Position numbers and translations under genes: made by a program. Below are positions 1 through 64,000 of a stretch of 64,000 nucleotides of DNA, piece after piece. Position 1 is the stretch's first letter. Each line of letters begins with the position of its first letter. A model generated the notes under the pieces. The model was given only the letters and a program-made list of their open reading frames with translations, was not told where the DNA came from and made no database searches. The DNA is taken from NCBI RefSeq assembly GCF_000282115.1, contig NZ_AKJY01000014.1, positions 248,001 through 312,000 on the forward strand, read 5' to 3'. This stretch comes from Chryseobacterium populi (GTDB taxonomy: Bacteria; Bacteroidota; Bacteroidia; Flavobacteriales; Weeksellaceae).

Positions 1-424
1 TTCCCCAAAGCCCATTATTAGTTTCAGGCATTCCTTCATGATCGTCAGGAATCTGTCTAACTTCACGTGTTATCACTCCTCCGGCATTCAAAAACCAGTT
101 AAGGCCAAGCATATCCGGTCTTTTGTTCGGAATAAAGCCTGAGAAATTATAGCCCAGAGAAACCGAAATATCATCTCCAAGCTGGCTGCTTTTTATATTA
201 AATAGGGGAATCCCGAAATTAGGTTCCCCCACAAATTGATTCACCGGGATATTACCGTATTTGGCAAAATCTGATGTCTGTGGGGATTTAAGGCTCGAGA
301 GCTGCTGAAATGTATATTGCCCCATATTACTGGTGCTACCATTGGATTGTCCAATGCCGTTTTGAGATTTAAGGGTCCCCATAGCAAGGACTGCCATGAG
401 CACAGGTAAGGAATATCGCTTCAT
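1..424 (-). CDS. RHS/YD-repeat-like secreted protein, N-terminal part (runs off the left edge)
   Basis: The reading frame opens at the ATG complementary to 422-424 and is open to the window edge, giving 141 codons. A signal peptide (MKRYSLPVLMAVLAMG) is followed by a region with NIPVNQFVGEPNFGIPLFNI and then LGLNWFLNAGGVITREV. Such stretches begin the long RHS or SpvB-like proteins of Bacteroidota, which are exported and often end in variable toxin or adhesin domains. The gene starts 3 bases after the stop of the upstream T9SS gene, so the two are probably one operon. The repeats and C-terminus are outside the window, so the end function cannot be judged. The family call is by resemblance only. 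Confidence 0.6.
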   Translation of the reverse strand, partial: MKRYSLPVLMAVLAMGTLKSQNGIGQSNGSTSNMGQYTFQQLSSLKSPQTSDFAKYGNIPVNQFVGEPNFGIPLFNIKSSQLGDDISVSLGYNFSGFIPNKRPDMLGLNWFLNAGGVITREVRQIPDDHEGMPETNNGLWG

Positions 425-427
425 TTT

Positions 428-1987
428 TTAATTTTTTATGAGTTTAATACTTGCCGATTTACCAGAATCGGTTGTAATACTGATAAGGTAAGCACCTTGA
501 ATAAAGGTTTGCGTGTTTAGCTTAGTAACTTTGTTCTTGGTTTGGATTTGTTGCAGAAGCTTGCCTGCCATATCATATATCAGGATATCTGCTTCTTTAA
601 AATCAAAGCCGATTTCAACATAGCTGTAATCATGAGCGGGGTTAGGGTAAAGTTTGATATCCTGTTTTTCAATGAGTTCATTAATCTGCTTATCACCCAA
701 TTTCACAATCTTCCAGCTTTCTTTTCCTGGTTTTTCAGCACTGGTTCCTGCTAAGAGGATAGAGCCATCCTTGTTTAATTTAAGGTCAGAAAGACGCTCC
801 AGTTTTTTAGAAGATTCTCCTTTAATGTGTTTTCTCCATTCTTCTTTACCGTCTCCATTCAAATAGAGCATCCAGAAAGTTTCATCATCTGTCGCAATTC
901 TTCCCTCTGCCTGGGTATAACCTCCAAGTAAAATTCCTTTTGAAGATTTATCATCAGAACTGTGTAAAACACTCATTCCCATGAGAACATCCCTGTTTTT
1001 AAAGTTGTAAGACTTCTGCCAGAGCTCTTCACCTCTTTCATTCAGGGAAATCAGCCAAAGATCTGTTCCTTCTTCTATCCCTGTGGTTTTGTTTCCCGAT
1101 CTTTCCGATCTTGATTCACCACCAATTAAGTATCCTGTGGATGTTAAAGCAAGGGTTCTTAAATGATCATCTCCCTTTCCACCGAAATTCTTTTCCCACT
1201 CAACTTTTCCGTTTTTATCCAATTTAACAACCCAATAATCGCCTTCGCCATAGTTTTCGATAGTTTTAGGGGTAAAGGTAGCAGACGATGGTACCGGAGC
1301 ATTGGAATCTACCCTCCGATTTGAACTTCTGGAGTAAATGCCTATTAGTGCTCCACCATCCATCGTAGGGATGAGTTTTTCTGTCTCATCCAAACTAAAA
1401 CCACCAAGTATTGTCTCTGATATTTTATTCCCGTCCTTATCCAGGCGGATAATCCATGCATCTTTAGAACCAAAACCATCATCAGCATTGTTAATAGTGC
1501 CAGCAATGAAGTATCCTAAATCTGTGGTTTGGATCACTGCTTTCGCCTCGTCATCCGCCGGCGTTCCCAGAGTTTTCTGCCACAATTGATCTCCTGCTTC
1601 ATTCAGCCTTACTATCCAAATGTCCGATCCGCCATTAGTATCATTCTTTTTGTCCTGTCCTTTTCCGGAGTTGGATGTTCCCGAAAGAAGGAAGCCTCCC
1701 TCCTGGGTAGCAACAGCGGCTGATAGATAATCATGACCACTTCCGGCAAAAAAATTTTCCCATATTTGATTCCCTTGCTGGTCAAGTTTTACCACATGGA
1801 AATCATATCCGTTTCTTTGTTTATCCTGAATAGAGCTTCCTGTTATAAGGTATTGCCCATCTATTGTAGGAACAATCTGGTTGAGTAGGGCTTGTGATGA
1901 AGATTTGAGGTCTTTTTGCCAGAGAATTTCCTGACCACTAAGACCCATCGTGCATAGTAATAATGCAGTGCCATAGAGTATTTTCAT
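428..1987 (-). CDS. T9SS type A sorting domain protein with beta-propeller-like repeats
   Basis: This 519-residue protein has a signal peptide (about 1-18) and then a series of roughly 55-residue repeats. These carry motifs such as DGGxLI, GTS and WIVRLNEAGDQLWQKTLGG, in the style of delta-60 or kelch-like propeller repeats. The last 75 residues, starting near LYPNPAHDYSYVEI, are a type A C-terminal sorting domain. The protein should therefore cross the outer membrane by the type IX system and be anchored at or released from the surface. The repeats suggest a binding scaffold; no catalytic motif is visible. It lies directly before the RHS-like gene, which may be a partner. It is on the higher-GC mobile element side of the window. 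Confidence 0.8.
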   Translation of the reverse strand: MKILYGTALLLCTMGLSGQEILWQKDLKSSSQALLNQIVPTIDGQYLITGSSIQDKQRNGYDFHVVKLDQQGNQIWENFFAGSGHDYLSAAVATQEGGFLLSGTSNSGKGQDKKNDTNGGSDIWIVRLNEAGDQLWQKTLGTPADDEAKAVIQTTDLGYFIAGTINNADDGFGSKDAWIIRLDKDGNKISETILGGFSLDETEKLIPTMDGGALIGIYSRSSNRRVDSNAPVPSSATFTPKTIENYGEGDYWVVKLDKNGKVEWEKNFGGKGDDHLRTLALTSTGYLIGGESRSERSGNKTTGIEEGTDLWLISLNERGEELWQKSYNFKNRDVLMGMSVLHSSDDKSSKGILLGGYTQAEGRIATDDETFWMLYLNGDGKEEWRKHIKGESSKKLERLSDLKLNKDGSILLAGTSAEKPGKESWKIVKLGDKQINELIEKQDIKLYPNPAHDYSYVEIGFDFKEADILIYDMAGKLLQQIQTKNKVTKLNTQTFIQGAYLISITTDSGKSASIKLIKN

Positions 1988-2357
1988 TATTTTAAGTTTG
2001 AGATTATTTTTTTTGATTCTATTTTTAAGTTATGTGGAGTATCTGTCTTCCCATTGGGGTGCTTATCTATATTAATTAAGGTTAACGGACCGTGATTTTA
2101 TCGATGGGACAAATGTAGAACCAGCAAGCGACAGAACTTGTCGTATTATAATCTATAACTTAAAAATATCAGATAGGATTTATTTGCTTCTGGATGGGAT
2201 AAAAGGGAGCTTATTGGGAAGGCTGAATAGAGGTACCGGGAAAATGATGTAAAAATATATTGGTATGAAGTAGATGTGTTTTGGGATTGGTTATTTTCAC
2301 GATTTTGTTTTTTAGCTGCACAGCGAATTTAGCGATAACTACGAGCCGGGAACATAG

Positions 2358-2393
2358 GGGTTTTCACGGTATTTCATATCCGGGTTTTTACGG
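2358..2393. repeat. Direct repeat GGGTTTTyACGG, two copies
   Basis: GGGTTTTCACGG at 2358-2369 and GGGTTTTTACGG at 2382-2393 start 24 bases apart. The second copy is also within a short inverted repeat (TATCCG ... CGGATA). It may be a regulator binding site, but no adjacent gene is clearly served by it. Confidence 0.5.
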
Positions 2394-2492
2394 ATACCCA
2401 AATATTAGAAGCCTTATAATCAAATAGATAACAATTGTTCTGTTTTAATGGCATACTAGAGTGAAAATTTTATCTCCCTATATGATGATAAA

Positions 2493-2525
2493 TTTGCATG
2501 GCACAAGGAATTTTTTATATATTCG
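2493..2525 (+). promoter_or_regulatory. Flavobacterial-type promoter ahead of a short transcript
   Basis: TTTG at 2493-2496 and TATATTCG at 2518-2525 are separated by 21 bases. This fits the Bacteroidota pattern TTTG-N17-23-TAnnTTTG with one mismatch in the last element. The start of transcription would fall near 2530. Confidence 0.45.
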
Positions 2526-2529
2526 CAGC

Positions 2530-2597
2530 CGATATGGTTTTCATCATGTCGGTCTTATAATTGATTATGACCTCTCTCTGTTGAGAGGTTTTTTTAT
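2530..2597 (+). ncRNA. Candidate small RNA, about 65 nt
   Basis: From the predicted start the sequence folds into a first hairpin (2529-2536 with 2545-2552, one G-U pair, 8-base loop). A second hairpin (2570-2576 with 2583-2589) follows and is succeeded by seven T residues, a rho-independent terminator. Promoter, compact structure and terminator fit within 105 bases and no protein gene is inside. I do not recognise an RNA family. Confidence 0.4.
2570..2596 (+). terminator. Rho-independent terminator
   Basis: The stem ACCTCTC/GAGAGGT with a 6-base loop is followed by a T tract. It ends the candidate small RNA. Confidence 0.6.
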
Positions 2598-2762
2598 TTT
2601 ACCACTTTTCTACGTATTAGATTCCATCAGGAAACAAAATTGTAGTTGATTTTTAATCCATTGTTTTTTGACAACAGTTTTCTGTAATCAGAAAATTTTT
2701 CTAGTGAAATATTTGAGGTCTATTATAATAGCGGAACTGTGAAAGTTCCGTCCGATATGCCG

Positions 2763-2819
2763 CAGCCTTTTGGGGCAAAATGGGGAAGTAGCGACAGCTT
2801 TTCTGCCCCCAAAGGGCTG
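2763..2819. repeat. Imperfect GC-rich inverted repeat
   Basis: Arms at 2763-2777 and 2804-2819 (CAGCCTTTTGGGGCA against TGCCCCCAAAGGGCTG) pair with one bulge over a 26-base loop. It lies 70 bases past the end of the leftward PRTRC operon and could protect or end its transcript, though it has no clear T tract on that strand. Confidence 0.4.
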
Positions 2820-2888
2820 TACCGATTTAATGCAAAAAAACATTCCCGACCCTTTGGGGGAGGGGTTGTCTTTTTGCCGCCCGTGGCT

Positions 2889-3707
2889 TTAAGCAACGGG
2901 GATAGGTTGTGAGCGAAAATCTTGGAGGTTAAGAAAAAATCCCCTATACTCCGTCATTCCATTGCGGAACAGACTCCATAAAAGGGATGATCCCATTTGT
3001 GCTAATGTGGGGTTAATATATAGATCCTGTTTTTTAAGAGCATCCGCCAGTGAACAGCTTGGCGTGTTATCTTCCTGTTCTGACTTTTTAAGAAGCCCGG
3101 TAAACTCATCAGTGATAAAAGGCAGGTTTGCGACCGTATGGTATTTATCGGAATTGGGTTGATAAATATCTCCTATGGTGGATAGGATTACCTGTCCTGT
3201 CTTGGTACTATTGCCATAATCCACCCAATATTTTGGCTTATCCCTTCCATAATAGTAGTATCTTTTCCCGGATACTTCATTCAAAATTTTAGCAACTTCA
3301 AACCGTGCCTGTACCGTATCCGTGCAGGTTATATAGATGGTAGCGTCCGGATGTTCGGGAAGGTTTCCCAAAGAATCCCTTTGAAATTTTTGGGTTTCAG
3401 CCTTCCAGTGAGTACCTGCCCACCGGTTGGCGCGATTGATTAAAGCTACTGATTTATACAAGCCTACCTCACACTCTGCAAAACGCTGTCTGCCTAAATT
3501 GGCTTCACTTACCCTGTCATCATCCCAAAGACGGACGGAAAGCCCTGCATGACCCAACTCAATAAGGCTGTGGTTCATTTCCATAAGGGCTGTAAGCACC
3601 TTTGAGCCTGTACCCCCTGCACCAATCAAATTGACGGTGATAGGGTTGGTTGGGTTAATGAGGTAGTGGTCTGTAAAATGGACTTTTATTTTTTCGGAGG
3701 TATTCAT
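2889..3707 (-). CDS. PRTRC system ThiF family protein
   Basis: This 272-residue protein has a Rossmann nucleotide-binding loop GAGGTGS at 29-35 and an acidic WDDDRVSEANLGRQRF segment, as in E1-like ThiF/MoeB adenylyltransferases. The family activates the C-terminus of a ubiquitin-like partner. In PRTRC loci the partner and reaction are not established. A PRTRC C protein ending in Gly-Thr-Lys-Gly is encoded in the same operon. This is the last gene of the leftward operon and its start overlaps the stop of the PRTRC B gene by 4 bases, so translation is likely coupled. PRTRC loci are found on plasmids and conjugative elements. Confidence 0.85.
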   Translation of the reverse strand: MNTSEKIKVHFTDHYLINPTNPITVNLIGAGGTGSKVLTALMEMNHSLIELGHAGLSVRLWDDDRVSEANLGRQRFAECEVGLYKSVALINRANRWAGTHWKAETQKFQRDSLGNLPEHPDATIYITCTDTVQARFEVAKILNEVSGKRYYYYGRDKPKYWVDYGNSTKTGQVILSTIGDIYQPNSDKYHTVANLPFITDEFTGLLKKSEQEDNTPSCSLADALKKQDLYINPTLAQMGSSLLWSLFRNGMTEYRGFFLNLQDFRSQPIPVA

Positions 3708-4411
3708 ATCAGGTTTTTTAAGGTTATTTTACTTTTTTTCAAGGCTTCGATAGGGAATATTTTATCTGTATTCACAAGGCTTTCCCAAAGGGTTACGCAA
3801 TTTCCATTGACAGGATTGTGACCGCCCATCAGATGACTGAAATAAGAGTTGAAGAAATAATCTTCCCATGCTGAGGTAAATGCTTCCAATGATACGCTTC
3901 GTTTTATCCTTACATCTACCGTTCCCATACATACTTTGCCATTTTGATGCACATTGAAAAACGGGGCGTTATACAATGTTGTTTTTTCGGTAGGTCTACG
4001 ATTCGATTTGAGAGCAAAAATTGAAAGGTGGTTTCTGTCTGCTATCCATAACAAAGCGGGGATCGTTGCTTTACCTTTTGGTATACCCAAACTATGGGTA
4101 AAATAGAGTTCCCTCTGTTGAATTTTGGTAAACCATATGACTTTACCTTTCAAAGTATCGAGATGAAGGATGTGATTGCCTATAATCCGTTCCGGTTTTA
4201 AGCAGCTTTCTTTTTCCTCCTTTGTTTTGAGTGCCTTCGCAAGACGGTTGGCTTCCCTTATGGTCAATGGATGTGCGTTAATGGGGTTTCCGTGTTTATC
4301 CATATCAAAGCACTCTACGTAAGTATCGGATTGCATTCCTTTGGTTTGGTAGAATACCAATGCCGATTGCGGATGGTAAAGCGCCGTAAAATTTTCCGTA
4401 ATATCATTCAT
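3704..4411 (-). CDS. PRTRC system protein B
   Basis: This 235-residue cytoplasmic protein matches the PRTRC B family in length and pattern. It has an N-terminal region with FTALYHPQSALVFYQT, a central LLWIADR and a C-terminal WEDYFFNSYFSHLMGGHN segment. No catalytic motif is known for the family. It lies between the unnamed 382-residue gene and the ThiF-like gene, in the order usual for Bacteroidota PRTRC operons, and overlaps the latter by 4 bases. Confidence 0.8.
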   Translation of the reverse strand: MNDITENFTALYHPQSALVFYQTKGMQSDTYVECFDMDKHGNPINAHPLTIREANRLAKALKTKEEKESCLKPERIIGNHILHLDTLKGKVIWFTKIQQRELYFTHSLGIPKGKATIPALLWIADRNHLSIFALKSNRRPTEKTTLYNAPFFNVHQNGKVCMGTVDVRIKRSVSLEAFTSAWEDYFFNSYFSHLMGGHNPVNGNCVTLWESLVNTDKIFPIEALKKSKITLKNLI

Positions 4412-4421
4412 GATTGTGGGT

Positions 4422-5570
4422 TTAATGGTAATTCAGTATTTCTGCCAGTTCTTCAATGAGGGCAAATAGTTTTTTCTCAAAATCAAGGCTGCCTTCAGGA
4501 ATGGGAGTTTGATCAAAACGTTTAATGATGGTGGGTTCTTCCATCGTGCTGTACTCTTGTAAGTGATTATTGACCGATTCTTCGAGTTGCGTGGATAGCC
4601 ATCCTTTACCATCAGCCCAGAAAGAAATATAGGTTTCCATTCCGACGGTTTCCTCCCTTTCTTCCTCCTCTGCTTCGCGTAGATTTGCATTTCTGAATAT
4701 GCTCTGATTTGGATACTGTTTGCATAAGGCAAAGGCTTTTTCTGCTACTTGCAAACACGCAGTATCAAAGAGGTCATTGGCTTTAAAGCGGGTCAGACGT
4801 TGTTTAAATAGATCTAAATTTTTTGCATTGTAAATTTTCTGTTCCATGTATGCCCCAATCCAATTCGCTTTTTCAAATTCTCTGAGGTTGCTGGTTTCTT
4901 CTGAATAGTCATCTTCGATGATCCAGTCTTTCAGCATCTCATACTGCCAGTGTAGAAAACTGTGTTCTTGTCTATAGTAGGGTATGGATGCAATATGATA
5001 CAGGTAACTGCATACCGACAGTAGAAGCTGTGCTGATCGTTTCCTTTCACGATTTTTAAGCATACGATATAGCGGTACAACGGGTATGTAGTAGAGTATT
5101 CCCCTTGTATTGTAGCGCTCTTCCGTGGTGAGAAAGGTTTTATCTTCAACTTGCAATACCCTGATTTCTTCAAATTCACTGATCTTGCTTTGTAACTTTA
5201 TTTGAGCATCCGATAAAGAGAGTGCGATATTATAGGGATATTTAAATTGCGTTACCTGCATCACTTCAATGCCGTAGTATTCCGATAGTTGGGAAAGGGA
5301 TTTATAAAAATCCCTTTCCGTTTTTACATGATTTTTACCAACTTTCCAATTTTTAGGACTTTTCAGCTTTGGCAAAAATGAAGCCTTTATAAAACCATTG
5401 GTAACATTACAATCGGTACGGACTTTAGCTTGTCTTTTCTGATCTCTGCTGTATCTTTGGGATTTTGCATCCACTGCGCAAATTCGCTTAACTGCTGATG
5501 CAGTTTTTTTTGCTTTGATTCTTGGGGCAATTGTATGATCCCCGGTATGTTGGATTGTGACATATTTCAT
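4422..5570 (-). CDS. Conserved PRTRC-operon protein of unknown function (F-like position)
   Basis: This 382-residue protein has a basic N-terminus (about 1-75, rich in Lys and Arg) and no signal peptide or membrane segment. A central helical region contains YYIPVVPLYRMLKNRERKRS. The C-terminal third is acidic, with EEEEREETVGMETYISFW. It lies in the operon 10 bases before PRTRC B and after PRTRC C. By position it could be the Bacteroidota counterpart of PRTRC protein F, but I cannot confirm homology. The basic head suggests nucleic acid contact. Confidence 0.6.
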   Translation of the reverse strand: MKYVTIQHTGDHTIAPRIKAKKTASAVKRICAVDAKSQRYSRDQKRQAKVRTDCNVTNGFIKASFLPKLKSPKNWKVGKNHVKTERDFYKSLSQLSEYYGIEVMQVTQFKYPYNIALSLSDAQIKLQSKISEFEEIRVLQVEDKTFLTTEERYNTRGILYYIPVVPLYRMLKNRERKRSAQLLLSVCSYLYHIASIPYYRQEHSFLHWQYEMLKDWIIEDDYSEETSNLREFEKANWIGAYMEQKIYNAKNLDLFKQRLTRFKANDLFDTACLQVAEKAFALCKQYPNQSIFRNANLREAEEEEREETVGMETYISFWADGKGWLSTQLEESVNNHLQEYSTMEEPTIIKRFDQTPIPEGSLDFEKKLFALIEELAEILNYH

Positions 5571-5587
5571 TGTTGTATTGTTTTAGA

Positions 5588-5806
5588 TTAGCCTTTTGTT
5601 CCCATCACGCTCTCGAATCGGTACTGTATTTTATCATCTTTAATAACCGGAGCGGATATTTTAGCGGTCGTAAGGATGGGGTAAGTACCGGAATAGAAAT
5701 TGAGTACCGCCTGAAGGTTCCATGTTGGTTCGGGGTCTGATAATATGATTTCCTGATCTTTATCGTGGAAGATAAATATCCTGTCTAATGGTGTTGTTAG
5801 TAGCAT
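5588..5806 (-). CDS. PRTRC system protein C
   Basis: This small protein of 72 residues has the family features: an aromatic-rich start (RIFIFHDK), a DPEP turn, YSGTYPILTTAKISAP and a C-terminal GTKG. The compact fold and Gly-rich end recall ubiquitin-like modifiers. A ThiF-like activating enzyme is encoded in the same operon, so a modifier role is an inference worth testing. It lies 17 bases before the unnamed 382-residue gene and 33 bases after the E gene. Confidence 0.85.
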   Translation of the reverse strand: MLLTTPLDRIFIFHDKDQEIILSDPEPTWNLQAVLNFYSGTYPILTTAKISAPVIKDDKIQYRFESVMGTKG

Positions 5807-5839
5807 AATTTTGGTTTTTAGATTTATAATATTTTTCAG

Positions 5840-6361
5840 TTACTCCTGATCAAAAAATTCCGGTTGAAACTTCATTGCAAAATCTGTCTGACGTTTGCGA
5901 ATAGTTTCTGCATGTTCGGGGTGATCAGCCGCTTTGGGGAGAGCCGTCCATGCTTCACGGTATTTGCTCTCTTTTTCAAGCCCATCAGCTTTTAACATAG
6001 CTGCCTTATATTTTTTGTCCTTTTCTTCGCACTCTTTTTTCTCGTTGTCGGTTTTTTCCTTTTCCATTGCCGATTGCTTTTGCGCTTCTTCCAATTGCTT
6101 CATAAAAGATTCCATGTTTGAAATCAGTCCCGAAGCTGCCTGTATGGGTTTTTTGATATGTCCAAAGAACTCTGCATCCAGTTCATGGGGCGTTCCTTTC
6201 AGATTAAACGGAGGAATAATGTTCTTTGCTTTATCTCCGCATCCGTCATTTTGGATAAAGACAGAAACAATTATAATACTGTCCGTTGCTTTGGATATGG
6301 TGAGCATCATCCTGCTGTCAATATCCATTTGCGCGATCTGTTTGAAAAAATTTGCTTCCAT
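5840..6361 (-). CDS. PRTRC system protein E
   Basis: This 173-residue protein has an N-terminal beta-rich domain (about 1-85, FFKQIAQMDIDSRMMLTIS) and a highly charged coiled coil at about 95-150, rich in Glu and Lys. This is the layout of PRTRC E proteins. It is the first member of the PRTRC run on this strand. Function is unknown; the family is tied to plasmid and conjugative element maintenance. Confidence 0.8.
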   Translation of the reverse strand: MEANFFKQIAQMDIDSRMMLTISKATDSIIIVSVFIQNDGCGDKAKNIIPPFNLKGTPHELDAEFFGHIKKPIQAASGLISNMESFMKQLEEAQKQSAMEKEKTDNEKKECEEKDKKYKAAMLKADGLEKESKYREAWTALPKAADHPEHAETIRKRQTDFAMKFQPEFFDQE

Positions 6362-6381
6362 AGTATTTCGTGATTTAAGAT

Positions 6382-6630
6382 TTACCTTGTATAATTGTGA
6401 TTAGCTTTGTGACCATCATCATTTTTCAAAAGTGGTCTATTGCCCTTTTGTTCATAATTAACTTTGTATCCGTTTGCCTGAATAATATCCTCCAATAGAT
6501 TCCTTGCCGCTGTTGCATCCCAATCGTCCGTAGCTGTCATGTCAAGACAGTGTAAACGTTCAAAGTCCTTAACCATTCGGGCTATTATGGATAATACCCT
6601 ATATTCTGTTTTATCCGCGAGGTTGCTCAT
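6382..6630 (-). CDS. Small hypothetical protein of the PRTRC operon
   Basis: This 82-residue soluble protein starts MSNLADKTEYRVLSIIARMV and has a single Cys and a basic C-terminus. I recognise no domain. Its 5' end overlaps the next gene upstream by 20 bases and it lies 20 bases before PRTRC E, so it is almost surely in the same transcript. Confidence 0.6.
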   Translation of the reverse strand: MSNLADKTEYRVLSIIARMVKDFERLHCLDMTATDDWDATAARNLLEDIIQANGYKVNYEQKGNRPLLKNDDGHKANHNYTR

Positions 6631-6817
6631 TGGGTTTAATTTCTTTTGATTTTAATTTGATAAGTTTCTCATACATATCCTGCCAGTATTCCTGTCTTTC
6701 CTTATCTGTGGGATGTGGCGGGGTATGATGGCAGTCTTTGAAAAATTCCGCCATTTCTATTGCTTTTTGTAAATCGGTTATTTCTATAGAATAACCGTAT
6801 ATATCTGTTATTTTCAT
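6611..6817 (-). CDS. Small hypothetical protein, mobile element type
   Basis: This 68-residue soluble protein (MKITDIYGYSIEITDLQKAI) is predicted to be helical, with Cys and His residues in a KDCHHTPPHPTDKE turn. I assign no family. It overlaps the following gene and heads the operon segment just after DUF932. Confidence 0.6.
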   Translation of the reverse strand: MKITDIYGYSIEITDLQKAIEMAEFFKDCHHTPPHPTDKERQEYWQDMYEKLIKLKSKEIKPNEQPRG

Positions 6818-6920
6818 GTGTATGGATTTTAGTTCTGATGTGAAATGAGAATTTTATACTCTCATTATAATGAAGGCTTTAAAAGGCAACCGCCAGAAGG
6901 CGATTGCCTTGTGTTAAGAA

Positions 6921-7994
6921 TTAATTTAGCCTGAAAAGTTCTGCGCCATCTTTGGCAAACGCTCCACAGAGTTCAAATGCCTTCTGTGTTTTTTGCTGTG
7001 CAGTCCCACCCATGACAATGGACTGAAGTTTTGCTTCATCATCTTTGTAAGAGCGTACATTCTGATAGTATCCTGTAACCGCGTTGTATGCTCCGAAAAG
7101 AGTCCCTTTGGTGGTTTCCATCTGTTGGGAATCACTGATCATTGCATAGGCAAAAGCATCTTCGACCGTATTTTTGAACACGGTGGAAACTTCGTCTATC
7201 GCTCCTTTATTGATCAGATCAAGGGTTTCTTTGTTGGGGCAGAGTGCCAACTGAATCAGTTTTTTTACTTCATGATCAGTGACCTTAACCTTTGCCCAAT
7301 CATTGAAAATGTCCTGTAATTGATTACTGAGGGAATTGGCTAATCCCATTACCTTGTGCGCATTTTCCAAACGCCCTTTAGCCCCTGCGGTGTGTTTGAT
7401 CCGCACCACGTTGGTCATGTTTCTGAGTGATGCATTAAGGGTATTCTGGCAGACAATCCTTATGGGTGTGAAGGCAGCGGTAATGCTTCCACTGCCATCG
7501 TGCGAGGTTGTCAGGAAGATATATTTTTCGGTGATGTCGTCACCATTGCCTACACGGATATAATCCGGCAGTTTTGCCGTTATAAAGATTCGTTCCCCTT
7601 TACCTAATGCCCCTGCGGTTTCATACAGGATTCCCTCGCCACCACCTACAATAGCATCGAAGAACGAAAAGGCTTCACAGTTTTGTACAATCTGATAATC
7701 TTTTCCCACCACTCCCAATACGGCATTGTTATCGGTGCGTATATTGGCGAAGTAGTTGGGAACATGGAGTTCATTTGAGCCGATTTCGATGCCGTCTGCT
7801 GTTTCAATAATGCCTGAACCTTTAGTATATAGTGGGGTTTTTGCCACTTCGTAGTTAAGCCCTGCGTAGTTTATGGCTTGTTCACTTGTAGGATAGTCGG
7901 AGATAATCTGCCCCAATCCGTGCCACGCTTTTTCTTTTACGCTGAAGAATGAATAACGTCCTGTAGTTTCGTTGAAGTTAATGTTATGTGCCAT
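6921..7994 (-). CDS. DUF932 phage/plasmid-like protein
   Basis: This 357-residue protein is close to the usual family length. It opens with MAHNINFNETTGRYSFFSVK and an AWHGLGQ motif, and holds the family signature IVCQNTLNASL near residue 180. DUF932 proteins are frequent on plasmids, phages and conjugative elements, where a role in element maintenance is assumed but not shown. It has its own 100-base gap to the next gene and lies just after the SSB gene, suggesting one early element operon. Confidence 0.85.
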   Translation of the reverse strand: MAHNINFNETTGRYSFFSVKEKAWHGLGQIISDYPTSEQAINYAGLNYEVAKTPLYTKGSGIIETADGIEIGSNELHVPNYFANIRTDNNAVLGVVGKDYQIVQNCEAFSFFDAIVGGGEGILYETAGALGKGERIFITAKLPDYIRVGNGDDITEKYIFLTTSHDGSGSITAAFTPIRIVCQNTLNASLRNMTNVVRIKHTAGAKGRLENAHKVMGLANSLSNQLQDIFNDWAKVKVTDHEVKKLIQLALCPNKETLDLINKGAIDEVSTVFKNTVEDAFAYAMISDSQQMETTKGTLFGAYNAVTGYYQNVRSYKDDEAKLQSIVMGGTAQQKTQKAFELCGAFAKDGAELFRLN

Positions 7995-8026
7995 GATAAA
8001 ATGATTTTAGGTTTAATGTGATTGAG

Positions 8027-8419
8027 TTAAAAAGGAAGATCGTCTGTGATTTCAGGGGTTACTACCTTGTTGTTTTCAGGCTGCGAGCTGTCCTGTCGGG
8101 TGGTGGGTTTCGTACCTGCGCCATAGAATTTGATTTGTGAGGTATGGAAATTCAGTCCTGCCACTGGCTCACCGTCCTGTCCGATCCACGCCCTTGCGCT
8201 TACCCTTCCTGAAAGTTCTACCAGAGATCCTTTTGTGAGGTGCTTGGCAACTCCTGTGCTTAGCCAGTATGCGCAATCAAAGTAGGCGGTCTGTTCTATG
8301 CGCTCTCCCTGTTTGTTGCGGTAATTATCATTCACCGCGAGTGTGAAGTTTACCACCTGTTTGTCTTGTGGCGTTGTGCGAACCTGCGCATCTCTTACCA
8401 CTCTTCCAATGATGTTCAT
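8027..8419 (-). CDS. ssb: Single-stranded DNA-binding protein, element-borne
   Basis: This 130-residue protein has an N-terminal OB fold (NIIGRVVRDAQVRTTPQDKQ) and ends in the acidic tip DDLPF, which recruits partner repair and replication proteins. It coats single-stranded DNA during replication or conjugative transfer. It is shorter than usual chromosomal SSBs. Its place before DUF932 and PRTRC genes marks it as the copy belonging to the mobile element. Confidence 0.9.
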   Translation of the reverse strand: MNIIGRVVRDAQVRTTPQDKQVVNFTLAVNDNYRNKQGERIEQTAYFDCAYWLSTGVAKHLTKGSLVELSGRVSARAWIGQDGEPVAGLNFHTSQIKFYGAGTKPTTRQDSSQPENNKVVTPEITDDLPF

Positions 8420-8908
8420 TGCTTTTGTTTTTTAGTTAGAAAATCGTTTTGTTTCCTTTCTCCGAATTGGCTCGCTTTGCTTCGCTTAACATTTTTCAAA
8501 AGAAAAACAGGAAAAAAGAAAGCAGATATGGAATACGGGCAATGGGAAAAGCCAAAAGGAAACGGAATAAAGGATAGCCTGTGCTATGGCCCCGTGTTTA
8601 TGCCGTAGTCTTTTGGCGGGGATGTGCGCGGGCTGCACGTATTACCTTAGCTGCCTTTTTACCGGTTGCTTTGGAAAATTTTTATTATCTAATCTTAAAT
8701 CTGGATACAATGATTTTATGAGGAGAATGTATTGGAAGTCTTGTTGCAGGGAATTTAGAACCTATGATGTAGGTAGGATGGTATACAGATATATTTCTTT
8801 TTTCTTACGAGCTAAGAGACGAGAGGTCTGGAAATAGTGAGGATTATAAAAGTGGCTGTAAGACTCTGGTATTTTTGAATGCCTGTAATAGGAACTGTAA
8901 TAGTATAT

Positions 8909-8956
8909 GTACGTTTATTATAATACGTAGTTTTACGTATTCCTTTCTGTACGTAT
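8909..8956. repeat. Four spaced TACGTA-like motifs
   Basis: ACGT cores lie at 8911, 8925, 8935 and 8951, each with T before and three with A after (TACGTA core). They sit in a short AT-rich stretch between divergent operons and could be iterons or operators of an element regulator. Confidence 0.4.
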
Positions 8957-9050
8957 TTTAGAAGCAAAAATTAAATATATTCGATGTGTCGTTACACATG
9001 AACGGTTGACCCGGAGCACACCAGATACTATGAGGACCTAAATCACTATT

Positions 9051-9062
9051 GGCGAGCTCGCC
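9051..9062. promoter_or_regulatory. Perfect palindrome GGCGAGCTCGCC
   Basis: A 12-base palindrome lies 28 bases before the ATG of the next gene, where an operator could block its transcription or its RNA hairpin could mask initiation. No regulator is known. Confidence 0.35.
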
Positions 9063-9089
9063 GTTTTGTTAATCAATAAATCCCTTCAA

Positions 9090-10433
9090 ATGCAAATCAG
9101 AACAGGCCAATGGGCCATGCTACTTCTTTTTTTGATCTTTTTTCAGTATTGCTCGAAAAGTGATCATGCTGTTGTTTCAGAGCCGGTTCAGAAGAGTTCC
9201 ATAATCTCCTTAGCAAAAGCTAAAGAATGGACATTGGGTAATATTAATTCTGTGACCACTGCCCGCAGTAACACCACCGGTTTTATAGGTACGCCGTCAT
9301 GGAGCAGGATTGATCAGATTTATGTACCCGGTGGGCAGGGGATCTTAAAAATTGCCCTGGAGAAGTACAGGATTCCTTTTGGCTACCGGGATCTGCTCTT
9401 TCAGCAGCAGGATGATGGAATTGTTCGCAGTATCGTCCAGCAGGTCTGCGCGGATTCCGCCTACCTGTCTGGAAAAATCTTAGCAGAGCCGTTCTCTGGT
9501 CATGGAATCAGGCACTATATCCAAAATGCAGATTTTACCGGGGATATCATTTACTTTGACCCATTAGATAATCATTTTTTATATGGCTGGCGGTATAAAG
9601 AGGGCAAGCCTAAATTTCGATTAAAGCAGGCAGCATCTGCTCTGGCCCGTTCCGGAGGTGGCCCTATAGACAATGATGACACCGGTGATGATGATGGAGG
9701 AAGCAGCGATCCGGGATGGACTGGCACCGGTAATAATACCGACGGTTACACAATCGATGGCCCGGAAATTACAGCACCCGCGCCGCCCACACATAACCCC
9801 CCGCCTTATATTCCGCCCACCACAGATCCCGGTCCGGTTAATCCGCCGACAATTCCTGTTGGTGGGAGTGGAAATCAAGCCGGAGGTAACGGCGGTCCAA
9901 AAGAAGATCCCAAAGAAGGTGAGAGTTATGAAGATTCCGATGTTCAACCTGGCGCTATTCCATGTCCGACATCCTATAACTATATAAAACAAGGAAACTG
10001 GCAAACGGCGGTAATCATTGATTATTATTTCCAGTTCTTTGAAAGCAGTACAGGAGTAATGTATGATATTCAAATTGGGACTATGGAAACAGGTATGCCG
10101 GCTATTACCTATAATGGATCACTCATCCAGGCGAGTCAGGCACAGGCGATGTCAACCCAGGCCGCGCGGCTCGCAGAGTGGCAAGTAGCTACGGTAATTA
10201 ATGCTTATGTTTTGCTCAATCCCGGTACAACACCTGCGCAAATCAGAAATAATCCGACATATGCCGCCATGTTTAAATCAGTCTATGCCGAGGAACTGAA
10301 TAAATTTTTACGAGCAGACTACGATTATCGTCCTGATTCACATCCGGTGACTGTTTCGACTTCGCAGATGAACTTTGTTAACAAAAACATGGCACAATGG
10401 ATAAAACTGAAATTTGTAGGACGGGACTGCTAG
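9090..10433 (+). CDS. Exported hypothetical protein, possibly lipoprotein, with Pro-rich linker
   Basis: I start at the ATG at 9090; the frame is open from a TTG at 9066. The 447-residue product has a hydrophobic segment ending FFQYCSKSD, so Cys21 may be lipidated although the lipobox is poor. An N-terminal domain of about 180 residues is followed by an Asp/Gly/Pro-rich linker (about 190-280, DNDDTGDDDGG then repeated PP). The C-terminal domain contains PAITYNGSLIQASQ. I recognise no function. It is probably co-transcribed with the following hypothetical gene. Confidence 0.65.
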   Translation: MQIRTGQWAMLLLFLIFFQYCSKSDHAVVSEPVQKSSIISLAKAKEWTLGNINSVTTARSNTTGFIGTPSWSRIDQIYVPGGQGILKIALEKYRIPFGYRDLLFQQQDDGIVRSIVQQVCADSAYLSGKILAEPFSGHGIRHYIQNADFTGDIIYFDPLDNHFLYGWRYKEGKPKFRLKQAASALARSGGGPIDNDDTGDDDGGSSDPGWTGTGNNTDGYTIDGPEITAPAPPTHNPPPYIPPTTDPGPVNPPTIPVGGSGNQAGGNGGPKEDPKEGESYEDSDVQPGAIPCPTSYNYIKQGNWQTAVIIDYYFQFFESSTGVMYDIQIGTMETGMPAITYNGSLIQASQAQAMSTQAARLAEWQVATVINAYVLLNPGTTPAQIRNNPTYAAMFKSVYAEELNKFLRADYDYRPDSHPVTVSTSQMNFVNKNMAQWIKLKFVGRDC

Positions 10434-10495
10434 AATGAATTTTATAAGTTAAGTGATAACTGTTAACTTACAGTTCAGAATAGAATATTGTTAAA

Positions 10496-11029
10496 GTGAA
10501 CTCTATTAAAATGACTTTAAACTCTTTGGGTGTTGGAGGAATCCAATTGGGGGCATCTATTGATACCGTTACGCCAATGGCACCATTTAACTCGGATGAC
10601 CGAAAACTGTATTTGCCTGACCCAGGGCCGGAAGTTTGGTTCAGATATCTGGGAGATATAACGGAGATCAAGGGGGCTGAGGGTGGTATTTTCAGTGCCA
10701 GGTCTGTTTATTTTTCAATGGGTAATGATCGTATGATTAACAGGATCGTGATCCATCCGGATACTACTCATGATAAGCCGATAGAAGATATTCTAAAAGC
10801 CACCTATGGCCCAGGTTGGGTATCTTCCGGGGGAATGGGTAATCTGGGTGGTGTAAATACATATACCATGTATTTGTATAATTCAAGAGATAAGCGCAGC
10901 CAGATTTGTTATACTAAAACCACCAGTTCAGATTTTGGAATTGACGAGATTATTTTCAATTTGGTTGCTGATGCCCAAAATGTACTGAATTATAAATTGG
11001 TATTTCGTTCCTGGGCGCAGACGGAATAG
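10496..11029 (+). CDS. Hypothetical protein
   Basis: The frame opens with GTG at 10496; an ATG five codons in (10508) is an alternative. About 177 residues, no signal peptide, with repeated Gly and aromatic residues (LGVGGIQLGASIDTVTP; YGPGWVSSGGMGNLGG). The beginning resembles small cytosolic proteins that start with GxxLG. It follows the exported Pro-rich protein by 62 bases and ends before a strong terminator. An immunity or partner role is possible but not supported by any motif. Confidence 0.55.
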   Translation: MNSIKMTLNSLGVGGIQLGASIDTVTPMAPFNSDDRKLYLPDPGPEVWFRYLGDITEIKGAEGGIFSARSVYFSMGNDRMINRIVIHPDTTHDKPIEDILKATYGPGWVSSGGMGNLGGVNTYTMYLYNSRDKRSQICYTKTTSSDFGIDEIIFNLVADAQNVLNYKLVFRSWAQTE

Positions 11030-11047
11030 TTTTAATAGAATTGTTTT

Positions 11048-11092
11048 AAGGCTGGATGATACAACGAAATTTGTATCATCCAGCCTTTTTTG
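11048..11092 (+). terminator. Strong rho-independent terminator
   Basis: A perfect 17-base stem (11048-11064 with 11071-11087) with a 6-base loop is followed by a T tract. It ends the two-gene hypothetical operon. Confidence 0.85.
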
Positions 11093-11464
11093 CGGTTTTG
11101 CTATCAGAGATTGCTTGTAAAGAGCATATCAGTAAGTTTTGTAGACTTTAATTTCTATGTCTCTAAAAGTAGCAGCCGGCTATTTGAAATAGTACATACA
11201 CATTAAGGCCGGAGTTTTAATGATTTTATATCAATGTAAGTGGCTTATATATTGTAAAATACATATATTTGTTGTAATCTTACTCTTAATTTAAGAGGCA
11301 ATATTATCGTTTAAACTATATTGTCTTTAAGAACCTCTTTTGTATTAGAAACAGGAAGTTTATTATTCAGATTGCGTGCGTGTAGCAATGTTAACCATTG
11401 TAAAGATATAATTAATCCCGGTCATTCATTTCAATGAATTAGCCGTAGCAATATTCTTCTTAAG
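11093..11464. other. Intergenic leader before the ECF sigma gene
   Basis: No gene is visible in these 372 bases. A good -7 element (TATATTTG, 11264-11271) occurs about 195 bases before the sigma gene, without a well-spaced -33 element, so a long leader is possible. Confidence 0.4.
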
Positions 11465-11983
11465 ATGTTTGGTCTAAATCAACAGTATGAGGACTTCTAT
11501 AAAGAAGTTTTTGAAAAGTACAGTCAATTTATTTTTTCTCACATTATCAGTAAGGTGGGGAAGAGGGTTGATGCACTGGACATTGCTCAGAATGTTTTTG
11601 TTCATTTATGGCAATATAGAAAAGACCTGAAGTTTAAAAATGTTGAAGCCATCCTTTTAAAATCTTGCCGGCAAGAGATTTTTAAGTTTTATAAAGATCA
11701 GATAGGTAAGGGAATATCAGTCTCTATTGATGGGTTGGGAATTGAGATAGAGGATCATTCAGAACTGGATCTGGAGGAAAAACTGGAAAAAGAACGTAAA
11801 CTGAATGCCATTTATGAAGCTCTTAACTTGATCCCAATTGAAAGAAAGAAAATATTCCTACTGAATAAAATAGAAGGAAAAACAAGGAAGGAAATTGCAA
11901 TGGAGTTGAATATGTCAAAATCGGCCATTGGAAACCAGATTGACAAAACGATGCAATTCCTGATCGGTAAATTACGAAGATAG
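11465..11983 (+). CDS. ECF RNA polymerase sigma factor, FecI-like
   Basis: The 172-residue product has region 2 (ALDIAQNVFVHLWQYRKDL, about 40-58) and region 4 with a helix-turn-helix (KTRKEIAMELNMSKSAIGNQ). This is the compact layout of Bacteroidota ECF factors that pair with FecR anti-sigma proteins and SusC-type transporters. It should direct RNA polymerase to the uptake locus to its right when the transporter signals. Its FecR partner lies unusually far off, at 13153, with a GNAT-like gene and a decayed gene between. Confidence 0.9.
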   Translation: MFGLNQQYEDFYKEVFEKYSQFIFSHIISKVGKRVDALDIAQNVFVHLWQYRKDLKFKNVEAILLKSCRQEIFKFYKDQIGKGISVSIDGLGIEIEDHSELDLEEKLEKERKLNAIYEALNLIPIERKKIFLLNKIEGKTRKEIAMELNMSKSAIGNQIDKTMQFLIGKLRR

Positions 11984-12050
11984 CTGTAGGATTAAGGATA
12001 GATTCAATAGTAAGTCTTGAAGTGATATTCCTTTTTGATATGGAGCATAG

Positions 12051-12476
12051 ATGACAGATAAATACGATACTATTTTAGAGATCCTGCATGATTATATATG
12101 CAATCGTTTTGGATATAGAAGACCTGATATAGATTTTGGTCTGAACAGGAACATCATTTGGATGGACCGTAAGAAAGTAGATTTTTATCTTCGTTTTTTT
12201 GAAGGTTTACCGCATCGAAAAATACCTACTATTGTCATTGCCAGATTATTTTTTCATGATACAAGAGCTGGACACGGATCTGATTTCTTAATGCTCATTA
12301 CCCGTATAGCGGTTCAATTTGGATATGAATTTATTGAGCTGGAATGCTGTAATGAAAATGCAAAGGCGTTTGGAGAAAAATTGGGTTTTGACTTTGATAG
12401 CACAGGTCAAAATTGCTGCATTTCGGTCAGTGCGCTGGCTCAGAATTTTAAAGAAAAGGGAATTGTTGCTTCATAA
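12051..12476 (+). CDS. GNAT-like acetyltransferase
   Basis: The 141-residue soluble product has the tail of a GNAT fold. A loop HDTRAGHGSDFL fits the acetyl-CoA pyrophosphate loop and FIELECCNENAKAFGEKLGF fits the strand-helix that ends the fold. The N-terminal part is shorter than usual, so the donor or acceptor site may be altered. It sits between the ECF sigma gene and its FecR, which is not a usual place and may reflect a later insertion. The substrate is unknown. Confidence 0.6.
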   Translation: MTDKYDTILEILHDYICNRFGYRRPDIDFGLNRNIIWMDRKKVDFYLRFFEGLPHRKIPTIVIARLFFHDTRAGHGSDFLMLITRIAVQFGYEFIELECCNENAKAFGEKLGFDFDSTGQNCCISVSALAQNFKEKGIVAS

Positions 12477-12530
12477 GGAAAAAAATCTTTCATTCTTGCG
12501 CATGTGCTTTTTGTATTGTGCCATTGATTT

Positions 12531-12973
12531 TTATTTGAGTTTTGTATTCAACTGCTTAATATCCTTCTTTAGTTCCAGGTACATATCTTTAATGCTCATC
12601 GTATCAACGGAGCTTTGTTTTTTATATCCTTCTGGTAATGTTCCTAAAGAATACTTCCATATTTCGACAACCGAAGTGAAGGGTATTTCATAGGAATCAT
12701 ACAGAGAATTATCGGCGCTTACGGTTAATGAGTTTTCTTTAAATCCCGGATAGTTTGAAAGCATATCCATTTCAGGGAGGCGGCTGTTATTTACTGTTGG
12801 GAACCGTTGAAGTAGATTTTCATTTCCCTACCAGTACGATTTTGAAAATGACAAAAATGCCGATGTTCCCCGATCCCCGATATGCCTATGATAAAGACAA
12901 ACAGTATGATGTTCACCGGCAGATTAAAGAAGATGTGAGCATGACCCATCGCCAGCCTTATCCACAGCAGCAC
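12531..12973 (-). pseudogene. Decayed gene, probable membrane or exported protein
   Basis: On the minus strand one frame (12973 to 12791) gives a hydrophobic segment, NIILFVFIIGISGIGEHRHF, and then stops. A second frame continues from about 12815 and becomes the 79-residue frame 12770-12531, which includes SLGTLPEGYKKQ. The two pieces read like one gene broken by a frameshift. I recognise no family. The remnant is opposite in strand to the sigma-FecR genes that flank it. Confidence 0.35.
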
Positions 12974-13083
12974 GAAATAGGAATACCGAGGAATAAAATG
13001 AAGTAATGTTGAGAAAATTGTAGCGCACTAATGAATCATAGTTTTGTTAAATATTCATAAAATTGGTTAAAAAATATTAAAAT

Positions 13084-13108
13084 CACCTCTTGGGGGGTGT
13101 TTTTTTTT
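13084..13108 (+). terminator. Terminator-like hairpin ahead of fecR
   Basis: CACCTC pairs with GGGGTG (one G-U) over a 4-base loop and is followed by nine T residues. It lies about 45 bases before the FecR start and would isolate FecR from upstream transcription or act as an attenuator. Confidence 0.55.
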
Positions 13109-13152
13109 GCTTTTTGAACTATACCATAATAGAGATCTAATTCTCTCTACTT

Positions 13153-14007
13153 ATGAAAGAAAAAGAAACAAAAGACCAGGAAAAAAATAATGAGTTAACC
13201 CCTGAAGAGTTCAAAGAGATGTGGAACAAAGTTTCCTCACAGATCCAGGTCAAAGAACGAAAGAAAAAGGTAAAGCTGATAAGCGCTCTAGCTGTGGTAG
13301 TTTTACTTGGTCTATTAAGTATAGTAGGCTATAACCGGGTAATTCGCCCGGATGTATATATGGCGGAGCGAACCCCAATTGATCTGGAACTTAAAGACGG
13401 TACAAAGGTGAGGCTTCTTGAAGGTGGAAAGCTTTCGGTGGAAAAATCCTTCCCAGCAGAAGTACGGGAGGTTCGTTTAGATGGTAACGCCATATTTAAC
13501 GTTACAAAATCCATGAATCATCCATTTATAGTGCACGCCAATAGGTACCAAACAAAAGTGCTCGGAACTGTTTTTAAAATCACACAGGCAAATAAAGACT
13601 TCAAGGTTGACCTCTATGAAGGGGAGGTGGCCATTGCAAAAAACGGTGATACAGATGGGGTCTATTTACTCCATCCGCAGGAAACATTTAACAATTATGG
13701 TAATGTAAAAGTGGTTGCAATAAGTTCTATGGTAAAAGACCCTGCAAATAAGGTGGAACAAAGGAAAGAAAAATCAGGAGGCTCAATCCGTCTTCAATTT
13801 AACGGCTGCCGGTTAAAGGATGCCCTTTTGGTCGTTGAAAACACCTATGATGTGCAAATCAATTTTCCTGGCAGTTATGGAGAAAAAATGATTTCAATTG
13901 ATTTAACCGGAATGCCTGTAGAGGCAGTACTTCAAAATATGGCACTGTCACTGGGCTTACAATTAAAATTTAATGCAAATGATCAAATATATCAACTGGA
14001 AAAGTAG
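13153..14007 (+). CDS. FecR family anti-sigma factor
   Basis: The 284-residue protein has a charged cytoplasmic head (1-38) that would hold the sigma factor and one membrane segment (about 41-60, ISALAVVVLLGLLSIVGY). The periplasmic FecR domain (about 75-170, IDLELKDGTKVRLLEGGKLS) is followed by a DUF4974-type C-terminal domain (about 215-284). It senses the STN domain of the SusC partner and releases the ECF factor. It lies upstream of susC, as is usual for this system. Confidence 0.9.
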   Translation: MKEKETKDQEKNNELTPEEFKEMWNKVSSQIQVKERKKKVKLISALAVVVLLGLLSIVGYNRVIRPDVYMAERTPIDLELKDGTKVRLLEGGKLSVEKSFPAEVREVRLDGNAIFNVTKSMNHPFIVHANRYQTKVLGTVFKITQANKDFKVDLYEGEVAIAKNGDTDGVYLLHPQETFNNYGNVKVVAISSMVKDPANKVEQRKEKSGGSIRLQFNGCRLKDALLVVENTYDVQINFPGSYGEKMISIDLTGMPVEAVLQNMALSLGLQLKFNANDQIYQLEK

Positions 14008-14067
14008 GATCTGGCAGATGCTTTCTCTTACGATCATTGCGGGAACCTGAAAGTGTGAAAATATAAA

Positions 14068-14089
14068 GACCGGCAGTGGAGTGCCGGTC
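14068..14089 (+). promoter_or_regulatory. Hairpin in the fecR-susC gap
   Basis: A perfect 8-base stem GACCGGCA/TGCCGGTC with a 6-base loop and no T tract stands 52 bases before the susC ATG. It may be an RNA processing or stability element that sets susC apart from fecR. Confidence 0.4.
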
Positions 14090-14141
14090 CGGAAAAACTA
14101 ATAACATTAACGGAGTCATTAATTTTTAACAATGCAAAAAT

Positions 14142-17100
14142 ATGAAAAATGTTTTTGGCTGCCTGGCGGCATTATACCTTATGGTTTTTTCAGCCCTTAA
14201 TGCTCAGCAGCAAAAGGTTTCCGGTATAAGGGTTACCTATCAGGCCGGAAAAACAACTGCCGGGGAGGCAGTGCGCAGGTTCTTTAAAAAGAATCGGATA
14301 CAACATGTGTACCAGGAAGATTCCCTGAACAAATACAATATAGAAGGGATAAAATGTACTGATGAAGTGGCGGTGAGCTGTCTTCAGAAAATCCTTAAGG
14401 GACTTCCTTTTGAAGTTTTTACCAGTGATGATAAGGTCATTATCATTAGGTATAAGGAATCTAAAAACTCAATTGGGTTTTCGCAATCATTAGAGAATGG
14501 AACCGAAAGGGATACGATAAAAAGCACTTTACCCTTTCCTGAAAAAGAAGGAAAGATAGATGAGGTCATTTTGAATGGCGGGTATTACTCAGTTCAGGAT
14601 AACGAAAGGACAGGGAGCATTGCGAAAGTCGCAGCTAAGGAGATCGGAAATCAACCGGTGAATAATGTGCTTTCCGCTATACAGGGAAGAGTGTCCGGGG
14701 TAAACATTATCCAGAGTTCGGGGCTTCCTGGTGGTGGATACGATATCCAGATCAGGGGAAGAAACAGCCTGCGTAGTATCACCAATAGTGAAATAGATGG
14801 GAATCAGCCTTTGTATGTAGTGGACGGAGTACCTATCGGTGGGAAAATGGCTTCCCCTTACTCCGGGGTGGTATTGCCGGGAGGAAGTATTAATCCACTC
14901 AACAGCATTAATCCTAATGATATAGAAAGTATAGAGATACTGAAAGATGCTGATGCCACTGCTATTTACGGTTCCCGGGGGGCTAACGGAGTTGTGCTTA
15001 TTACTACAAAAAAAGGTAGATCAGGCAAGCTGGGGCTTAATTTCACGAGTTCTTATGCGTTAAGTAATTCCCTGTCGAACTTAAAGTTAATGAATACTGA
15101 GCAGTATTTGGCAGTGCGTAGGCAAGCTTTTGCCAATGACGGGATCAGTAATTATCCTGCAACGGCATATGATGTTAATGGCGTTTGGGATCAGCAGCAC
15201 TATACCGACTGGCCTAAAAAGCTAATCGGGAATACGGCAACTTCCTCGAACAGCCAACTTTCATTAAGTGGAGGCAGTAACACTACTACATTCTTATTAA
15301 GTGTAGGGCATAATGAACAGACTACCGTATTCATGGAGGATTTTAAATACCTGAGTAACACTATTTCCAGTAGTGTATCCCATCGTTCTGAAGATAAACG
15401 TTTCCAGATGACTTTATCCAATATGTTCTCAGTACAGAAAAATAATGTTCTGAGAACCGATATGACCAGGCAGGCTCATTTGCTTTCCCCTAATGCCCCG
15501 AAATTGTATTTGGAAGATGGAAACCTGAACTGGGAGAATAATACATTTAGTAATCCGGCAGCATTGTTTAACAGTACCTATTCCAATGAGGGAAAACAAC
15601 TGCTCATTAACCTTAATACCGGGTATGAGATTATGCCGCGACTACATATTAAGCTCAATGGAGGAATCAACTACCAGGATTTTGAAGAAATGGCGCTTCA
15701 ACCTAATACGATGTACAATCCGGCCCTTGCATTAGGGCAGTCCAGCGCTACCTCCAGGGCTTCCAGAAGTAATCAGGATCGGTTTTCGTTTATTGTGGAG
15801 CCACAGCTTAACTGGACCTATAAAAAAAATAGCCACGAGCTGGATGTGCTTTTAGGAGGGACTTTCCAAAGCGAGGTAAATAATCAGGGAACAATGACCG
15901 GAATAGGATTTGAAAGCAACCTATTTATAGAGAATATTGGTGCGGCCCAGACTAAAATCATATCCGACCAGCTTCGTTCCGAGTATCGGTATGCAGCTAT
16001 ATTCGGAAGATTAAATTACCAATATAAGGGCCGGTATATTATTAATTTTACCGGCAGAAGGGATGGCAGCAGCCGTTTCGGGCCTAATAACCGGTTTGCG
16101 AATTTCGGAGCAGTAGGTGCTGCCTGGTTGTTTTCCAAAGAAGGTTTCTTTGCTTCTGAGGAGTGGCTGAACTTTGGAAAACTTCGTGGAAGTTATGGTA
16201 CGGCAGGGAGTGATAATATCGGAGACTACCAGTACCTTGATACCTATATTGTTTCTTCTTCTATTTACAATGGTGTCACGGGCCTGTTACCTTCTCGCCT
16301 TTATAATCCTGATTACAGTTGGGAGAAAACCCGGAAACTTGAAATGGCTTTAGAACTGGGGCTATTAAAAAACAGGGTTAATATAAGTGCGGCATGGTAC
16401 AGGAACCGTTCCTCGAATCAATTGGTGGGTTACCAATTGCCTGCGGTAACAGGTTTTCCAACGGTGCTTGCGAACCTGGATGCTATGGTTCAGAATACAG
16501 GCTGGGAGTTTGAAGCTAATGCCCGTCCTTTCACCGGAGGTACCTTTAAATGGGAAACAGGGTTTAACATCAGTTTTCCCAGAAATAAGCTGATTTCTTT
16601 TCCCGGGCTTGAAGGCTCTACCTATGCCAACCAATATGAGATTGGGCAGCCTACCTCTATGATCAAAGTCTATCATCTGGAAGGTATCAATCCTTTGACC
16701 GGACAGTACCAGTTTACCGACTACAATGGGGATGGCAAGATCTCTTCTCCGGATGATAATAAGGTGGTAGAAAATATCGGAGTACGATATTTTGGAGGCT
16801 GGAATAATACGTTTCGTTATAAAAACTGGGATTTTTCCTTTCTTATCCAGTTTGTGAAACAGCGAAGCAGGAATTACAATAACATCATGCCAAGCCCCGG
16901 CAGTATGAATAACCTGCCTGTAGAAGCATTAAATGTATGGTCGCCTGAAAACCCCGGAGGTTTTTACATGCCATACCACGCCGGTGTCAACACCTCACAT
17001 AACTTATTTCAAAACAGTGATGCTGCTATTTCTGATGCCTCATTCATCCGCCTTAAAAATGTACAGCTGGGATACCGCATCCCTTTGAAAAATAGCCTTT

Positions 17101-17240
17101 TTAAAGAAGTAAAGCTTTATTTCCAGGGCCAGAACCTTGTGACCTGGACCAGGTATTTTGGTCTTGACCCGGAGTTTTTATTTATGGGCTTTCTGCCTCC
17201 GCTAAGAACCTTTGCCTTTGGTGCAGAGTTTAACCTTTAA
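14142..17240 (+). CDS. SusC/RagA-type TonB-dependent outer membrane transporter with STN signalling domain
   Basis: The 1032-residue protein has a signal peptide (about 1-21), an STN domain (about 25-105) that talks to FecR, and a plug (about 145-290) with LYVVDGVPIGG and SIEILKDADATAIYGSRGAN. A 22-strand type barrel follows, ending in a Phe-rich strand (TFAFGAEFNL). The usual carboxypeptidase-like domain between signal and plug is absent and the STN domain leads into the plug by a short linker. It imports a large oligomeric substrate with the SusD lipoprotein as lid. The peptidase encoded next suggests peptides rather than glycans. Confidence 0.95.
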   Translation: MKNVFGCLAALYLMVFSALNAQQQKVSGIRVTYQAGKTTAGEAVRRFFKKNRIQHVYQEDSLNKYNIEGIKCTDEVAVSCLQKILKGLPFEVFTSDDKVIIIRYKESKNSIGFSQSLENGTERDTIKSTLPFPEKEGKIDEVILNGGYYSVQDNERTGSIAKVAAKEIGNQPVNNVLSAIQGRVSGVNIIQSSGLPGGGYDIQIRGRNSLRSITNSEIDGNQPLYVVDGVPIGGKMASPYSGVVLPGGSINPLNSINPNDIESIEILKDADATAIYGSRGANGVVLITTKKGRSGKLGLNFTSSYALSNSLSNLKLMNTEQYLAVRRQAFANDGISNYPATAYDVNGVWDQQHYTDWPKKLIGNTATSSNSQLSLSGGSNTTTFLLSVGHNEQTTVFMEDFKYLSNTISSSVSHRSEDKRFQMTLSNMFSVQKNNVLRTDMTRQAHLLSPNAPKLYLEDGNLNWENNTFSNPAALFNSTYSNEGKQLLINLNTGYEIMPRLHIKLNGGINYQDFEEMALQPNTMYNPALALGQSSATSRASRSNQDRFSFIVEPQLNWTYKKNSHELDVLLGGTFQSEVNNQGTMTGIGFESNLFIENIGAAQTKIISDQLRSEYRYAAIFGRLNYQYKGRYIINFTGRRDGSSRFGPNNRFANFGAVGAAWLFSKEGFFASEEWLNFGKLRGSYGTAGSDNIGDYQYLDTYIVSSSIYNGVTGLLPSRLYNPDYSWEKTRKLEMALELGLLKNRVNISAAWYRNRSSNQLVGYQLPAVTGFPTVLANLDAMVQNTGWEFEANARPFTGGTFKWETGFNISFPRNKLISFPGLEGSTYANQYEIGQPTSMIKVYHLEGINPLTGQYQFTDYNGDGKISSPDDNKVVENIGVRYFGGWNNTFRYKNWDFSFLIQFVKQRSRNYNNIMPSPGSMNNLPVEALNVWSPENPGGFYMPYHAGVNTSHNLFQNSDAAISDASFIRLKNVQLGYRIPLKNSLFKEVKLYFQGQNLVTWTRYFGLDPEFLFMGFLPPLRTFAFGAEFNL

Positions 17241-17251
17241 TATTACAAGCT

Positions 17252-18625
17252 ATGAAATCTATAAAAATAGTATCAATAATAAAATTCATGATTTTTCTAA
17301 TGATTTGTGCTTCTTGTGAGAAGCTGATCGAAGTGGATATTCCTGCTAACCAGATTCCTTCAGAGCAGGTTTTTGAAAATGTCCAGACCGCCGATGCCGC
17401 GCTTTCTGGCCTATATGCCGGTTTACGGGACAAGTCACCTGTTGCCGGTGATAAGGCAGGTGAACTGCTGGGGAGTTATACGGATGATTTAGATTGTTAT
17501 GCTACAACAGCAATAAACGGAGTGTATGATATTTACCGGAACCAGCAGATTGATACCAATATGGTCATTTATTCTTATTGGTCAGATGCGTACCAGCAGA
17601 TCTACGTGGCTAACAGTATTATTGAAGGTGTGGAAAATTCCTCTTCATTATCTACCGCTGATAAAAACAGGATACGGGGAGAAGCCTTGTTGGTAAGGTC
17701 GGTGATGTTCTTTTATCTCCAGCAGGTATTTGGGGATACTCCTTATCCAGTATCCACCGACTACCAGATTAACCAGTCTATACAGAAAACATCCTCACCG
17801 CAGGTCATCCTGCAACTGGAGACTGATTTGAAGGGGTCTGTAGAGCTACTTACCGATAACTACAGGAATGGAGAACGGATTTTTCCCAACCGTAAAGTAG
17901 CTGAGCTAATGCTGGCAAAAATCTATATGGAGCAGCATAAATGGGGTGAGGCGGAAACTATTTTAAAGAACATTATACAAAGTCCGTTGTACCAGTTTCA
18001 GCAGGATGTTACTAAGGTTTTTAATAAATTAGGTTCCCATGTCCTTTGGCAGCTGAAACCTAAGAATCCCGGAGACCCTACTAAGGAAGCCCAGAATTAT
18101 TATTTTAACGGTGCCGCGCCGAGTACCTATGCACTGACACAGAACCTGGTGAATAGTTTTTCTACAGGCGATCTAAGGAAACAAAACTGGATGGTTCCCG
18201 TTAGTTTCAATCAGAATATGTGGTACAGGGCAGATAAATATAAAAACCGTATCAATAATGCCACCGAGTATTCAATTGTTTTCCGTTTGGAGGAGGTCTA
18301 TTTACTGCTTGCGGAAGCTCTTTCCCACCAAAATAAATTGTTGGAGGCGCTACCTTATGTCAATGCTACCAGACAGAGGGCGGGCCTTGCACCCCTATCC
18401 GGTCCGATGACAAAAGATGCGCTACTTGGCGAAATACTTCTCGAAAACCGGAAAGAGTTTTTTACCGAAATGGGGCACCGTTTTCTGGACTTAAAACGAA
18501 TGGATCATCTTGGTGAGCTTCTGACGGTAAAGCCCAATTGGAAGACGTACCATAAATTATGGCCCCTGCCGCAGCAGGAGCTGCTTTTGAATGCCTACCT
18601 TAATCCACAAAATACAGGATACTAG
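17252..18625 (+). CDS. SusD/RagB-type substrate-binding lipoprotein
   Basis: The 457-residue protein has a lipobox with Cys22 (MICASCEK) and SusD features: an N-terminal AEQVF-like segment (IPSEQVFENVQTADAAL), TPR-like helices with RGEALLVRSVMFFYLQQVFGD, and the C-terminal RKEFFTEMGHRFLDLKRMD. It caps the SusC barrel and binds substrate at the cell surface. It is 11 bases after susC and 2 bases before the S9 peptidase gene, a tight operon. Confidence 0.95.
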   Translation: MKSIKIVSIIKFMIFLMICASCEKLIEVDIPANQIPSEQVFENVQTADAALSGLYAGLRDKSPVAGDKAGELLGSYTDDLDCYATTAINGVYDIYRNQQIDTNMVIYSYWSDAYQQIYVANSIIEGVENSSSLSTADKNRIRGEALLVRSVMFFYLQQVFGDTPYPVSTDYQINQSIQKTSSPQVILQLETDLKGSVELLTDNYRNGERIFPNRKVAELMLAKIYMEQHKWGEAETILKNIIQSPLYQFQQDVTKVFNKLGSHVLWQLKPKNPGDPTKEAQNYYFNGAAPSTYALTQNLVNSFSTGDLRKQNWMVPVSFNQNMWYRADKYKNRINNATEYSIVFRLEEVYLLLAEALSHQNKLLEALPYVNATRQRAGLAPLSGPMTKDALLGEILLENRKEFFTEMGHRFLDLKRMDHLGELLTVKPNWKTYHKLWPLPQQELLLNAYLNPQNTGY

Positions 18626-18627
18626 CT

Positions 18628-21132
18628 ATGAAAAGATCAGTTTGTATATTCATTCTATTTTTTATAGGAGTTCTTTATCCTGCGCAGAGTAAGAATGACA
18701 CCCTTGAAATCTGGATGTCAAAATTTTATAAGCTTGTCAATCCTGTCCTTTCTGAAGATGGAAAATGGGCAGCGGTGAGAAAGAGGTATAATGCCAACCA
18801 GGATACATTGATTGTGATAAATACCCATAAGCCTAATGTTCCCATAGCAACTATAGCTGTAAACGGGGAATCTTCATTTTTGAAAGGTGAGGGGATATTG
18901 GTCTTTGGTGGCGGGACAGCGGAACTTATCGGTCTGAAGTCCGGTACCAGAAAACATTATGATAATGCTAGGACGGCATATCCCTTTTCCAAAAAGGGGC
19001 AATACGGGATCCTGAGAAAGGATTCTGTGTTGAGCGTTTATACAATGGAGGGAATAAGAATACATGAGATCAAGGGTATACAGGGATTACCTGTAATGGA
19101 CGGCAATAAAAGCCTGTATTTTTGTAGGAAGACCGGTACACAATATGAGATAATTAACATTTCAGGGAATGAAACCCGACATGTAGGAATTATAGAGAAT
19201 AAGGTTAAGAAGATTGAATTAAGTCCGTCAGGAAAACAGCTTATTATTACGACAAGTGAAAAGCTAACTGGAAGTCTGCAAGTAATGTTCATGAATACCA
19301 GAACCGGCAAATCTGTATCATTTCCTAATGTTTCCTCCGGGAAAGATGATTATTATAAGGTGACTGAGATCCAGGAGGGAAAGGCATATTGGGTTGCTCT
19401 TTACTGCCCACAGAATCGGGAGGAAGGACTGGTCGACATCTGGTATGGGAATGATGATAACCTGGGAGCAAAAAAAACAGGGACCGTAAAGAGTAGGTAC
19501 TGGCTTTGGAAACCAGAATCTGAACAGGTTCAGGAGCTTCCCAATACCAGGTACCCGGTGATAGCACCACTGAATAGTGAGCGTTACTTTTTGGCCTTCC
19601 ATCCGACCAGGGGACATAACTTTTTGACCTATCGGCCTCAGTTTAACGAAACATCCATTTATGATGCAGAACAACAGACCTATCGCCCACTTGGTACATT
19701 AAAAGGTGTTTTTTATGGTTCACCGGAATTAATCTGTTCCATGAATAGTAAAATGGTATTAGGAAGTGAAGATGGGAAGAGATGGACATTGTTTGGATTG
19801 GAAAGCGCAAAAAAAAGTACGATAGAAAAAGACGGCCTACGGAACCCTGTTTTTTCAGATGATAACCAATCTATACTTTTTGAGAGCGAAGATGGCTTAT
19901 GGAAGTATAATATTAAAAATAAAGTCTTAACCCACACAAATGTGTGGCGGGGTAAAACTGTAAAAATTATGAATCCAAAACAATATGATTTATCACCTCC
20001 TTACCAATTTGCTGTCACTAGCTTTGAAAGAAAAAAGCCGATACTGGTAGAAATAACAGATAGGTCCAACAATCTTACTTCTTATAGTATATGGAGAGGG
20101 GATACGGTAAAAGAAATAGTATCTCCTACAAGGAATAGAGTTCGAGATATTGTATTTGGTGATAGGCTAGAAAATTTTTGTACTCTGGAAGAGAATTACA
20201 ATTTACCACCTCAATTGTTTTTAAGAGACAGTAAGCAGGATACGCAACAACTGATATATGGAGCAGATTTTGTCGATCAAAGTGCAAATTTGTTAAGGCA
20301 GGATATTATCCATTATACTACGGCAGATGGCTTACCCCTTAAAGGTATTTTATATTATCCATCAAGCTATTCTCCGAATAAAAAGTACCCAATGGTGGTA
20401 TATATTTATCAGATTCAAAGTTCAAAGTCCAACGAATACTTAACTCCGGGGTATAATAACTCCGACGGCTTCGATATTCGAACCCTTTTGGAAAAGGGGT
20501 ATTTTGTATTGCTTCCAGATACTTTTATTGGTAGTGCAGGAGCAGGAGTGTCGGCGTTGGATTGTGTCAATAAGGCATTGGATATTGTAAGTAAAACTCG
20601 CGGTATTGACATGAAGAAAGTTGGCCTTATCGGACATTCTTTTGGTGGGTATGAAGTAAATTTTATAGCCACACAATCAGATCGATTTACGACCTTTATT
20701 TCTGGTTCTGGACACAGCGATATTGTAAATTCTTATTTTTCATATAACTATCACTTCACTGGTCCTCATTATTGGCAGTACGAAAATGGGCAGTATGATA
20801 TGAAAGTAGCATTCTCAGAAAACAAAGATTTGTATTTTAGAAATAACCCTATTTATAATGTAGAAAGAGTAAATACACCTATGCTACTATGGACTGGACA
20901 GAAAGATGAGAATGTTCCCTGGAACCAGACAATGACTTTTTTTATTGGATTAAAAAGAAATAAAAAACCCGTGATAGCATTATTTTATCCCAATGGAGGG
21001 CATGCATTTCATGCAGGCACAGCTGAAAAAAAAGATCTATATAATAAAGTCTTTGAGTGGTGGGATTATTATCTAAAAGACAGGAAGAATGTCTCTTGGA
21101 TTAACAGGAAAATGGAAAAGGGTGCACGATAG
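18628..21132 (+). CDS. S9-like prolyl oligopeptidase family hydrolase
   Basis: The 834-residue exported protein (signal 1-20) has a long N-terminal beta-propeller region (about 30-560) and a C-terminal alpha/beta hydrolase domain. The nucleophile motif is GHSFGG with Ser671; Asp760 (TGQKDENVP) and His792 (GGHAFHAG) complete the triad. Such enzymes cut short peptides. Placed in the SusC/SusD operon it probably trims imported or surface-bound peptides in the periplasm. The last 1.2 kb of the gene is clearly more AT-rich than the first part, a sign of mosaic origin. It ends inside its own terminator hairpin. Confidence 0.85.
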   Translation: MKRSVCIFILFFIGVLYPAQSKNDTLEIWMSKFYKLVNPVLSEDGKWAAVRKRYNANQDTLIVINTHKPNVPIATIAVNGESSFLKGEGILVFGGGTAELIGLKSGTRKHYDNARTAYPFSKKGQYGILRKDSVLSVYTMEGIRIHEIKGIQGLPVMDGNKSLYFCRKTGTQYEIINISGNETRHVGIIENKVKKIELSPSGKQLIITTSEKLTGSLQVMFMNTRTGKSVSFPNVSSGKDDYYKVTEIQEGKAYWVALYCPQNREEGLVDIWYGNDDNLGAKKTGTVKSRYWLWKPESEQVQELPNTRYPVIAPLNSERYFLAFHPTRGHNFLTYRPQFNETSIYDAEQQTYRPLGTLKGVFYGSPELICSMNSKMVLGSEDGKRWTLFGLESAKKSTIEKDGLRNPVFSDDNQSILFESEDGLWKYNIKNKVLTHTNVWRGKTVKIMNPKQYDLSPPYQFAVTSFERKKPILVEITDRSNNLTSYSIWRGDTVKEIVSPTRNRVRDIVFGDRLENFCTLEENYNLPPQLFLRDSKQDTQQLIYGADFVDQSANLLRQDIIHYTTADGLPLKGILYYPSSYSPNKKYPMVVYIYQIQSSKSNEYLTPGYNNSDGFDIRTLLEKGYFVLLPDTFIGSAGAGVSALDCVNKALDIVSKTRGIDMKKVGLIGHSFGGYEVNFIATQSDRFTTFISGSGHSDIVNSYFSYNYHFTGPHYWQYENGQYDMKVAFSENKDLYFRNNPIYNVERVNTPMLLWTGQKDENVPWNQTMTFFIGLKRNKKPVIALFYPNGGHAFHAGTAEKKDLYNKVFEWWDYYLKDRKNVSWINRKMEKGAR

Positions 21133-21141
21133 CACCCTTTT
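21120..21141 (+). terminator. Terminator of the uptake operon
   Basis: GGGTGC pairs with GCACCC over a 6-base loop that contains part of the peptidase stop codon. A short T tract follows. Confidence 0.6.
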
Positions 21142-21147
21142 CATGTT

Positions 21148-21405
21148 TTAAGGTTTAAACAGTTCATCACCGCACATAGTGGGGCTGATTGGCGCAGCAT
21201 GTAATGGTGTTACGTTATCTTCTGACCATGTACACGCATCACTAAAGATGGTACTGCACTTTTGTTTCGCATCAACGCATTGTCCTGAAGTCGCGTCAAT
21301 ACGATAGGCGTCTACAATAATTCTTTTGCTGCTGTTCATTTTAGTTGCAAAAGCGGCACCTGTACCCATCAGTACAATGGTAACAGGAAGGATTAACTTT
21401 CTCAT
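21148..21405 (-). CDS. DUF6520-type small secreted four-cysteine protein
   Basis: The 85-residue product has a signal peptide (KLILPVTIVLMGTGAAFA, 3-20) and a mature part with Cys43, Cys50, Cys58 and Cys78. The pattern is that of the DUF6520 family common in Chryseobacterium and Sphingobacterium, whose role is unknown. Four cysteines in a 65-residue exported protein suggest two disulfides. The gene for a MauE/DoxX redox membrane protein lies 25 bases upstream on the same strand, so the two are likely one transcript. Confidence 0.8.
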   Translation of the reverse strand: MRKLILPVTIVLMGTGAAFATKMNSSKRIIVDAYRIDATSGQCVDAKQKCSTIFSDACTWSEDNVTPLHAAPISPTMCGDELFKP

Positions 21406-21429
21406 AAGAAAACATTTAATAGTTACTGC

Positions 21430-22941
21430 CTACTCTATAAGGTTTTCGGCTTCCCCTGCTTTAAAGTATTTGGCAATCGGTTCTCTGAACCGGTATCGAA
21501 CAAGTTCATTTCCTGAGAGAACATATAAGTATTGGTCTGTAGCCAGCATCTGTGATAATGATTCTCCGTTGCGGTTGTCAACATAGAAGCTTCCAGTGTA
21601 TTGTTGCCTGTCTGTTCTGTATATATCTATTACGGAGGCCCTTTTCCATGCTTTTGTTGATTCATACTTTCCTTTCAGGCGGGAATGGTTGAACAGAAGT
21701 TGTCGGTTTACTGTGACAAATCCGTTGACCTTAAGAGGCGGAGCACTCATTTTATGCGTTCCGTCAGAGAACATGTGGGTTTGGATTTTTGCCGTAGTGG
21801 TAGTATCAATGGTATTTAGCTTCTGTTGTACATTAAGATTTCTGTCCATTACTATGAACTGATTTCTGTAGGTGTAGGTATAGATGATTGTAAGACTGTT
21901 GTGCTCTGCTACGAGTTTTCCATCCGAGTCAAACACACCATCAACCTGCTTTTCAAGTATTAAGGGATGCATTTGCAATTTGGGATTCCGATGGAGATTG
22001 ATATCGGCCAACATATACTGCCGGTTCTGGCTGCTTTGCGTCCTTATGGCAAAGCTGGAAGAGTCTACTATGGCCAGCTGAGTAAAGAAGGCATCCATAT
22101 AGCTGATGGTATGAGCCAGAGTGTCATCCAGGATTCCCCTGTAAATAACCGGAATACTACCATCATATAAGTAATAAAATGACCCCTTCACCTGCATTTG
22201 AAGGTTGCGGAAAGGATAATTTGAGCTGTCGAGGTGTATTCGTCTTACATGGGTATTATTTAATGCAGTATCAACTGCTGTGAGGAGCAAAGGAGTTGTT
22301 ACATTTCCCAAATAGATATTTCCACCACTAGTTCCGGCAAAATAGTACGAATTGAGAGCTAGATCCAATGATTTGTCCTCTAACACTGGATGGAGAAGAA
22401 AACGCCTTGTAAAATTGTTCTCTTTTTTTATGATGTACTCGGAACTATTGAATAACGCAATGACAATAATACAGCTTATTATTACAACTATACTGGAATA
22501 AATTATTGGCCGTTTTAAAGGCTTATTCCTTCGTTTTTTGTAAAGGAGAACACCAATAACAGCAAACGCAATACAGATCAAATTAAATATGAGATGCTCA
22601 GTCCATCCAAGTTTTTCGAGGATGCCTCCACACGAGCAGGGTATAAACTCACTATAATTAAGGATCAAATAGATGTAGATTGTAAAGCTGGTCATTAGAC
22701 CGAGAGACGCATACAATCCGGTTAATCGTGTCTTGGGAATACAGAGCAGAATAGATAGAATGAACTCAACAATTATAACTGAATAAGAAATAAAACCAGC
22801 GTAGGCACTTAATAGCGGAGATTGCGCTAGTTGCACCTGGAAGTTTTCAAAGTCTAACAGTTTACTCACACCGGCATAACTAAACAGTAAGACAAAGAAG
22901 AAGTTGATAATAACGGGAATTTGAGGGTTTATCTTTTTCAA
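21430..22941 (-). CDS. MauE/DoxX-type redox membrane protein with large C-terminal domain
   Basis: The 503-residue protein starts with four membrane segments (about 10-28, 47-68, 74-95 and 117-134), the layout of MauE/DoxX proteins, with the CSCGG motif at 102-106. A fifth segment (about 145-163) leads to a soluble domain of about 330 residues predicted to be beta-rich, possibly a propeller. MauE proteins help make disulfides or cofactor links in exported proteins. The adjacent DUF6520 protein, with four cysteines, is a natural client. The soluble domain, TLAHTISYMDAFF onward, has no motif I recognise. Confidence 0.8.
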   Translation of the reverse strand: MKKINPQIPVIINFFFVLLFSYAGVSKLLDFENFQVQLAQSPLLSAYAGFISYSVIIVEFILSILLCIPKTRLTGLYASLGLMTSFTIYIYLILNYSEFIPCSCGGILEKLGWTEHLIFNLICIAFAVIGVLLYKKRRNKPLKRPIIYSSIVVIISCIIVIALFNSSEYIIKKENNFTRRFLLHPVLEDKSLDLALNSYYFAGTSGGNIYLGNVTTPLLLTAVDTALNNTHVRRIHLDSSNYPFRNLQMQVKGSFYYLYDGSIPVIYRGILDDTLAHTISYMDAFFTQLAIVDSSSFAIRTQSSQNRQYMLADINLHRNPKLQMHPLILEKQVDGVFDSDGKLVAEHNSLTIIYTYTYRNQFIVMDRNLNVQQKLNTIDTTTTAKIQTHMFSDGTHKMSAPPLKVNGFVTVNRQLLFNHSRLKGKYESTKAWKRASVIDIYRTDRQQYTGSFYVDNRNGESLSQMLATDQYLYVLSGNELVRYRFREPIAKYFKAGEAENLIE

Positions 22942-23079
22942 AGCGTTGTGTTTTGGAATCTGATGTAAAATTCGTCATCGTTATCGAAAACAAAAATATC
23001 AGAAAGAGACTTTTTTATAGTAAATATCAGCTCAAACATGGTAAAAAGAGCCTTAAATAGAGCAAATCATTCTATAGCC

Positions 23080-23880
23080 TCAAATTAGGTGCAAGAATCT
23101 CGGAATTTGCTGTAACGGGAAATTATAGAGTTTATTAAAAAGCCTGTACATGCTACTATAGTCAGTAAAATTATTCTGAAATGCAATTTCTTTTAAAGTA
23201 AGGTCTGTAAACATAAGATCGTCAATAGCATCCAGCATTTTGAGCTTTAGGATAAAGTCATAAAGAGTCGTTCCAAAATATAATTTTGAATCCATTTGGA
23301 CCTGCTTATAACTTTTGCCATACTGTGTTGCCAATCTTTTAGGGGACAAGTTGATGTTTTTCTTGTATGTTTCGAGAAGGTGAGTTAAATAAACTGGCCT
23401 ATAAGTGCTAAACTCTACCATTGAAACCGGCATTCCGAGCTGATGCAGTAAACTAACTGCTGTTGCTGTTTCATTATCGATGATGCTTATGCCGGTAAGC
23501 AGCATAAATTCAGAAGGGCTGTTGTAATGCTGATAAATTGGAATAACAGTGTTTTCCTCTGTATTGATTCGGGCCATATTGGAAGCAACGGTTTTCTGGA
23601 TGGTTTTAAAGACAGCCCCATCGATTAATTTATCTTGCCCGGACTGAAAAGTATCAGCCCCATGACTTATAAACACCTCTTGCTTATAATAGTTGTATAA
23701 CGGGGCCAAGTCTAATGCAATCAGAAATTTTAAGCGCTCCTTCAGCATAACTGCATTATGGTTTAGCACCTGATCATAGAGATTTAAATTATAAACGTTT
23801 GTCTGAAATGGTAAACGAGCGAATCTAGCAACCGCATCTTGGAGCTTGCTGTCAAGAATATTCATTAATTGTATATGCAT
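23080..23880 (-). CDS. AraC-type transcription regulator
   Basis: The 266-residue protein has an N-terminal sensing domain (1-160) of no named family and a C-terminal double helix-turn-helix (about 170-262; LSPKRLATQYGKSYKQVQM and LTLKEIAFQNNFTDYSSMYRLF). It lies upstream of the MauE-DUF6520 genes on the same strand, with a gap of 138 bases, and divergent from the TetR gene. It is the likely local regulator of that pair. ATG at 23880 is taken as the start; a second ATG five codons in (MNILDSK) is possible. Confidence 0.85.
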   Translation of the reverse strand: MHIQLMNILDSKLQDAVARFARLPFQTNVYNLNLYDQVLNHNAVMLKERLKFLIALDLAPLYNYYKQEVFISHGADTFQSGQDKLIDGAVFKTIQKTVASNMARINTEENTVIPIYQHYNSPSEFMLLTGISIIDNETATAVSLLHQLGMPVSMVEFSTYRPVYLTHLLETYKKNINLSPKRLATQYGKSYKQVQMDSKLYFGTTLYDFILKLKMLDAIDDLMFTDLTLKEIAFQNNFTDYSSMYRLFNKLYNFPLQQIPRFLHLI

Positions 23881-24013
23881 GTGATAATGGATAATGGGTT
23901 AAGAAAAAATTGGTACAATTGAGGGGACTGGGTTAATTATGTGTCTTTGTATCTCCAGGAAAACTTTCTTTCTTTCAGTCGGGCGAGTCGATAGGAATAC
24001 TTTTTTGTAAATA

Positions 24014-24031
24014 TATCACCATTTGGTGATA
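24014..24031. promoter_or_regulatory. Palindromic operator candidate for TetR
   Basis: TATCACCA and TGGTGATA are perfect 8-base arms around TT, about 50 bases before the TetR ATG in the gap shared with the divergent AraC gene. Such palindromes are classical TetR dimer sites and suggest autoregulation. Confidence 0.6.
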
Positions 24032-24083
24032 AAATTAAACAAATTTCTTTTTGTACGGTTTTTATTATATTACTATAAAAATC

Positions 24084-24713
24084 ATGGGAAGGAAAACTGT
24101 AGAAGGAGCGATAAGAAATAAGGAGAAGAGCAAGCAAAAATTACTAGATGCTGTAGGAAAAATACTGAAGACGAAGGGCTTTTCAGCGCTAAAGGTAAAT
24201 TATATTGCTGAAACTGCCGGATTGGACAAAAAATTGATTTACAATTATTTCGGTGGTATAGATCAGCTGATTGACCAGTACTTGCAATCGGAGGATTTTT
24301 GGAGCATTTTAACTAAAAAGGTGTCTCATTTAGATGTTAATGATGGAGGCCAGGCTCTTTCAAAAGCATTGCTACTGTCACAATTCGATTATGTTTACGA
24401 AAATACCGAGTGTCAAAAGATCATTTTATGGGGCCTTAGTGAAAATCGAAAATCTTTGAAAAAGTTGGCTAAAAATAGGGAGATAGAAGGGGAATTAGTC
24501 TTTAAGAATATTTTTGATCAACATTTTGGTAGCAATGCCTGTCTTTATCGGGCGATTGCAGCTCTCTTGATTTCAGGAATTTACTACCTGGATATTTTTG
24601 CCACGACCAAAAGTAGTACGTTTTGTGGCTTAGATCTTAATAGTAAAACTGGAAGAGCAGAAATTCAGGAAGCTATTTCCTTTATTGTCAGTCAGGCATA
24701 TTTGAATTTATAA
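24084..24713 (+). CDS. TetR family transcription regulator
   Basis: I start at MGRKTVEGAIRNKEK (24084), not at the in-frame upstream ATG at 24051, because the later start is the usual family beginning. The 209-residue protein has an N-terminal TetR helix-turn-helix (about 25-60; VNYIAETAGLDKKLIYNYFG) and a C-terminal ligand domain. A perfect palindrome lies just upstream. It is divergent from the AraC gene, and no transporter or enzyme that it would control is adjacent. Confidence 0.85.
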   Translation: MGRKTVEGAIRNKEKSKQKLLDAVGKILKTKGFSALKVNYIAETAGLDKKLIYNYFGGIDQLIDQYLQSEDFWSILTKKVSHLDVNDGGQALSKALLLSQFDYVYENTECQKIILWGLSENRKSLKKLAKNREIEGELVFKNIFDQHFGSNACLYRAIAALLISGIYYLDIFATTKSSTFCGLDLNSKTGRAEIQEAISFIVSQAYLNL

Positions 24714-24760
24714 TTATTGCTATATTAATGATTACTTAATAATTAAAACTAATTATCCAT

Positions 24761-25129
24761 ATGAAAGATCTTGATAGTTCATTTTCATCTTTATTAGAAA
24801 ATGTTTTCGGTGACACTCTTAATCAAGTCATAATGGACTTATATATTAATTTTCAGGATAGTCTGGATGAAGATCTTGAAGGAAGGACGCAAATTTTTGA
24901 GACTTTACAAAATTGTTTCACAGTTATGGAATCTCATTGCTATAGGCTAGAAGTACGTCAAGTCATTGATTATATTTTTGAAAACGGCCCTAAAGTGCCA
25001 ATTCCAGACGTGTGGAAGAACAGGATTAGAGATGCTGGCAGATATCTTAGCGAAGAACAATTTTACCGCTATTCTAAACCTGCTATTTCACAAGAAGCAG
25101 AGAGATACAATAAAGGACCAAAAAGGTAA
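24761..25129 (+). CDS. Hypothetical protein
   Basis: This 122-residue soluble, acidic and helical protein (MKDLDSSFSSLLENVFGDTL) follows the TetR gene by 47 bases and is probably co-transcribed. It is the last gene before the element end. I recognise no family and see no motif. Confidence 0.6.
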   Translation: MKDLDSSFSSLLENVFGDTLNQVIMDLYINFQDSLDEDLEGRTQIFETLQNCFTVMESHCYRLEVRQVIDYIFENGPKVPIPDVWKNRIRDAGRYLSEEQFYRYSKPAISQEAERYNKGPKR

Positions 25130-25317
25130 ATAACTGATTGAAGAATATTTAAGATTAATTTGTAGGTACTAGACAAAATAGTAAATAGTTGATCTTTAAT
25201 TGGTGTAACACAGGTGGTCTAATGATGCGGCTGTTGCAGAATGATTCCAGATTTGAATTTTAAAGATTTGAGTAATAGCAAACTAAGATAATAAATTAAG
25301 TAAATTGTATATATTTA

Positions 25318-25348
25318 TTGTTATTATAGACTAAAAGTTATATATTTG
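25318..25348 (+). promoter_or_regulatory. Strong flavobacterial promoter reading toward tRNA-Asp
   Basis: TTG at 25318-25320 and a perfect TATATTTG at 25341-25348 are 20 bases apart. The sequence after it (GCACTCG) resembles the start of stable RNA transcripts in this group. It points to the element end and tRNA-Asp, with no protein gene between. Confidence 0.65.
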
Positions 25349-25451
25349 CACTCGAAATCGAAACTAAAGAGTTCTTTGATTCCTTGTTGTAGAGGAGTTT
25401 TGCAGACAAAATATTATTTCGGAAGGTTTTTTAACATTTGCTAATGATGAT

Positions 25452-25623
25452 CGTGGCATTTTCATGGCAAAATTAGCTTAATAAGTTGAAAGATCCCCGT
25501 GGTAAAGCATTTAAAGGATAGGTTCTAATCCCAAGGGGATCACCAGATATCCAAAAGCAAAATAGAGAGATCTAAAAAATGATTTTTGGAAAATGAGAAA
25601 AAAAACGTGGCAAGATCGTGGCA
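25452..25623. repeat. Three CGTGGCA motifs near the element end
   Basis: CGTGGCA occurs at 25452-25458, 25606-25612 and 25617-25623, the last two 11 bases apart. The first and third copies share the longer GATCGTGGCAyTTT. Spacing of one helical turn near an attachment site fits arm-type sites of a tyrosine recombinase. Confidence 0.45.
25492..25545 (+). other. Short tRNA-like fold ending in ACCA
   Basis: GATCCCC (25492-25498) pairs perfectly with GGGGATC (25535-25541), followed by A and CCA. Inside is GGTTCTAATCCC, which resembles a T-loop. The total of 54 bases is too short for a full tRNA. It may be a decayed tRNA, an unusual RNA end, or chance. Confidence 0.3.
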
Positions 25624-25674
25624 CTTTTGATTCTCAAATTTAAAAAGTCAATAAGAATACGGTTGTGAAGAAAT

Positions 25675-25699
25675 GGGTTCAAATCCCGTCCGGATCGCA
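25675..25699. repeat. Attachment site: 25-base copy of the tRNA-Asp 3' end
   Basis: These 25 bases match the 3' end of the intact tRNA-Asp (25782-25806) with two differences, both in the T-loop. A truncated tRNA end placed just before an intact copy fits attR of an element that entered an upstream tandem tRNA-Asp. Mobile-element genes lie only to its left and ordinary chromosome to its right. Confidence 0.7.
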
Positions 25700-25730
25700 T
25701 ATCAAATTTGATTGAAACTTCAGAACTACT

Positions 25731-25804
25731 GATCCGGTAGTTCAGCTGGTTAGAATGCCGCCCTGTCACGGCGGAGGTCGCGGGTTCGAGTCCCGTCCGG
25801 ATCG
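25731..25804 (+). tRNA. tRNA-Asp(GTC)
   Basis: The acceptor stem GATCCGG (25731-25737) pairs with CCGGATC (25797-25803) and G at 25804 is the discriminator expected for Asp. The anticodon stem CCGCC/GGCGG frames a loop with GTC at 25765-25767. The T-arm has GGGTTCGAGTCCC. CCA is not encoded. It has its own terminator 14 bases later. Confidence 0.97.
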
Positions 25805-25817
25805 CAATCAAACGTTA

Positions 25818-25848
25818 AACCCTTCAATCGTATTGGAGGGTTTTTTGT
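25818..25848 (+). terminator. Terminator after tRNA-Asp
   Basis: An 11-base stem (25818-25828 with 25832-25842, one G-U pair) has a 3-base loop and is followed by a T tract. Confidence 0.8.
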
Positions 25849-25984
25849 TGCCATCAGAGGAGTTTCGGTTAAATTTCCGTTCAATCTATTTTTTAAAATC
25901 TAACAATTTTATTTTACTAATAAATTGATAATACTGTTTATAATTTCTTAGAATATGGTTATATTACCATAAATAATTAATGCC

Positions 25985-26006
25985 ACCGTATTTTTACGGT
26001 ATTTTT
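25985..26006. terminator. Small hairpin with T tract
   Basis: ACCGTA and TACGGT flank TTTT and are followed by ATTTTT. It lies 80 bases before the L,D-transpeptidase gene and may be a weak terminator. Confidence 0.35.
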
Positions 26007-26081
26007 CTTAAACACTTTTATTATTCGTTTTTAGGTCTGATATTTGTACTGTCAAACCAAACGAAATGACCTTATTTATTT

Positions 26082-27116
26082 ATGAATAACATACTTGTGA
26101 GAAAAATTTTTTTATTTACTCTTATTATCGCATTATTTTTAGTTTCATGTAAGAAGGAGATTGAAAAAATAAATGATACTTTAAACAATGATACCACTCA
26201 GACTGAAACTCAAGCTTCCAAAACGGATTCTATAAAAAAAGATTCTGTTGTGAAAAAAGAATCCGTGCCTCCCGCTATGCAGGAAAATGGTTTTTATAAC
26301 GCTTTTGTCCTTCCGAAAGATAAAAAGCTCAGGGATTCATTATATGGGGTTTTCAGCAAAAAATATTCTGAAAAAGAACGTTATGCAATCTTAGCTTTAA
26401 ACAGGCTGGATTCAAAAAATAAATGGAATTCGGATACCTTGGTAGTTCCCGCCAAAATAGATACTACACTGATGTCTTATTCACCTTTTCCGATGCAGCT
26501 GGATGTACTGAGCGGGGTGAAGAAGTTTGTGATTTTTTCATATCCTATTCAGGCTTACGGGGTATATTCGAACGGAAGCCTTGTAAAATGGGGCCCAACA
26601 AGTATGGGAAAAAAAGCAGCACAGACTACCCGTGGTTTAACGTTTGCCAACTGGAAAAAGAAGTTATCTATTTCTACAGTGAGCAGTGAATGGAAATTGC
26701 CCTATAATTTCAATATTTTTAATAGTGGAGGCATCGGCTGGCATCAGTATGACCTTCCGGGTTACCCCGCATCACATTCATGTTTAAGATTATTGATGAA
26801 GGATGCCCAATGGCTGTATTCTTACGCCGATACTTGGATTTTAAATCCGGGTGGAGCGACCACAAAAGCAAAAGGAACACCGGTAATGGTTTTCGGGGAT
26901 TATAAATGGGGAGGAAGAAAACCCTGGAGAAAGCTTCTGGATGACCCGAATGCGAATAACATTTCCGTAGAAGAAATGACGAGGCTTATTGAACCGAATA
27001 TTGAAAAAATTCTAAAAGAACAGGATAACAGAGACAAAGTGGCAGATTCCATTAAAGCTGCAAAAGCAGTTGAAATTCAGGAACCGGCTATTATACCGGA
27101 AGTTCCGGCTCCTTAA
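26082..27116 (+). CDS. L,D-transpeptidase (YkuD) family lipoprotein
   Basis: The 344-residue lipoprotein (lipobox LVSCK, Cys23) has a charged linker (about 25-65) and a YkuD-type catalytic domain (about 130-275). The catalytic segment reads GWHQYDLPGYPASHSCLRLL with nucleophile Cys234. The usual SHGC is SHSC here, a Gly to Ser change next to the nucleophile. The enzyme should cross-link or attach proteins to peptidoglycan in the periplasm. A Pro-rich tail ends the protein. Its stop codon overlaps that of the convergent next gene. Confidence 0.85.
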   Translation: MNNILVRKIFLFTLIIALFLVSCKKEIEKINDTLNNDTTQTETQASKTDSIKKDSVVKKESVPPAMQENGFYNAFVLPKDKKLRDSLYGVFSKKYSEKERYAILALNRLDSKNKWNSDTLVVPAKIDTTLMSYSPFPMQLDVLSGVKKFVIFSYPIQAYGVYSNGSLVKWGPTSMGKKAAQTTRGLTFANWKKKLSISTVSSEWKLPYNFNIFNSGGIGWHQYDLPGYPASHSCLRLLMKDAQWLYSYADTWILNPGGATTKAKGTPVMVFGDYKWGGRKPWRKLLDDPNANNISVEEMTRLIEPNIEKILKEQDNRDKVADSIKAAKAVEIQEPAIIPEVPAP

Positions 27117-27637
27117 TTTTTCTTTTCAAACTGCAGGGTAGACTCTTCGGCAAATCTTCTCAATTTTTGCATTTCATCTTTGGCTTTGCTTTGCCCGAAT
27201 CTTGCGGCAATATAAGTTGCGGCTATGCACGCCAGCATGATAAATGAAGCGCTTAAAGCCCATGGGAAATCGTTGCTTTTTATTTGCTTTTCCACATAAA
27301 ACATCGTGAAAAAGGTCATCCATAAAATAGAAAAAGAGAAATACAGAAACATAAAGAAAGTCCATACTGCTGAGCTGGGCCCGAATACACCTCTTATGAC
27401 AATCTGATCATCTTCCTCTTCGGTGCGTAAAGATAACCTGGGCTTCCAGTAGGTATCATACTTTGTTTCTACACAAATGGTAGCAACCTCCTTATTGATA
27501 TTCCCGGAAAACTCATCTTTATGCTCCCTAAGATAGTTTTTTAGGTTTTCAGCATATTCTTCCTTGGTGAGATGGGTAAACATCTTGAATCGTGGCCGTG
27601 TTCTTATTTTATCTAATGTGGTTTCTTCCGTTTGCAT
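27113..27637 (-). CDS. Hypothetical membrane protein
   Basis: The 174-residue protein has a soluble N-terminal part (about 1-85) and two membrane segments (about 90-112 and 124-146), then a charged helix with Lys and Glu. The FGPSSAVWTFFMFLYF stretch leads into the first segment. I assign no family. It starts 1 base after the stop of the PDZ protease gene, so the pair is one operon and may act together at the membrane. Confidence 0.7.
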   Translation of the reverse strand: MQTEETTLDKIRTRPRFKMFTHLTKEEYAENLKNYLREHKDEFSGNINKEVATICVETKYDTYWKPRLSLRTEEEDDQIVIRGVFGPSSAVWTFFMFLYFSFSILWMTFFTMFYVEKQIKSNDFPWALSASFIMLACIAATYIAARFGQSKAKDEMQKLRRFAEESTLQFEKKN

Positions 27638-27638
27638 A

Positions 27639-28967
27639 CTATTCCTGATAGGGTATTGGATCTTCTAATGTAAAGCTTAATGTCAATTCCTGGGTTTTTC
27701 TGTGAACAACCATTGTAATGGTTCTGCCTTCAGACGATTTCATTAATTCAAGGATGCGCTCCAGGGTCATATCGGAGGTCCTTCGTCCGTTAATAGTAAT
27801 AATCTGATCATCTTTTTTCAAACCTGCTTTATCGGCTGGTGAATCTTTTCTCACTCCTGCGATGGAAAATATGGGTTTCAGAACAAATTTATACTGTAGG
27901 TTATTATTAAGAACCTCTACTTCACCTGATGCTTTATTTGTACTTTTAGCTGTTGCTATGCTGAATACATCTTTTTCCCACTGTAAACCATCCTGCTTAA
28001 AATCAAGGCCGCTCATATTAAAATGGAAAGGATCATCATAATTTTTATTTTTTCTTAAATATAGTTTCTGATTCTTATAATCAAATGCTACCGTGAACCG
28101 GCGCATAATTTCACCACCTACAGAGCCTTTTCTGCCATCAACAATAGTAACATGCTGAATGGAAAATTCATCAGGCATTGCCGTAAGAGGTTTTTCAAAT
28201 TTAAAATCCCCGATATAAAAATTATGAATTCTGCTCCTTTTACCATAAACATCACCATTAAAGCCTCTTCCTAAAAAATCATCGATATTGGGGCGGTTAT
28301 ATACAAAATTTTTGATAAGGTTTGGAAAGAGCCAGATAGGATCACTGTTTCCAAGATCTATCAGCAGCTTTGAGCTTTTCTTTTCATTCGTCATTTCCAC
28401 ATGAGCATGCATATAGGGCTTATTTCTTTCAATGGATATGGGAAACTCTTCAAATTTTTTTATTTTTTTTCTGAATAATTCAATATCATTATAGATGGTA
28501 ATCCGTTTTGAGAGATAATCGATAATTACCGGATGCTTTTTAAAAAAATGGTAGCCGATAATCCCGTTAACAGGAATTCCAACGTGGGAAGAAATATTAA
28601 ATTCCTGATTGACAATAATAAAAATACTGAATGAAGTGTTTGTGAAATCTTTTCCGATCTTTCCTACATTGTTGTCTGAACGGAAGCCATCAATACTGGT
28701 ATTTCCACCTAATCCCGAAAATTTTATCTTTTCAAGGTTGCTTAGCTTTACTTCCTTATCCTCTAAACTGAAAATTGAGGTTTCTGCGACCCCCGTATCC
28801 AGCAAAAAGGTTAATTCTGCACCATTTACATTAACAGGAATAAAAATAAGATTGTTGATAAACTTAAAGGGAATCACTGTTTTTTTAGCATTCTTTATTT
28901 CAAAGGAATTTTGGGCATTAAAAAAAATGCTTAAAAATAAAAACCAAATAAAATGCCTGAATTTCAT
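27639..28967 (-). CDS. Retropepsin-like aspartyl protease with PDZ domain
   Basis: The 442-residue exported protein (signal about 1-18) has an N-terminal domain with the catalytic motif LLDTGVAETS (Asp57) and a second half with LLIDLGNSDPIW, the weaker partner lobe. A C-terminal PDZ domain (about 345-425; GVRKDSPADKAGLKKDDQII) binds protein ends. This layout is common in Bacteroidota and is taken to mean peptide turnover in the periplasm. It leads a two-gene operon with the small membrane protein. Confidence 0.85.
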   Translation of the reverse strand: MKFRHFIWFLFLSIFFNAQNSFEIKNAKKTVIPFKFINNLIFIPVNVNGAELTFLLDTGVAETSIFSLEDKEVKLSNLEKIKFSGLGGNTSIDGFRSDNNVGKIGKDFTNTSFSIFIIVNQEFNISSHVGIPVNGIIGYHFFKKHPVIIDYLSKRITIYNDIELFRKKIKKFEEFPISIERNKPYMHAHVEMTNEKKSSKLLIDLGNSDPIWLFPNLIKNFVYNRPNIDDFLGRGFNGDVYGKRSRIHNFYIGDFKFEKPLTAMPDEFSIQHVTIVDGRKGSVGGEIMRRFTVAFDYKNQKLYLRKNKNYDDPFHFNMSGLDFKQDGLQWEKDVFSIATAKSTNKASGEVEVLNNNLQYKFVLKPIFSIAGVRKDSPADKAGLKKDDQIITINGRRTSDMTLERILELMKSSEGRTITMVVHRKTQELTLSFTLEDPIPYQE

Positions 28968-29080
28968 TTACTGAATTTAGTGAAATTATTGTTACAAAAA
29001 ATAAAAAACATTCTCTGATTTGAGAATGTTTAAGTATTTTGTAAAGAATTTGCCTGAATGTTTTGTTTTTTGTAATTTAA

Positions 29081-29719
29081 TTATTTCGAAAAAAAATCCA
29101 TCAGATCAATATAATTTTTTTGATTCACCCCGTGTCCGCTCATATACTCCCTGAAAGTAAAATAACAACTCAGGTCATACAGTAAATCAGCAGCTTTTCT
29201 ACCCCATTCTAAAGGAATGACAGCATCATCTGTTCCGTGGGATACAAAAAAACGAAGTTTTTCCAGTTTCTTTTTATCTTTCACAATATCACCTAAAATC
29301 TTTTGTTCAGGGTAACTGCTTAAACAGGCCACATAACTGAATAATTCAGGATGCTTCAATGCCAGTGCATAGCATAGAATTCCTCCCTGGCTGAATCCGC
29401 ACAGATGGGTCTTACTTTCCGTTAAACCATAATGATTGATGATTTTCAGTATATTTTCCAGGATGGCATTCAAAGATGCATTCGCCTGATCAACATCAAT
29501 AAACTTTTCAGGATTATTGAAATCAATATTAAACCAGGAATAACCCTCAAATTGAGTGTCTCCCGGGGCTCTGAAGCTTACAAGAATCCAGTCGGCAGGA
29601 AGTGTTTCTCTGAAACTGAAAAGGTCCTGTTCGTTACTTCCGTATCCGTGAAGCATAAAAAGTATAGGAGTATTGGGTGTAATATTTTCGGGTTCCCTGA
29701 CTAAATAATCTAAATTCAT
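29081..29719 (-). CDS. Carboxylesterase/phospholipase-type alpha/beta hydrolase
   Basis: I start at MNLDYLVREPENITPNTP (29719); the frame is open 13 codons further but without a fitting start. The 212-residue protein has FMLHGYGSNEQDLF for the oxyanion loop, LCGFSQGGILCY with the nucleophilic Ser, GTDDAVIP with Asp and SGHGVNQ with His. This is the small esterase family (Abhydrolase_2) that acts on short acyl esters. It has no signal peptide. Confidence 0.85.
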   Translation of the reverse strand: MNLDYLVREPENITPNTPILFMLHGYGSNEQDLFSFRETLPADWILVSFRAPGDTQFEGYSWFNIDFNNPEKFIDVDQANASLNAILENILKIINHYGLTESKTHLCGFSQGGILCYALALKHPELFSYVACLSSYPEQKILGDIVKDKKKLEKLRFFVSHGTDDAVIPLEWGRKAADLLYDLSCYFTFREYMSGHGVNQKNYIDLMDFFSK

Positions 29720-29976
29720 AGAACAAAGATAAATAATAATCAGATGGTAAAATCTCAAAAATCTGAATTTTTTTTTGTGTTAAAAAATTGTGAAGGATAT
29801 TTTTAATTTCCCCTAAATAAGCCGGTTAATCAAAATATTATTTTCGTAAAAACCTGGATATATAGGTTTTATTGATTTGATATTATTTGGAAATTTTTGT
29901 TGGAAATTTTTCATAAAAGTTATTTTTATATTGATAAAAAACCTATATTTGAAACATTAAAAATCTATTTGGAGAA

Positions 29977-30408
29977 ATGAAGCAATTTTACAAATCTAAA
30001 AGTTTACTAAGACTTTCTTTTTTATTCATCGTATTATTTTCAGTAGTTTCTGTAGCTAATTCTTGTAAGGATGACGATGATGAAGAATTTACAGATCATA
30101 TGGTACAATTTGAGGTGAAAGGTTCTCAGAATGTAGTTCCTAAAACCATCGTAACTCAGGTTGGAACCAGCCAGAATACAATGTATAACACGGTTCAGAC
30201 ACCTATAACCTATCCTTGGACAAGTGGAGAGTTTTTTGTTAACTCAAGTCAGTCCCAGTTGAATCTTGCAGCTAATGCAGAACTTCCGAATGCTGATTCT
30301 GAACTGATCGTTACGATTTGGATCGATGGTGAAGTTGCCAAAACAGATACGGTTACCGGAGCTGGAGTAAAAAGTGCTGCAGTAGCCCACAGTTTCCTGG
30401 AATTATAA
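29977..30408 (+). CDS. Exported hypothetical protein with acidic N-terminus
   Basis: The 143-residue product has a signal segment (about 8-27) ending NSCKDDDDEEF, so the Cys may be lipidated. The Asp run after Cys resembles surface-exposure signals of flavobacterial lipoproteins, which favour charged residues there. The mature part is beta-rich with no known motif. A strong terminator follows it. Confidence 0.75.
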   Translation: MKQFYKSKSLLRLSFLFIVLFSVVSVANSCKDDDDEEFTDHMVQFEVKGSQNVVPKTIVTQVGTSQNTMYNTVQTPITYPWTSGEFFVNSSQSQLNLAANAELPNADSELIVTIWIDGEVAKTDTVTGAGVKSAAVAHSFLEL

Positions 30409-30422
30409 AAAGCAAAATTAAA

Positions 30423-30460
30423 TACACAAAAAAACCGCTGGAAAGCGGTTTTTTTGTGTA
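30423..30460. terminator. Bidirectional terminator hairpin
   Basis: A perfect 17-base stem (30423-30439 with 30444-30460) has a GGAA loop and A and T runs on the two arms. Confidence 0.85.
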
Positions 30461-30660
30461 TTTAATTTCAGTCAACAGAGATCAAATTTTTCTTAATTTT
30501 TGTAAATATCAGCAATAATTTCTTTATTTTTTTATTTGAAGTTATTTTTATCCGTTGACTTTGATTAAGTTTATACATAATGGTGTTAAATTATCTTTTT
30601 ATTTAAAATTCAGGAATAAAATTAAGTATATTAGAATGTTAATTTTAGTTTGAAAAATAG

Positions 30661-32346
30661 ATGTGGAAAAGAATAACGGTATTGATATTTTTAATTGCAT
30701 TTTCTTCTGTATTTCCGCAGAACCAACAAGATATACAAGCTTACAAAGATAAATTCTTTATCTATCAGAAAATAGGAACAGACAGTGCTTTAGTGTATGT
30801 AAATAAAATTTTTGCTTCTAAAAATAATGCTGATCTGGCATTTGCCTATGCTGCAAAAAGATACTTATTGACGATTACCGGAAAAGAAAATGCCACTCAA
30901 GGTTATCTTGCAAAAATTAATGCGTATTTAAAAAAAGTTCCGGAAACAGAAGAAAATTATGTGAGTTTATCCCATATACACAATATTCTCGGGAATACTG
31001 ATATGGCAAACGGATCTCCTAATGAGGCATTAAAAAAATTTATAAAGGCTGACTCTTTTGCACAAAAAAATAATGATATCCGGCAGCATATAAAAATCAA
31101 AGGAAATATTGCCTATGTAAAACTTAATATAAAACAAACGGATGATGCTATTTCAGAAACTAAGGAAGTACTTGAGCTTTTGGGAAAGAATAAGCATTTA
31201 TATGAAAAAGAAAATTTTGAAATAATTTATAACAACCTGTTTTCCAATTTAGGCCACCTTTATTCCGATAAATATATCTCAGATCCGGATAAGAATAAAA
31301 AATATGCAGACAGTGCCCTGCAGAATTTTTACCAACTGCTTCGTTCTACAAAAGATAAGAAACTGTTGGCTGGGACTTATTTAAAACTGGGGACATTAAA
31401 CAATAAGAAGAAAAATTACCCGGAAGCATCCGGATATTATCTGAAAAGCTTAGATCTCTATACTTCTCTGCAACTTAAAGATGAGATTCTTAATCTTAAG
31501 TATAATTTGGGAGTGAATTACTATGAGTTGGATGAATATATGAAATCAAAGCAGAGTTTCCTGGAAATGTCCCATGCAATGGAGAAAGATTCATTGATAA
31601 ATATAGATTATATTTTTACCCAGGATTATTTATCCAAAATTTATTTAAAGGAAGGAAAGGCAGATTCTGTAGAATTTTATAATAACAAATTCATTGACCT
31701 GTACCAGAAGAATTCTGAATTGGAAAAGAAAAATATAGCCAATATTTACAGGGAAATCAATTCCAAGAATTTGAATGAGGAGATCAATAAAAGCTCTTCT
31801 ATACTTAGAAACCGTTTGTTTCTTATTATCGTATTGATTGTATTGATAGGCTGTATCTCAGGATATTTATTGCTTCAGATCCGGAAAAAGAAAAAAATAG
31901 AAACCAGGCTGGATGAAATATTACTTCAGGTAAAGAACAGCAGTTTAAATAACCATCAGAGTAAAAGCAGTTTTACAATAAGTAATGAAAAAGAAGCGGA
32001 GATTATGGAGAAGCTGCTTGAGCTGGAAGACAAAAAGATCTATCTTAAAAATGAGTTTAACCAGGCCTATGCTGCAAAAAAACTGGGAACCAATACCACT
32101 TACCTTTCACAGACTATCAATAAATACATGAAGAAATCTTTCAGTGAATATACGAACGAATTAAGAATCAACTATATTCTAAAGGAATTGTCTGAAAATA
32201 AAAAACTGCGAAATTATACTACCCAGGCGTTAGCGGATCTTGTAGGCTATAAAAGTGGAATTTCTTTTGCAAGAACGTTTAAAGAAAAAACGGGTGTTAC
32301 CCCGTTTCAGTATATTGAGAAATTAAATGCAGAGAATTTATCCTGA
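30661..32346 (+). CDS. TPR membrane sensor with AraC-type DNA-binding domain
   Basis: The 561-residue protein has a signal peptide (about 1-19), TPR repeats through about residue 370, one membrane segment (about 384-404, RLFLIIVLIVLIGCISGYLL) and a cytoplasmic AraC helix-turn-helix domain (about 455-555). The layout places a peptide- or protein-binding TPR domain in the periplasm and a DNA-binding domain inside, a one-protein sensor. Two leader-peptide genes lie just downstream, convergent, and could be its targets or signals. Confidence 0.85.
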   Translation: MWKRITVLIFLIAFSSVFPQNQQDIQAYKDKFFIYQKIGTDSALVYVNKIFASKNNADLAFAYAAKRYLLTITGKENATQGYLAKINAYLKKVPETEENYVSLSHIHNILGNTDMANGSPNEALKKFIKADSFAQKNNDIRQHIKIKGNIAYVKLNIKQTDDAISETKEVLELLGKNKHLYEKENFEIIYNNLFSNLGHLYSDKYISDPDKNKKYADSALQNFYQLLRSTKDKKLLAGTYLKLGTLNNKKKNYPEASGYYLKSLDLYTSLQLKDEILNLKYNLGVNYYELDEYMKSKQSFLEMSHAMEKDSLINIDYIFTQDYLSKIYLKEGKADSVEFYNNKFIDLYQKNSELEKKNIANIYREINSKNLNEEINKSSSILRNRLFLIIVLIVLIGCISGYLLLQIRKKKKIETRLDEILLQVKNSSLNNHQSKSSFTISNEKEAEIMEKLLELEDKKIYLKNEFNQAYAAKKLGTNTTYLSQTINKYMKKSFSEYTNELRINYILKELSENKKLRNYTTQALADLVGYKSGISFARTFKEKTGVTPFQYIEKLNAENLS

Positions 32347-32358
32347 TTAAAATGGCCT

Positions 32359-32589
32359 TTATACGGAGGCGGAGCATGTCTGTGCACATTGGTCTGTGCA
32401 AATATTTGAAGAACAACATTCATCTATCGGCATCTCCCAACAATGATCTACTGTTCCTGAACCATTACCATTATTGGTTCCGCCTCCACCAGGCCCATCA
32501 CCCCCATCAAGAGAAAGCTGTCCGGCAATGATTGCTGACTGTTCTTTTCTGGTTAATTTTTTTAAGCTGTTTTTAAATTGTGTTTTCAT
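32359..32589 (-). CDS. Bacteriocin-like peptide precursor, Cys-rich
   Basis: The 76-residue product has a leader MKTQFKNSLKKLTRKEQSAI ending IAG, like other Chryseobacterium bacteriocin-like leaders (LKKL-R-EQ-AG). A Gly/Asn-rich spacer (GGGGTNNGNGSG) leads to a C-terminal core with six Cys (DHCWEMPIDECC to the end). The leader fits double-glycine-type export peptidases; none is encoded nearby. A paralog with the same leader and spacer lies upstream. Killing activity is not shown; secreted signals are another option. Confidence 0.75.
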   Translation of the reverse strand: MKTQFKNSLKKLTRKEQSAIIAGQLSLDGGDGPGGGGTNNGNGSGTVDHCWEMPIDECCSSNICTDQCAQTCSASV

Positions 32590-32663
32590 ATTGATTCTTT
32601 TTAATTTTTATTTGAAAAGTTTAGCTGGCAGATTTCTTCATTGCTTCAGGCATATTCATCTAT

Positions 32664-32876
32664 TTAGACTTCTGAATTCTGGACGGGTAAACAATCTGGT
32701 TCTGTTGTAGGGTAGAAACAGCGTAAAGTGACATTTCCAGAGCCACTGCCATTATTGGTACCTCCGCCTCCGTTACCGTAAACAGGATCGTTAATTGCTG
32801 TTGTGTTTCCGGCAGTAATTTTAAGCTGTTCTTTTCTCGGTAATTTTTTTAAACCGGAGTTAAATTTTGTGTTCAT
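32664..32876 (-). CDS. Bacteriocin-like peptide precursor, paralog
   Basis: I start at MNTKFNSGLKKLPRKEQ (32876); the frame is open 30 codons further upstream but that part does not resemble the paralog. The 70-residue product shares the leader pattern and the GGGGTNNGSGSG spacer with the neighbour. Its core differs, with two Cys in RCFYPTTEPDCLP. The pattern of conserved leader and diverged core is typical of exported peptide families. Confidence 0.75.
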   Translation of the reverse strand: MNTKFNSGLKKLPRKEQLKITAGNTTAINDPVYGNGGGGTNNGSGSGNVTLRCFYPTTEPDCLPVQNSEV

Positions 32877-33196
32877 TATAAGTGTTTTAATATAATGCTG
32901 TGATATTTTTATGAATACAACAGCAGATGGCGTAAAATTAAAAATTAATATGCTTTCAAAACACATCTTGTACAGAAGGATACTTCAGAATATATGATTT
33001 TTATTTAATTATCTGTTTGTTAGGGGTTTAATTTGTTTTTGAAGATATACTTTTTATAAAAAGTTCTATTGTTTTTTATAAAATATTGATTCATACCGTT
33101 TTTTTTCAGCTTAGATTAAGCAACATTTGTACTTGAAATTTCTTGAAGGAAACAAATATGAAACCTTAAAAAATGATAATACAAAAAATTTAAAGT

Positions 33197-34231
33197 ATGA
33201 AAACAAAATATCTACTCATTATTATTTTATGTACACTTTTTAACGTACAGATAAAAGCACAACCTACTATTACCAGTGCAGATATAATTACCGGAACTTT
33301 TCCATATACAGATGTTTCTTTTGCACCGGGAGCCTATTCTCCCGGTAGTGGAGGAGCGAATATAACCTGGGACTTTTCCAATATCCAGGGAACAGGGAAC
33401 GGGGCTACATTGTTCTGGGGGGTATGCCCCGGTATTCCGGAATGTTCAGCTTTTCCCACAGCAAACCGGTATATAGCGGTAATTGATCCGAGTACCGGAA
33501 CTCAATTCCCTGATAAAAATCTGTTCCGGCTTACAGATACTCAGTTTGAACACTTAGGTGCCCGTAATGAGACGATGAATTTTACTTATGCTTATACGGA
33601 TACTCCGATTGAACTTACATTTCCAATTACTTACGGACAGTCTTTTACAGATACTTCCTCAGTAACATATAATAGCATTACCACCACTACTAATGATGTG
33701 ATTACAGCAGATGGGTATGGTACCCTTGTAACTCCTGCAGGTACTTTTACCAATGTGTTGAGAGTGAAAAAAGTAAGTACTATAACATCATCCGGTGCAG
33801 GTGTAACTACAATAACGGAAACTATCACGTATGTATGGTATAAAAACAACAGGGAGACAATTGCGACCTTTGCAATAGTGAACTTTATATCACCTGCATT
33901 ACCACCTCAGTCTTCAAACTTTCAATACACTACCAATGCTAATCTGGCTGCGGAAGATATACAGGCAGGAAAAAAGATAATGGTATATCCCAATCCTGTT
34001 AAAGACGGAAAACTGTGGATCAATATCCCTTCAAATGTTAAAATGAAATCTATCAGAATATATGATATGACCGGGAAACAGATTTTTACAGAACTACAGC
34101 ATCAGATCATTCAGATAGGAGGTAAACATATGATCAGTCTGCAGAATTATCCCGAAGGAACTTATATCGTTAAGATAGAAACAGATAAGAATACTTCTTC
34201 TAGTACCATACAGATCGGAAAAAGCAATTAA
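33197..34231 (+). CDS. T9SS type A sorting domain protein
   Basis: The 344-residue protein has a signal peptide (about 1-21) and a Thr/Gly-rich beta domain (about 25-245). From VYPNPVKDGKLWINIPSN onward it is a type A sorting domain with the ending GTYIVKIETD. It should be secreted by the type IX system. No catalytic motif is visible. It stands alone with promoter space of 230 bases upstream. Confidence 0.85.
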   Translation: MKTKYLLIIILCTLFNVQIKAQPTITSADIITGTFPYTDVSFAPGAYSPGSGGANITWDFSNIQGTGNGATLFWGVCPGIPECSAFPTANRYIAVIDPSTGTQFPDKNLFRLTDTQFEHLGARNETMNFTYAYTDTPIELTFPITYGQSFTDTSSVTYNSITTTTNDVITADGYGTLVTPAGTFTNVLRVKKVSTITSSGAGVTTITETITYVWYKNNRETIATFAIVNFISPALPPQSSNFQYTTNANLAAEDIQAGKKIMVYPNPVKDGKLWINIPSNVKMKSIRIYDMTGKQIFTELQHQIIQIGGKHMISLQNYPEGTYIVKIETDKNTSSSTIQIGKSN

Positions 34232-34423
34232 TACTCATCGTGCATGCGGATTATGGAAATGACACTTTAGTTTAAACAGAATCTCTATTACAACTGAATC
34301 ACCCTATCAATAATAATGTTTTTTTTCATAAAATTTATAATTATCAGCTGTTATTCTTATTCCAACATGCACAATGAGCTTAATTTATAATTTTTAATAA
34401 ACTAAATAATAAACAATTTAATA

Positions 34424-34930
34424 ATGAAAAAAAAGATTTTTTTACTGGGCCTGATTTCGTTTTTTGGAGTAATGAAAGCACAAAGAGTGCAGAAAGGAGA
34501 AGCCCAGATCAATGCAGGAGTTGGATTTTCAAACGGATGGGGAATGCCTGTGTATGCTGGTGTTGATTACGGTATACATAATGACATTACCATAGGAATT
34601 GAAGGAAGCTATAGTACTGAAAAATATACCGGGGATATTAAAGGAAGCTGGTTCGGGATCGGAATTAACGGAAATTATCACTTTAACAGCCTTTTTAAAA
34701 TTCCTAATAAATGGGATATATATGCAGGAGTAACATTAGCTTACAACTCATTCTCTTATAAGTATAACGGTTCTGATTATGATTATTTCGGAGGTGAATC
34801 TTCAGGAGTTGGTTTTGCAGGTCAGGCCGGAGCCAGATACTATTTTACGGATCATTTTGGAGTGAATGTAGAATTCGGAGGTGGAACGGTGGCTTCTGGA
34901 GGTAAAGGAGGAATTACCTATAAATTTTAA
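34424..34930 (+). CDS. Outer membrane beta-barrel protein
   Basis: The 168-residue protein has a signal peptide (about 1-19, ending MKAQR) and alternating strands with Gly and aromatic residues, ending GGKGGITYKF, with Phe as the last residue. This is the OmpA/OmpW-like eight-strand porin-type barrel common in flavobacteria. The role is not known. Confidence 0.8.
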   Translation: MKKKIFLLGLISFFGVMKAQRVQKGEAQINAGVGFSNGWGMPVYAGVDYGIHNDITIGIEGSYSTEKYTGDIKGSWFGIGINGNYHFNSLFKIPNKWDIYAGVTLAYNSFSYKYNGSDYDYFGGESSGVGFAGQAGARYYFTDHFGVNVEFGGGTVASGGKGGITYKF

Positions 34931-35065
34931 TTAAAATATGAAGAAATGAATCTATACCGAATACCTGGAAATAGATTTTTATAGAAAAATAAGTGTTAAA
35001 ATTGGATTTGGATGAGGAATAAAAGAAATTTATCTTTAGATTTCATATAAATGTGGTAGCGAAAT

Positions 35066-35090
35066 CGGGCGGGCTCTTTGAGCCCGCCCG
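35066..35090. terminator. GC-rich hairpin between convergent genes
   Basis: A perfect 11-base stem (35066-35076 with 35080-35090) has a 3-base loop, 5 bases past the tyrS stop. It is the likely bidirectional end of tyrS and the barrel gene, although the T tract is poor. Confidence 0.65.
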
Positions 35091-35095
35091 GTTGA

Positions 35096-36391
35096 TTAGA
35101 TTACTTTTAGAATAAAGTAGCTTTTCTTTCCCTTCTGAAGCAGTAAAAACTGACCGTCAATAAGGTCGCTTTCATTTGCTGTAAAAGTATCATTTACTTT
35201 TTGTTTGTTTACAGAAATTGCATTTCCCTTAATTTCTCTCTGAGCCTCACTTTTAGATTTCAGGAAACCCGATTTTTCAGAAAGTAAGTCAATGATATTT
35301 ACTCCCAGAATATCAGATTTTACCACTTCTTTTTGAGGAACTCCGTCAAAAATATCTAAAAATGTTTGTTCATCTAAATTAACTAAATCTTCGGCGGTAG
35401 ATTTTCCGAAAAGAATTTCCGAGGCTTTCAGGGCTTTTTCATATTCTTCTCTTCCATGAACCCAAACTGTAACCTCTTCAGCTAACCTCCTTTGAAGCTT
35501 TCTTTCATGCTCATTTGTTGTATGTTCTGCAATTAAACCTTCAATTTCTTCTTTACTTAAAAATGTATAAAATTTGATGAATCTCTCTGCATCTTCATCG
35601 CTGGAATTGAACCAGAACTGATAAAATTTATAAGGAGAGGTCTTCTTTTTATCTAACCAATAGTTTTCGCCACTTTCGGATTTTCCGAATTTGGTACCAT
35701 CTGCTTTAGTGATCAAAGGAACTGTCAATGCAAATGCTTCACCCTGGGCTTTTCTGCGGATCAGTTCAGTTCCGGTAGTGATATTTCCCCATTGATCAGA
35801 ACCTCCCATTTGCAGTTTTACATTATTGTTCTGATATAAATGAAGGAAATCATAACCCTGGATAAGCTGATAGGTAAATTCAGTGAAACTCATTCCGTCT
35901 GCACCGCTTTCTCCCGAAAATCTTTTCTTCACAGAATCTTTTGCCATCATGTAGTTTACTGTGATGTTTTTTCCGACATTCTTAGCGAAATCAAGGAAAG
36001 AGATGTTTTTCATCCAGTCATAGTTATTCACTAATTCTGCTTTATTAGCTCCTTCTCCGTCAAAGTCTAAAAATTTTGAAAGTTGATTTTTTAAACAATC
36101 TACATAATGTAAAAGCGTTGCTTCATCCAAAAGGTTTCTCTCTGCAGATTTTCCGGACGGGTCTCCGATCATCCCTGTAGCACCTCCCACCAAAGCAATA
36201 GGCTTATGGCCATGCTGTTGAAAATGCGCTAAAATTTTTATCTGAATAAGACTTCCGATATGCAAAGAATCAGCAGTTGGATCAAAACCAATATATGCAG
36301 TAGTTACCTCTTTATTCAGTTGTTCATCGGTTCCGGGCATCATATCGGCAAAAAGACCACGCCATTTTAGTTCTTCAATAAAGGAATTCAT
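35096..36391 (-). CDS. tyrS: Tyrosine--tRNA ligase
   Basis: I start at [12 protein letters not shown] (36391); the frame is open 32 codons further but the family begins here. The 431-residue cytoplasmic enzyme joins tyrosine to its tRNA. The class I signatures are HIGS at 44-47 and KFGKS in the middle, and [12 protein letters not shown] forms the Tyr pocket strand. The C-terminal 65 residues form an S4 RNA-binding domain. Length and order are normal for bacterial TyrRS. Confidence 0.97.
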
Positions 36392-36594
36392 TATATTTTC
36401 TTTAAAATTTAATCGTGCAAAGATAAGAAATTCAATGTTAAGAAGATGAGTGAAGAGGTAAAATCGTTGATTTGTAAAATTGCTCAATTGTTCCTGTCTT
36501 TTTGCAAACTCGCAGCTTTACAATTCAACAAATTAACAATTTTGCTAACCTGTCTTTTAGCTTTTTTGCATAAAATAAATTATATTTGTTAGTA

Positions 36595-37155
36595 ATGAAC
36601 GATGAACAATTATTTTTGCTGATCCATAAAGCAAAAGAAAAAGACCAGAAGGCCCAGACTAAGCTCATTAATGTATTTTGGGTGGATGTTTTTTCTTTTG
36701 TGATGAAAAAAGTAAGAGATGAAAACGATGCAGATGAAATTACGGTGAATGTTTTTTCAAAAATTTTGTCAAAACTGGATATGTATGATCCTCATTTCCA
36801 GTTTAAAACCTGGATCCTTACCATCGCACAAAATACAGTCATCGATTTCTGGAGGAAAAAAAGCCGTGAAAACCAGGATCCTACTGAAAATCTCGAAGAA
36901 GTAAAAAATCAATACGCCAAATCTCCTGAAGAATTAATGATTTCTGATGAAGAACAAAAGAAAATTATTAAGACCATTGAATCTCTGGATGCCAATTATC
37001 AGGATATTATAAAGCTCAGGTTCTTTGAAGAGAAAAGCATTAAAGAAATTGCAGATGAGTTGGGAATTTCTATTGCGAATACTAAAGTGAGGGTGATGCG
37101 TGCTAAAAAAGTCTTAGCCGAATTATTAAAAAACAATGAGTTTGAAGATAATTAA
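36595..37155 (+). CDS. ECF-type RNA polymerase sigma factor
   Basis: I start at MNDEQLF (36595) rather than three codons earlier. The 186-residue protein has region 2 (DADEITVNVFSKILSKLDMY and WILTIAQNTVIDFWR) and region 4 (IKEIADELGISIANTKVRVMRAKKVL). It is a free-standing housekeeping-type ECF factor of flavobacteria, with no anti-sigma gene next to it. It faces away from tyrS. Confidence 0.9.
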   Translation: MNDEQLFLLIHKAKEKDQKAQTKLINVFWVDVFSFVMKKVRDENDADEITVNVFSKILSKLDMYDPHFQFKTWILTIAQNTVIDFWRKKSRENQDPTENLEEVKNQYAKSPEELMISDEEQKKIIKTIESLDANYQDIIKLRFFEEKSIKEIADELGISIANTKVRVMRAKKVLAELLKNNEFEDN

Positions 37156-37214
37156 AATTTTTTGGTTTTTAAATCTTAAAGGCCCGAATAATTGATTTTA
37201 ATTTACAGCTCTGG

Positions 37215-37853
37215 TTATAAATAGATTTCTGCTTTAGTTTTCGGAAGGATAAATTTTCGTGGTTCCTTAAGATTTCTGCTTTGTAAATTTATTTTCAACC
37301 CTTTTTTGATGGAAGTTTCCTTTTCCGTTTTTCCATTAAGGGTATCAGTGGTATTTTCAACTTCTTTTTCGTAGATGATTTGGCCAGTAGATAAATTGAA
37401 GTCTATATCTTTCCAATATTCACCGGGCTTTCCGGAGCTTGAAGAATAACCAATCAATTCAAAATGTCCGTTCTGGAATCTGTATTTATCGGTATATCCC
37501 CATTTCCAGCTGCTACCGCCGGCTTGGGTAATACTTAAAATGCCTTTTTCAATAGCAGAACTTTGGTACGGATCTCCCATCATTCCACCTCCTTTGCTTT
37601 CGAGAATGGCATTTCTGGATTTTTCCAAAACAGTCCATTTTCCGTTTACTTTTTTTAGAATCTGAATTTCCCGGATATTCCCCAGCTCTCCTTCCTCCTG
37701 TGTATTATAAATGATTACTTGTTCCGGGATTTTATCGCCGTCTAAGTCACCATCTACAGTTTCAATAATTTCCGAACCTGCAGGCTGGAATTCTTTTTGG
37801 GCAAAACAAAGCGTAGTAAAAGCAATGGGTAAAATAAAAAATAGCTTCTTCAT
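37215..37853 (-). CDS. Exported hypothetical protein
   Basis: The 212-residue product has a signal peptide (about 1-18) and a beta-rich domain with EQVIIYNTQEEGELGN and GGSSWKWGYTDKYRFQNG. The layout resembles flavobacterial proteins with an FG-GAP or VCBS-like fold (DGDLDGDKIPEQVI, an Asp-rich calcium-type loop near residue 37). No enzymatic role can be assigned. Confidence 0.7.
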   Translation of the reverse strand: MKKLFFILPIAFTTLCFAQKEFQPAGSEIIETVDGDLDGDKIPEQVIIYNTQEEGELGNIREIQILKKVNGKWTVLEKSRNAILESKGGGMMGDPYQSSAIEKGILSITQAGGSSWKWGYTDKYRFQNGHFELIGYSSSSGKPGEYWKDIDFNLSTGQIIYEKEVENTTDTLNGKTEKETSIKKGLKINLQSRNLKEPRKFILPKTKAEIYL

Positions 37854-37967
37854 TGGTGAAATTAAGTGAGGTCAATTTACAATTATATTTTAATTATCAG
37901 TTCCATCAATTTTTCTGTTAGATGGTTTCCATTAAAAATTCCTTAACTTTGAACTTCAATTTTAGAA

Positions 37968-38834
37968 ATGGAAAATTTAGTTCAAGACACTACCGTTCAA
38001 AAACCAAAATGGATTCGTGTAAAACTTCCGACAGGGAAGAACTACCGTGAATTGAGAACTTTGGTTGATAAATATAAATTAAATACGATTTGCCAGAGCG
38101 GAAGCTGCCCTAATATGGGGGAATGTTGGGGAGAAGGCACAGCAACTTTCATGATTTTAGGAAACATCTGTACAAGAAGCTGTGGTTTTTGTGGCGTTAA
38201 AACCGGAAAACCATTGGATGTAAACTGGGATGAGCCTGAAAAAGTGGCCCGTTCTATCAAATTAATGAAAATCAAACATGCCGTTCTTACTTCTGTAGAC
38301 CGTGATGATTTAAAAGATATGGGATCTATCCTTTGGGGTGAAACTGTAAATGCCGTAAGAAGAATTTCTCCGGGAACGACCATGGAAACTCTGATTCCGG
38401 ATTTCCAGGGCCTTACAAAACACCTTGACAGGCTAGTAGATGTAGCCCCGGAAGTGATTTCCCACAATATGGAAACCGTAAAACGCCTTACAAGAGAAGT
38501 AAGAATTCAGGCTAAATATGAAAGAAGCCTTGAAGTATTAAGGTATTTAAAAGAAGCAGGACAAAGAAGAACAAAAACCGGCGTAATGCTTGGTTTGGGG
38601 GAAACAAGAGACGAAGTTTTCCAGACGATTGAAGATATCAGAAATGCTGATGTAGATGTGATTACTTTAGGACAGTATTTACAGCCGACTAAAAAACATC
38701 TGCCTGTTAAAAAATTCATTACACCTGAAGAATTTGAAGAATTTGGGGATTTTGCAAGAAGCTTGGGATTCAGACATGTGGAAAGTTCACCTTTGGTAAG
38801 AAGCTCGTACCATGCAGAAAAACATATTCATTAA
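37968..38834 (+). CDS. lipA: Lipoyl synthase
   Basis: The 288-residue radical SAM enzyme inserts two sulfurs into octanoyl groups on lipoate-dependent enzymes. The auxiliary cluster Cys are C42, C47 and C53 and the radical SAM cluster Cys are C68, C72 and C75 (CTRSCGFC). The C-terminal [12 protein letters not shown] motif is present. Length is normal. A terminator follows. Confidence 0.97.
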
Positions 38835-38840
38835 AAATAC

Positions 38841-38869
38841 AATCGCTTCAAAACTGAAGCGATTTTTAT
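38841..38869 (+). terminator. lipA terminator
   Basis: AATCGCTTCA pairs with TGAAGCGATT over AAAC, followed by T-rich sequence. Confidence 0.85.
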
Positions 38870-39190
38870 TTATATTAATTAGTCACTGGCTCGGGCAATA
38901 AAATTTATTTTTACTAAACGCTAAGACGCTGTTTTTCTTTTCAAGCTGTTTTTAAGGCGCAAGGATTTTTATCGAAGATAAAATTGATGGTGGGAATTAT
39001 TCCATTATGTTTGTCTTTCCGTAGGAATCTGGACTCATACAATTTAAAAGTTATTTAGTTTCATATGGAATGATAATGCATGTATAAACCTGATTACAGA
39101 CGGCTTTTTCAATCAAATTATATTGGATTTATATGAATTGTTAAAAGCCAAAGTATGAAATAACCTGGAATCTTTGCGTCAACCTGTTCA
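38870..39190. other. Gene-free gap of 0.32 kb
   Basis: I see no gene, repeat or clear signal beyond the lipA terminator at its left end. Confidence 0.5.
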
Positions 39191-40051
39191 TCAGCCATTG
39201 ATCTGAATTTTATTCAAATGTTTCTTTCTGAACTCAGAAGGCGTTTCTCCAACATGTTGTTTAAATAGTTTATTGAAATAAGAAAGGCTTTCAAAACCTA
39301 CCTGGAAGCAAACTTCCGTAATTGAAGATTCTTTCAGCAAAAAAAGCTTAGCCTGGTTGATCCTGTAATTATTGACGAAATCAGTAAAGGTCATATTCGT
39401 TTGCTTTTTAAAATAGCGGCAAAAAGCAGGTGTGCTTAAACTGACTATTGCCGAAATTTTGTTGACATCAGGCTTTTTATCATAATTTTCATGGATGTAA
39501 TCATAAATCGTTCCCATCCTGATTTTGTCATTCAGAAACCATTTTATCCGGGTATCATCATTGTTGAGCTCTTTAACTTCGGCAGAGCCAGCCAGGGTTT
39601 GTAAAATATCAATTAATATCATCAGAGAATCGAAAGGATTCATGTCTTTCATGATGTGAAGCTTTTCTACGACCTCCTTTTTTGTTTCTCCTGAAAAAGA
39701 TAATCCCAGATAAGAACGTTCAAGAAGAAGCCTGATATTTTCAAATTCCGGAACCGGAAGAATAAGATTCTGAAGGAAATTTTCCCGCATCTGCAGAACC
39801 AGTTGTTTACATTCAGTCTGAATCCTGTAATCAAAATTGAGATGAGGAACATTGGACCCGATTAAAAGGAGATCACTTTCTGTAAACCCCGATATATCCT
39901 TCCCCACATGGCGGATTCCGTTTACCGCTTCTACATAGACCAGCTCTATTTCAGGATGATAATGCCAAAAGAAACAGTTTTTTAAAGAAGGGGCAAATAG
40001 CTTAAAAGATTTCCCTTTTTCAAATTCAATAATTTCTTTTTGGATTTTCAT
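39191..40051 (-). CDS. AraC family regulator with cupin-type sensor domain
   Basis: The 286-residue protein has an N-terminal cupin-like domain (about 10-100; FFWHYHPEIELVYVE, a His-rich metal or ligand pocket) and a C-terminal AraC DNA-binding pair (about 185-280; VCFQVGFESLSYFNKLFKQH). It is divergent from an MFS transporter gene with 174 bases between, so it probably controls that exporter. Confidence 0.9.
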   Translation of the reverse strand: MKIQKEIIEFEKGKSFKLFAPSLKNCFFWHYHPEIELVYVEAVNGIRHVGKDISGFTESDLLLIGSNVPHLNFDYRIQTECKQLVLQMRENFLQNLILPVPEFENIRLLLERSYLGLSFSGETKKEVVEKLHIMKDMNPFDSLMILIDILQTLAGSAEVKELNNDDTRIKWFLNDKIRMGTIYDYIHENYDKKPDVNKISAIVSLSTPAFCRYFKKQTNMTFTDFVNNYRINQAKLFLLKESSITEVCFQVGFESLSYFNKLFKQHVGETPSEFRKKHLNKIQING

Positions 40052-40225
40052 TTGGTTCTGTTTTGATTGTTTATAGGTTTAAAATTACATAAAAAGGTTA
40101 ATATGGAGCAAATTTTTATCATTTGGGGAGAAGTAAAAGTGAATATTTCTATCGAATTTTGCACTTTCAAAACAGAGAATCAATAATCACTGCTGGTTTT
40201 CTGAAAATTTATTCAAATAAAAACA

Positions 40226-41425
40226 ATGGGAATAGATAAAAGAATTATACCGCTTGCCATCGGTGGTTTAGGAATAGGAACGACGGAGTTTACCATTATG
40301 GGATTGTTGCCTGATATTGCAAAAACGTTACAGATTACGATTCCGGAAGCGGGGCATCTGATTTCAGCTTATGCACTGGGAGTAGTAATCGGAGCACCTA
40401 TACTGATAGGGTATTCTGTAAAATTCCCGGCTAAGAAAGTATTGATCGTGCTCATGATGCTCTTCACATTGTTCAATGCATTATCGGCTGTAGCTCCTGA
40501 TTATACTATGATGTTAATCATCAGATTTATGTCGGGCTTACCGCATGGTGCATTTTTCGGAGTAGGAACAGTGGTCGCTTCGAGGCTTGCCGGCAAGGGC
40601 AGGGAAGCACTGTATATATCATTAATGTTTACCGGGCTTACGGTAGCTAATCTTGCTATGGTACCTTTGGTTACTTATATCGGACATGCTTTTCACTGGC
40701 GTTGGTATTTTGCCATTGTAGGAGGGATTGGTTTGGTAGCTTTAATATTTTTAAAACTCTGGCTTCCGGAACTAAAAACCAATGGAGAGACTCATTTCCT
40801 TGAAGAGTTAAAGTTCCTTAAAAAGAAACAGGCCTGGCTGGTATTAATGATTACGGCAATTGGATTTGGAGGGCTTTTCACCTGGTTCAGTTATATTACC
40901 CCTTTAATGACAATTATTGCCGGAATTAAAAGCAGTCAGATGGCCTATGTAATGATCCTTGCAGGAAGTGGAATGGTGGTAGGAAATCTGGCAGGCGGGT
41001 TTCTGTCGGACAGGTTAGGCCCTGAAAAAACATGTTGCCTTTTACTTTTCCTGATGATGGCTTCCCTGACCGGAGTATTTTTTCTTTCGGAATATCAGAA
41101 TGTAGCTTTAACATTGACGTTTATCTGCGGAGCTTTATCAATGTCTGTGGCAGCACCAATTAATATTATGATGATGAAAGCTGCTCCCAGAAGTGAGATG
41201 ATGGCAGCAGCATTTATGCAGGCCGCTTTCAATATTGCCAATGCAATGGGAGCGTTTTTTGGAGGAATTCCTTTAGAAAAAGGGCTTCCATTCAATTATC
41301 CTTCTCTGGTAGGAGTGGGAATGACTCTGATAGGGCTTTTGATCAGCGTCAGGTATATGTACCTGTACCGGTCATCAAAAACTGAAGAAGAAGCTGATGT
41401 GGAATGTGTTCCATGTGATAAATAA
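40226..41425 (+). CDS. MFS transporter, AraJ-like
   Basis: The 399-residue inner membrane protein has about 12 hydrophobic segments. It has the N-terminal GIGTTEFTIMGLLPDIA motif typical of the AraJ/PbuE group of drug or purine/arabinose exporters and GFLSDRLGPEKT in the loop after the sixth to eighth segments. The divergent AraC regulator suggests inducible export of a small molecule. The substrate is not known. Confidence 0.9.
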   Translation: MGIDKRIIPLAIGGLGIGTTEFTIMGLLPDIAKTLQITIPEAGHLISAYALGVVIGAPILIGYSVKFPAKKVLIVLMMLFTLFNALSAVAPDYTMMLIIRFMSGLPHGAFFGVGTVVASRLAGKGREALYISLMFTGLTVANLAMVPLVTYIGHAFHWRWYFAIVGGIGLVALIFLKLWLPELKTNGETHFLEELKFLKKKQAWLVLMITAIGFGGLFTWFSYITPLMTIIAGIKSSQMAYVMILAGSGMVVGNLAGGFLSDRLGPEKTCCLLLFLMMASLTGVFFLSEYQNVALTLTFICGALSMSVAAPINIMMMKAAPRSEMMAAAFMQAAFNIANAMGAFFGGIPLEKGLPFNYPSLVGVGMTLIGLLISVRYMYLYRSSKTEEEADVECVPCDK

Positions 41426-41428
41426 ACA

Positions 41429-41456
41429 AAAAGAGAAGCATTTGCTTCTCTTTTTT
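41429..41456 (+). terminator. MFS gene terminator
   Basis: AAAGAGAAGC pairs with GCTTCTCTTT over ATTT and a T tract follows. Confidence 0.8.
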
Positions 41457-41544
41457 GATGACTAATTTTTAAAATGTTTTCAGAGTTTCCCTGCCATCTT
41501 TTCATGTTTCTGAAGGAAATTCAGGGGTGTTTTTAATACGTGTT

Positions 41545-41925
41545 TTAAACTTCTACTTCATTACCGTTTTTACACCAGTAAAGGGCATTGTAAAGGTTTT
41601 CTTTCGGAAAAGATTTGAATTCGCCAGGCATTAAAACACTGAAGATATCGGTAAAATTTTGCACCCCTTCTTTATCTGTTACAATGGCAGTTCTGTTCCA
41701 CTTCGTTAAATTTTTCAAGCCTAAAAGTAGGTCCTGTAGCCAGGCCCCTGCCGTGAAATTACTCAGATCAGTATCGAGATATAATAAATAATTAAGCTCC
41801 TCAAATTCATCAACTTTCTTTTCTACGTAAGGAATAACAAGGTTTTCAAAATCTTCTTTCGTTACTTCTCCTGTGGCATTGAACGCTGCAACATTTTCAG
41901 GCGCTTCCGGAATAATTGTTATCAT
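41545..41925 (-). CDS. SpoIIAA/STAS-like protein
   Basis: The 126-residue soluble protein has the SpoIIAA-like pattern: an N-terminal AFNATGEVTKEDFENLVIPYVE, a central LLYLDTDLSNFTAGAW and NRTAIVTDKEGVQNFTDIF. The group is related to STAS domains that bind lipids or partner proteins; no kinase partner is adjacent. The role in the cell is unknown. Confidence 0.8.
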   Translation of the reverse strand: MITIIPEAPENVAAFNATGEVTKEDFENLVIPYVEKKVDEFEELNYLLYLDTDLSNFTAGAWLQDLLLGLKNLTKWNRTAIVTDKEGVQNFTDIFSVLMPGEFKSFPKENLYNALYWCKNGNEVEV

Positions 41926-42137
41926 AATATAATATTTTAATGTGGTTGTTTAATTCACACTACAATAATTACACCGTAAGTGTGTTTAAAGTTGTTAAAA
42001 TATTATAAATATTTCTATTTTAATGTGAAATAATTAATAATATTATGGATTGTTTTGATTTAAATGAATTTTGTTAAAATAGTATTCTTCGTTGATAGTA
42101 TAACGGAAGTTATTAGTATTTTAGTTAAAATATTCAT

Positions 42138-43343
42138 ATGAATCTGAAATCTAATGAACCGTTTTGGCTTTTAAAGAATGGATTGATGTCCTCATATCCC
42201 TCTTTAAAATCTGATCAGGAATGTGATGTTCTGATTATAGGTGGTGGAATTACAGGCAGCTTAATAGCCCATCAAATGATACAGGATGGTTATGCTGCGA
42301 TTCTTATTGATAAAAGGGAGATAGGCAATGGAAGTACATGTGCAACAACATCAATGCTTCAGTACGAAATAGATGTTCCGTTGTATGAACTTATCGGAAA
42401 AATTGGTGAAAAAGGTGCAGTTAAAAGCTATAAAACATGTTCTGAATCTATCGACATTCTTGAAAATTTAACAAAAAAAATAAATTCTAAAATTGGATTT
42501 AAAAGAAAAAAATCATTGTACTTTGCTTCAAAAAAGAAAGACGTTTTATGGTTGAAAAAAGAATTTGAAGCCAGGAAAAAAGCAGGATTTGGAGTGAAAT
42601 GGCTGAAACCGGATCAGATCCTTAAGACATTTGGTTTTGAAAATACCTTTGGAGGTATTGTATCAGAACAGGGCGCAAGTATTGATGCTTTTAAATTTGT
42701 CCATGAGTTACTGGAATTTGACCATAAAAATGGATTGAAAATTTTTGACAAGACAGAAATGGGATCTGTGGAATATCATAAAGGCTATAACCTGGTGAAA
42801 ACAACAAACGGTCCTGCTATTAAAGCAAAAAAAATAATCTATTGTATCGGCTATGAAAGTAAGGCATTGATCAAAGAAAATTTTGTTGACCTAAAAAGTA
42901 CTTATGCTATCGTTTCTGAAATTGATGTTATCAAGTTTAAAAATATTACCAATACATTGGTCTGGAATACCGATGACCCCTATATGTATATGAGAACCAC
43001 AGATGACGGCAGACTTCTGATAGGCGGGGGTGACGAAGATTTTTCAAACGCTGAAAAACGGGATGCACTCCTTAATAAAAAAGAAAAAGAGATTTTAAAA
43101 ACCCTGAAAAAAATAAAACCCGATTATCATTTCTATACAGATTTTGTATGGGCCGGAACATTTGGAGAAACGAAAGACGGTCTGCCTTATATCGGGGAAC
43201 ATGAGAAGTTTAAAAATTCTTATTTCGTACTGGGATTTGGAGGAAACGGAATTACTTTTTCCGTGACAGGAATGGAAATGGCTTCCCAGTTTATGAAAAA
43301 TAAAAAACATCCGTTATCAAGATATTTTAAATTCGAGAGGTAG
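42138..43343 (+). CDS. FAD-dependent oxidoreductase (DAO family)
   Basis: The 401-residue cytoplasmic protein has an FAD loop VLIIGGGITGS (about 30-40) and a second motif IGNGSTCATTSML. The C-terminal GFGGNGITFSVTGMEMAS segment completes the FAD site. This is the DadA/glycine oxidase-like family that oxidises amines. A Rieske domain, seen in close relatives, is absent. The substrate is unknown. A large inverted repeat follows the stop. Confidence 0.85.
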   Translation: MNLKSNEPFWLLKNGLMSSYPSLKSDQECDVLIIGGGITGSLIAHQMIQDGYAAILIDKREIGNGSTCATTSMLQYEIDVPLYELIGKIGEKGAVKSYKTCSESIDILENLTKKINSKIGFKRKKSLYFASKKKDVLWLKKEFEARKKAGFGVKWLKPDQILKTFGFENTFGGIVSEQGASIDAFKFVHELLEFDHKNGLKIFDKTEMGSVEYHKGYNLVKTTNGPAIKAKKIIYCIGYESKALIKENFVDLKSTYAIVSEIDVIKFKNITNTLVWNTDDPYMYMRTTDDGRLLIGGGDEDFSNAEKRDALLNKKEKEILKTLKKIKPDYHFYTDFVWAGTFGETKDGLPYIGEHEKFKNSYFVLGFGGNGITFSVTGMEMASQFMKNKKHPLSRYFKFER

Positions 43344-43348
43344 ATTAT

Positions 43349-43457
43349 TGGTGGCTTCGAGTGCCTCAGCCACCAGTTTTAGAAAAAAAGATTCTAAATG
43401 ATAATATGTCTTTAAAGGATTGCCCTGATATGGTGGCTGAGGCACTCGAAGCCACCA
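43349..43457. repeat. Perfect 27-base inverted repeat with 55-base spacer
   Basis: Arms at 43349-43375 and 43431-43457 are exact reverse complements. Each arm is itself a partial palindrome (TGGTGGCT ... AGCCACCA), so one long cruciform or two small hairpins can form. It fills the gap between convergent genes, ending 7 bases before the VWA stop. Confidence 0.8.
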
Positions 43458-43463
43458 TACATC

Positions 43464-44660
43464 TTAATAACTGTACCCGTTCTTTCTAGCCAATTCTAAA
43501 ATTGATTTTTCAATTGCTTTTCCAAGGTCATCGGAATCCGAACTTCCCCTTTTTTTCATTTCTTCATCAATATAATCCTGGCGTTTTTTAGAAAGCTCTT
43601 CAATATCTTTCTGAATTTTCTCACGTTCTGCAGATTTTATGGCTATGGTTTTTTTTATCTGTTCTTTAGTTTTGCCTTTCAGTTCTGCAGGAAGTTCATC
43701 CTCTTTAACTGATGTGATAAAGTCTGCATCCTTTTCGGCTCTGTCTATCAGATCCCAATGTTCATTTTTGTAAGCATTTTTCCTGGATTTGGCTACCGTT
43801 CTTTCAACAGCATTGGAGACAGACTGTATTTCTGCATTTTTATCCTGCATGACCTGTTTGTTTTTATAGTCGGAACCTTTACTTCCATAATAAATGTAAG
43901 TGTCATTTAATCTGGTGTTATAATCCGAGATCTTCACATCATAAGGAGTTTCAATATAAATCACCTTTCTGTCACTGTTGATATTGAAGTATTTTCCGCT
44001 TCCGAGAGTTGCTCCGTTTTGCCATGAGGTTTGGATACCTTCATCTCTGTCACCACAGAAAATAGTATTGGTGTAGATATTTTTATTTCGGGCTTTTGTA
44101 ATAACATCTTTATAATCGATTCTTCCCTGGTTGAAAGGTTCATTCCCTGCGATATAAATAAGTTTCATACTCTTTTCATTGGCATCCCAGTTCAGATTCA
44201 TCGAAGCATCCCGGATTACGGCACCGCAATATTCGCTTCCGCCATTGGTTCGTAAGGCGAAAAGTTTTTCTGAAACCAAATCGAGGTCCTGAGTGAGTGG
44301 TGTTACCTGTCTGATATAGTTTTCATCGTTCAGGCCGTCGTTACCATATTCGTAAAGGGCAATTTCTATTTGTGGAGCCTGTCCGTTATACTTTAAAGTG
44401 GTCAGGGTATTTACAATATTCCAGAGTCTGGATTTTGCCTGGTCAATCAATCCGTCCATACTGTTGGAAGTATCGAGCAGAAGGGCTACCTGGATTTTAT
44501 TTTCTTTAGCTTTCGGTTGGTTTACCGGAGCTGAAGAATCGTTTTCTATCGATGTTTCTACCGCTGAATTATTTTGATTGGTGCATCGGAAATCTGTCAG
44601 GCTTTTGGAATTTAAAAAAGCTACACCTGCGGCTAATGTTAAAATTTTAAAAGTTGTCAT
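43464..44660 (-). CDS. Exported von Willebrand factor type A domain protein
   Basis: The 398-residue protein has a signal-like N-terminus and a VWA domain (about 55-230) with the metal site DTSNS at 63-67. A long charged helical C-terminal region (about 290-390) with repeated Lys/Glu follows. VWA domains bind proteins through a metal ion. It neighbours a SIMPL protein on the same strand with 114 bases between. The partner is unknown. Confidence 0.85.
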   Translation of the reverse strand: MTTFKILTLAAGVAFLNSKSLTDFRCTNQNNSAVETSIENDSSAPVNQPKAKENKIQVALLLDTSNSMDGLIDQAKSRLWNIVNTLTTLKYNGQAPQIEIALYEYGNDGLNDENYIRQVTPLTQDLDLVSEKLFALRTNGGSEYCGAVIRDASMNLNWDANEKSMKLIYIAGNEPFNQGRIDYKDVITKARNKNIYTNTIFCGDRDEGIQTSWQNGATLGSGKYFNINSDRKVIYIETPYDVKISDYNTRLNDTYIYYGSKGSDYKNKQVMQDKNAEIQSVSNAVERTVAKSRKNAYKNEHWDLIDRAEKDADFITSVKEDELPAELKGKTKEQIKKTIAIKSAEREKIQKDIEELSKKRQDYIDEEMKKRGSSDSDDLGKAIEKSILELARKNGYSY

Positions 44661-44774
44661 TATTTATATTTTTAATAAGGTTATCGGTTGTAATATTGAA
44701 TCTGCATTTCTTTCGGATATGATATTTTGCTTCACAAGAAAGATTGATTTTCTCCGAGTTTCCGCTGTTGATTC

Positions 44775-45446
44775 TTATAAAATCTCATATCTTGTTTTGA
44801 TGCTGTATTTCAATTTGATATTTTCAATATTGTCAAAAGAAAAATCGGGTGCGGCATCAGCTTCCATCTGTACATTACTCAATTTTCTGGCATAAGCCAC
44901 CGGGATCACTGTATCACTTGTATAATCTTCTATTTCTATAACTTCCAGAGGATTTCCTGCTTTTTTACCCATGCTTTCCAGTAAATAATCAGCTTTTTCT
45001 TTTGCTGCTTTTAAGGCCTGTATTTTAACGGTCTTTTTAAACTCTGCAATTTTGGTATTCTTGATTTCAGCAATATTGATATTGCTTACCCATTTTTGGT
45101 TCAGATCTTCAAATAACTTGCTGACATTGGTTTTGGTATTGATTTTAAACTGAAAACTTTTGGTAAACCTGGTTGTTTTTACATAAAGATTCTGGTACAT
45201 TGATTTAAATTTGATATCTTCATTCTTTACCCCGTTATTTTTTAAAGTTTCAAATAATTTTTTCTCATTATCGGCCAGCTCATTTTTGTTGTCTGCTTTG
45301 ATTCCTATATTAAAGATGATTTCATCCGGTTCTACTTCCATTTCAGCAACTCCGGTTACTTCAATTGCATTTTTCTTTACTTCCTGGGCATTGATAAAAC
45401 TTCCTGCGGTAAAGATTCCGATCAATAAAAAATGTCTCAATTTCAT
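44775..45446 (-). CDS. SIMPL domain (DUF541) exported protein
   Basis: I start at MKLRHFLLIGIFTAGSFINA (45446), a signal peptide; the frame is open 32 codons further upstream, but that part overlaps the regulatory repeats. The 223-residue product matches the SIMPL family (VTGVAEMEVEPDEIIFNIGI), periplasmic or outer membrane proteins of unclear role in stress and envelope function. A pair of LytTR-type repeats lies 60-90 bases upstream. Confidence 0.85.
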   Translation of the reverse strand: MKLRHFLLIGIFTAGSFINAQEVKKNAIEVTGVAEMEVEPDEIIFNIGIKADNKNELADNEKKLFETLKNNGVKNEDIKFKSMYQNLYVKTTRFTKSFQFKINTKTNVSKLFEDLNQKWVSNINIAEIKNTKIAEFKKTVKIQALKAAKEKADYLLESMGKKAGNPLEVIEIEDYTSDTVIPVAYARKLSNVQMEADAAPDFSFDNIENIKLKYSIKTRYEIL

Positions 45447-45505
45447 AATTTCTGGTTTTAAATTCTGATGTAAAATTAGCCGGATCCGCAACCTGAAATC
45501 CGGAG

Positions 45506-45536
45506 ACTTGGTGAAATGAGGATTTGACTTGGTGAA
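45506..45536. promoter_or_regulatory. LytTR-type direct repeats upstream of the SIMPL gene
   Basis: ACTTGGTGAA occurs exactly twice, at 45506-45515 and 45527-45536, with starts 21 bases apart, two turns of the helix. The same motif with the same period stands before the histidine kinase operon at 47569. LytTR regulators bind direct repeats of about 9-10 bases with this period. Confidence 0.6.
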
Positions 45537-45542
45537 GCACAA

Positions 45543-45574
45543 TAAAAAAAGACAACCCGTAAGAGTTGCCTTTT
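45543..45574 (-). terminator. Terminator of the amidohydrolase gene
   Basis: On the minus strand GGCAAC pairs with GTTGTC (one G-U) and a T tract follows, 20 bases after the stop. Confidence 0.6.
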
Positions 45575-45593
45575 AAACCTGTATTTTAAAGCT

Positions 45594-47345
45594 TTATTGG
45601 ATAAAATAAACTTTTGATATTTTGTTATTCTTTATTTCATAGACAGCAGTAGCTTCCACTTTTCCAGACTTTTTCATCCCTGAAACGCTTTCTTTATCAA
45701 TCACAAAATTACCATTAATGATCCTGTTGGTGATTTCACAGTGCAGATCAGGCATTCTTTCAAACATTCCGCTATAATCTTTTCTCATCGCCTCTTTTCC
45801 TTTACTTAATAATTTATTCGGGAAAATATAAAGTTCTATGTCCTCAGCATAAGGTTCAAGGAAGGCGTCAATATTTCTTGCGTTATATCCATTCACCTGC
45901 TGCTGCACAAGGTTTTCTGGAGTTGCTTTCACAATTTTATCCGATGCTAAAGGCTGCCCGTTTTTAAACACCATATCGATTTGGGTAAGGTTGTCTAAAT
46001 TTTCGACAGGGTTTGAGTTTAATAAAACAAGATCTGCGATTTTCCCAGTGGTAATGCTTCCTGAAGTATTTTCTTTGTTAAAGATCTTAACAGGATTGAT
46101 GGTTGCCGACTGTAAAACCTGCCAGTTGTTCATTCCGCTTTTCTTCATAGCATTAAGTTCCGCAATAAAAGAAGTTGCGTGCTGCGTCCCTATATTTCCG
46201 GCATCTGTTCCAACTGCAATCGTTACACCTCCGTCTGACAGCTTTTTCAGATTCATAGATCTGATGGAATCTTTTTTTCCGATCTGAGCATTGACTTGCG
46301 GAAGATTAAAACGTTTTTTGAGCTTATTGATCATCAAAGAATCGGCGGAATCAGATAAATGTTTTAGATCATACATCGACCCGATGGCCAGTGGATTTGC
46401 ATTTTCCAGTTCATAGCTGTTGTAATTGTTTTTCTGTGCATACGTTTTATAATAATTGTCTGCTACCGTAAGAGTAGGGCTCAAAACTACTTTTTTATCC
46501 TTTAAAAGCTTTACAAAATTATCGGGAACAACTTCGTCTTCTATATCATGTACCAGAAAATCGGCGCCGTTTTGTACTGCAATCTGGGCGGTGATTCTTT
46601 CTGTAGCATGTACCGCTACTTTTAAATTGTTTTTATGAGCTTCTTCAATGACCATTTTTACAATGGGCTCATATTTCTTTGCTTCAGCTTCCATTTCTTT
46701 TGGATTTGCCATTACGATATACCATATTTTGATAAGATCAGGTTTGTAAGGAAGCTGTTCCTGTACATATTTTTTCGCCTCTTCGGCAGATGCAACCAGT
46801 TTTAGAGGTTCATCCTTATCAAGGTTTTTAAACGCTTCAGGCTCATAGGTAGTGATCAATGGCCCGGCCATATAAACAGTCGGTAAATTGGTTTTCTTTG
46901 AAAATGAATCCCTGAGGGCAAGAAAATTATAGGTTGATCCCACATCAATCATAGAAGTGATTCCGCTTTTAAGATAACGCAGTAGGAAATCTTCCATATT
47001 CTGATGTACCCAATTGATTTCTTTATCATAAGGCACATGTTTTCTCAGATCCAACGCATCCGGTCTTGCATAGAGACCTCCACTTTGAAAAAAATGAATA
47101 TGGGTGTCTGTCATTCCCGGCATCAGAAATTTTCCGTTTCCGTTAATGATATCTGCATTCTGGGGAATTTTTATTTTTTTCGCAGGCTTAATATCTGAAA
47201 TGATGTTTTGGCTGATCACTATTGTTTGATCCGGGATCAGTTTTTTATTGATGACATCAACCACTGTTACGTTCTGAATGTAGGTCTGCGCATCTACCTT
47301 ATAGATCAAAAAGTAAATCAAAAATGACAGGTAAAATCTTTTCAT
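45594..47345 (-). CDS. Exported amidohydrolase with C-terminal SnoaL-like domain
   Basis: The 583-residue protein has a signal peptide (about 1-19) and an amidohydrolase domain (about 20-450). Metal motifs are TDTHIHFF, AVHATE and GTDAG. The last 115 residues (LVQQQVNGYNARNIDAFLEP) form a SnoaL/NTF2-like pocket. The enzyme should hydrolyse a cyclic amide, imide or peptide outside the cytoplasm; the added pocket may bind substrate. A fusion of these two domains is uncommon but known in Bacteroidota. Confidence 0.85.
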   Translation of the reverse strand: MKRFYLSFLIYFLIYKVDAQTYIQNVTVVDVINKKLIPDQTIVISQNIISDIKPAKKIKIPQNADIINGNGKFLMPGMTDTHIHFFQSGGLYARPDALDLRKHVPYDKEINWVHQNMEDFLLRYLKSGITSMIDVGSTYNFLALRDSFSKKTNLPTVYMAGPLITTYEPEAFKNLDKDEPLKLVASAEEAKKYVQEQLPYKPDLIKIWYIVMANPKEMEAEAKKYEPIVKMVIEEAHKNNLKVAVHATERITAQIAVQNGADFLVHDIEDEVVPDNFVKLLKDKKVVLSPTLTVADNYYKTYAQKNNYNSYELENANPLAIGSMYDLKHLSDSADSLMINKLKKRFNLPQVNAQIGKKDSIRSMNLKKLSDGGVTIAVGTDAGNIGTQHATSFIAELNAMKKSGMNNWQVLQSATINPVKIFNKENTSGSITTGKIADLVLLNSNPVENLDNLTQIDMVFKNGQPLASDKIVKATPENLVQQQVNGYNARNIDAFLEPYAEDIELYIFPNKLLSKGKEAMRKDYSGMFERMPDLHCEITNRIINGNFVIDKESVSGMKKSGKVEATAVYEIKNNKISKVYFIQ

Positions 47346-47568
47346 GTGTTTTTATTTAATCTTATTTTTTCAAATATAATAAAATGGTACCTAAAATTTT
47401 TATAAGATTTCTATGAGAAGATTATAACCCAGCTATTTGTTTTTTGATATCATCCTTTACACTCAAATTCAATATATACAGAATTCCGGATTTTCATTAT
47501 TAGTTTCTGTTTAAAATATTTTAATCAGGATAAAAATTTAACCCCGGAGTCGAGGGTCGGGAAGGTAA

Positions 47569-47599
47569 ACTTGGTAAGACTCTGGCTTCACTTGGTGAA
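47569..47599. promoter_or_regulatory. LytTR-type direct repeats upstream of the kinase operon
   Basis: ACTTGGTAAG (47569-47578) and ACTTGGTGAA (47590-47599) are 21 bases apart start to start and end 5 bases before the -33 element of the kinase promoter. This is a typical activator position and implies autoregulation by the LytTR protein encoded in the operon. Confidence 0.65.
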
Positions 47600-47604
47600 T
47601 AGCT

Positions 47605-47635
47605 TTTGGACAAACTATATATATGTATATCTTTG
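47605..47635 (+). promoter_or_regulatory. Promoter of the histidine kinase operon
   Basis: TTTG (47605-47608) and TATCTTTG (47628-47635) are 19 bases apart, a full match to the flavobacterial pattern. The ATG follows only 4 bases after the -7 element, so the mRNA may be leaderless or start at a second ATG (47646). Confidence 0.65.
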
Positions 47636-47639
47636 TTTT

Positions 47640-49433
47640 ATGAAAATGCTGCGACATTTGGTATTTCTTTTTTTGATCTGTTTTGGGAATATATTGTATT
47701 CTCAAAGCAATAATAATGTGGTTCAGGAGGTTCAGGTTCAGAGTAAAAAGCTTAGAAAGGCTGTTGATGACAAAGACCCGTCTGCCCAGGCCGATTCTTA
47801 CTATAATATAGGAGAAACGTTTTTCAACAACGGGAATTTCTCAAAAAGCGAAGAATATTTCACTAAGGCTAAAACCATCTATGAGCAGCTGAACGATAAA
47901 TCCAATATTGAGAAAGTGAGCCGGAAACTGGCTCAGTCGCAGGAAAAACAAAATAAAATAACACCTGCAATCAGCAATTACAGCAGAGCAGCAGAAGTAA
48001 ATTACTCTTCAAGAGCCAAAGCTGTCAATTCTAATGATGCAGCAAGACTTTCCTCATCGTCGCCGGAATTAAAAGCCGAAGCAATACAAAGTAATATAGA
48101 TCTCAGCCGGAAAGAGGATGAAAAAGAAGAACTTGCGACGAGCTATAGCCAGATGGCAGATGTCTACATACAGCAGAAAGATATTCCGAAAGCCGAAGAA
48201 AACCTTAATAATGCTTATAAATTATCTAAAGAACAGGCTCCACAGCAGGCTTTGGAGATCAATCAGAAGCTAACCGATTTTTATGTCGGAAATAAAAATT
48301 ATGATAAAGCCATTGAGGCAAAAAAAAATGTACTGAAAGAAGATTTTGTAAAAAGTAATTCACAAGAAGAAGTTGAGCAGATTCAAGAGCTGGCTGATAT
48401 TTATATTAAGAAAAATGATCCCGGAGAAGCTGTTGATCTTCTGAAAAAATCCTACAGTTTAGCGATAGAAAAAGGGCATACGATGGAAGCACAGAAAAGT
48501 GTGAAAAAACTGGACAGCCTCTATAATGTTTCTGATAATACCGATGCTTCCGTAAAGCTGTATCGCGATTTTCTGGGAAAGCTGCCGGATCTAGTTGCCA
48601 AAGACAGAAGTCTGGTTGATAATAAAATCCTTGAAGATACCGAACAGAGAATTGTACAGCTGGAAAAAGAAAGGGAGCTGAAAGATGAGCTTATCCGTAA
48701 AAAAAATGTGTTTAATTATGGCCTCATCGGAGCTTTGATTGTATTATCAGGATTAATCATATTTATTTTTCTGACGTTGAGAAAAGTTCAGATCAAGAAT
48801 AAGAAAATTGCCCTGCAATCGCTTCGGAGAGAAATGAATCCGCATTTTATCTTTAACAGTTTAAATAGTGTCAATCATTTTATTGCCACGAATAACGAGC
48901 TTGAAGCCAATCAGTATTTAACCAAATTTTCAAAGCTGATGCGTGGTGTAATGGAAAATTCTACAGAAGATTTTATTCCGTTTCAGCAGGAGCTGGATTT
49001 ATTACAGAATTATCTCGCTCTCGAAAAAACACGCTTTGCAGATAAATTTGATTATGAAATTAATGTCGATGAAAATCTGAGTATGCAAAGCCTGCAGGTT
49101 CCGGGAATGCTGATTCAGCCATTTTTGGAAAATGCAGTCTGGCACGGATTAAGATACAGGGAAGATAAAGGATTTCTGAAACTGAGTTTTGAAAAAAATG
49201 ATCAGCGTTTAAAAATTACCATTGAAGATGACGGGATCGGAATTGAAGAAAGTAAAAAGCAAAAAACACAGCATCAAAAGGCAAGAGAAGGCCGTGGAAT
49301 GAAAAATACACTGGAAAGGATCAAACTGCTGAATGACCTGTATCATCAGGATATTCAATGTAAAGTCACCGATAAAAAAGATGGCCCGGGAGTTCTGGTA
49401 GAGATCAATTATGAGTTAATGAGTTATAAATGA
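47640..49433 (+). CDS. TPR sensor histidine kinase, LytS/YehU type
   Basis: I start at 47640; a longer frame to 47571 would cross the promoter. The 597-residue protein has a signal peptide, TPR repeats (about 30-330), one membrane segment (about 362-383) and a His kinase domain of the PF06580 type. The phosphorylated His402 lies in MNPHFIFNSLNSVNHF, and the ATP part has GMLIQPFLENAVWHG. It senses a periplasmic signal, perhaps peptides, and phosphorylates the LytTR protein encoded 125 bases later. Confidence 0.9.
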   Translation: MKMLRHLVFLFLICFGNILYSQSNNNVVQEVQVQSKKLRKAVDDKDPSAQADSYYNIGETFFNNGNFSKSEEYFTKAKTIYEQLNDKSNIEKVSRKLAQSQEKQNKITPAISNYSRAAEVNYSSRAKAVNSNDAARLSSSSPELKAEAIQSNIDLSRKEDEKEELATSYSQMADVYIQQKDIPKAEENLNNAYKLSKEQAPQQALEINQKLTDFYVGNKNYDKAIEAKKNVLKEDFVKSNSQEEVEQIQELADIYIKKNDPGEAVDLLKKSYSLAIEKGHTMEAQKSVKKLDSLYNVSDNTDASVKLYRDFLGKLPDLVAKDRSLVDNKILEDTEQRIVQLEKERELKDELIRKKNVFNYGLIGALIVLSGLIIFIFLTLRKVQIKNKKIALQSLRREMNPHFIFNSLNSVNHFIATNNELEANQYLTKFSKLMRGVMENSTEDFIPFQQELDLLQNYLALEKTRFADKFDYEINVDENLSMQSLQVPGMLIQPFLENAVWHGLRYREDKGFLKLSFEKNDQRLKITIEDDGIGIEESKKQKTQHQKAREGRGMKNTLERIKLLNDLYHQDIQCKVTDKKDGPGVLVEINYELMSYK

Positions 49434-49474
49434 TGAGTTATGAGTTATGAGTTATGAGTTATGAGTTATGAGTT
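49433..49474. repeat. Six tandem copies of the heptamer ATGAGTT
   Basis: Six exact units run from the last base of the kinase stop codon to 49474. Earlier partial units are in the last codons of the kinase. Similar degenerate strings occur in the gap before the second M13 gene (about 55490-55530, on the opposite strand). It is a dispersed microsatellite, and copy number may vary between strains. Confidence 0.85.
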
Positions 49475-49558
49475 TCGGGCTATAAAATTACCGGTCATAA
49501 TTTCTCTCAACTAGAAACTCTCAATTTTAATCAATAACCTATATAATATCTGAAAAAA

Positions 49559-50293
49559 ATGAGAATAAAAGCTGTAATCGTAGATGATGAAATCATTGCA
49601 AGAGAAGTTCTGAGGAATTATCTTACCAAATACTGTCCGCAGATTGAGATCCTCGGGGAAGCTGAAAATATAAAAGAAGCAGTCCCGTTAATTGTGGAAA
49701 AGAAGCCTCAACTGGTTTTTCTGGATGTGGAAATGCCTTATGGAAATGCTTTTGATGTCTTGGAAGCTACCAAAGATTATTCTTATGAAACCATTTTTAT
49801 TACTGCATTTTCCCAGTATTCTCTGCAGGCGCTTAATAAGTCGGCAAGTTATTATATTCTGAAACCAATCGATATCCAGGAGCTTATTCTGGCGGTGAAT
49901 AAGGTTTCTGAGAGTATTGAAAAAAATGAAGAGCTCAACCGGAATAAAATCTTACTGGAGAATCTCAAATTAAAACCTGAAAAACAACAGCTTATTCTGC
50001 CAACTTTACAAGGGTTTGATGTGGTGAAAACTGAAGATATCCTGAGGCTTCAGGCAGATGGAAATTTCACACAGGTCTATCTTACGAATGGTACAAAGAA
50101 AATGGTCTGCCGGTTTTTAAAGCATTTTGATGACTTGCTGGAAGTACCTTTTGTGAGGGTGCACCGTTCTCATATTATCAATACCAATTATGTGAAGTCT
50201 TACCATAAAAGCGGCACGGTAATGCTTGCGGATGAGGTGGAGATTGAAGTTTCAGGGACATTTAAAGATGCCTTCCTGAAAGTTTTCTCTTAG
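49559..50293 (+). CDS. LytTR family response regulator
   Basis: The 244-residue protein has a receiver domain (1-120) with DD at 9-10, phosphorylated Asp56 in VFLDVEMP and a Lys near residue 105. A LytTR DNA-binding domain follows (about 140-242; LQADGNFTQVYLTNG and VRVHRSHIINTNYV). It is the partner of the TPR kinase and the likely binder of the 21-base-period repeats at 47569 and 45506. Confidence 0.95.
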   Translation: MRIKAVIVDDEIIAREVLRNYLTKYCPQIEILGEAENIKEAVPLIVEKKPQLVFLDVEMPYGNAFDVLEATKDYSYETIFITAFSQYSLQALNKSASYYILKPIDIQELILAVNKVSESIEKNEELNRNKILLENLKLKPEKQQLILPTLQGFDVVKTEDILRLQADGNFTQVYLTNGTKKMVCRFLKHFDDLLEVPFVRVHRSHIINTNYVKSYHKSGTVMLADEVEIEVSGTFKDAFLKVFS

Positions 50294-50353
50294 AATAACA
50301 GCCTAAGGGCATTATTTTTGGACTTTTCATAGTAACCACAAACGAATTTTATT

Positions 50354-50896
50354 ATGAAAAATTTTCAGAAAATTGCCATTCCCGTTTCGTTGGGTATTTT
50401 GGGGTTAGTGATCTTTAATTCCTTTTCGGTGAGAATTCCCAAAGGAGCAGTGGCTGTAGCCCATTTCAGACCGGAAAAATATTTAGGAAAATGGTACGAA
50501 ATTGCCAGACTCGATTATAAATTCGAGAAAGACATGGATAATGTAACGGCTATCTATTCTCAGAATCCTAACGGAACAATCCGTGTTGATAATAAAGGAT
50601 ACAACTATATCAAAAAAGAATGGAAAGAATCGACAGGTGAGGCCCGGTTTGTAAAAGATAAAACAGAGGCCCGCCTGAAAGTATCTTTCTTTAAGCCTGT
50701 CTGGGCTGGTTATAACGTGATTGATATTGACGAAAATTACCAGTATGCTCTTGTAGCCGGGAACAGTTTAAAATACCTATGGATCTTATCCCGCACCACT
50801 ACAATCCCTGAAAGCATAAGACAAAGATTTTTAGAAAAAGCAAAGAAAATAGGTTACAATACAAATGAACTGATCTGGGTAAGGCATTATCAATAA
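50354..50896 (+). CDS. Lipocalin family protein, Blc-like
   Basis: The 180-residue protein has an N-terminal membrane or signal segment (about 8-26) and the lipocalin motif KYLGKWYEIARLDYKFE, with YNVIDIDENYQYALVAG and a C-terminal Arg-containing end. This is the bacterial Blc group that binds fatty acids or lysolipids at the envelope. The lipobox Cys of Blc is absent, so it may be anchored by its N-terminal helix. Confidence 0.85.
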   Translation: MKNFQKIAIPVSLGILGLVIFNSFSVRIPKGAVAVAHFRPEKYLGKWYEIARLDYKFEKDMDNVTAIYSQNPNGTIRVDNKGYNYIKKEWKESTGEARFVKDKTEARLKVSFFKPVWAGYNVIDIDENYQYALVAGNSLKYLWILSRTTTIPESIRQRFLEKAKKIGYNTNELIWVRHYQ

Positions 50897-50989
50897 TTTT
50901 GAATATTTCGAAGGAGAACCCATAATTTTCTTTCTGTGGGTAGCTACTACTATCGGAGCCGGGATAATTATGTTACTGAAAACCACCCC

Positions 50990-51040
50990 GGCAAAAATTC
51001 TGAAGAATTTTTGCCACCCCTCCGGAGGAGGGGAATTCCC
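50990..51040. repeat. Nested hairpin element between convergent genes
   Basis: A first perfect stem (50990-51000 with 51005-51015, loop TGAA) is followed one base later by a second (51017-51023 with 51027-51033, loop GGA) and a palindrome GGGAATTCCC (51031-51040). It separates the lipocalin and the leftward hypothetical gene and may be a mobile REP-like unit or a double terminator. Confidence 0.6.
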
Positions 51041-51080
51041 ATATACAATTTTTACGATTGATACTGATTTGCTATGTGGT

Positions 51081-51557
51081 TTAATTCGGGCTTTTATACT
51101 CTTTCCATTCTTCAAAACGGTGAGCAATAAGCTGTTTCATCAGATCATAGTTTTGATAAGTATCTTCAATATGATAAAAAGTTTCGTATTCGTAATCATT
51201 TTCTTCGGCTTTGGCGTCAAAAAGATTTACGTAATCATCGGCAAATGAACTGAATTTATTTCCGAAATCTGTATCATCGGCATAATAATCTTTTGCAAAG
51301 GCATTTCCTATATCACTTAAATCATATTCAGAAAATTTTCCGTCCATTGCATCCATTACATATTCTGCACCTGTGATTTCTCTTCGTTTTAATTTTTCAA
51401 TCTCTTCTGCAGTATCTTCTTTCAGTTCTTCCGAAATTAAATCATTGTGAATGCACCAGTTCAGGAACATACCTGTGTGCGTTGCACTGTTTTTTTCAGG
51501 AAGTCCTTCAGGAAAATCGCCACCATAATGCCATGAAGCATCATCATATTTAGACAT
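51081..51557 (-). CDS. Conserved hypothetical acidic protein
   Basis: I start at MSKYDDASWHYGG (51557). The 158-residue soluble protein is acidic and has SATHTGMFLNWCIHNDLISE, a pattern seen in a family of unknown function sometimes close to toxin immunity or SMI1-like proteins. No signal peptide or metal motif is visible. I cannot assign a role. Confidence 0.65.
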   Translation of the reverse strand: MSKYDDASWHYGGDFPEGLPEKNSATHTGMFLNWCIHNDLISEELKEDTAEEIEKLKRREITGAEYVMDAMDGKFSEYDLSDIGNAFAKDYYADDTDFGNKFSSFADDYVNLFDAKAEENDYEYETFYHIEDTYQNYDLMKQLIAHRFEEWKEYKSPN

Positions 51558-51672
51558 ATTTTTAATTATAGTTTTAAAACAATTTCTGTCAAAAATAGAA
51601 AAAATCAATTTATATTGTCCGTCATGCAGATTTTCCCGTCATTTGTATAGAATTTTTTTCGAAGATTAATAT

Positions 51673-52923
51673 ATGGAAAATGCTGTTCTTATTACCATTG
51701 GTGATGAAATCCTTTCAGGGAACACGGTGGATACCAATTCTAATTTTATTGCTACCGAACTTAAAAACATAGGCATCAGAGTTTCTCAGATTTTTACGAT
51801 CTCAGATGAAATTGAAACCATCAAAAATACATTACAGTCTGCTTTTGAAATGGGTGATCTGGTGATTACAACCGGTGGATTGGGCCCTACCCGGGATGAT
51901 AAAACCAAAAAAGCCCTTGCAGAATTTTTCAATGATGAAATCACTTTGGATGAAGTTACCTTTGAACATCTTAGAGGGTATATGGAAAGACGGGGCCGTC
52001 TGGATATTCTTGAAAGAAACAGGGAACAGGCTTTTGTTCCTGCAAAATCTACAGTTTTTCAGAACCAGTACGGAACGGCACCGTGTATGATGATGAAGCT
52101 GGATGGTAAATTAAGCTTCAGCCTTCCGGGGGTTCCTTATGAAGTAAAGCCATTGGTTAAAGATCAGATTATTCCTTATTTAAAAGAGCATTTTAATCTG
52201 AATTATATTGTCACAAGAATAATTTCTGTGGTCGGAATCCCTGAAAGTATCCTGGCGGATATGATTGAAAACTGGGAACTTACCCTGCCTGAAAATTTAA
52301 CACTGTCTTACTTGCCAATCGGTACCCGTGTTAAGCTGAGATTAACGGCAACCGGAGATAATGAAAGAGTTCTGCAACAGCAGCTTGAAGAAGAAATTGA
52401 AAAGTTATTTCCTTTAATCGGGGACAGTATTGTTGCTACTACAGAAGATAAAATTGAGAAAATTCTTGGAGAATTACTGAGTGAAAGAAAAATGACGATT
52501 TCAACGGCGGAAAGCTGTACGGGAGGAGAATTGGCGAGACTGATCACCTCAAATTCCGGGAGCTCACAATATTTTATGGGGGGAATTGTGCCTTACGCCA
52601 CAGAAAAGAAAATTGAAATATTAAAAGTTTCTAAAAATACGGTAGACCAGTATACGGTAGTAAGCGAACAGGTCGCTCAGGAAATGGCAAAAGGCTGCCA
52701 GCAATTATTTGATACTGATATTTCCCTGTCTACAACAGGCGTTGCAGGCCCGGGAAAAGGAGAGGATGGAAAAGAGGTAGGAACTGTTTTTTACACGATC
52801 AGGGTTAAAGATCAGGAACGGACATTCAAATTGTATATGCCCCATTTGGAAAGAGCAGATTTTATTTATTTTGTTTCCCAGAAGATGATCCAGGATCTGG
52901 TAAGGATACTGGTAAATGGTTAA
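51673..52923 (+). CDS. CinA family protein (competence/damage-inducible, NMN deamidase type)
   Basis: The 416-residue cytoplasmic protein has an N-terminal MoaB/CinA domain (1-170; ITTGGLGPTRDDKTKKAL) and a C-terminal deamidase domain (about 255-415; TAESCTGGELARLITSNSGS). The C-terminal part hydrolyses nicotinamide mononucleotide and the N-terminal part cleaves ADP-ribose-type substrates in homologs. Length and domain order are normal. Confidence 0.93.
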   Translation: MENAVLITIGDEILSGNTVDTNSNFIATELKNIGIRVSQIFTISDEIETIKNTLQSAFEMGDLVITTGGLGPTRDDKTKKALAEFFNDEITLDEVTFEHLRGYMERRGRLDILERNREQAFVPAKSTVFQNQYGTAPCMMMKLDGKLSFSLPGVPYEVKPLVKDQIIPYLKEHFNLNYIVTRIISVVGIPESILADMIENWELTLPENLTLSYLPIGTRVKLRLTATGDNERVLQQQLEEEIEKLFPLIGDSIVATTEDKIEKILGELLSERKMTISTAESCTGGELARLITSNSGSSQYFMGGIVPYATEKKIEILKVSKNTVDQYTVVSEQVAQEMAKGCQQLFDTDISLSTTGVAGPGKGEDGKEVGTVFYTIRVKDQERTFKLYMPHLERADFIYFVSQKMIQDLVRILVNG

Positions 52924-53054
52924 AAAATCAGTAGGTTTTTAATATTTTTTTTAATTAATTTCTATACGGTTTTTCACGCTTTCTGGAATTCAATTCAAGA
53001 AATAACAAGACGTGGACGACTCAAAACATATTTTCAAGCCAATAACAAAAACGC

Positions 53055-53255
53055 TGGGGAAATGTACAGTGGGGTCACGGTTTTTTTATCTTTATTGCAG
53101 TGCTTCTTTTTCTGGAACTGAACGTAAGGATGAGGCTGGATAAAAGTCCGAAAATTCCCCTAAACAGCAGTTTGAGAAAAGCACTGGAAAACGAAATGCA
53201 GTCCTGGGGATTCCTGAAAAGAACCGGTAATGTAAAGGAAGTAATAACGTCTTAA
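53055..53255 (+). pseudogene. Remnant of a small membrane protein gene
   Basis: One frame gives a hydrophobic segment WGHGFFIFIAVLLFLELN and continues for 66 codons to a stop at 53255, ending with WGFLKRTGNVKEVITS. It has no start in frame, and the preceding region reads on in another frame (DDSKHIFKPITK, from 53015), so a frameshift is likely. I do not recognise the family. It lies in the 409-base gap between cinA and the first M13 gene. Confidence 0.4.
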
Positions 53256-53332
53256 ATATTTATTAATTTAATTTTAAAAAAAAGTAACGAATCTCAAAAA
53301 AAAGAGACATATTTACATAAATTGTTATTCTA

Positions 53333-55390
53333 ATGAAAAAACTAACGCTTTCTTTGTTTTTATTAACGGGAATCTGCTCACAGAACATGGTGAGTGCACA
53401 GGCTAAAGCAACAACAAAAACAGTGAATACAACGGATAAAGGCTTAGACCTTAGTTTGATGGACAAATCTGTTCGTCCGCAGGATGATTTTTATAACTAT
53501 GTGAGTGGAACCTGGATGAAAACGGCCAAGATCCCGTCTGATAAACCGACTTGGGGAAGCTTCAACAAATTGGCTGATGATACAGACAATAACTCAATGA
53601 CGATTTTAAACTCGCTTCTGAAAGATAAATTTGCAGACGGAAGTGAAGGGAAAAAGATTCAGGATCTGTATGCAACGTACATGAATATGCAGAAAAGAAA
53701 TGCAGACGGAATCAAACCTATTCAGGAAAACCTGTCTAAAATTGATGCCATCAAAAACCTTACTGACCTTCAGAATTACCTTACTTCCGTAACGAAAGAA
53801 GGTGAAAATACATTCTATGGCTGGGGTGTAGATGCAGATCTTAAAGATTCTAAAATGAACGCTGTTTACCTGGGGAATGCTTCTCTTGGATTAGGAAGAG
53901 ATTATTACCAGAAAGTAAACGATAAAAATACGGAAGCACTTGCTGAATATCAGAAATATGTAGCTTCTATGCTGAAAGAATTAGGCTATAAAAATGCAGA
54001 CGAAGCAGCAAAAGGAATTGTAGATTACGAAAAGAGTATTGCACAGACGTATCTTACCAATGAGCAGAGCCGTGATAATACACTTCAGTACAACCCGAAA
54101 ACAATGGCAGAGCTTTCTGCTTTGGTAAAAAATGTTGACCTTCCTGCTTACCTGAAAAAAGTAGGAGTAAATTCAGATAAAGTAATCATTGGGGAATTAG
54201 GATATTACAAAAAATTTGATCAGTTGGTAAGTGCTCAAAACCTGCCTGTAATCAAAGATTATCTAAAATTCCATATGATCAACGGAAGTGCTTCTTACTT
54301 GAGTGAAAACCTTGGAAATATGAGATTTGCTTTCTATGGTAAATACCTTAGAGGGCAACAGGAGCAAAGAGCCCTTAACAAAAGAGGTTATGAGCTGATC
54401 AATGGTTCTCTTGGAGAAGCCTTCGGTAAATTGTATGTTGAAAAATACTTCCCTGCAGAGGCAAAAGCTCAGATGGTTGAATTAATTGATTATTTAAAGA
54501 AAAGCTTTGCCGTTCACATCAACAATTTAGCATGGATGTCTTCTACAACCAAAGAGAAAGCAATGCAGAAATTAAATAAATTTACTGTAAAAGTTGCTTA
54601 TCCTGATAAATGGAAAGATTATTCCAAATTAAATATCGTTTCTGAAGCTAAAGGAGGAAATTTATATTCTAACCTTCAGAATATTACAGAATGGAAATAC
54701 AATAAAGATTTGGCTAAAATCGGAAAGCCGGTTGATAAATCAGAGTGGGGAATGACCCCGCAAACAGTAAATGCCTATTACAACCCGGTAAACAACGAAA
54801 TCGTATTCCCTGCTGCAATCCTTCAGCCACCTTTCTTCAATCCTAAAGCAGATGCTGCGGTAAACTTCGGTGGAATTGGTGCTGTTATCGGTCACGAAAT
54901 GAGCCACGGATTCGATGATTCAGGAGCTCAGTTTGATGCAGACGGAAACCTGGTAGACTGGTGGACTCCGGAAGACAAAGCCAACTTCGAGAAAGCTACA
55001 AAAGCTCTTGCCGCTCAATACGATAAATATGAGCCGGTAAAAGGAACTTTTGTAAACGGTACCTTCACAAACGGTGAAAACATTGCTGACTTAGGTGGTG
55101 TAAATATTGCTTACGATGCATTACAAATGTATTTAAAAGATAAAGGAAATCCTGGTGTGATCAGTGGATTTACACAAGATCAGAGATTCTTCTTAAGCTG
55201 GGCAACAGTCTGGAGAACATTGTCAAGTGAGAAATACATGATCAATCAGGTAAAAACAGATCCGCATTCTCCTGGATACTTCAGAAGTTTCGGTCCGTTA
55301 ACCAATGTTGATGCATTCTATAAAGCATTCGATGTAAAACAGGGAGACAAATTATACAAAGCTCCTCAGGACAGAATCAAAATCTGGTAA
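53333..55390 (+). CDS. M13 family zinc metallopeptidase, secreted
   Basis: The 685-residue protein has a signal peptide (about 1-22) and the M13/neprilysin layout. HEMSH with His521, Glu522 and His525 binds zinc and ENIADLGG supplies the third ligand. The QDDFYNYVSGTWMK start and the C-terminal CxxW-like end of the family (without Cys) are present. It cuts peptides of up to about 40 residues in the periplasm or outside. A paralog lies directly downstream. Confidence 0.93.
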   Translation: MKKLTLSLFLLTGICSQNMVSAQAKATTKTVNTTDKGLDLSLMDKSVRPQDDFYNYVSGTWMKTAKIPSDKPTWGSFNKLADDTDNNSMTILNSLLKDKFADGSEGKKIQDLYATYMNMQKRNADGIKPIQENLSKIDAIKNLTDLQNYLTSVTKEGENTFYGWGVDADLKDSKMNAVYLGNASLGLGRDYYQKVNDKNTEALAEYQKYVASMLKELGYKNADEAAKGIVDYEKSIAQTYLTNEQSRDNTLQYNPKTMAELSALVKNVDLPAYLKKVGVNSDKVIIGELGYYKKFDQLVSAQNLPVIKDYLKFHMINGSASYLSENLGNMRFAFYGKYLRGQQEQRALNKRGYELINGSLGEAFGKLYVEKYFPAEAKAQMVELIDYLKKSFAVHINNLAWMSSTTKEKAMQKLNKFTVKVAYPDKWKDYSKLNIVSEAKGGNLYSNLQNITEWKYNKDLAKIGKPVDKSEWGMTPQTVNAYYNPVNNEIVFPAAILQPPFFNPKADAAVNFGGIGAVIGHEMSHGFDDSGAQFDADGNLVDWWTPEDKANFEKATKALAAQYDKYEPVKGTFVNGTFTNGENIADLGGVNIAYDALQMYLKDKGNPGVISGFTQDQRFFLSWATVWRTLSSEKYMINQVKTDPHSPGYFRSFGPLTNVDAFYKAFDVKQGDKLYKAPQDRIKIW

Positions 55391-55399
55391 AAATAGAAG

Positions 55400-55424
55400 A
55401 CCGCTCAGAAATGAGCGGTTTTTT
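55400..55424 (+). terminator. Terminator between the M13 paralogs
   Basis: ACCGCTCA pairs with TGAGCGGT over GAAA, followed by a T tract; the paralogs are therefore separate units. Confidence 0.85.
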
Positions 55425-55612
55425 GTTTAAAAAAGATTAGAAGCTAGAAATTTAGAAAAGAAAACAGTAAAGGGAGAATGATATCCCATAGCTTATAACT
55501 CATAACTTATAATTCATCACTCAATAAATTTTCCCATTTTCAAATTACACATAATAGTATTCTCTAAATTTGTATATTTGATAAGTTTGTGTCAAATCAA
55601 AAATTACCTTTA

Positions 55613-57709
55613 ATGAAAAAGCTAAACATTGGAATACTTGCCTTATCAGGGATTGTATTTTTAAATTCGTGCGGTACAGCCAAAACTGCAGAGACAACTA
55701 CTAAAACAGAAACTACTGTGGCTGTTACAGAACCCGTAAAAGAAGAAGTGAAGGAAGAAGGGATTAATTTGTCCTATATGGATAAAAGTGTTCGTCCACA
55801 GGATGATTTTTTTAATTACGTTAACGGAAATTGGGTTAAAACAACTCAGATCCCTTCTGATAAAGCAAGCTGGGGATCTTTCAATGCCTTGAGAGAAAAT
55901 GTAGATGATGCCTCCCTGGATATTCTCAACAAGATTTTATCTGAAAAATATGAAGCAGGTTCTGAAGGACAGAAAATCCAGAATCTATATGCCTCTTTCA
56001 TGGATCTTAGCAAAAGGAATGCTGATGGTCTTGCTCCGATCAAAGGAGATCTCGCCAAAATCGATGCCATTAAAAATAGTAATGATCTTCAGAAATACCT
56101 TCTGGAAGCAACGAGATTGGGTGATAATTCTTTCTACGGATGGAGAGTGGGTGCAGATATGAAGAATTCTAAAATGAATGCAGTATATCTTGGCGGTCCG
56201 GATCTTGGTCTGGGAAGAGATTATTATCAGAAAGTAAATGAAGCCAATACCAAAACTTTAGCTGAATATCAAAGCTATGTAGGTAAATTATTTGGAGTAT
56301 TAGGGTATAAAAATTCAACACAGGCTGCCCAGAATGTAGTAGATTTTGAAAAACAGCTGGCTAATTATCTTTTAACATTAGAACAAAACAGAGATGCCAA
56401 TTTAAGATACAACCCCAAAAACGTATCTGAGTTATCAGGACTGGTGAAAAATGTTGATTTAGCTAAATATCTGTCTGATGCAGGCGTTAAAACCGATAAA
56501 GTAATCATTGGTGAGCTGAAATATTATCAGAATATGGATCAGTTTTTGAATCAGAAAAACCTTCCGTTGCTGAAAGATTATTTAAAATATCATGTCATCA
56601 ATGGAAATGCAAGCAATCTGGATGAAAACCTGGAGCAGATCCGTTTCGATTTCTATTCCAAATACCTTCAGGGGCAAAAAGAGCAGCGTCCGATGAATAA
56701 AAGAGGCTTATCTCTGGTAAACGGTGTTCTTGGAGAAGCTTTCGGAAAGTTGTATGTTGAAAAATATTTCACTCCCGAAGCTAAGCAGCAGATGGAGACG
56801 TATATCGACTACCTTTTAAAATCATTCAAGACCCATATTAATGAAATGGATTGGATGTCTGCAGAAACAAAAGTAAAAGCGCAGGAGAAATTATCTAAAT
56901 TCACCGTGAAAATTGCTTACCCTGATCAATGGAAAGACTACACCAAATTGAAAGTGGAATCACCGGACCAGGGAGCAACCTTATATTCCAATTTACAGAA
57001 TGTAGCGGCATGGCAATATCAGAGAAGCCTGGATAAAGTAGGAAAGCCGGTTGATAAAACAGAATGGGGGATGACCCCGCAAACTGTAAATGCTTACTAT
57101 AACGGTTCAAATAACGAAATCGTTTTCCCGGCAGCTATTCTTCAGCCTCCTTTCTATAATCCGAAAGCAGATGCAGCCGTCAACTTCGGTGGCATCGGTG
57201 CGGTAATCGGTCACGAAATTTCTCATGGTTTTGATGACAGTGGCTCCCGTTTCGACGGTGACGGAAACCTTAATAACTGGTGGACGGATGCAGACCGTAA
57301 AAATTTTGATGCAAAAGTGGGGCAGCTGGCTTCACAATATAACGCTTATGAACCTGTAAAAGGAAGCTTTGTCAACGGTAAATTCACAAGTGGAGAAAAT
57401 ATCGGTGACTTAGGTGGAGTAGCGGTAGCTTATGATGCATTACAGATGTATCTTAAAGATCACGGAAACCCGGGATTGATCAGTGGATTTAATCAGGATC
57501 AGAGATTCTTTATGAGCTGGGCAACAGTCTGGAGAACAAAATCTACAGATCAGTATATGGTAAACCAGGTGAAAACAGACCCGCATTCTCCGGGATATTT
57601 CAGAGCTTTCGGTCCGTTGGTAAACCAGGATGCCTTTATTAAAGCATTTGATATCAAACCCGGAGACAAATTATATAAAGCTCCTCAGGATAGAATAAAA
57701 ATTTGGTAA
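55613..57709 (+). CDS. M13 family zinc metallopeptidase, lipoprotein
   Basis: I start at MKKLNIGILALSG (55613), not at the GTG 24 bases earlier. The 698-residue protein has a lipobox VFLNSCGTA and then a Thr/Glu-rich linker. Its catalytic part, with zinc ligands His534 and His538 (HEISH) and ENIGDLGG, is very close to the upstream paralog. The paralogs differ mainly at the N-terminus: one is free and this one is anchored in a membrane. Tandem duplication is the simplest origin. Confidence 0.93.
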   Translation: MKKLNIGILALSGIVFLNSCGTAKTAETTTKTETTVAVTEPVKEEVKEEGINLSYMDKSVRPQDDFFNYVNGNWVKTTQIPSDKASWGSFNALRENVDDASLDILNKILSEKYEAGSEGQKIQNLYASFMDLSKRNADGLAPIKGDLAKIDAIKNSNDLQKYLLEATRLGDNSFYGWRVGADMKNSKMNAVYLGGPDLGLGRDYYQKVNEANTKTLAEYQSYVGKLFGVLGYKNSTQAAQNVVDFEKQLANYLLTLEQNRDANLRYNPKNVSELSGLVKNVDLAKYLSDAGVKTDKVIIGELKYYQNMDQFLNQKNLPLLKDYLKYHVINGNASNLDENLEQIRFDFYSKYLQGQKEQRPMNKRGLSLVNGVLGEAFGKLYVEKYFTPEAKQQMETYIDYLLKSFKTHINEMDWMSAETKVKAQEKLSKFTVKIAYPDQWKDYTKLKVESPDQGATLYSNLQNVAAWQYQRSLDKVGKPVDKTEWGMTPQTVNAYYNGSNNEIVFPAAILQPPFYNPKADAAVNFGGIGAVIGHEISHGFDDSGSRFDGDGNLNNWWTDADRKNFDAKVGQLASQYNAYEPVKGSFVNGKFTSGENIGDLGGVAVAYDALQMYLKDHGNPGLISGFNQDQRFFMSWATVWRTKSTDQYMVNQVKTDPHSPGYFRAFGPLVNQDAFIKAFDIKPGDKLYKAPQDRIKIW

Positions 57710-57737
57710 TACAGCCAAAAATTGTTAGAAAAAAGAG

Positions 57738-57765
57738 CGCATCTGTTTTGATGCGTTTTTTTTAT
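57738..57765 (+). terminator. Terminator of the second M13 gene
   Basis: CGCATC pairs with GATGCG over TGTTTT and eight T residues follow. Confidence 0.85.
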
Positions 57766-57968
57766 TATTTTTTTCATAGATTAGTGATATGAAAATAGCA
57801 ATTTTGTATCGCATATAATTAACTGAATTAAATATTTCAAGAAAAATCTTAGCAAAATTTTGTATGTTACAGTTTTTTTTTAAATTTAAACATTGGATTG
57901 GTGACTTGTTTGATTCATCAGCAAAAAACAAATCCAGACTAAATCAAAAATCTCAAAATAATAATAAT

Positions 57969-58415
57969 ATGGCAATGTTTAATTATGGTGTTGGCGGAAA
58001 CGAGGTAAAAGTAGACGCTAATGAAGCTATTCAGGAAATACAGGAAAATAAGTCATTGATTGTGAGCCAGCTTACAACTGAAGAGTCTTATACCCCTGAA
58101 ATTGTAACAGGATTAAAGACTGTGGAGGATGTTTTCAAACATTTCCAGCCTTCAGTAAGTGTACAGCACGAAACCGAAGATGGTAATGTAGTGGAAGAAG
58201 AATTCCGTTTTCAGAATCTTGGGGACTTCACTCCTAAAAATCTTACCCAGAAATCAAATTATTTACAGCAACTTAGCATGGAACAGGAGCAATATAATAA
58301 AATTGTACGTCAGCTGAAGACAAATAAAATTCTGCGTAATATGCTGGAGAATGAGCAGACAAGAGCTGCTTTTATAGAAGTATTAAAGGACGTGGCACAA
58401 GAACTTGAAAAATAA
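57969..58415 (+). CDS. tssB: Type VI secretion contractile sheath small subunit (subtype iii)
   Basis: I start at MAMFNYGVGGNEVKVDANEA (57969); the longer frame begins in non-conserved sequence. The 148-residue cytoplasmic protein matches the Bacteroidota TssB family (VSQLTTEESYTPEIVTGLKT). It forms the contractile sheath with TssC, encoded 20 bases later. No other type VI gene is in the window. Confidence 0.85.
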   Translation: MAMFNYGVGGNEVKVDANEAIQEIQENKSLIVSQLTTEESYTPEIVTGLKTVEDVFKHFQPSVSVQHETEDGNVVEEEFRFQNLGDFTPKNLTQKSNYLQQLSMEQEQYNKIVRQLKTNKILRNMLENEQTRAAFIEVLKDVAQELEK

Positions 58416-58435
58416 TTAAAGACTTTACACTAATC

Positions 58436-59800
58436 ATGGATAGTAAATTACAACCGGCAGAAAACCAACAACAAGGTCAGCAGCAACAACATTCGGGACA
58501 GCCAAAAGGAAATCCCCTTGCCGAACTCAACAAAATGGGTGGGTTTGGATTTGTAGAATCCGTTGTAGATGGTATTGCCAATATGAACCCTACAAGGAAG
58601 GCAAGGAAAGAAATTTTCCTTAATGACAATAATAAATCAGAAGAAAGAAAAGAGTTACTTCAAAAGATCAACCTCTGGGTGAGTCTTTTAGAAGGAAACG
58701 AATCTGCTGATAAAATGGCTGAAACCTGTAAAAATAAAGCACAGCAGGCCGAACAGAACTTAAAGTCTAATCTGAAAAATGCACTGGATGCAGTTCGTCA
58801 GTTAGAAACAAACTATAGAACGGTTGCCCAGTTTTATAAAAATACAGAACTCGACAAAGTAGACAATGTAAACATCGTCAATGCAAGCCTAGAGCAGCTT
58901 TCAGACCTTGATAACCCACTGTTTATCGATGCCATTGCAGAAGAATTCAAAAGTTACTACGATCGTTTAGACCTTAGAGACAACTATTCTATCTTTGCGG
59001 TTCCCGGGTACCTTGGATCAAATAAAGTGATTGAGAAATGGGCGAAAATCTGTAACGAAAACAAAGTAATGATGGTTACCGATTTTGCTAATCTTGATAA
59101 ACCGGATGATGTGGTAGATTTATTCCATTCTGCTAACCTTACAGGAGGTGAACTTCACAGAAGTAATGTAATCATGACCTGTAACTGGCTTGTAGGGCGT
59201 GGAAGAGCAGAGGAAGTAGGGGAAGAAGAAAATGTAGAGCTTCCGCCTTCAACTTCATTAGCCGGAAAAATCCATAAAACATTAATGTCTCAGGTAGCTG
59301 CAGGTAAAAAACATGGTAACATTAACGAAGTAGATGCCGTAAAATTCGAATTGAAGAAAAGTGAAATTTCTCAGTTGGAAAAAATGGGATTGGTACCTAT
59401 GGTTAACGAATATGGTAAAATCATGGCATTCTCAGCCAAAACATTATTTACAGGAGACAATATCGGGCTTCAGACCTATTCCGTTGTTCGTGTATTTGAC
59501 TATGTAACTAAAGTTTTATTAGACTTCCTGAACAGAAGAGCATTCGAAAACTGGAATGCGAAAAACGAAGATGATCTGAGAAGACAAATCGTAACGTTCC
59601 TGGATAATATCAAAGGAGCGGATAAACTTATTGAAAAATTCAAAATCGTTCGCTTCGAGCAGGATAAAGTAAATAAAGACAGAGTATGGCTGGATATCCG
59701 TTTGACTCCTTATTTCCCTACAAAAAGTTTCGTTATTAAATTAGACGGGCACAAAGGGGATGATGGTAACGAATGGGATGCAGAATACATTCAGGACTAA
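58436..59800 (+). CDS. tssC: Type VI secretion contractile sheath large subunit (subtype iii, DUF5458)
   Basis: The 454-residue protein has a Gln-rich N-terminus (1-30), then the sheath domain with FVESVVDGIANMNPTRKARK, FIDAIAEEFKSYYDRLDLRD and a C-terminal VWLDIRLTPYFPTKSFVIKL. It is the DUF5458 family, the TssC of Bacteroidota type VI systems. It polymerises with TssB to drive the needle. A terminator isolates the pair from downstream genes. Confidence 0.88.
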   Translation: MDSKLQPAENQQQGQQQQHSGQPKGNPLAELNKMGGFGFVESVVDGIANMNPTRKARKEIFLNDNNKSEERKELLQKINLWVSLLEGNESADKMAETCKNKAQQAEQNLKSNLKNALDAVRQLETNYRTVAQFYKNTELDKVDNVNIVNASLEQLSDLDNPLFIDAIAEEFKSYYDRLDLRDNYSIFAVPGYLGSNKVIEKWAKICNENKVMMVTDFANLDKPDDVVDLFHSANLTGGELHRSNVIMTCNWLVGRGRAEEVGEEENVELPPSTSLAGKIHKTLMSQVAAGKKHGNINEVDAVKFELKKSEISQLEKMGLVPMVNEYGKIMAFSAKTLFTGDNIGLQTYSVVRVFDYVTKVLLDFLNRRAFENWNAKNEDDLRRQIVTFLDNIKGADKLIEKFKIVRFEQDKVNKDRVWLDIRLTPYFPTKSFVIKLDGHKGDDGNEWDAEYIQD

Positions 59801-59821
59801 TTCAACCCATTTTAACAATAA

Positions 59822-59852
59822 AAACCGATGTATTCAAACATCGGTTTTTTTC
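59822..59852 (+). terminator. tssBC terminator
   Basis: AAACCGATGT (59822-59831) pairs with ACATCGGTTT (59838-59847) and T residues follow. Confidence 0.85.
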
Positions 59853-59863
59853 TACCAAATCAT

Positions 59864-60340
59864 ATGAAAATTAATCTGATTAATAACAAACTGAAGTATT
59901 ATTGCTTCCTCCCCGTTTTACTGATGGCTTTTATAGTGAGCTGTGAAAAGCAGCCTATCTCTAAAGATCATAAAGTAGACCTGTTTGCAGACGAAAGACA
60001 GGAAGGGAAAGCTTATATCATGAATGCAGATGAATGCTATGACGGAAGTGACCTGGTGCTGACAAGCTCTGAAATGAAGCTTGTAGACAGCTCTTCAAGC
60101 CGTGGGAAGGCTATTTTTATTTATAAGGTAAGTTCAGGAACTCTCTTAAAAACCAAGACGGATTCTGTAATGAAATATCCGTTTGAATTTCTTTCCAATC
60201 AAAGGTTAAAACTGAAAAAAGATTCGATGTATGTCTTTCTCAAAAAATTGGATGGCTACCGTCTTATTGCCGAAGAAAAACATCTGAAATATAAATGGCT
60301 TAAAGCGGCTCCGGTATATTCGGTAAGTGAAGAAAAATAA
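59864..60340 (+). CDS. Hypothetical lipoprotein
   Basis: I start at the ATG at 59864; the terminator of tssC overlaps the earlier part of the frame. The 158-residue product has a lipobox IVSCEK and a beta-rich mature part with KVDLFADERQEGKAYIMNAD. No family is recognised. It stands between tssC and mutY. Confidence 0.7.
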   Translation: MKINLINNKLKYYCFLPVLLMAFIVSCEKQPISKDHKVDLFADERQEGKAYIMNADECYDGSDLVLTSSEMKLVDSSSSRGKAIFIYKVSSGTLLKTKTDSVMKYPFEFLSNQRLKLKKDSMYVFLKKLDGYRLIAEEKHLKYKWLKAAPVYSVSEEK

Positions 60341-60400
60341 ATAGTTTTATCTTTGTGGAATAATAAGATGCTAAGCATAGTCGAAGCATTTCAATAAACA

Positions 60401-61462
60401 ATGTCGGTAGAACTAAACACTAGGTTTTTGAAAAAGAATGACAGCAATTCAGACTTTCTCTATATTGGGGAAAAACTTCTGGATTGGTACAAGGAAAATG
60501 CAAGGGATTTACCTTTCAGACAAACAAAAGATCCTTATAAAATCTGGATCTGTGAAATTGTTTTTCAACAGACGAGAATCACCCAGGGGCTTAATCATTA
60601 TAATAATTTCATAAAAAGGTTTCCGGATGTTCAAACTTTGGCCGAAGCTGAAGAAAATGAGGTTTTATTATACTGGAAAGGACTCGGATACTATTCCAGA
60701 GCGATCAATATCCACAAAGCTGCTCAGCAGATCATGAATGAGTATCATGGTGTTTTTCCATATGAATATGAGGAAATCCTACAACTCAAAGGCATTGGAA
60801 AATATACGGCAGCTGCAGTTTCAAGCATCTGTTTTGATGGTAAAATGCCTGCTGTAGACGGAAATTTCTATCGGGTACTGAGTCGCATTTTTGCTGATGA
60901 CTTTGACATTTCAAATTCAAGAGCATTTACGTATTTTTCTGAACTGGCGAATCTGATAATGCCCGAAAATGCAGGTGATTTCAACCAGGCGATGATGGAT
61001 CTCGGATCTGAGATCTGTAAACCGAAGAATCCACTTTGTGAAGAATGCCCTTTACATGAAAACTGTCTTGCATTTTCAATGAGCCGGATATCGGATTTTC
61101 CGGTTAAAACTAAAAAAATTAAGACGGAAGATCTGCACCTTAGATATTATTTCGTTTATCACCGGAACCGGTTTTTAATCCAACAAAGGAAAGATGATTT
61201 CATCTGGAAAAAGCTGTTTGAATTCCTGCCTTCGATTCCCGAAGAGATGGAGCCATTTATTAAGAAGACAAAAACAGTTACCCATAAACTGACACATAAG
61301 AATTTAACGATTGAAATTTCCGATGTTGAGATCACTTCAGAAGATATCTGGAATGATTTTACAACCCGGAATTCATACCTTATCACAGATGTTAAAGCCT
61401 CTCATGAAAAATCATTTCCCAAACCTTTGGAGAATTATATTCAAAACTCATTGAAAGACTGA
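60401..61462 (+). CDS. mutY: A/G-specific adenine glycosylase
   Basis: The 353-residue enzyme removes A mispaired with 8-oxoguanine. Features are the catalytic Glu in EIVFQQTRITQG, the helix-hairpin-helix LKGIGKYTAAAV, the catalytic Asp in PAVDGNFYRV, and the iron-sulfur Cys set CKPKNPLCEECPLHENC. A NUDIX-like domain that recognises oxoguanine fills the C-terminal third. Location before gldD is usual in flavobacteria. Confidence 0.95.
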   Translation: MSVELNTRFLKKNDSNSDFLYIGEKLLDWYKENARDLPFRQTKDPYKIWICEIVFQQTRITQGLNHYNNFIKRFPDVQTLAEAEENEVLLYWKGLGYYSRAINIHKAAQQIMNEYHGVFPYEYEEILQLKGIGKYTAAAVSSICFDGKMPAVDGNFYRVLSRIFADDFDISNSRAFTYFSELANLIMPENAGDFNQAMMDLGSEICKPKNPLCEECPLHENCLAFSMSRISDFPVKTKKIKTEDLHLRYYFVYHRNRFLIQQRKDDFIWKKLFEFLPSIPEEMEPFIKKTKTVTHKLTHKNLTIEISDVEITSEDIWNDFTTRNSYLITDVKASHEKSFPKPLENYIQNSLKD

Positions 61463-61506
61463 AATTTGTCTTATAAAATCTGAAATCTAATTTGTACTTT
61501 TGCAAA

Positions 61507-62064
61507 ATGATCAAAAAAGTCATTTTTATATTTGCTTCACTGCTTTTAATTTCATGTGGGAAAGACCCGATTCCCAAGCCTTACGGAGAATTACGTTTGG
61601 AATATCCCGCACCAAAATACCAGAAGTTTGAGCCTGACTGTGCTTACAGCTTTGAATACTCTGATTTTGCTAAAATCACGGATGCCAAAAGACCATGCTG
61701 GTATTATCTGAATTATCCGAAAATGAAAGCCAAAATTTTTGTGACCTATTATCCGGTTCAGAATGATTTTGCAGAGCACATCAAAGAAGCGGAAAAAATG
61801 GTCTATGAGCATACGATTAAAGCCAGTGCCATTGATACCAAATCTTTCGAATATCCTGAAAAAAAGGTATATGGCAATTTTTATGAGCTGAAAGGTCAGA
61901 CGGCCTCCAACCTTCAGTTTTACATTACAGACAGCACACGCCATTTCGTAACGGCTTATTTATACTTTAATACAAGACCAAAGCCGGATTCTCTGGCCCC
62001 GGCGGTAGATTATATCAAAAAAGATATGAAACACCTGCTGGACACTTTTGAATGGAAAAAATAA
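61507..62064 (+). CDS. gldD: Gliding motility lipoprotein GldD
   Basis: I start at MIKKVIFIFASLLLISCGKD (61507), a lipobox with Cys17. The 185-residue protein has YGELRLEYPAPKYQKFEPDC and the RHFVTAYLYFNTRPKPDSL segment, both typical of GldD, a lipoprotein required for flavobacterial gliding and type IX secretion. The gene is 44 bases after mutY, the usual order. A -7 element TACTTTTG (61495-61502) lies right before the start. Confidence 0.93.
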   Translation: MIKKVIFIFASLLLISCGKDPIPKPYGELRLEYPAPKYQKFEPDCAYSFEYSDFAKITDAKRPCWYYLNYPKMKAKIFVTYYPVQNDFAEHIKEAEKMVYEHTIKASAIDTKSFEYPEKKVYGNFYELKGQTASNLQFYITDSTRHFVTAYLYFNTRPKPDSLAPAVDYIKKDMKHLLDTFEWKK

Positions 62065-62089
62065 TTATTTAAAATAGATTGAAAAATAT

Positions 62090-63013
62090 ATGAAACTTTT
62101 AGTTGTAGGAAGTGTTGCATTTGATGCAATTGAAACGCCATTTGGTAAAACAGATAAAATTTTAGGAGGTGCCGCCACGTATATCGGAATTACTTCATCT
62201 ATTCTGGGCGTACATTCAGGAATCGTTTCTGTTGTTGGAGGAGATTTCCCGCAAGAGCATCTTGATATGTTTACCGCAAGAAATATAAATATTGAAGGGC
62301 TTGAAATCGTAAAAGAAGGAAAAACATTTTTCTGGGCAGGAAAATATCACAATGATTTAAATACAAGAGATACTTTAGCTACAGAAGTAAACGTTTTAGA
62401 AAATTTTGATCCTAAAATACCTGATTCTATGCAGGATGCAGAGATTTTACTTTTAGGAAACCTTCACCCGGGTGTTCAGTTGTCTGTTCTTGAAAAAATG
62501 AATCAACGTCCTAAACTGGTTATTTTAGATACCATGAATTTCTGGATGGATTCAGCTTTGGATATTTTAATGGAAATGATTGCCAAAACAGATGTGATCA
62601 CCATTAATGATGAAGAGGCGAGACAACTTTCAGGAGAATATTCTCTGGTAAAAGCAGCTAAAAAGATTCATACAATGGGGCCTAAATATGTTATCATTAA
62701 AAAAGGGGAGCACGGAGCTTTACTTTTCCATGATAACAAAGTATTTGCAATCCCTGCATTACCGTTAGAAGATGTTTTTGATCCTACCGGTGCTGGAGAT
62801 ACTTTTGCAGGTGGCTTTGCTGCTTATCTGGCTAAAAAAGGAAAGTTCGATTTTGAAACGATGAAGTCTGCATTAATCGTAGGTTCCGCAATGGCATCAT
62901 TTACTGTTGAGAAATTCGGAACAGAAAGACTTCTGGAAGTAAAAGAAGCAGATATGTTCGGCAGACTGAGACAATTCAAAGAATTAACGACATTTGATGT
63001 CGAACTGCAATAA
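62090..63013 (+). CDS. PfkB family sugar or nucleoside kinase
   Basis: The 307-residue cytoplasmic protein has LLVVGSVAFDAIETPFG at the N-terminus and the PfkB signature DPTGAGDTFAGGF with catalytic Asp237. The N-terminal GGAATYIGI is the second signature. The substrate could be an adenosine-like or sugar compound; sequence alone does not decide. It is 25 bases after gldD. Confidence 0.85.
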   Translation: MKLLVVGSVAFDAIETPFGKTDKILGGAATYIGITSSILGVHSGIVSVVGGDFPQEHLDMFTARNINIEGLEIVKEGKTFFWAGKYHNDLNTRDTLATEVNVLENFDPKIPDSMQDAEILLLGNLHPGVQLSVLEKMNQRPKLVILDTMNFWMDSALDILMEMIAKTDVITINDEEARQLSGEYSLVKAAKKIHTMGPKYVIIKKGEHGALLFHDNKVFAIPALPLEDVFDPTGAGDTFAGGFAAYLAKKGKFDFETMKSALIVGSAMASFTVEKFGTERLLEVKEADMFGRLRQFKELTTFDVELQ

Positions 63014-63100
63014 ATACGTCTTTTTAAGAAATATTTATAATAAAAAATTTAGTGTAATTCATTAAGAATTCTAAATTTGCAACTTGTTTAAAATAGTAAA

Positions 63101-64000
63101 ATGATAAATAAACTAAAAACCACTTTTCTCTTTGGAGTTTTTATAATGTTGTTTGCGACAAGCAGCATGAATGCTCAGCTAAAACAAGGAGACCTGGTGG
63201 ATGGTATTGCTGCTGTAATCGGTGATGAAATTGTTCTGGAATCTGATGTGGAAGAACAAATGAACTATGGAAAGCAGCAAGGAGCTTCTAATGTAGATAA
63301 ATGTGAGTTTTTGGAAAATCTTCTTAACAACAAACTTCTTGTTTACGAAGCTAAAAAAGATACCTTAATTGAAAACCGTTCTGCTGCGATTAAAGAGCAG
63401 GCAAATGCTAAATATACCCAGTTACTTTCTCAGTTTCCTGATGAAAAGGCAATGTTAGCCGCTTATAAATTCAGAAACGGATATGAGATGAAGAACGCTA
63501 TTGAAAAAATAGATACAGACTCCTATTACGGGCAGGCAAAATACCAGAGGGTAACAGAAAAAGCAGACGTTACACCAAACGAGGTGACAGATTTCTATAA
63601 CCTTTATAAAATGCAGTTACCGGAGATCAAAGACGAGGTTTCTTTAGCCCAGATCATGATGTATCCTAAATTGACAGAAGCTCATAAAAATGAACTGATC
63701 GACAAGCTTAAAAAAATCAAGCAGGATATCGCCGGCGGTGAAAGCTTTGAAAGCCAGGCAAGAATATACTCTGAAGATCCGGGATCAGCATCCAATGGAG
63801 GTCTGATGAAGAATATCTCTAAAGGACAGATGGTAAAACCGTTTGAAGCTGCAGCCCTGAACCTTCAGGAAGGTGAAATTTCAGAACCTATAGAATCCGA
63901 ATTCGGATATCATATTATTCAGCTGATAAAAAGATCGGGGAAAATTTATGATGCAAGGCATATTCTTTTAATGGCAACCCCTACAGAAGAAGAGATTAAG
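63101..64000 (+). CDS. SurA-like periplasmic peptidylprolyl isomerase (runs off the right edge)
   Basis: The visible 300 codons begin MINKLKTTFLFGVFIMLFAT, a signal peptide, followed by a SurA-type N-terminal domain (GIAAVIGDEIVLESDVEEQM). A first parvulin domain (about 185-285; EVSLAQIMMYP to SEPIESEFGYHIIQLI) follows, and the second starts at ARHILLMAT. SurA proteins chaperone outer membrane proteins. The C-terminus is outside the window. Confidence 0.9.
   Translation, partial: MINKLKTTFLFGVFIMLFATSSMNAQLKQGDLVDGIAAVIGDEIVLESDVEEQMNYGKQQGASNVDKCEFLENLLNNKLLVYEAKKDTLIENRSAAIKEQANAKYTQLLSQFPDEKAMLAAYKFRNGYEMKNAIEKIDTDSYYGQAKYQRVTEKADVTPNEVTDFYNLYKMQLPEIKDEVSLAQIMMYPKLTEAHKNELIDKLKKIKQDIAGGESFESQARIYSEDPGSASNGGLMKNISKGQMVKPFEAAALNLQEGEISEPIESEFGYHIIQLIKRSGKIYDARHILLMATPTEEEIK

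Follow-up and report, generated by a model that had tools for sequence, protein, structure and literature searches.

The question raised by this locus is whether a short direct repeat standing before two of its promoters is the site of the LytTR-type response regulator encoded within it, and how a site with a direction of its own could serve genes transcribed both ways. The window, by which we mean the whole 64,000-nucleotide stretch of the Chryseobacterium populi genome that was analysed, had been read from the sequence alone as carrying such repeats before a TPR kinase/LytTR operon and before a gene for an exported SIMPL protein. Both pairs are present on the forward strand where that reading had placed them. 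Site S2, ACTTGGTAAG-N11-ACTTGGTGAA (47569–47599), is upstream of the kinase operon in a position that is conserved in relatives, and site S1, ACTTGGTGAA-N11-ACTTGGTGAA (45506–45536), is upstream of SIMPL, 59 nt from the start codon. Each is a 31-base tag with two copies of ACTTGGTGAA at a 21-base period; the copies are identical in S1, and in S2 the first has two changes. SIMPL is on the minus strand, and the repeats are oriented toward the kinase promoter and away from SIMPL.

The gene to the right of S2 (47640–49433, forward strand) encodes a sensor kinase of 597 aa with His_kinase (PF06580, 76.9 bits), TPR_12 (60.3 bits) and HATPase domains, in which a signal peptide and one transmembrane helix (both read from the sequence) accompany periplasmic TPR repeats. 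It is followed by the response regulator gene (49559–50293, forward strand; 244 aa), whose product has a receiver domain (PF00072, 60.8 bits) and a LytTR domain (PF04397, 46.8 bits against a cut-off of 22.6 bits). In all aligned orthologues the phosphoacceptor D56 is invariant and the LytTR segments RFLK and RVH-SHIIN are conserved; homologues with solved structures match through the receiver domain only, among the matches listed. The locus therefore has the features of a LytTR-type regulator with its cognate His_kinase, namely a receiver, a C-terminal LytTR domain, D56 and a PF06580 partner in the same operon, together with repeats of 9–10 bp at a period of ~21 upstream of a −35/−33 element. 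A Blc-type outer-membrane lipocalin gene (50354–50896, forward strand) begins 60 nt after the regulator gene, and as this adjacency is kept in most loci the lipocalin is possibly the third gene of the kinase operon. Two other features of this part of the locus are of note. One is a 7-bp tandem repeat, TTATGAG, present in about 9 copies at 49409–49474 across the end of the kinase gene and the kinase-regulator gap, and its copy number could vary. The second is an exported protein of 230–245 aa with no Pfam family (cluster c12), which is encoded between kinase and regulator in ~19 of 60 loci (including L067, L068 and L070–L072).

To the left of S1 are the SIMPL (DUF541) gene, which encodes an exported protein of 223 aa (44775–45446, minus strand) and is the predicted S1 target, and directly downstream of it a gene for a VWA-domain exported protein of 398 aa (43464–44660, minus strand). 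The VWA gene is probably in the SIMPL transcript in this window and has its own site in other species. Between S1 and S2 is a gene for an amidohydrolase of 583 aa with a SnoaL-like domain (45594–47345, minus strand), an inserted unit that is absent from most genomes. A hairpin with a T-run, read by eye (45541–45575, minus strand), adjoins S1 and is the likely terminator of the amidohydrolase gene. No Rfam match was found at 44400–50400, and no structured RNA or terminator family was recognized there.

Within the C. populi genome the two pairs stand alone. There were no pair matches in 100 shuffles of the window, and S1 and S2 are the only matches at two or fewer mismatches in the whole 4.48 Mb genome. 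Allowing three mismatches adds two matches genome-wide, as against 3 and 4 for a reversed control pattern, and with a looser pattern (24 matches in total versus 29 for the control) S1 and S2 match at 0–1 mismatch and the rest are background. The sequence-only reading had named a motif frequent at random as grounds for refutation. The genome-wide search gives two good sites, both at this locus, and neither the strict nor the looser scan of the C. populi genome revealed regulon members beyond the locus above background. Extra matches at two mismatches in relatives are as frequent as with the reversed control.

A full −33/−7 promoter had also been described after S2, and this is borne out by TTTG at 47605–47608, starting 5 bases past the pair, and TATCTTTG at 47628–47635. 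The kinase promoter's −33 element, TTTTG (47604–47608, forward strand), is conserved among kinase promoters of the 40-nt class, and the −7 element TATCTTTG (consensus TAnnTTTG, forward strand) is 28 nt after S2. The sigma-A −7 box of Flavobacterium occupies −12 to −5 (PMC9723704), which puts the predicted kinase +1 at 47640, the A of the ATG; and because the −7 box ends 4 nt before that ATG, the kinase mRNA is predicted to be leaderless, with its 5' end on or beside the start codon, unless translation begins at the ATG at 47646. We note that TATCTTTGTTTTATG is also conserved in the 40-nt class, and that a second class of kinase promoter, found in a subset of species (L067, L068 and L070 among others), has the site 55 nt from the start, a TTACTTTG box and a leader of ~40 nt, with the site-to-box distance unchanged. 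In the other direction, the SIMPL promoter has a −7 element, TAATTTTAC (45470–45478, minus strand), 27 nt from the S1 edge, and its +1 is predicted near 45466. SIMPL-type promoters have this imperfect −7 box and not TAnnTTTG, and no clear −33.

The amidohydrolase gene was considered as a further target. A weak −7-like box, TAAATTTT (47533–47540, minus strand), faces it 28 nt from S2 and is a possible promoter element in the window. Amidohydrolase genes in the other genomes that have one lack a −7 box at the required distance, and we rejected the gene as a conserved direct target, which it probably is not.

Conservation of the pair follows that of the regulator. It is present at two or fewer mismatches in 166 of 173 Chryseobacterium genomes, and nearly all of the 0–1 mismatch matches, among those listed, form one cluster per genome on one strand. 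The seven genomes without a pair have no regulator orthologue (best match 37–39% or none), and those with one site have an orthologue that is 87–90% identical. When SIMPL and VWA were sought in the regulator-less Chryseobacterium genomes both genes were absent too; because absence mostly reflects loss of the entire locus, co-occurrence by itself does not point to the regulator in particular. Three individual genomes call for comment. G161 has no regulator orthologue and a single pattern match of unlocated position. G021 appeared to have sites without a regulator, and was rejected as such a case when its contig was seen to end inside the kinase gene, an assembly gap. In G144 (L128) a single in-frame TAA interrupts the regulator orthologue and only one site-pattern match is left, and the system may be decaying.

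Sixty loci were mapped, and sites are present in all of them except the outgroup L099 (G195), where no site was found near the regulator homologue at 50% identity. The site is usually 58–68 nt upstream of the SIMPL start, and 39–40 or 55 nt before most kinase starts (73 or 84–88 nt in a few matched further in). It is also found about 102–194 nt upstream of VWA genes and about 57–62 nt upstream of genes for an exported protein of the DUF4139/DUF4140 family (531–534 aa). The simplest arrangement is seen in L066, L069 and L085, in which one site is common to divergent SIMPL and kinase genes. Elsewhere extra units are present between SIMPL and kinase, including the amidohydrolase, a second SIMPL, a second VWA protein and small exported proteins, and each boundary of these units has a site. 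The pattern suggests a wider and modular regulon of SIMPL, VWA, DUF4139, a second SIMPL and other exported proteins, with a site of its own for each unit.

The spacing between site and promoter is nearly fixed. Among 216 distinct sites at 81 Chryseobacterium loci, 215 have a TAnnTTT or TTACTTTG box 26–29 nt from the site edge, as against a background rate for TAnnTTT of 0.25% per offset, and as the sites share descent these counts are a measure of constraint and not of independent trials. The typical edge-to-box distance is 27–28 nt in either direction (forward boxes 27–29 nt beyond the site, reverse boxes 26–28 nt); 44 of the 215 sites have a forward box only, 132 a reverse box only and 39 a box on both sides. 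With the −7 box placed at −12 to −5, as in Flavobacterium (PMC9723704), the site edge would be at about −40 in both directions.

Regulator orthologues (65–84% identical) were found in 19 genomes outside Chryseobacterium, 15 of one genus in another family (65–69%) and four others of the same family (72–84%), and 18 of the 19 have sites at the locus. The −7 box is present at 26–29 nt in 28 of 28 sites outside Chryseobacterium, on both sides in seven. In all 15 genomes of the distant genus (g3) the site is between VWA and kinase; most have a first copy that has become AAATGGTGAA beside an intact second copy (L098, L238–L251), with L248 and L251 keeping ACTTGGT in both copies. In three genomes (G312, G313 and G263) sites precede the kinase and/or VWA, DUF4139 or second-SIMPL genes, and in two that have the VWA gene and lack the regulator (G314 and G315) there is no site upstream of it. 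Conservation of the repeats upstream of orthologous operons, on which the sequence-only reading had staked its interpretation, thus holds throughout Chryseobacterium, in other genera and in another family.

Informative cases are provided by three genomes in which the kinase operon and the targets are apart, two of Chryseobacterium (G004 and G030) and one outside the genus (G270). The target site is kept in all three and the kinase site in two, and the −7 box is 27–28 nt from the site edge in every case. In G004 and G030 the kinase-regulator genes and SIMPL are distant from one another, with a site 39–40 nt upstream of the kinase and SIMPL having its own. G270 has its regulator and kinase genes on contig C118, where there is no site; the sole close match in that genome precedes a DUF4139 gene (60.6% identical), which is on contig C144. 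Since sites persist after relocation, they track target promoters and not mere neighbourhood; and since the G270 kinase promoter is without a site, autoregulation would not be universal.

From these comparisons we infer autoregulation of the kinase operon and control of SIMPL, and the prediction that the pair is the site of the locus's own LytTR regulator is well supported. Very probably the regulator occupies the pair, immediately upstream of the −33, and activates its own operon and the divergent genes for exported proteins. The periplasmic TPR part of the kinase would sense an envelope signal and the kinase would phosphorylate D56 of the regulator, a dimer of which would then sit head-to-tail on the two copies, on one helix face and two turns apart, with its edge at ~−40. 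So bound, it would recruit sigma-A polymerase through a contact at −33. Activation of the kinase-regulator operon would constitute positive feedback, with S2 driving kinase and regulator, and perhaps the lipocalin, and S1 driving SIMPL and then VWA; elsewhere the divergent targets would be DUF4139, a second SIMPL and others. Binding, its dependence on phosphorylation, activation over repression and the signal are all steps that we infer.

The sign of regulation is not readable from the geometry alone. A regulator that binds the same pair and represses, blocking polymerase beside the −33 so that the locus is shut until a signal arrives, would also account for a site that abuts the −33, and repressors too use edge positions near −40. 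However, LytTR regulators with repeats so placed are mostly activators (AgrA, SilA and HdrR; PMC4227749, PMC2766830, PMC6193735), and the imperfect TAATTTTAC box and absence of a clear −33 at SIMPL-type promoters suit a promoter that needs help. On both grounds, the behaviour of comparable regulators and the apparent weakness of SIMPL-type promoters by themselves, we prefer activation, and we regard repression as unlikely.

A second question is whether the direct repeat is what is read. The consensus, ACTTGGTGAAa......TTTCACTTGGTGAA, includes an inverted core, GTGAAA-N6-TTTCAC, which 152 of the 216 Chryseobacterium sites match at 5 or more of 6 core positions, and two-way use at equal spacing would fit another, symmetric factor reading this core, with the direct repeat secondary. 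Several observations make such a factor very improbable. At the position needed to complete the palindrome, 31% of sites have G in place of C, mostly those at one-way kinase promoters, and nearly all of the 15 distant-genus genomes have G there, whereas the direct copies agree at 9–10 of 10 positions in 177 of the 216 sites. The outer TTG and ACTTG letters, which are outside the core, are as well conserved as the core in Chryseobacterium, and no other regulator gene accompanies the sites in G270 or the relocated loci. As for the geometry of the repeat itself, none of the 130 exact pairs departs from a period of 21. All 216 sites are on the kinase-regulator strand, and are reversed relative to the SIMPL, VWA and DUF4139 genes; half-sites number 355 on that strand versus 4 on the opposite one. 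We retain the direct-repeat reading because the symmetric base is often broken while the direct copies agree.

That the pairs are non-regulatory copy-and-paste intergenic repeats, or insertion targets flanking exchanged cargo, fits with genomes having SIMPL-kinase cargo usually having one more copy in the same orientation, so that direct repeats flank the cargo, and with the single copy and no cargo in L066, L069 and L085, but it is scarcely credible given that it offers no reason for the fixed 27–28 nt to the −7 box (243 of 244 sites) or the start-codon spacing, that no copies have spread beyond the locus, that the spacers differ among copies, which are thus not recent copies, and that the site remains with relocated targets.

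With the pair taken as the site of the LytTR regulator acting on the promoters beside it, the same polar site would serve both directions because the −7 box is 27–28 nt from the edge on either side. One site apparently serves both polarities at equal spacing, and sometimes two divergent promoters together, which is not expected of a polar direct repeat if the dimer touches polymerase with one face. The partial symmetry of the site may be what permits two-way use. One proposal, which we think has about an even chance of being correct, is that a single head-to-tail LytTR dimer would activate sigma-A promoters on both sides at 27–28 nt with its orientation irrelevant, and that the locus would grow by exported-protein genes each bringing or acquiring its own copy of this two-way promoter unit.

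Pairs of TPR histidine kinase and LytTR regulator are common in Bacteroidota, and they have the architecture found here (PF06580 with TPR; PF00072–PF04397). In the open-licence papers searched we found no described site or regulon for a kinase-coupled Bacteroidota LytTR regulator, and a literature search on SIMPL/DUF4139 regulation in Bacteroidota gave nothing useful. One close likeness is to SilA-SilB of streptococci (PMC2766830), where 10-bp direct repeats with an 11-bp spacer are also upstream of promoters and a local regulon includes divergent promoter pairs (P5/P6 there) near the locus. That system differs in being a peptide pheromone system, with a pair for each promoter and another repeat sequence, and its kinase is without the TPR periplasmic sensor present here; no peptide-pheromone exporter is among the annotated neighbours of the C. 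populi locus. AgrA-AgrC of staphylococci (PMC4227749) is another example of a LytTR regulator acting through direct repeats on divergent promoters (P2/P3), its own operon included, with positive feedback. There, however, each promoter has one pair with the proximal repeat centred near −60, as against an edge at −40 here, the −35/−10 spacing is suboptimal and the signal is a peptide. The LRS systems (HdrRM and BrsRM; PMC6193735) also have direct repeats, 4–11 bp upstream of the −35, and autoregulation, and LRS-like operons of Bacteroides likewise have an 11-bp spacer (PMC6193735). They couple a receiver-less regulator to an inhibitory membrane protein, whereas the C. populi locus encodes a receiver domain and a histidine kinase and so is not a member of this group. 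The locus would thus be of a known kind, AgrA/SilA-like, with an unusual geometry in which one polar site is placed equally for two directions.

If correct, these predictions provide a precise site and a small regulon for a kinase-coupled Bacteroidota LytTR regulator, and through it a functional link for SIMPL, DUF4139 and VWA proteins of unknown function. A polar site used both ways at a single spacing also raises the question of how LytTR dimers contact RNA polymerase.

The 21-bp period is not confined to this locus. LytTR regulators are abundant in Bacteroidota; the C. populi genome encodes 12 over the cut-off, and among 10 other LytTR operons examined there are 21-bp direct repeats of other sequence at two clear instances and one weaker. 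The clear instances (L257 and L259, contigs C5 and C35) have near-perfect repeats of the TTTTGTATAAT type within ~100 nt upstream of the kinase, and the weaker pair is at L253. Spacings from 14 to 32 were scanned, and 21 was the single one at which two operons matched at 10 or more of 11 positions. This fits 21 bp being the LytTR site spacing in the C. populi genome, in what is a small sample, and a 21-bp rule shared with two or three other LytTR operons offers a route to the remaining LytTR sites. At L257 there are two TTTTGTATAAT-type pairs, in opposite orientation.
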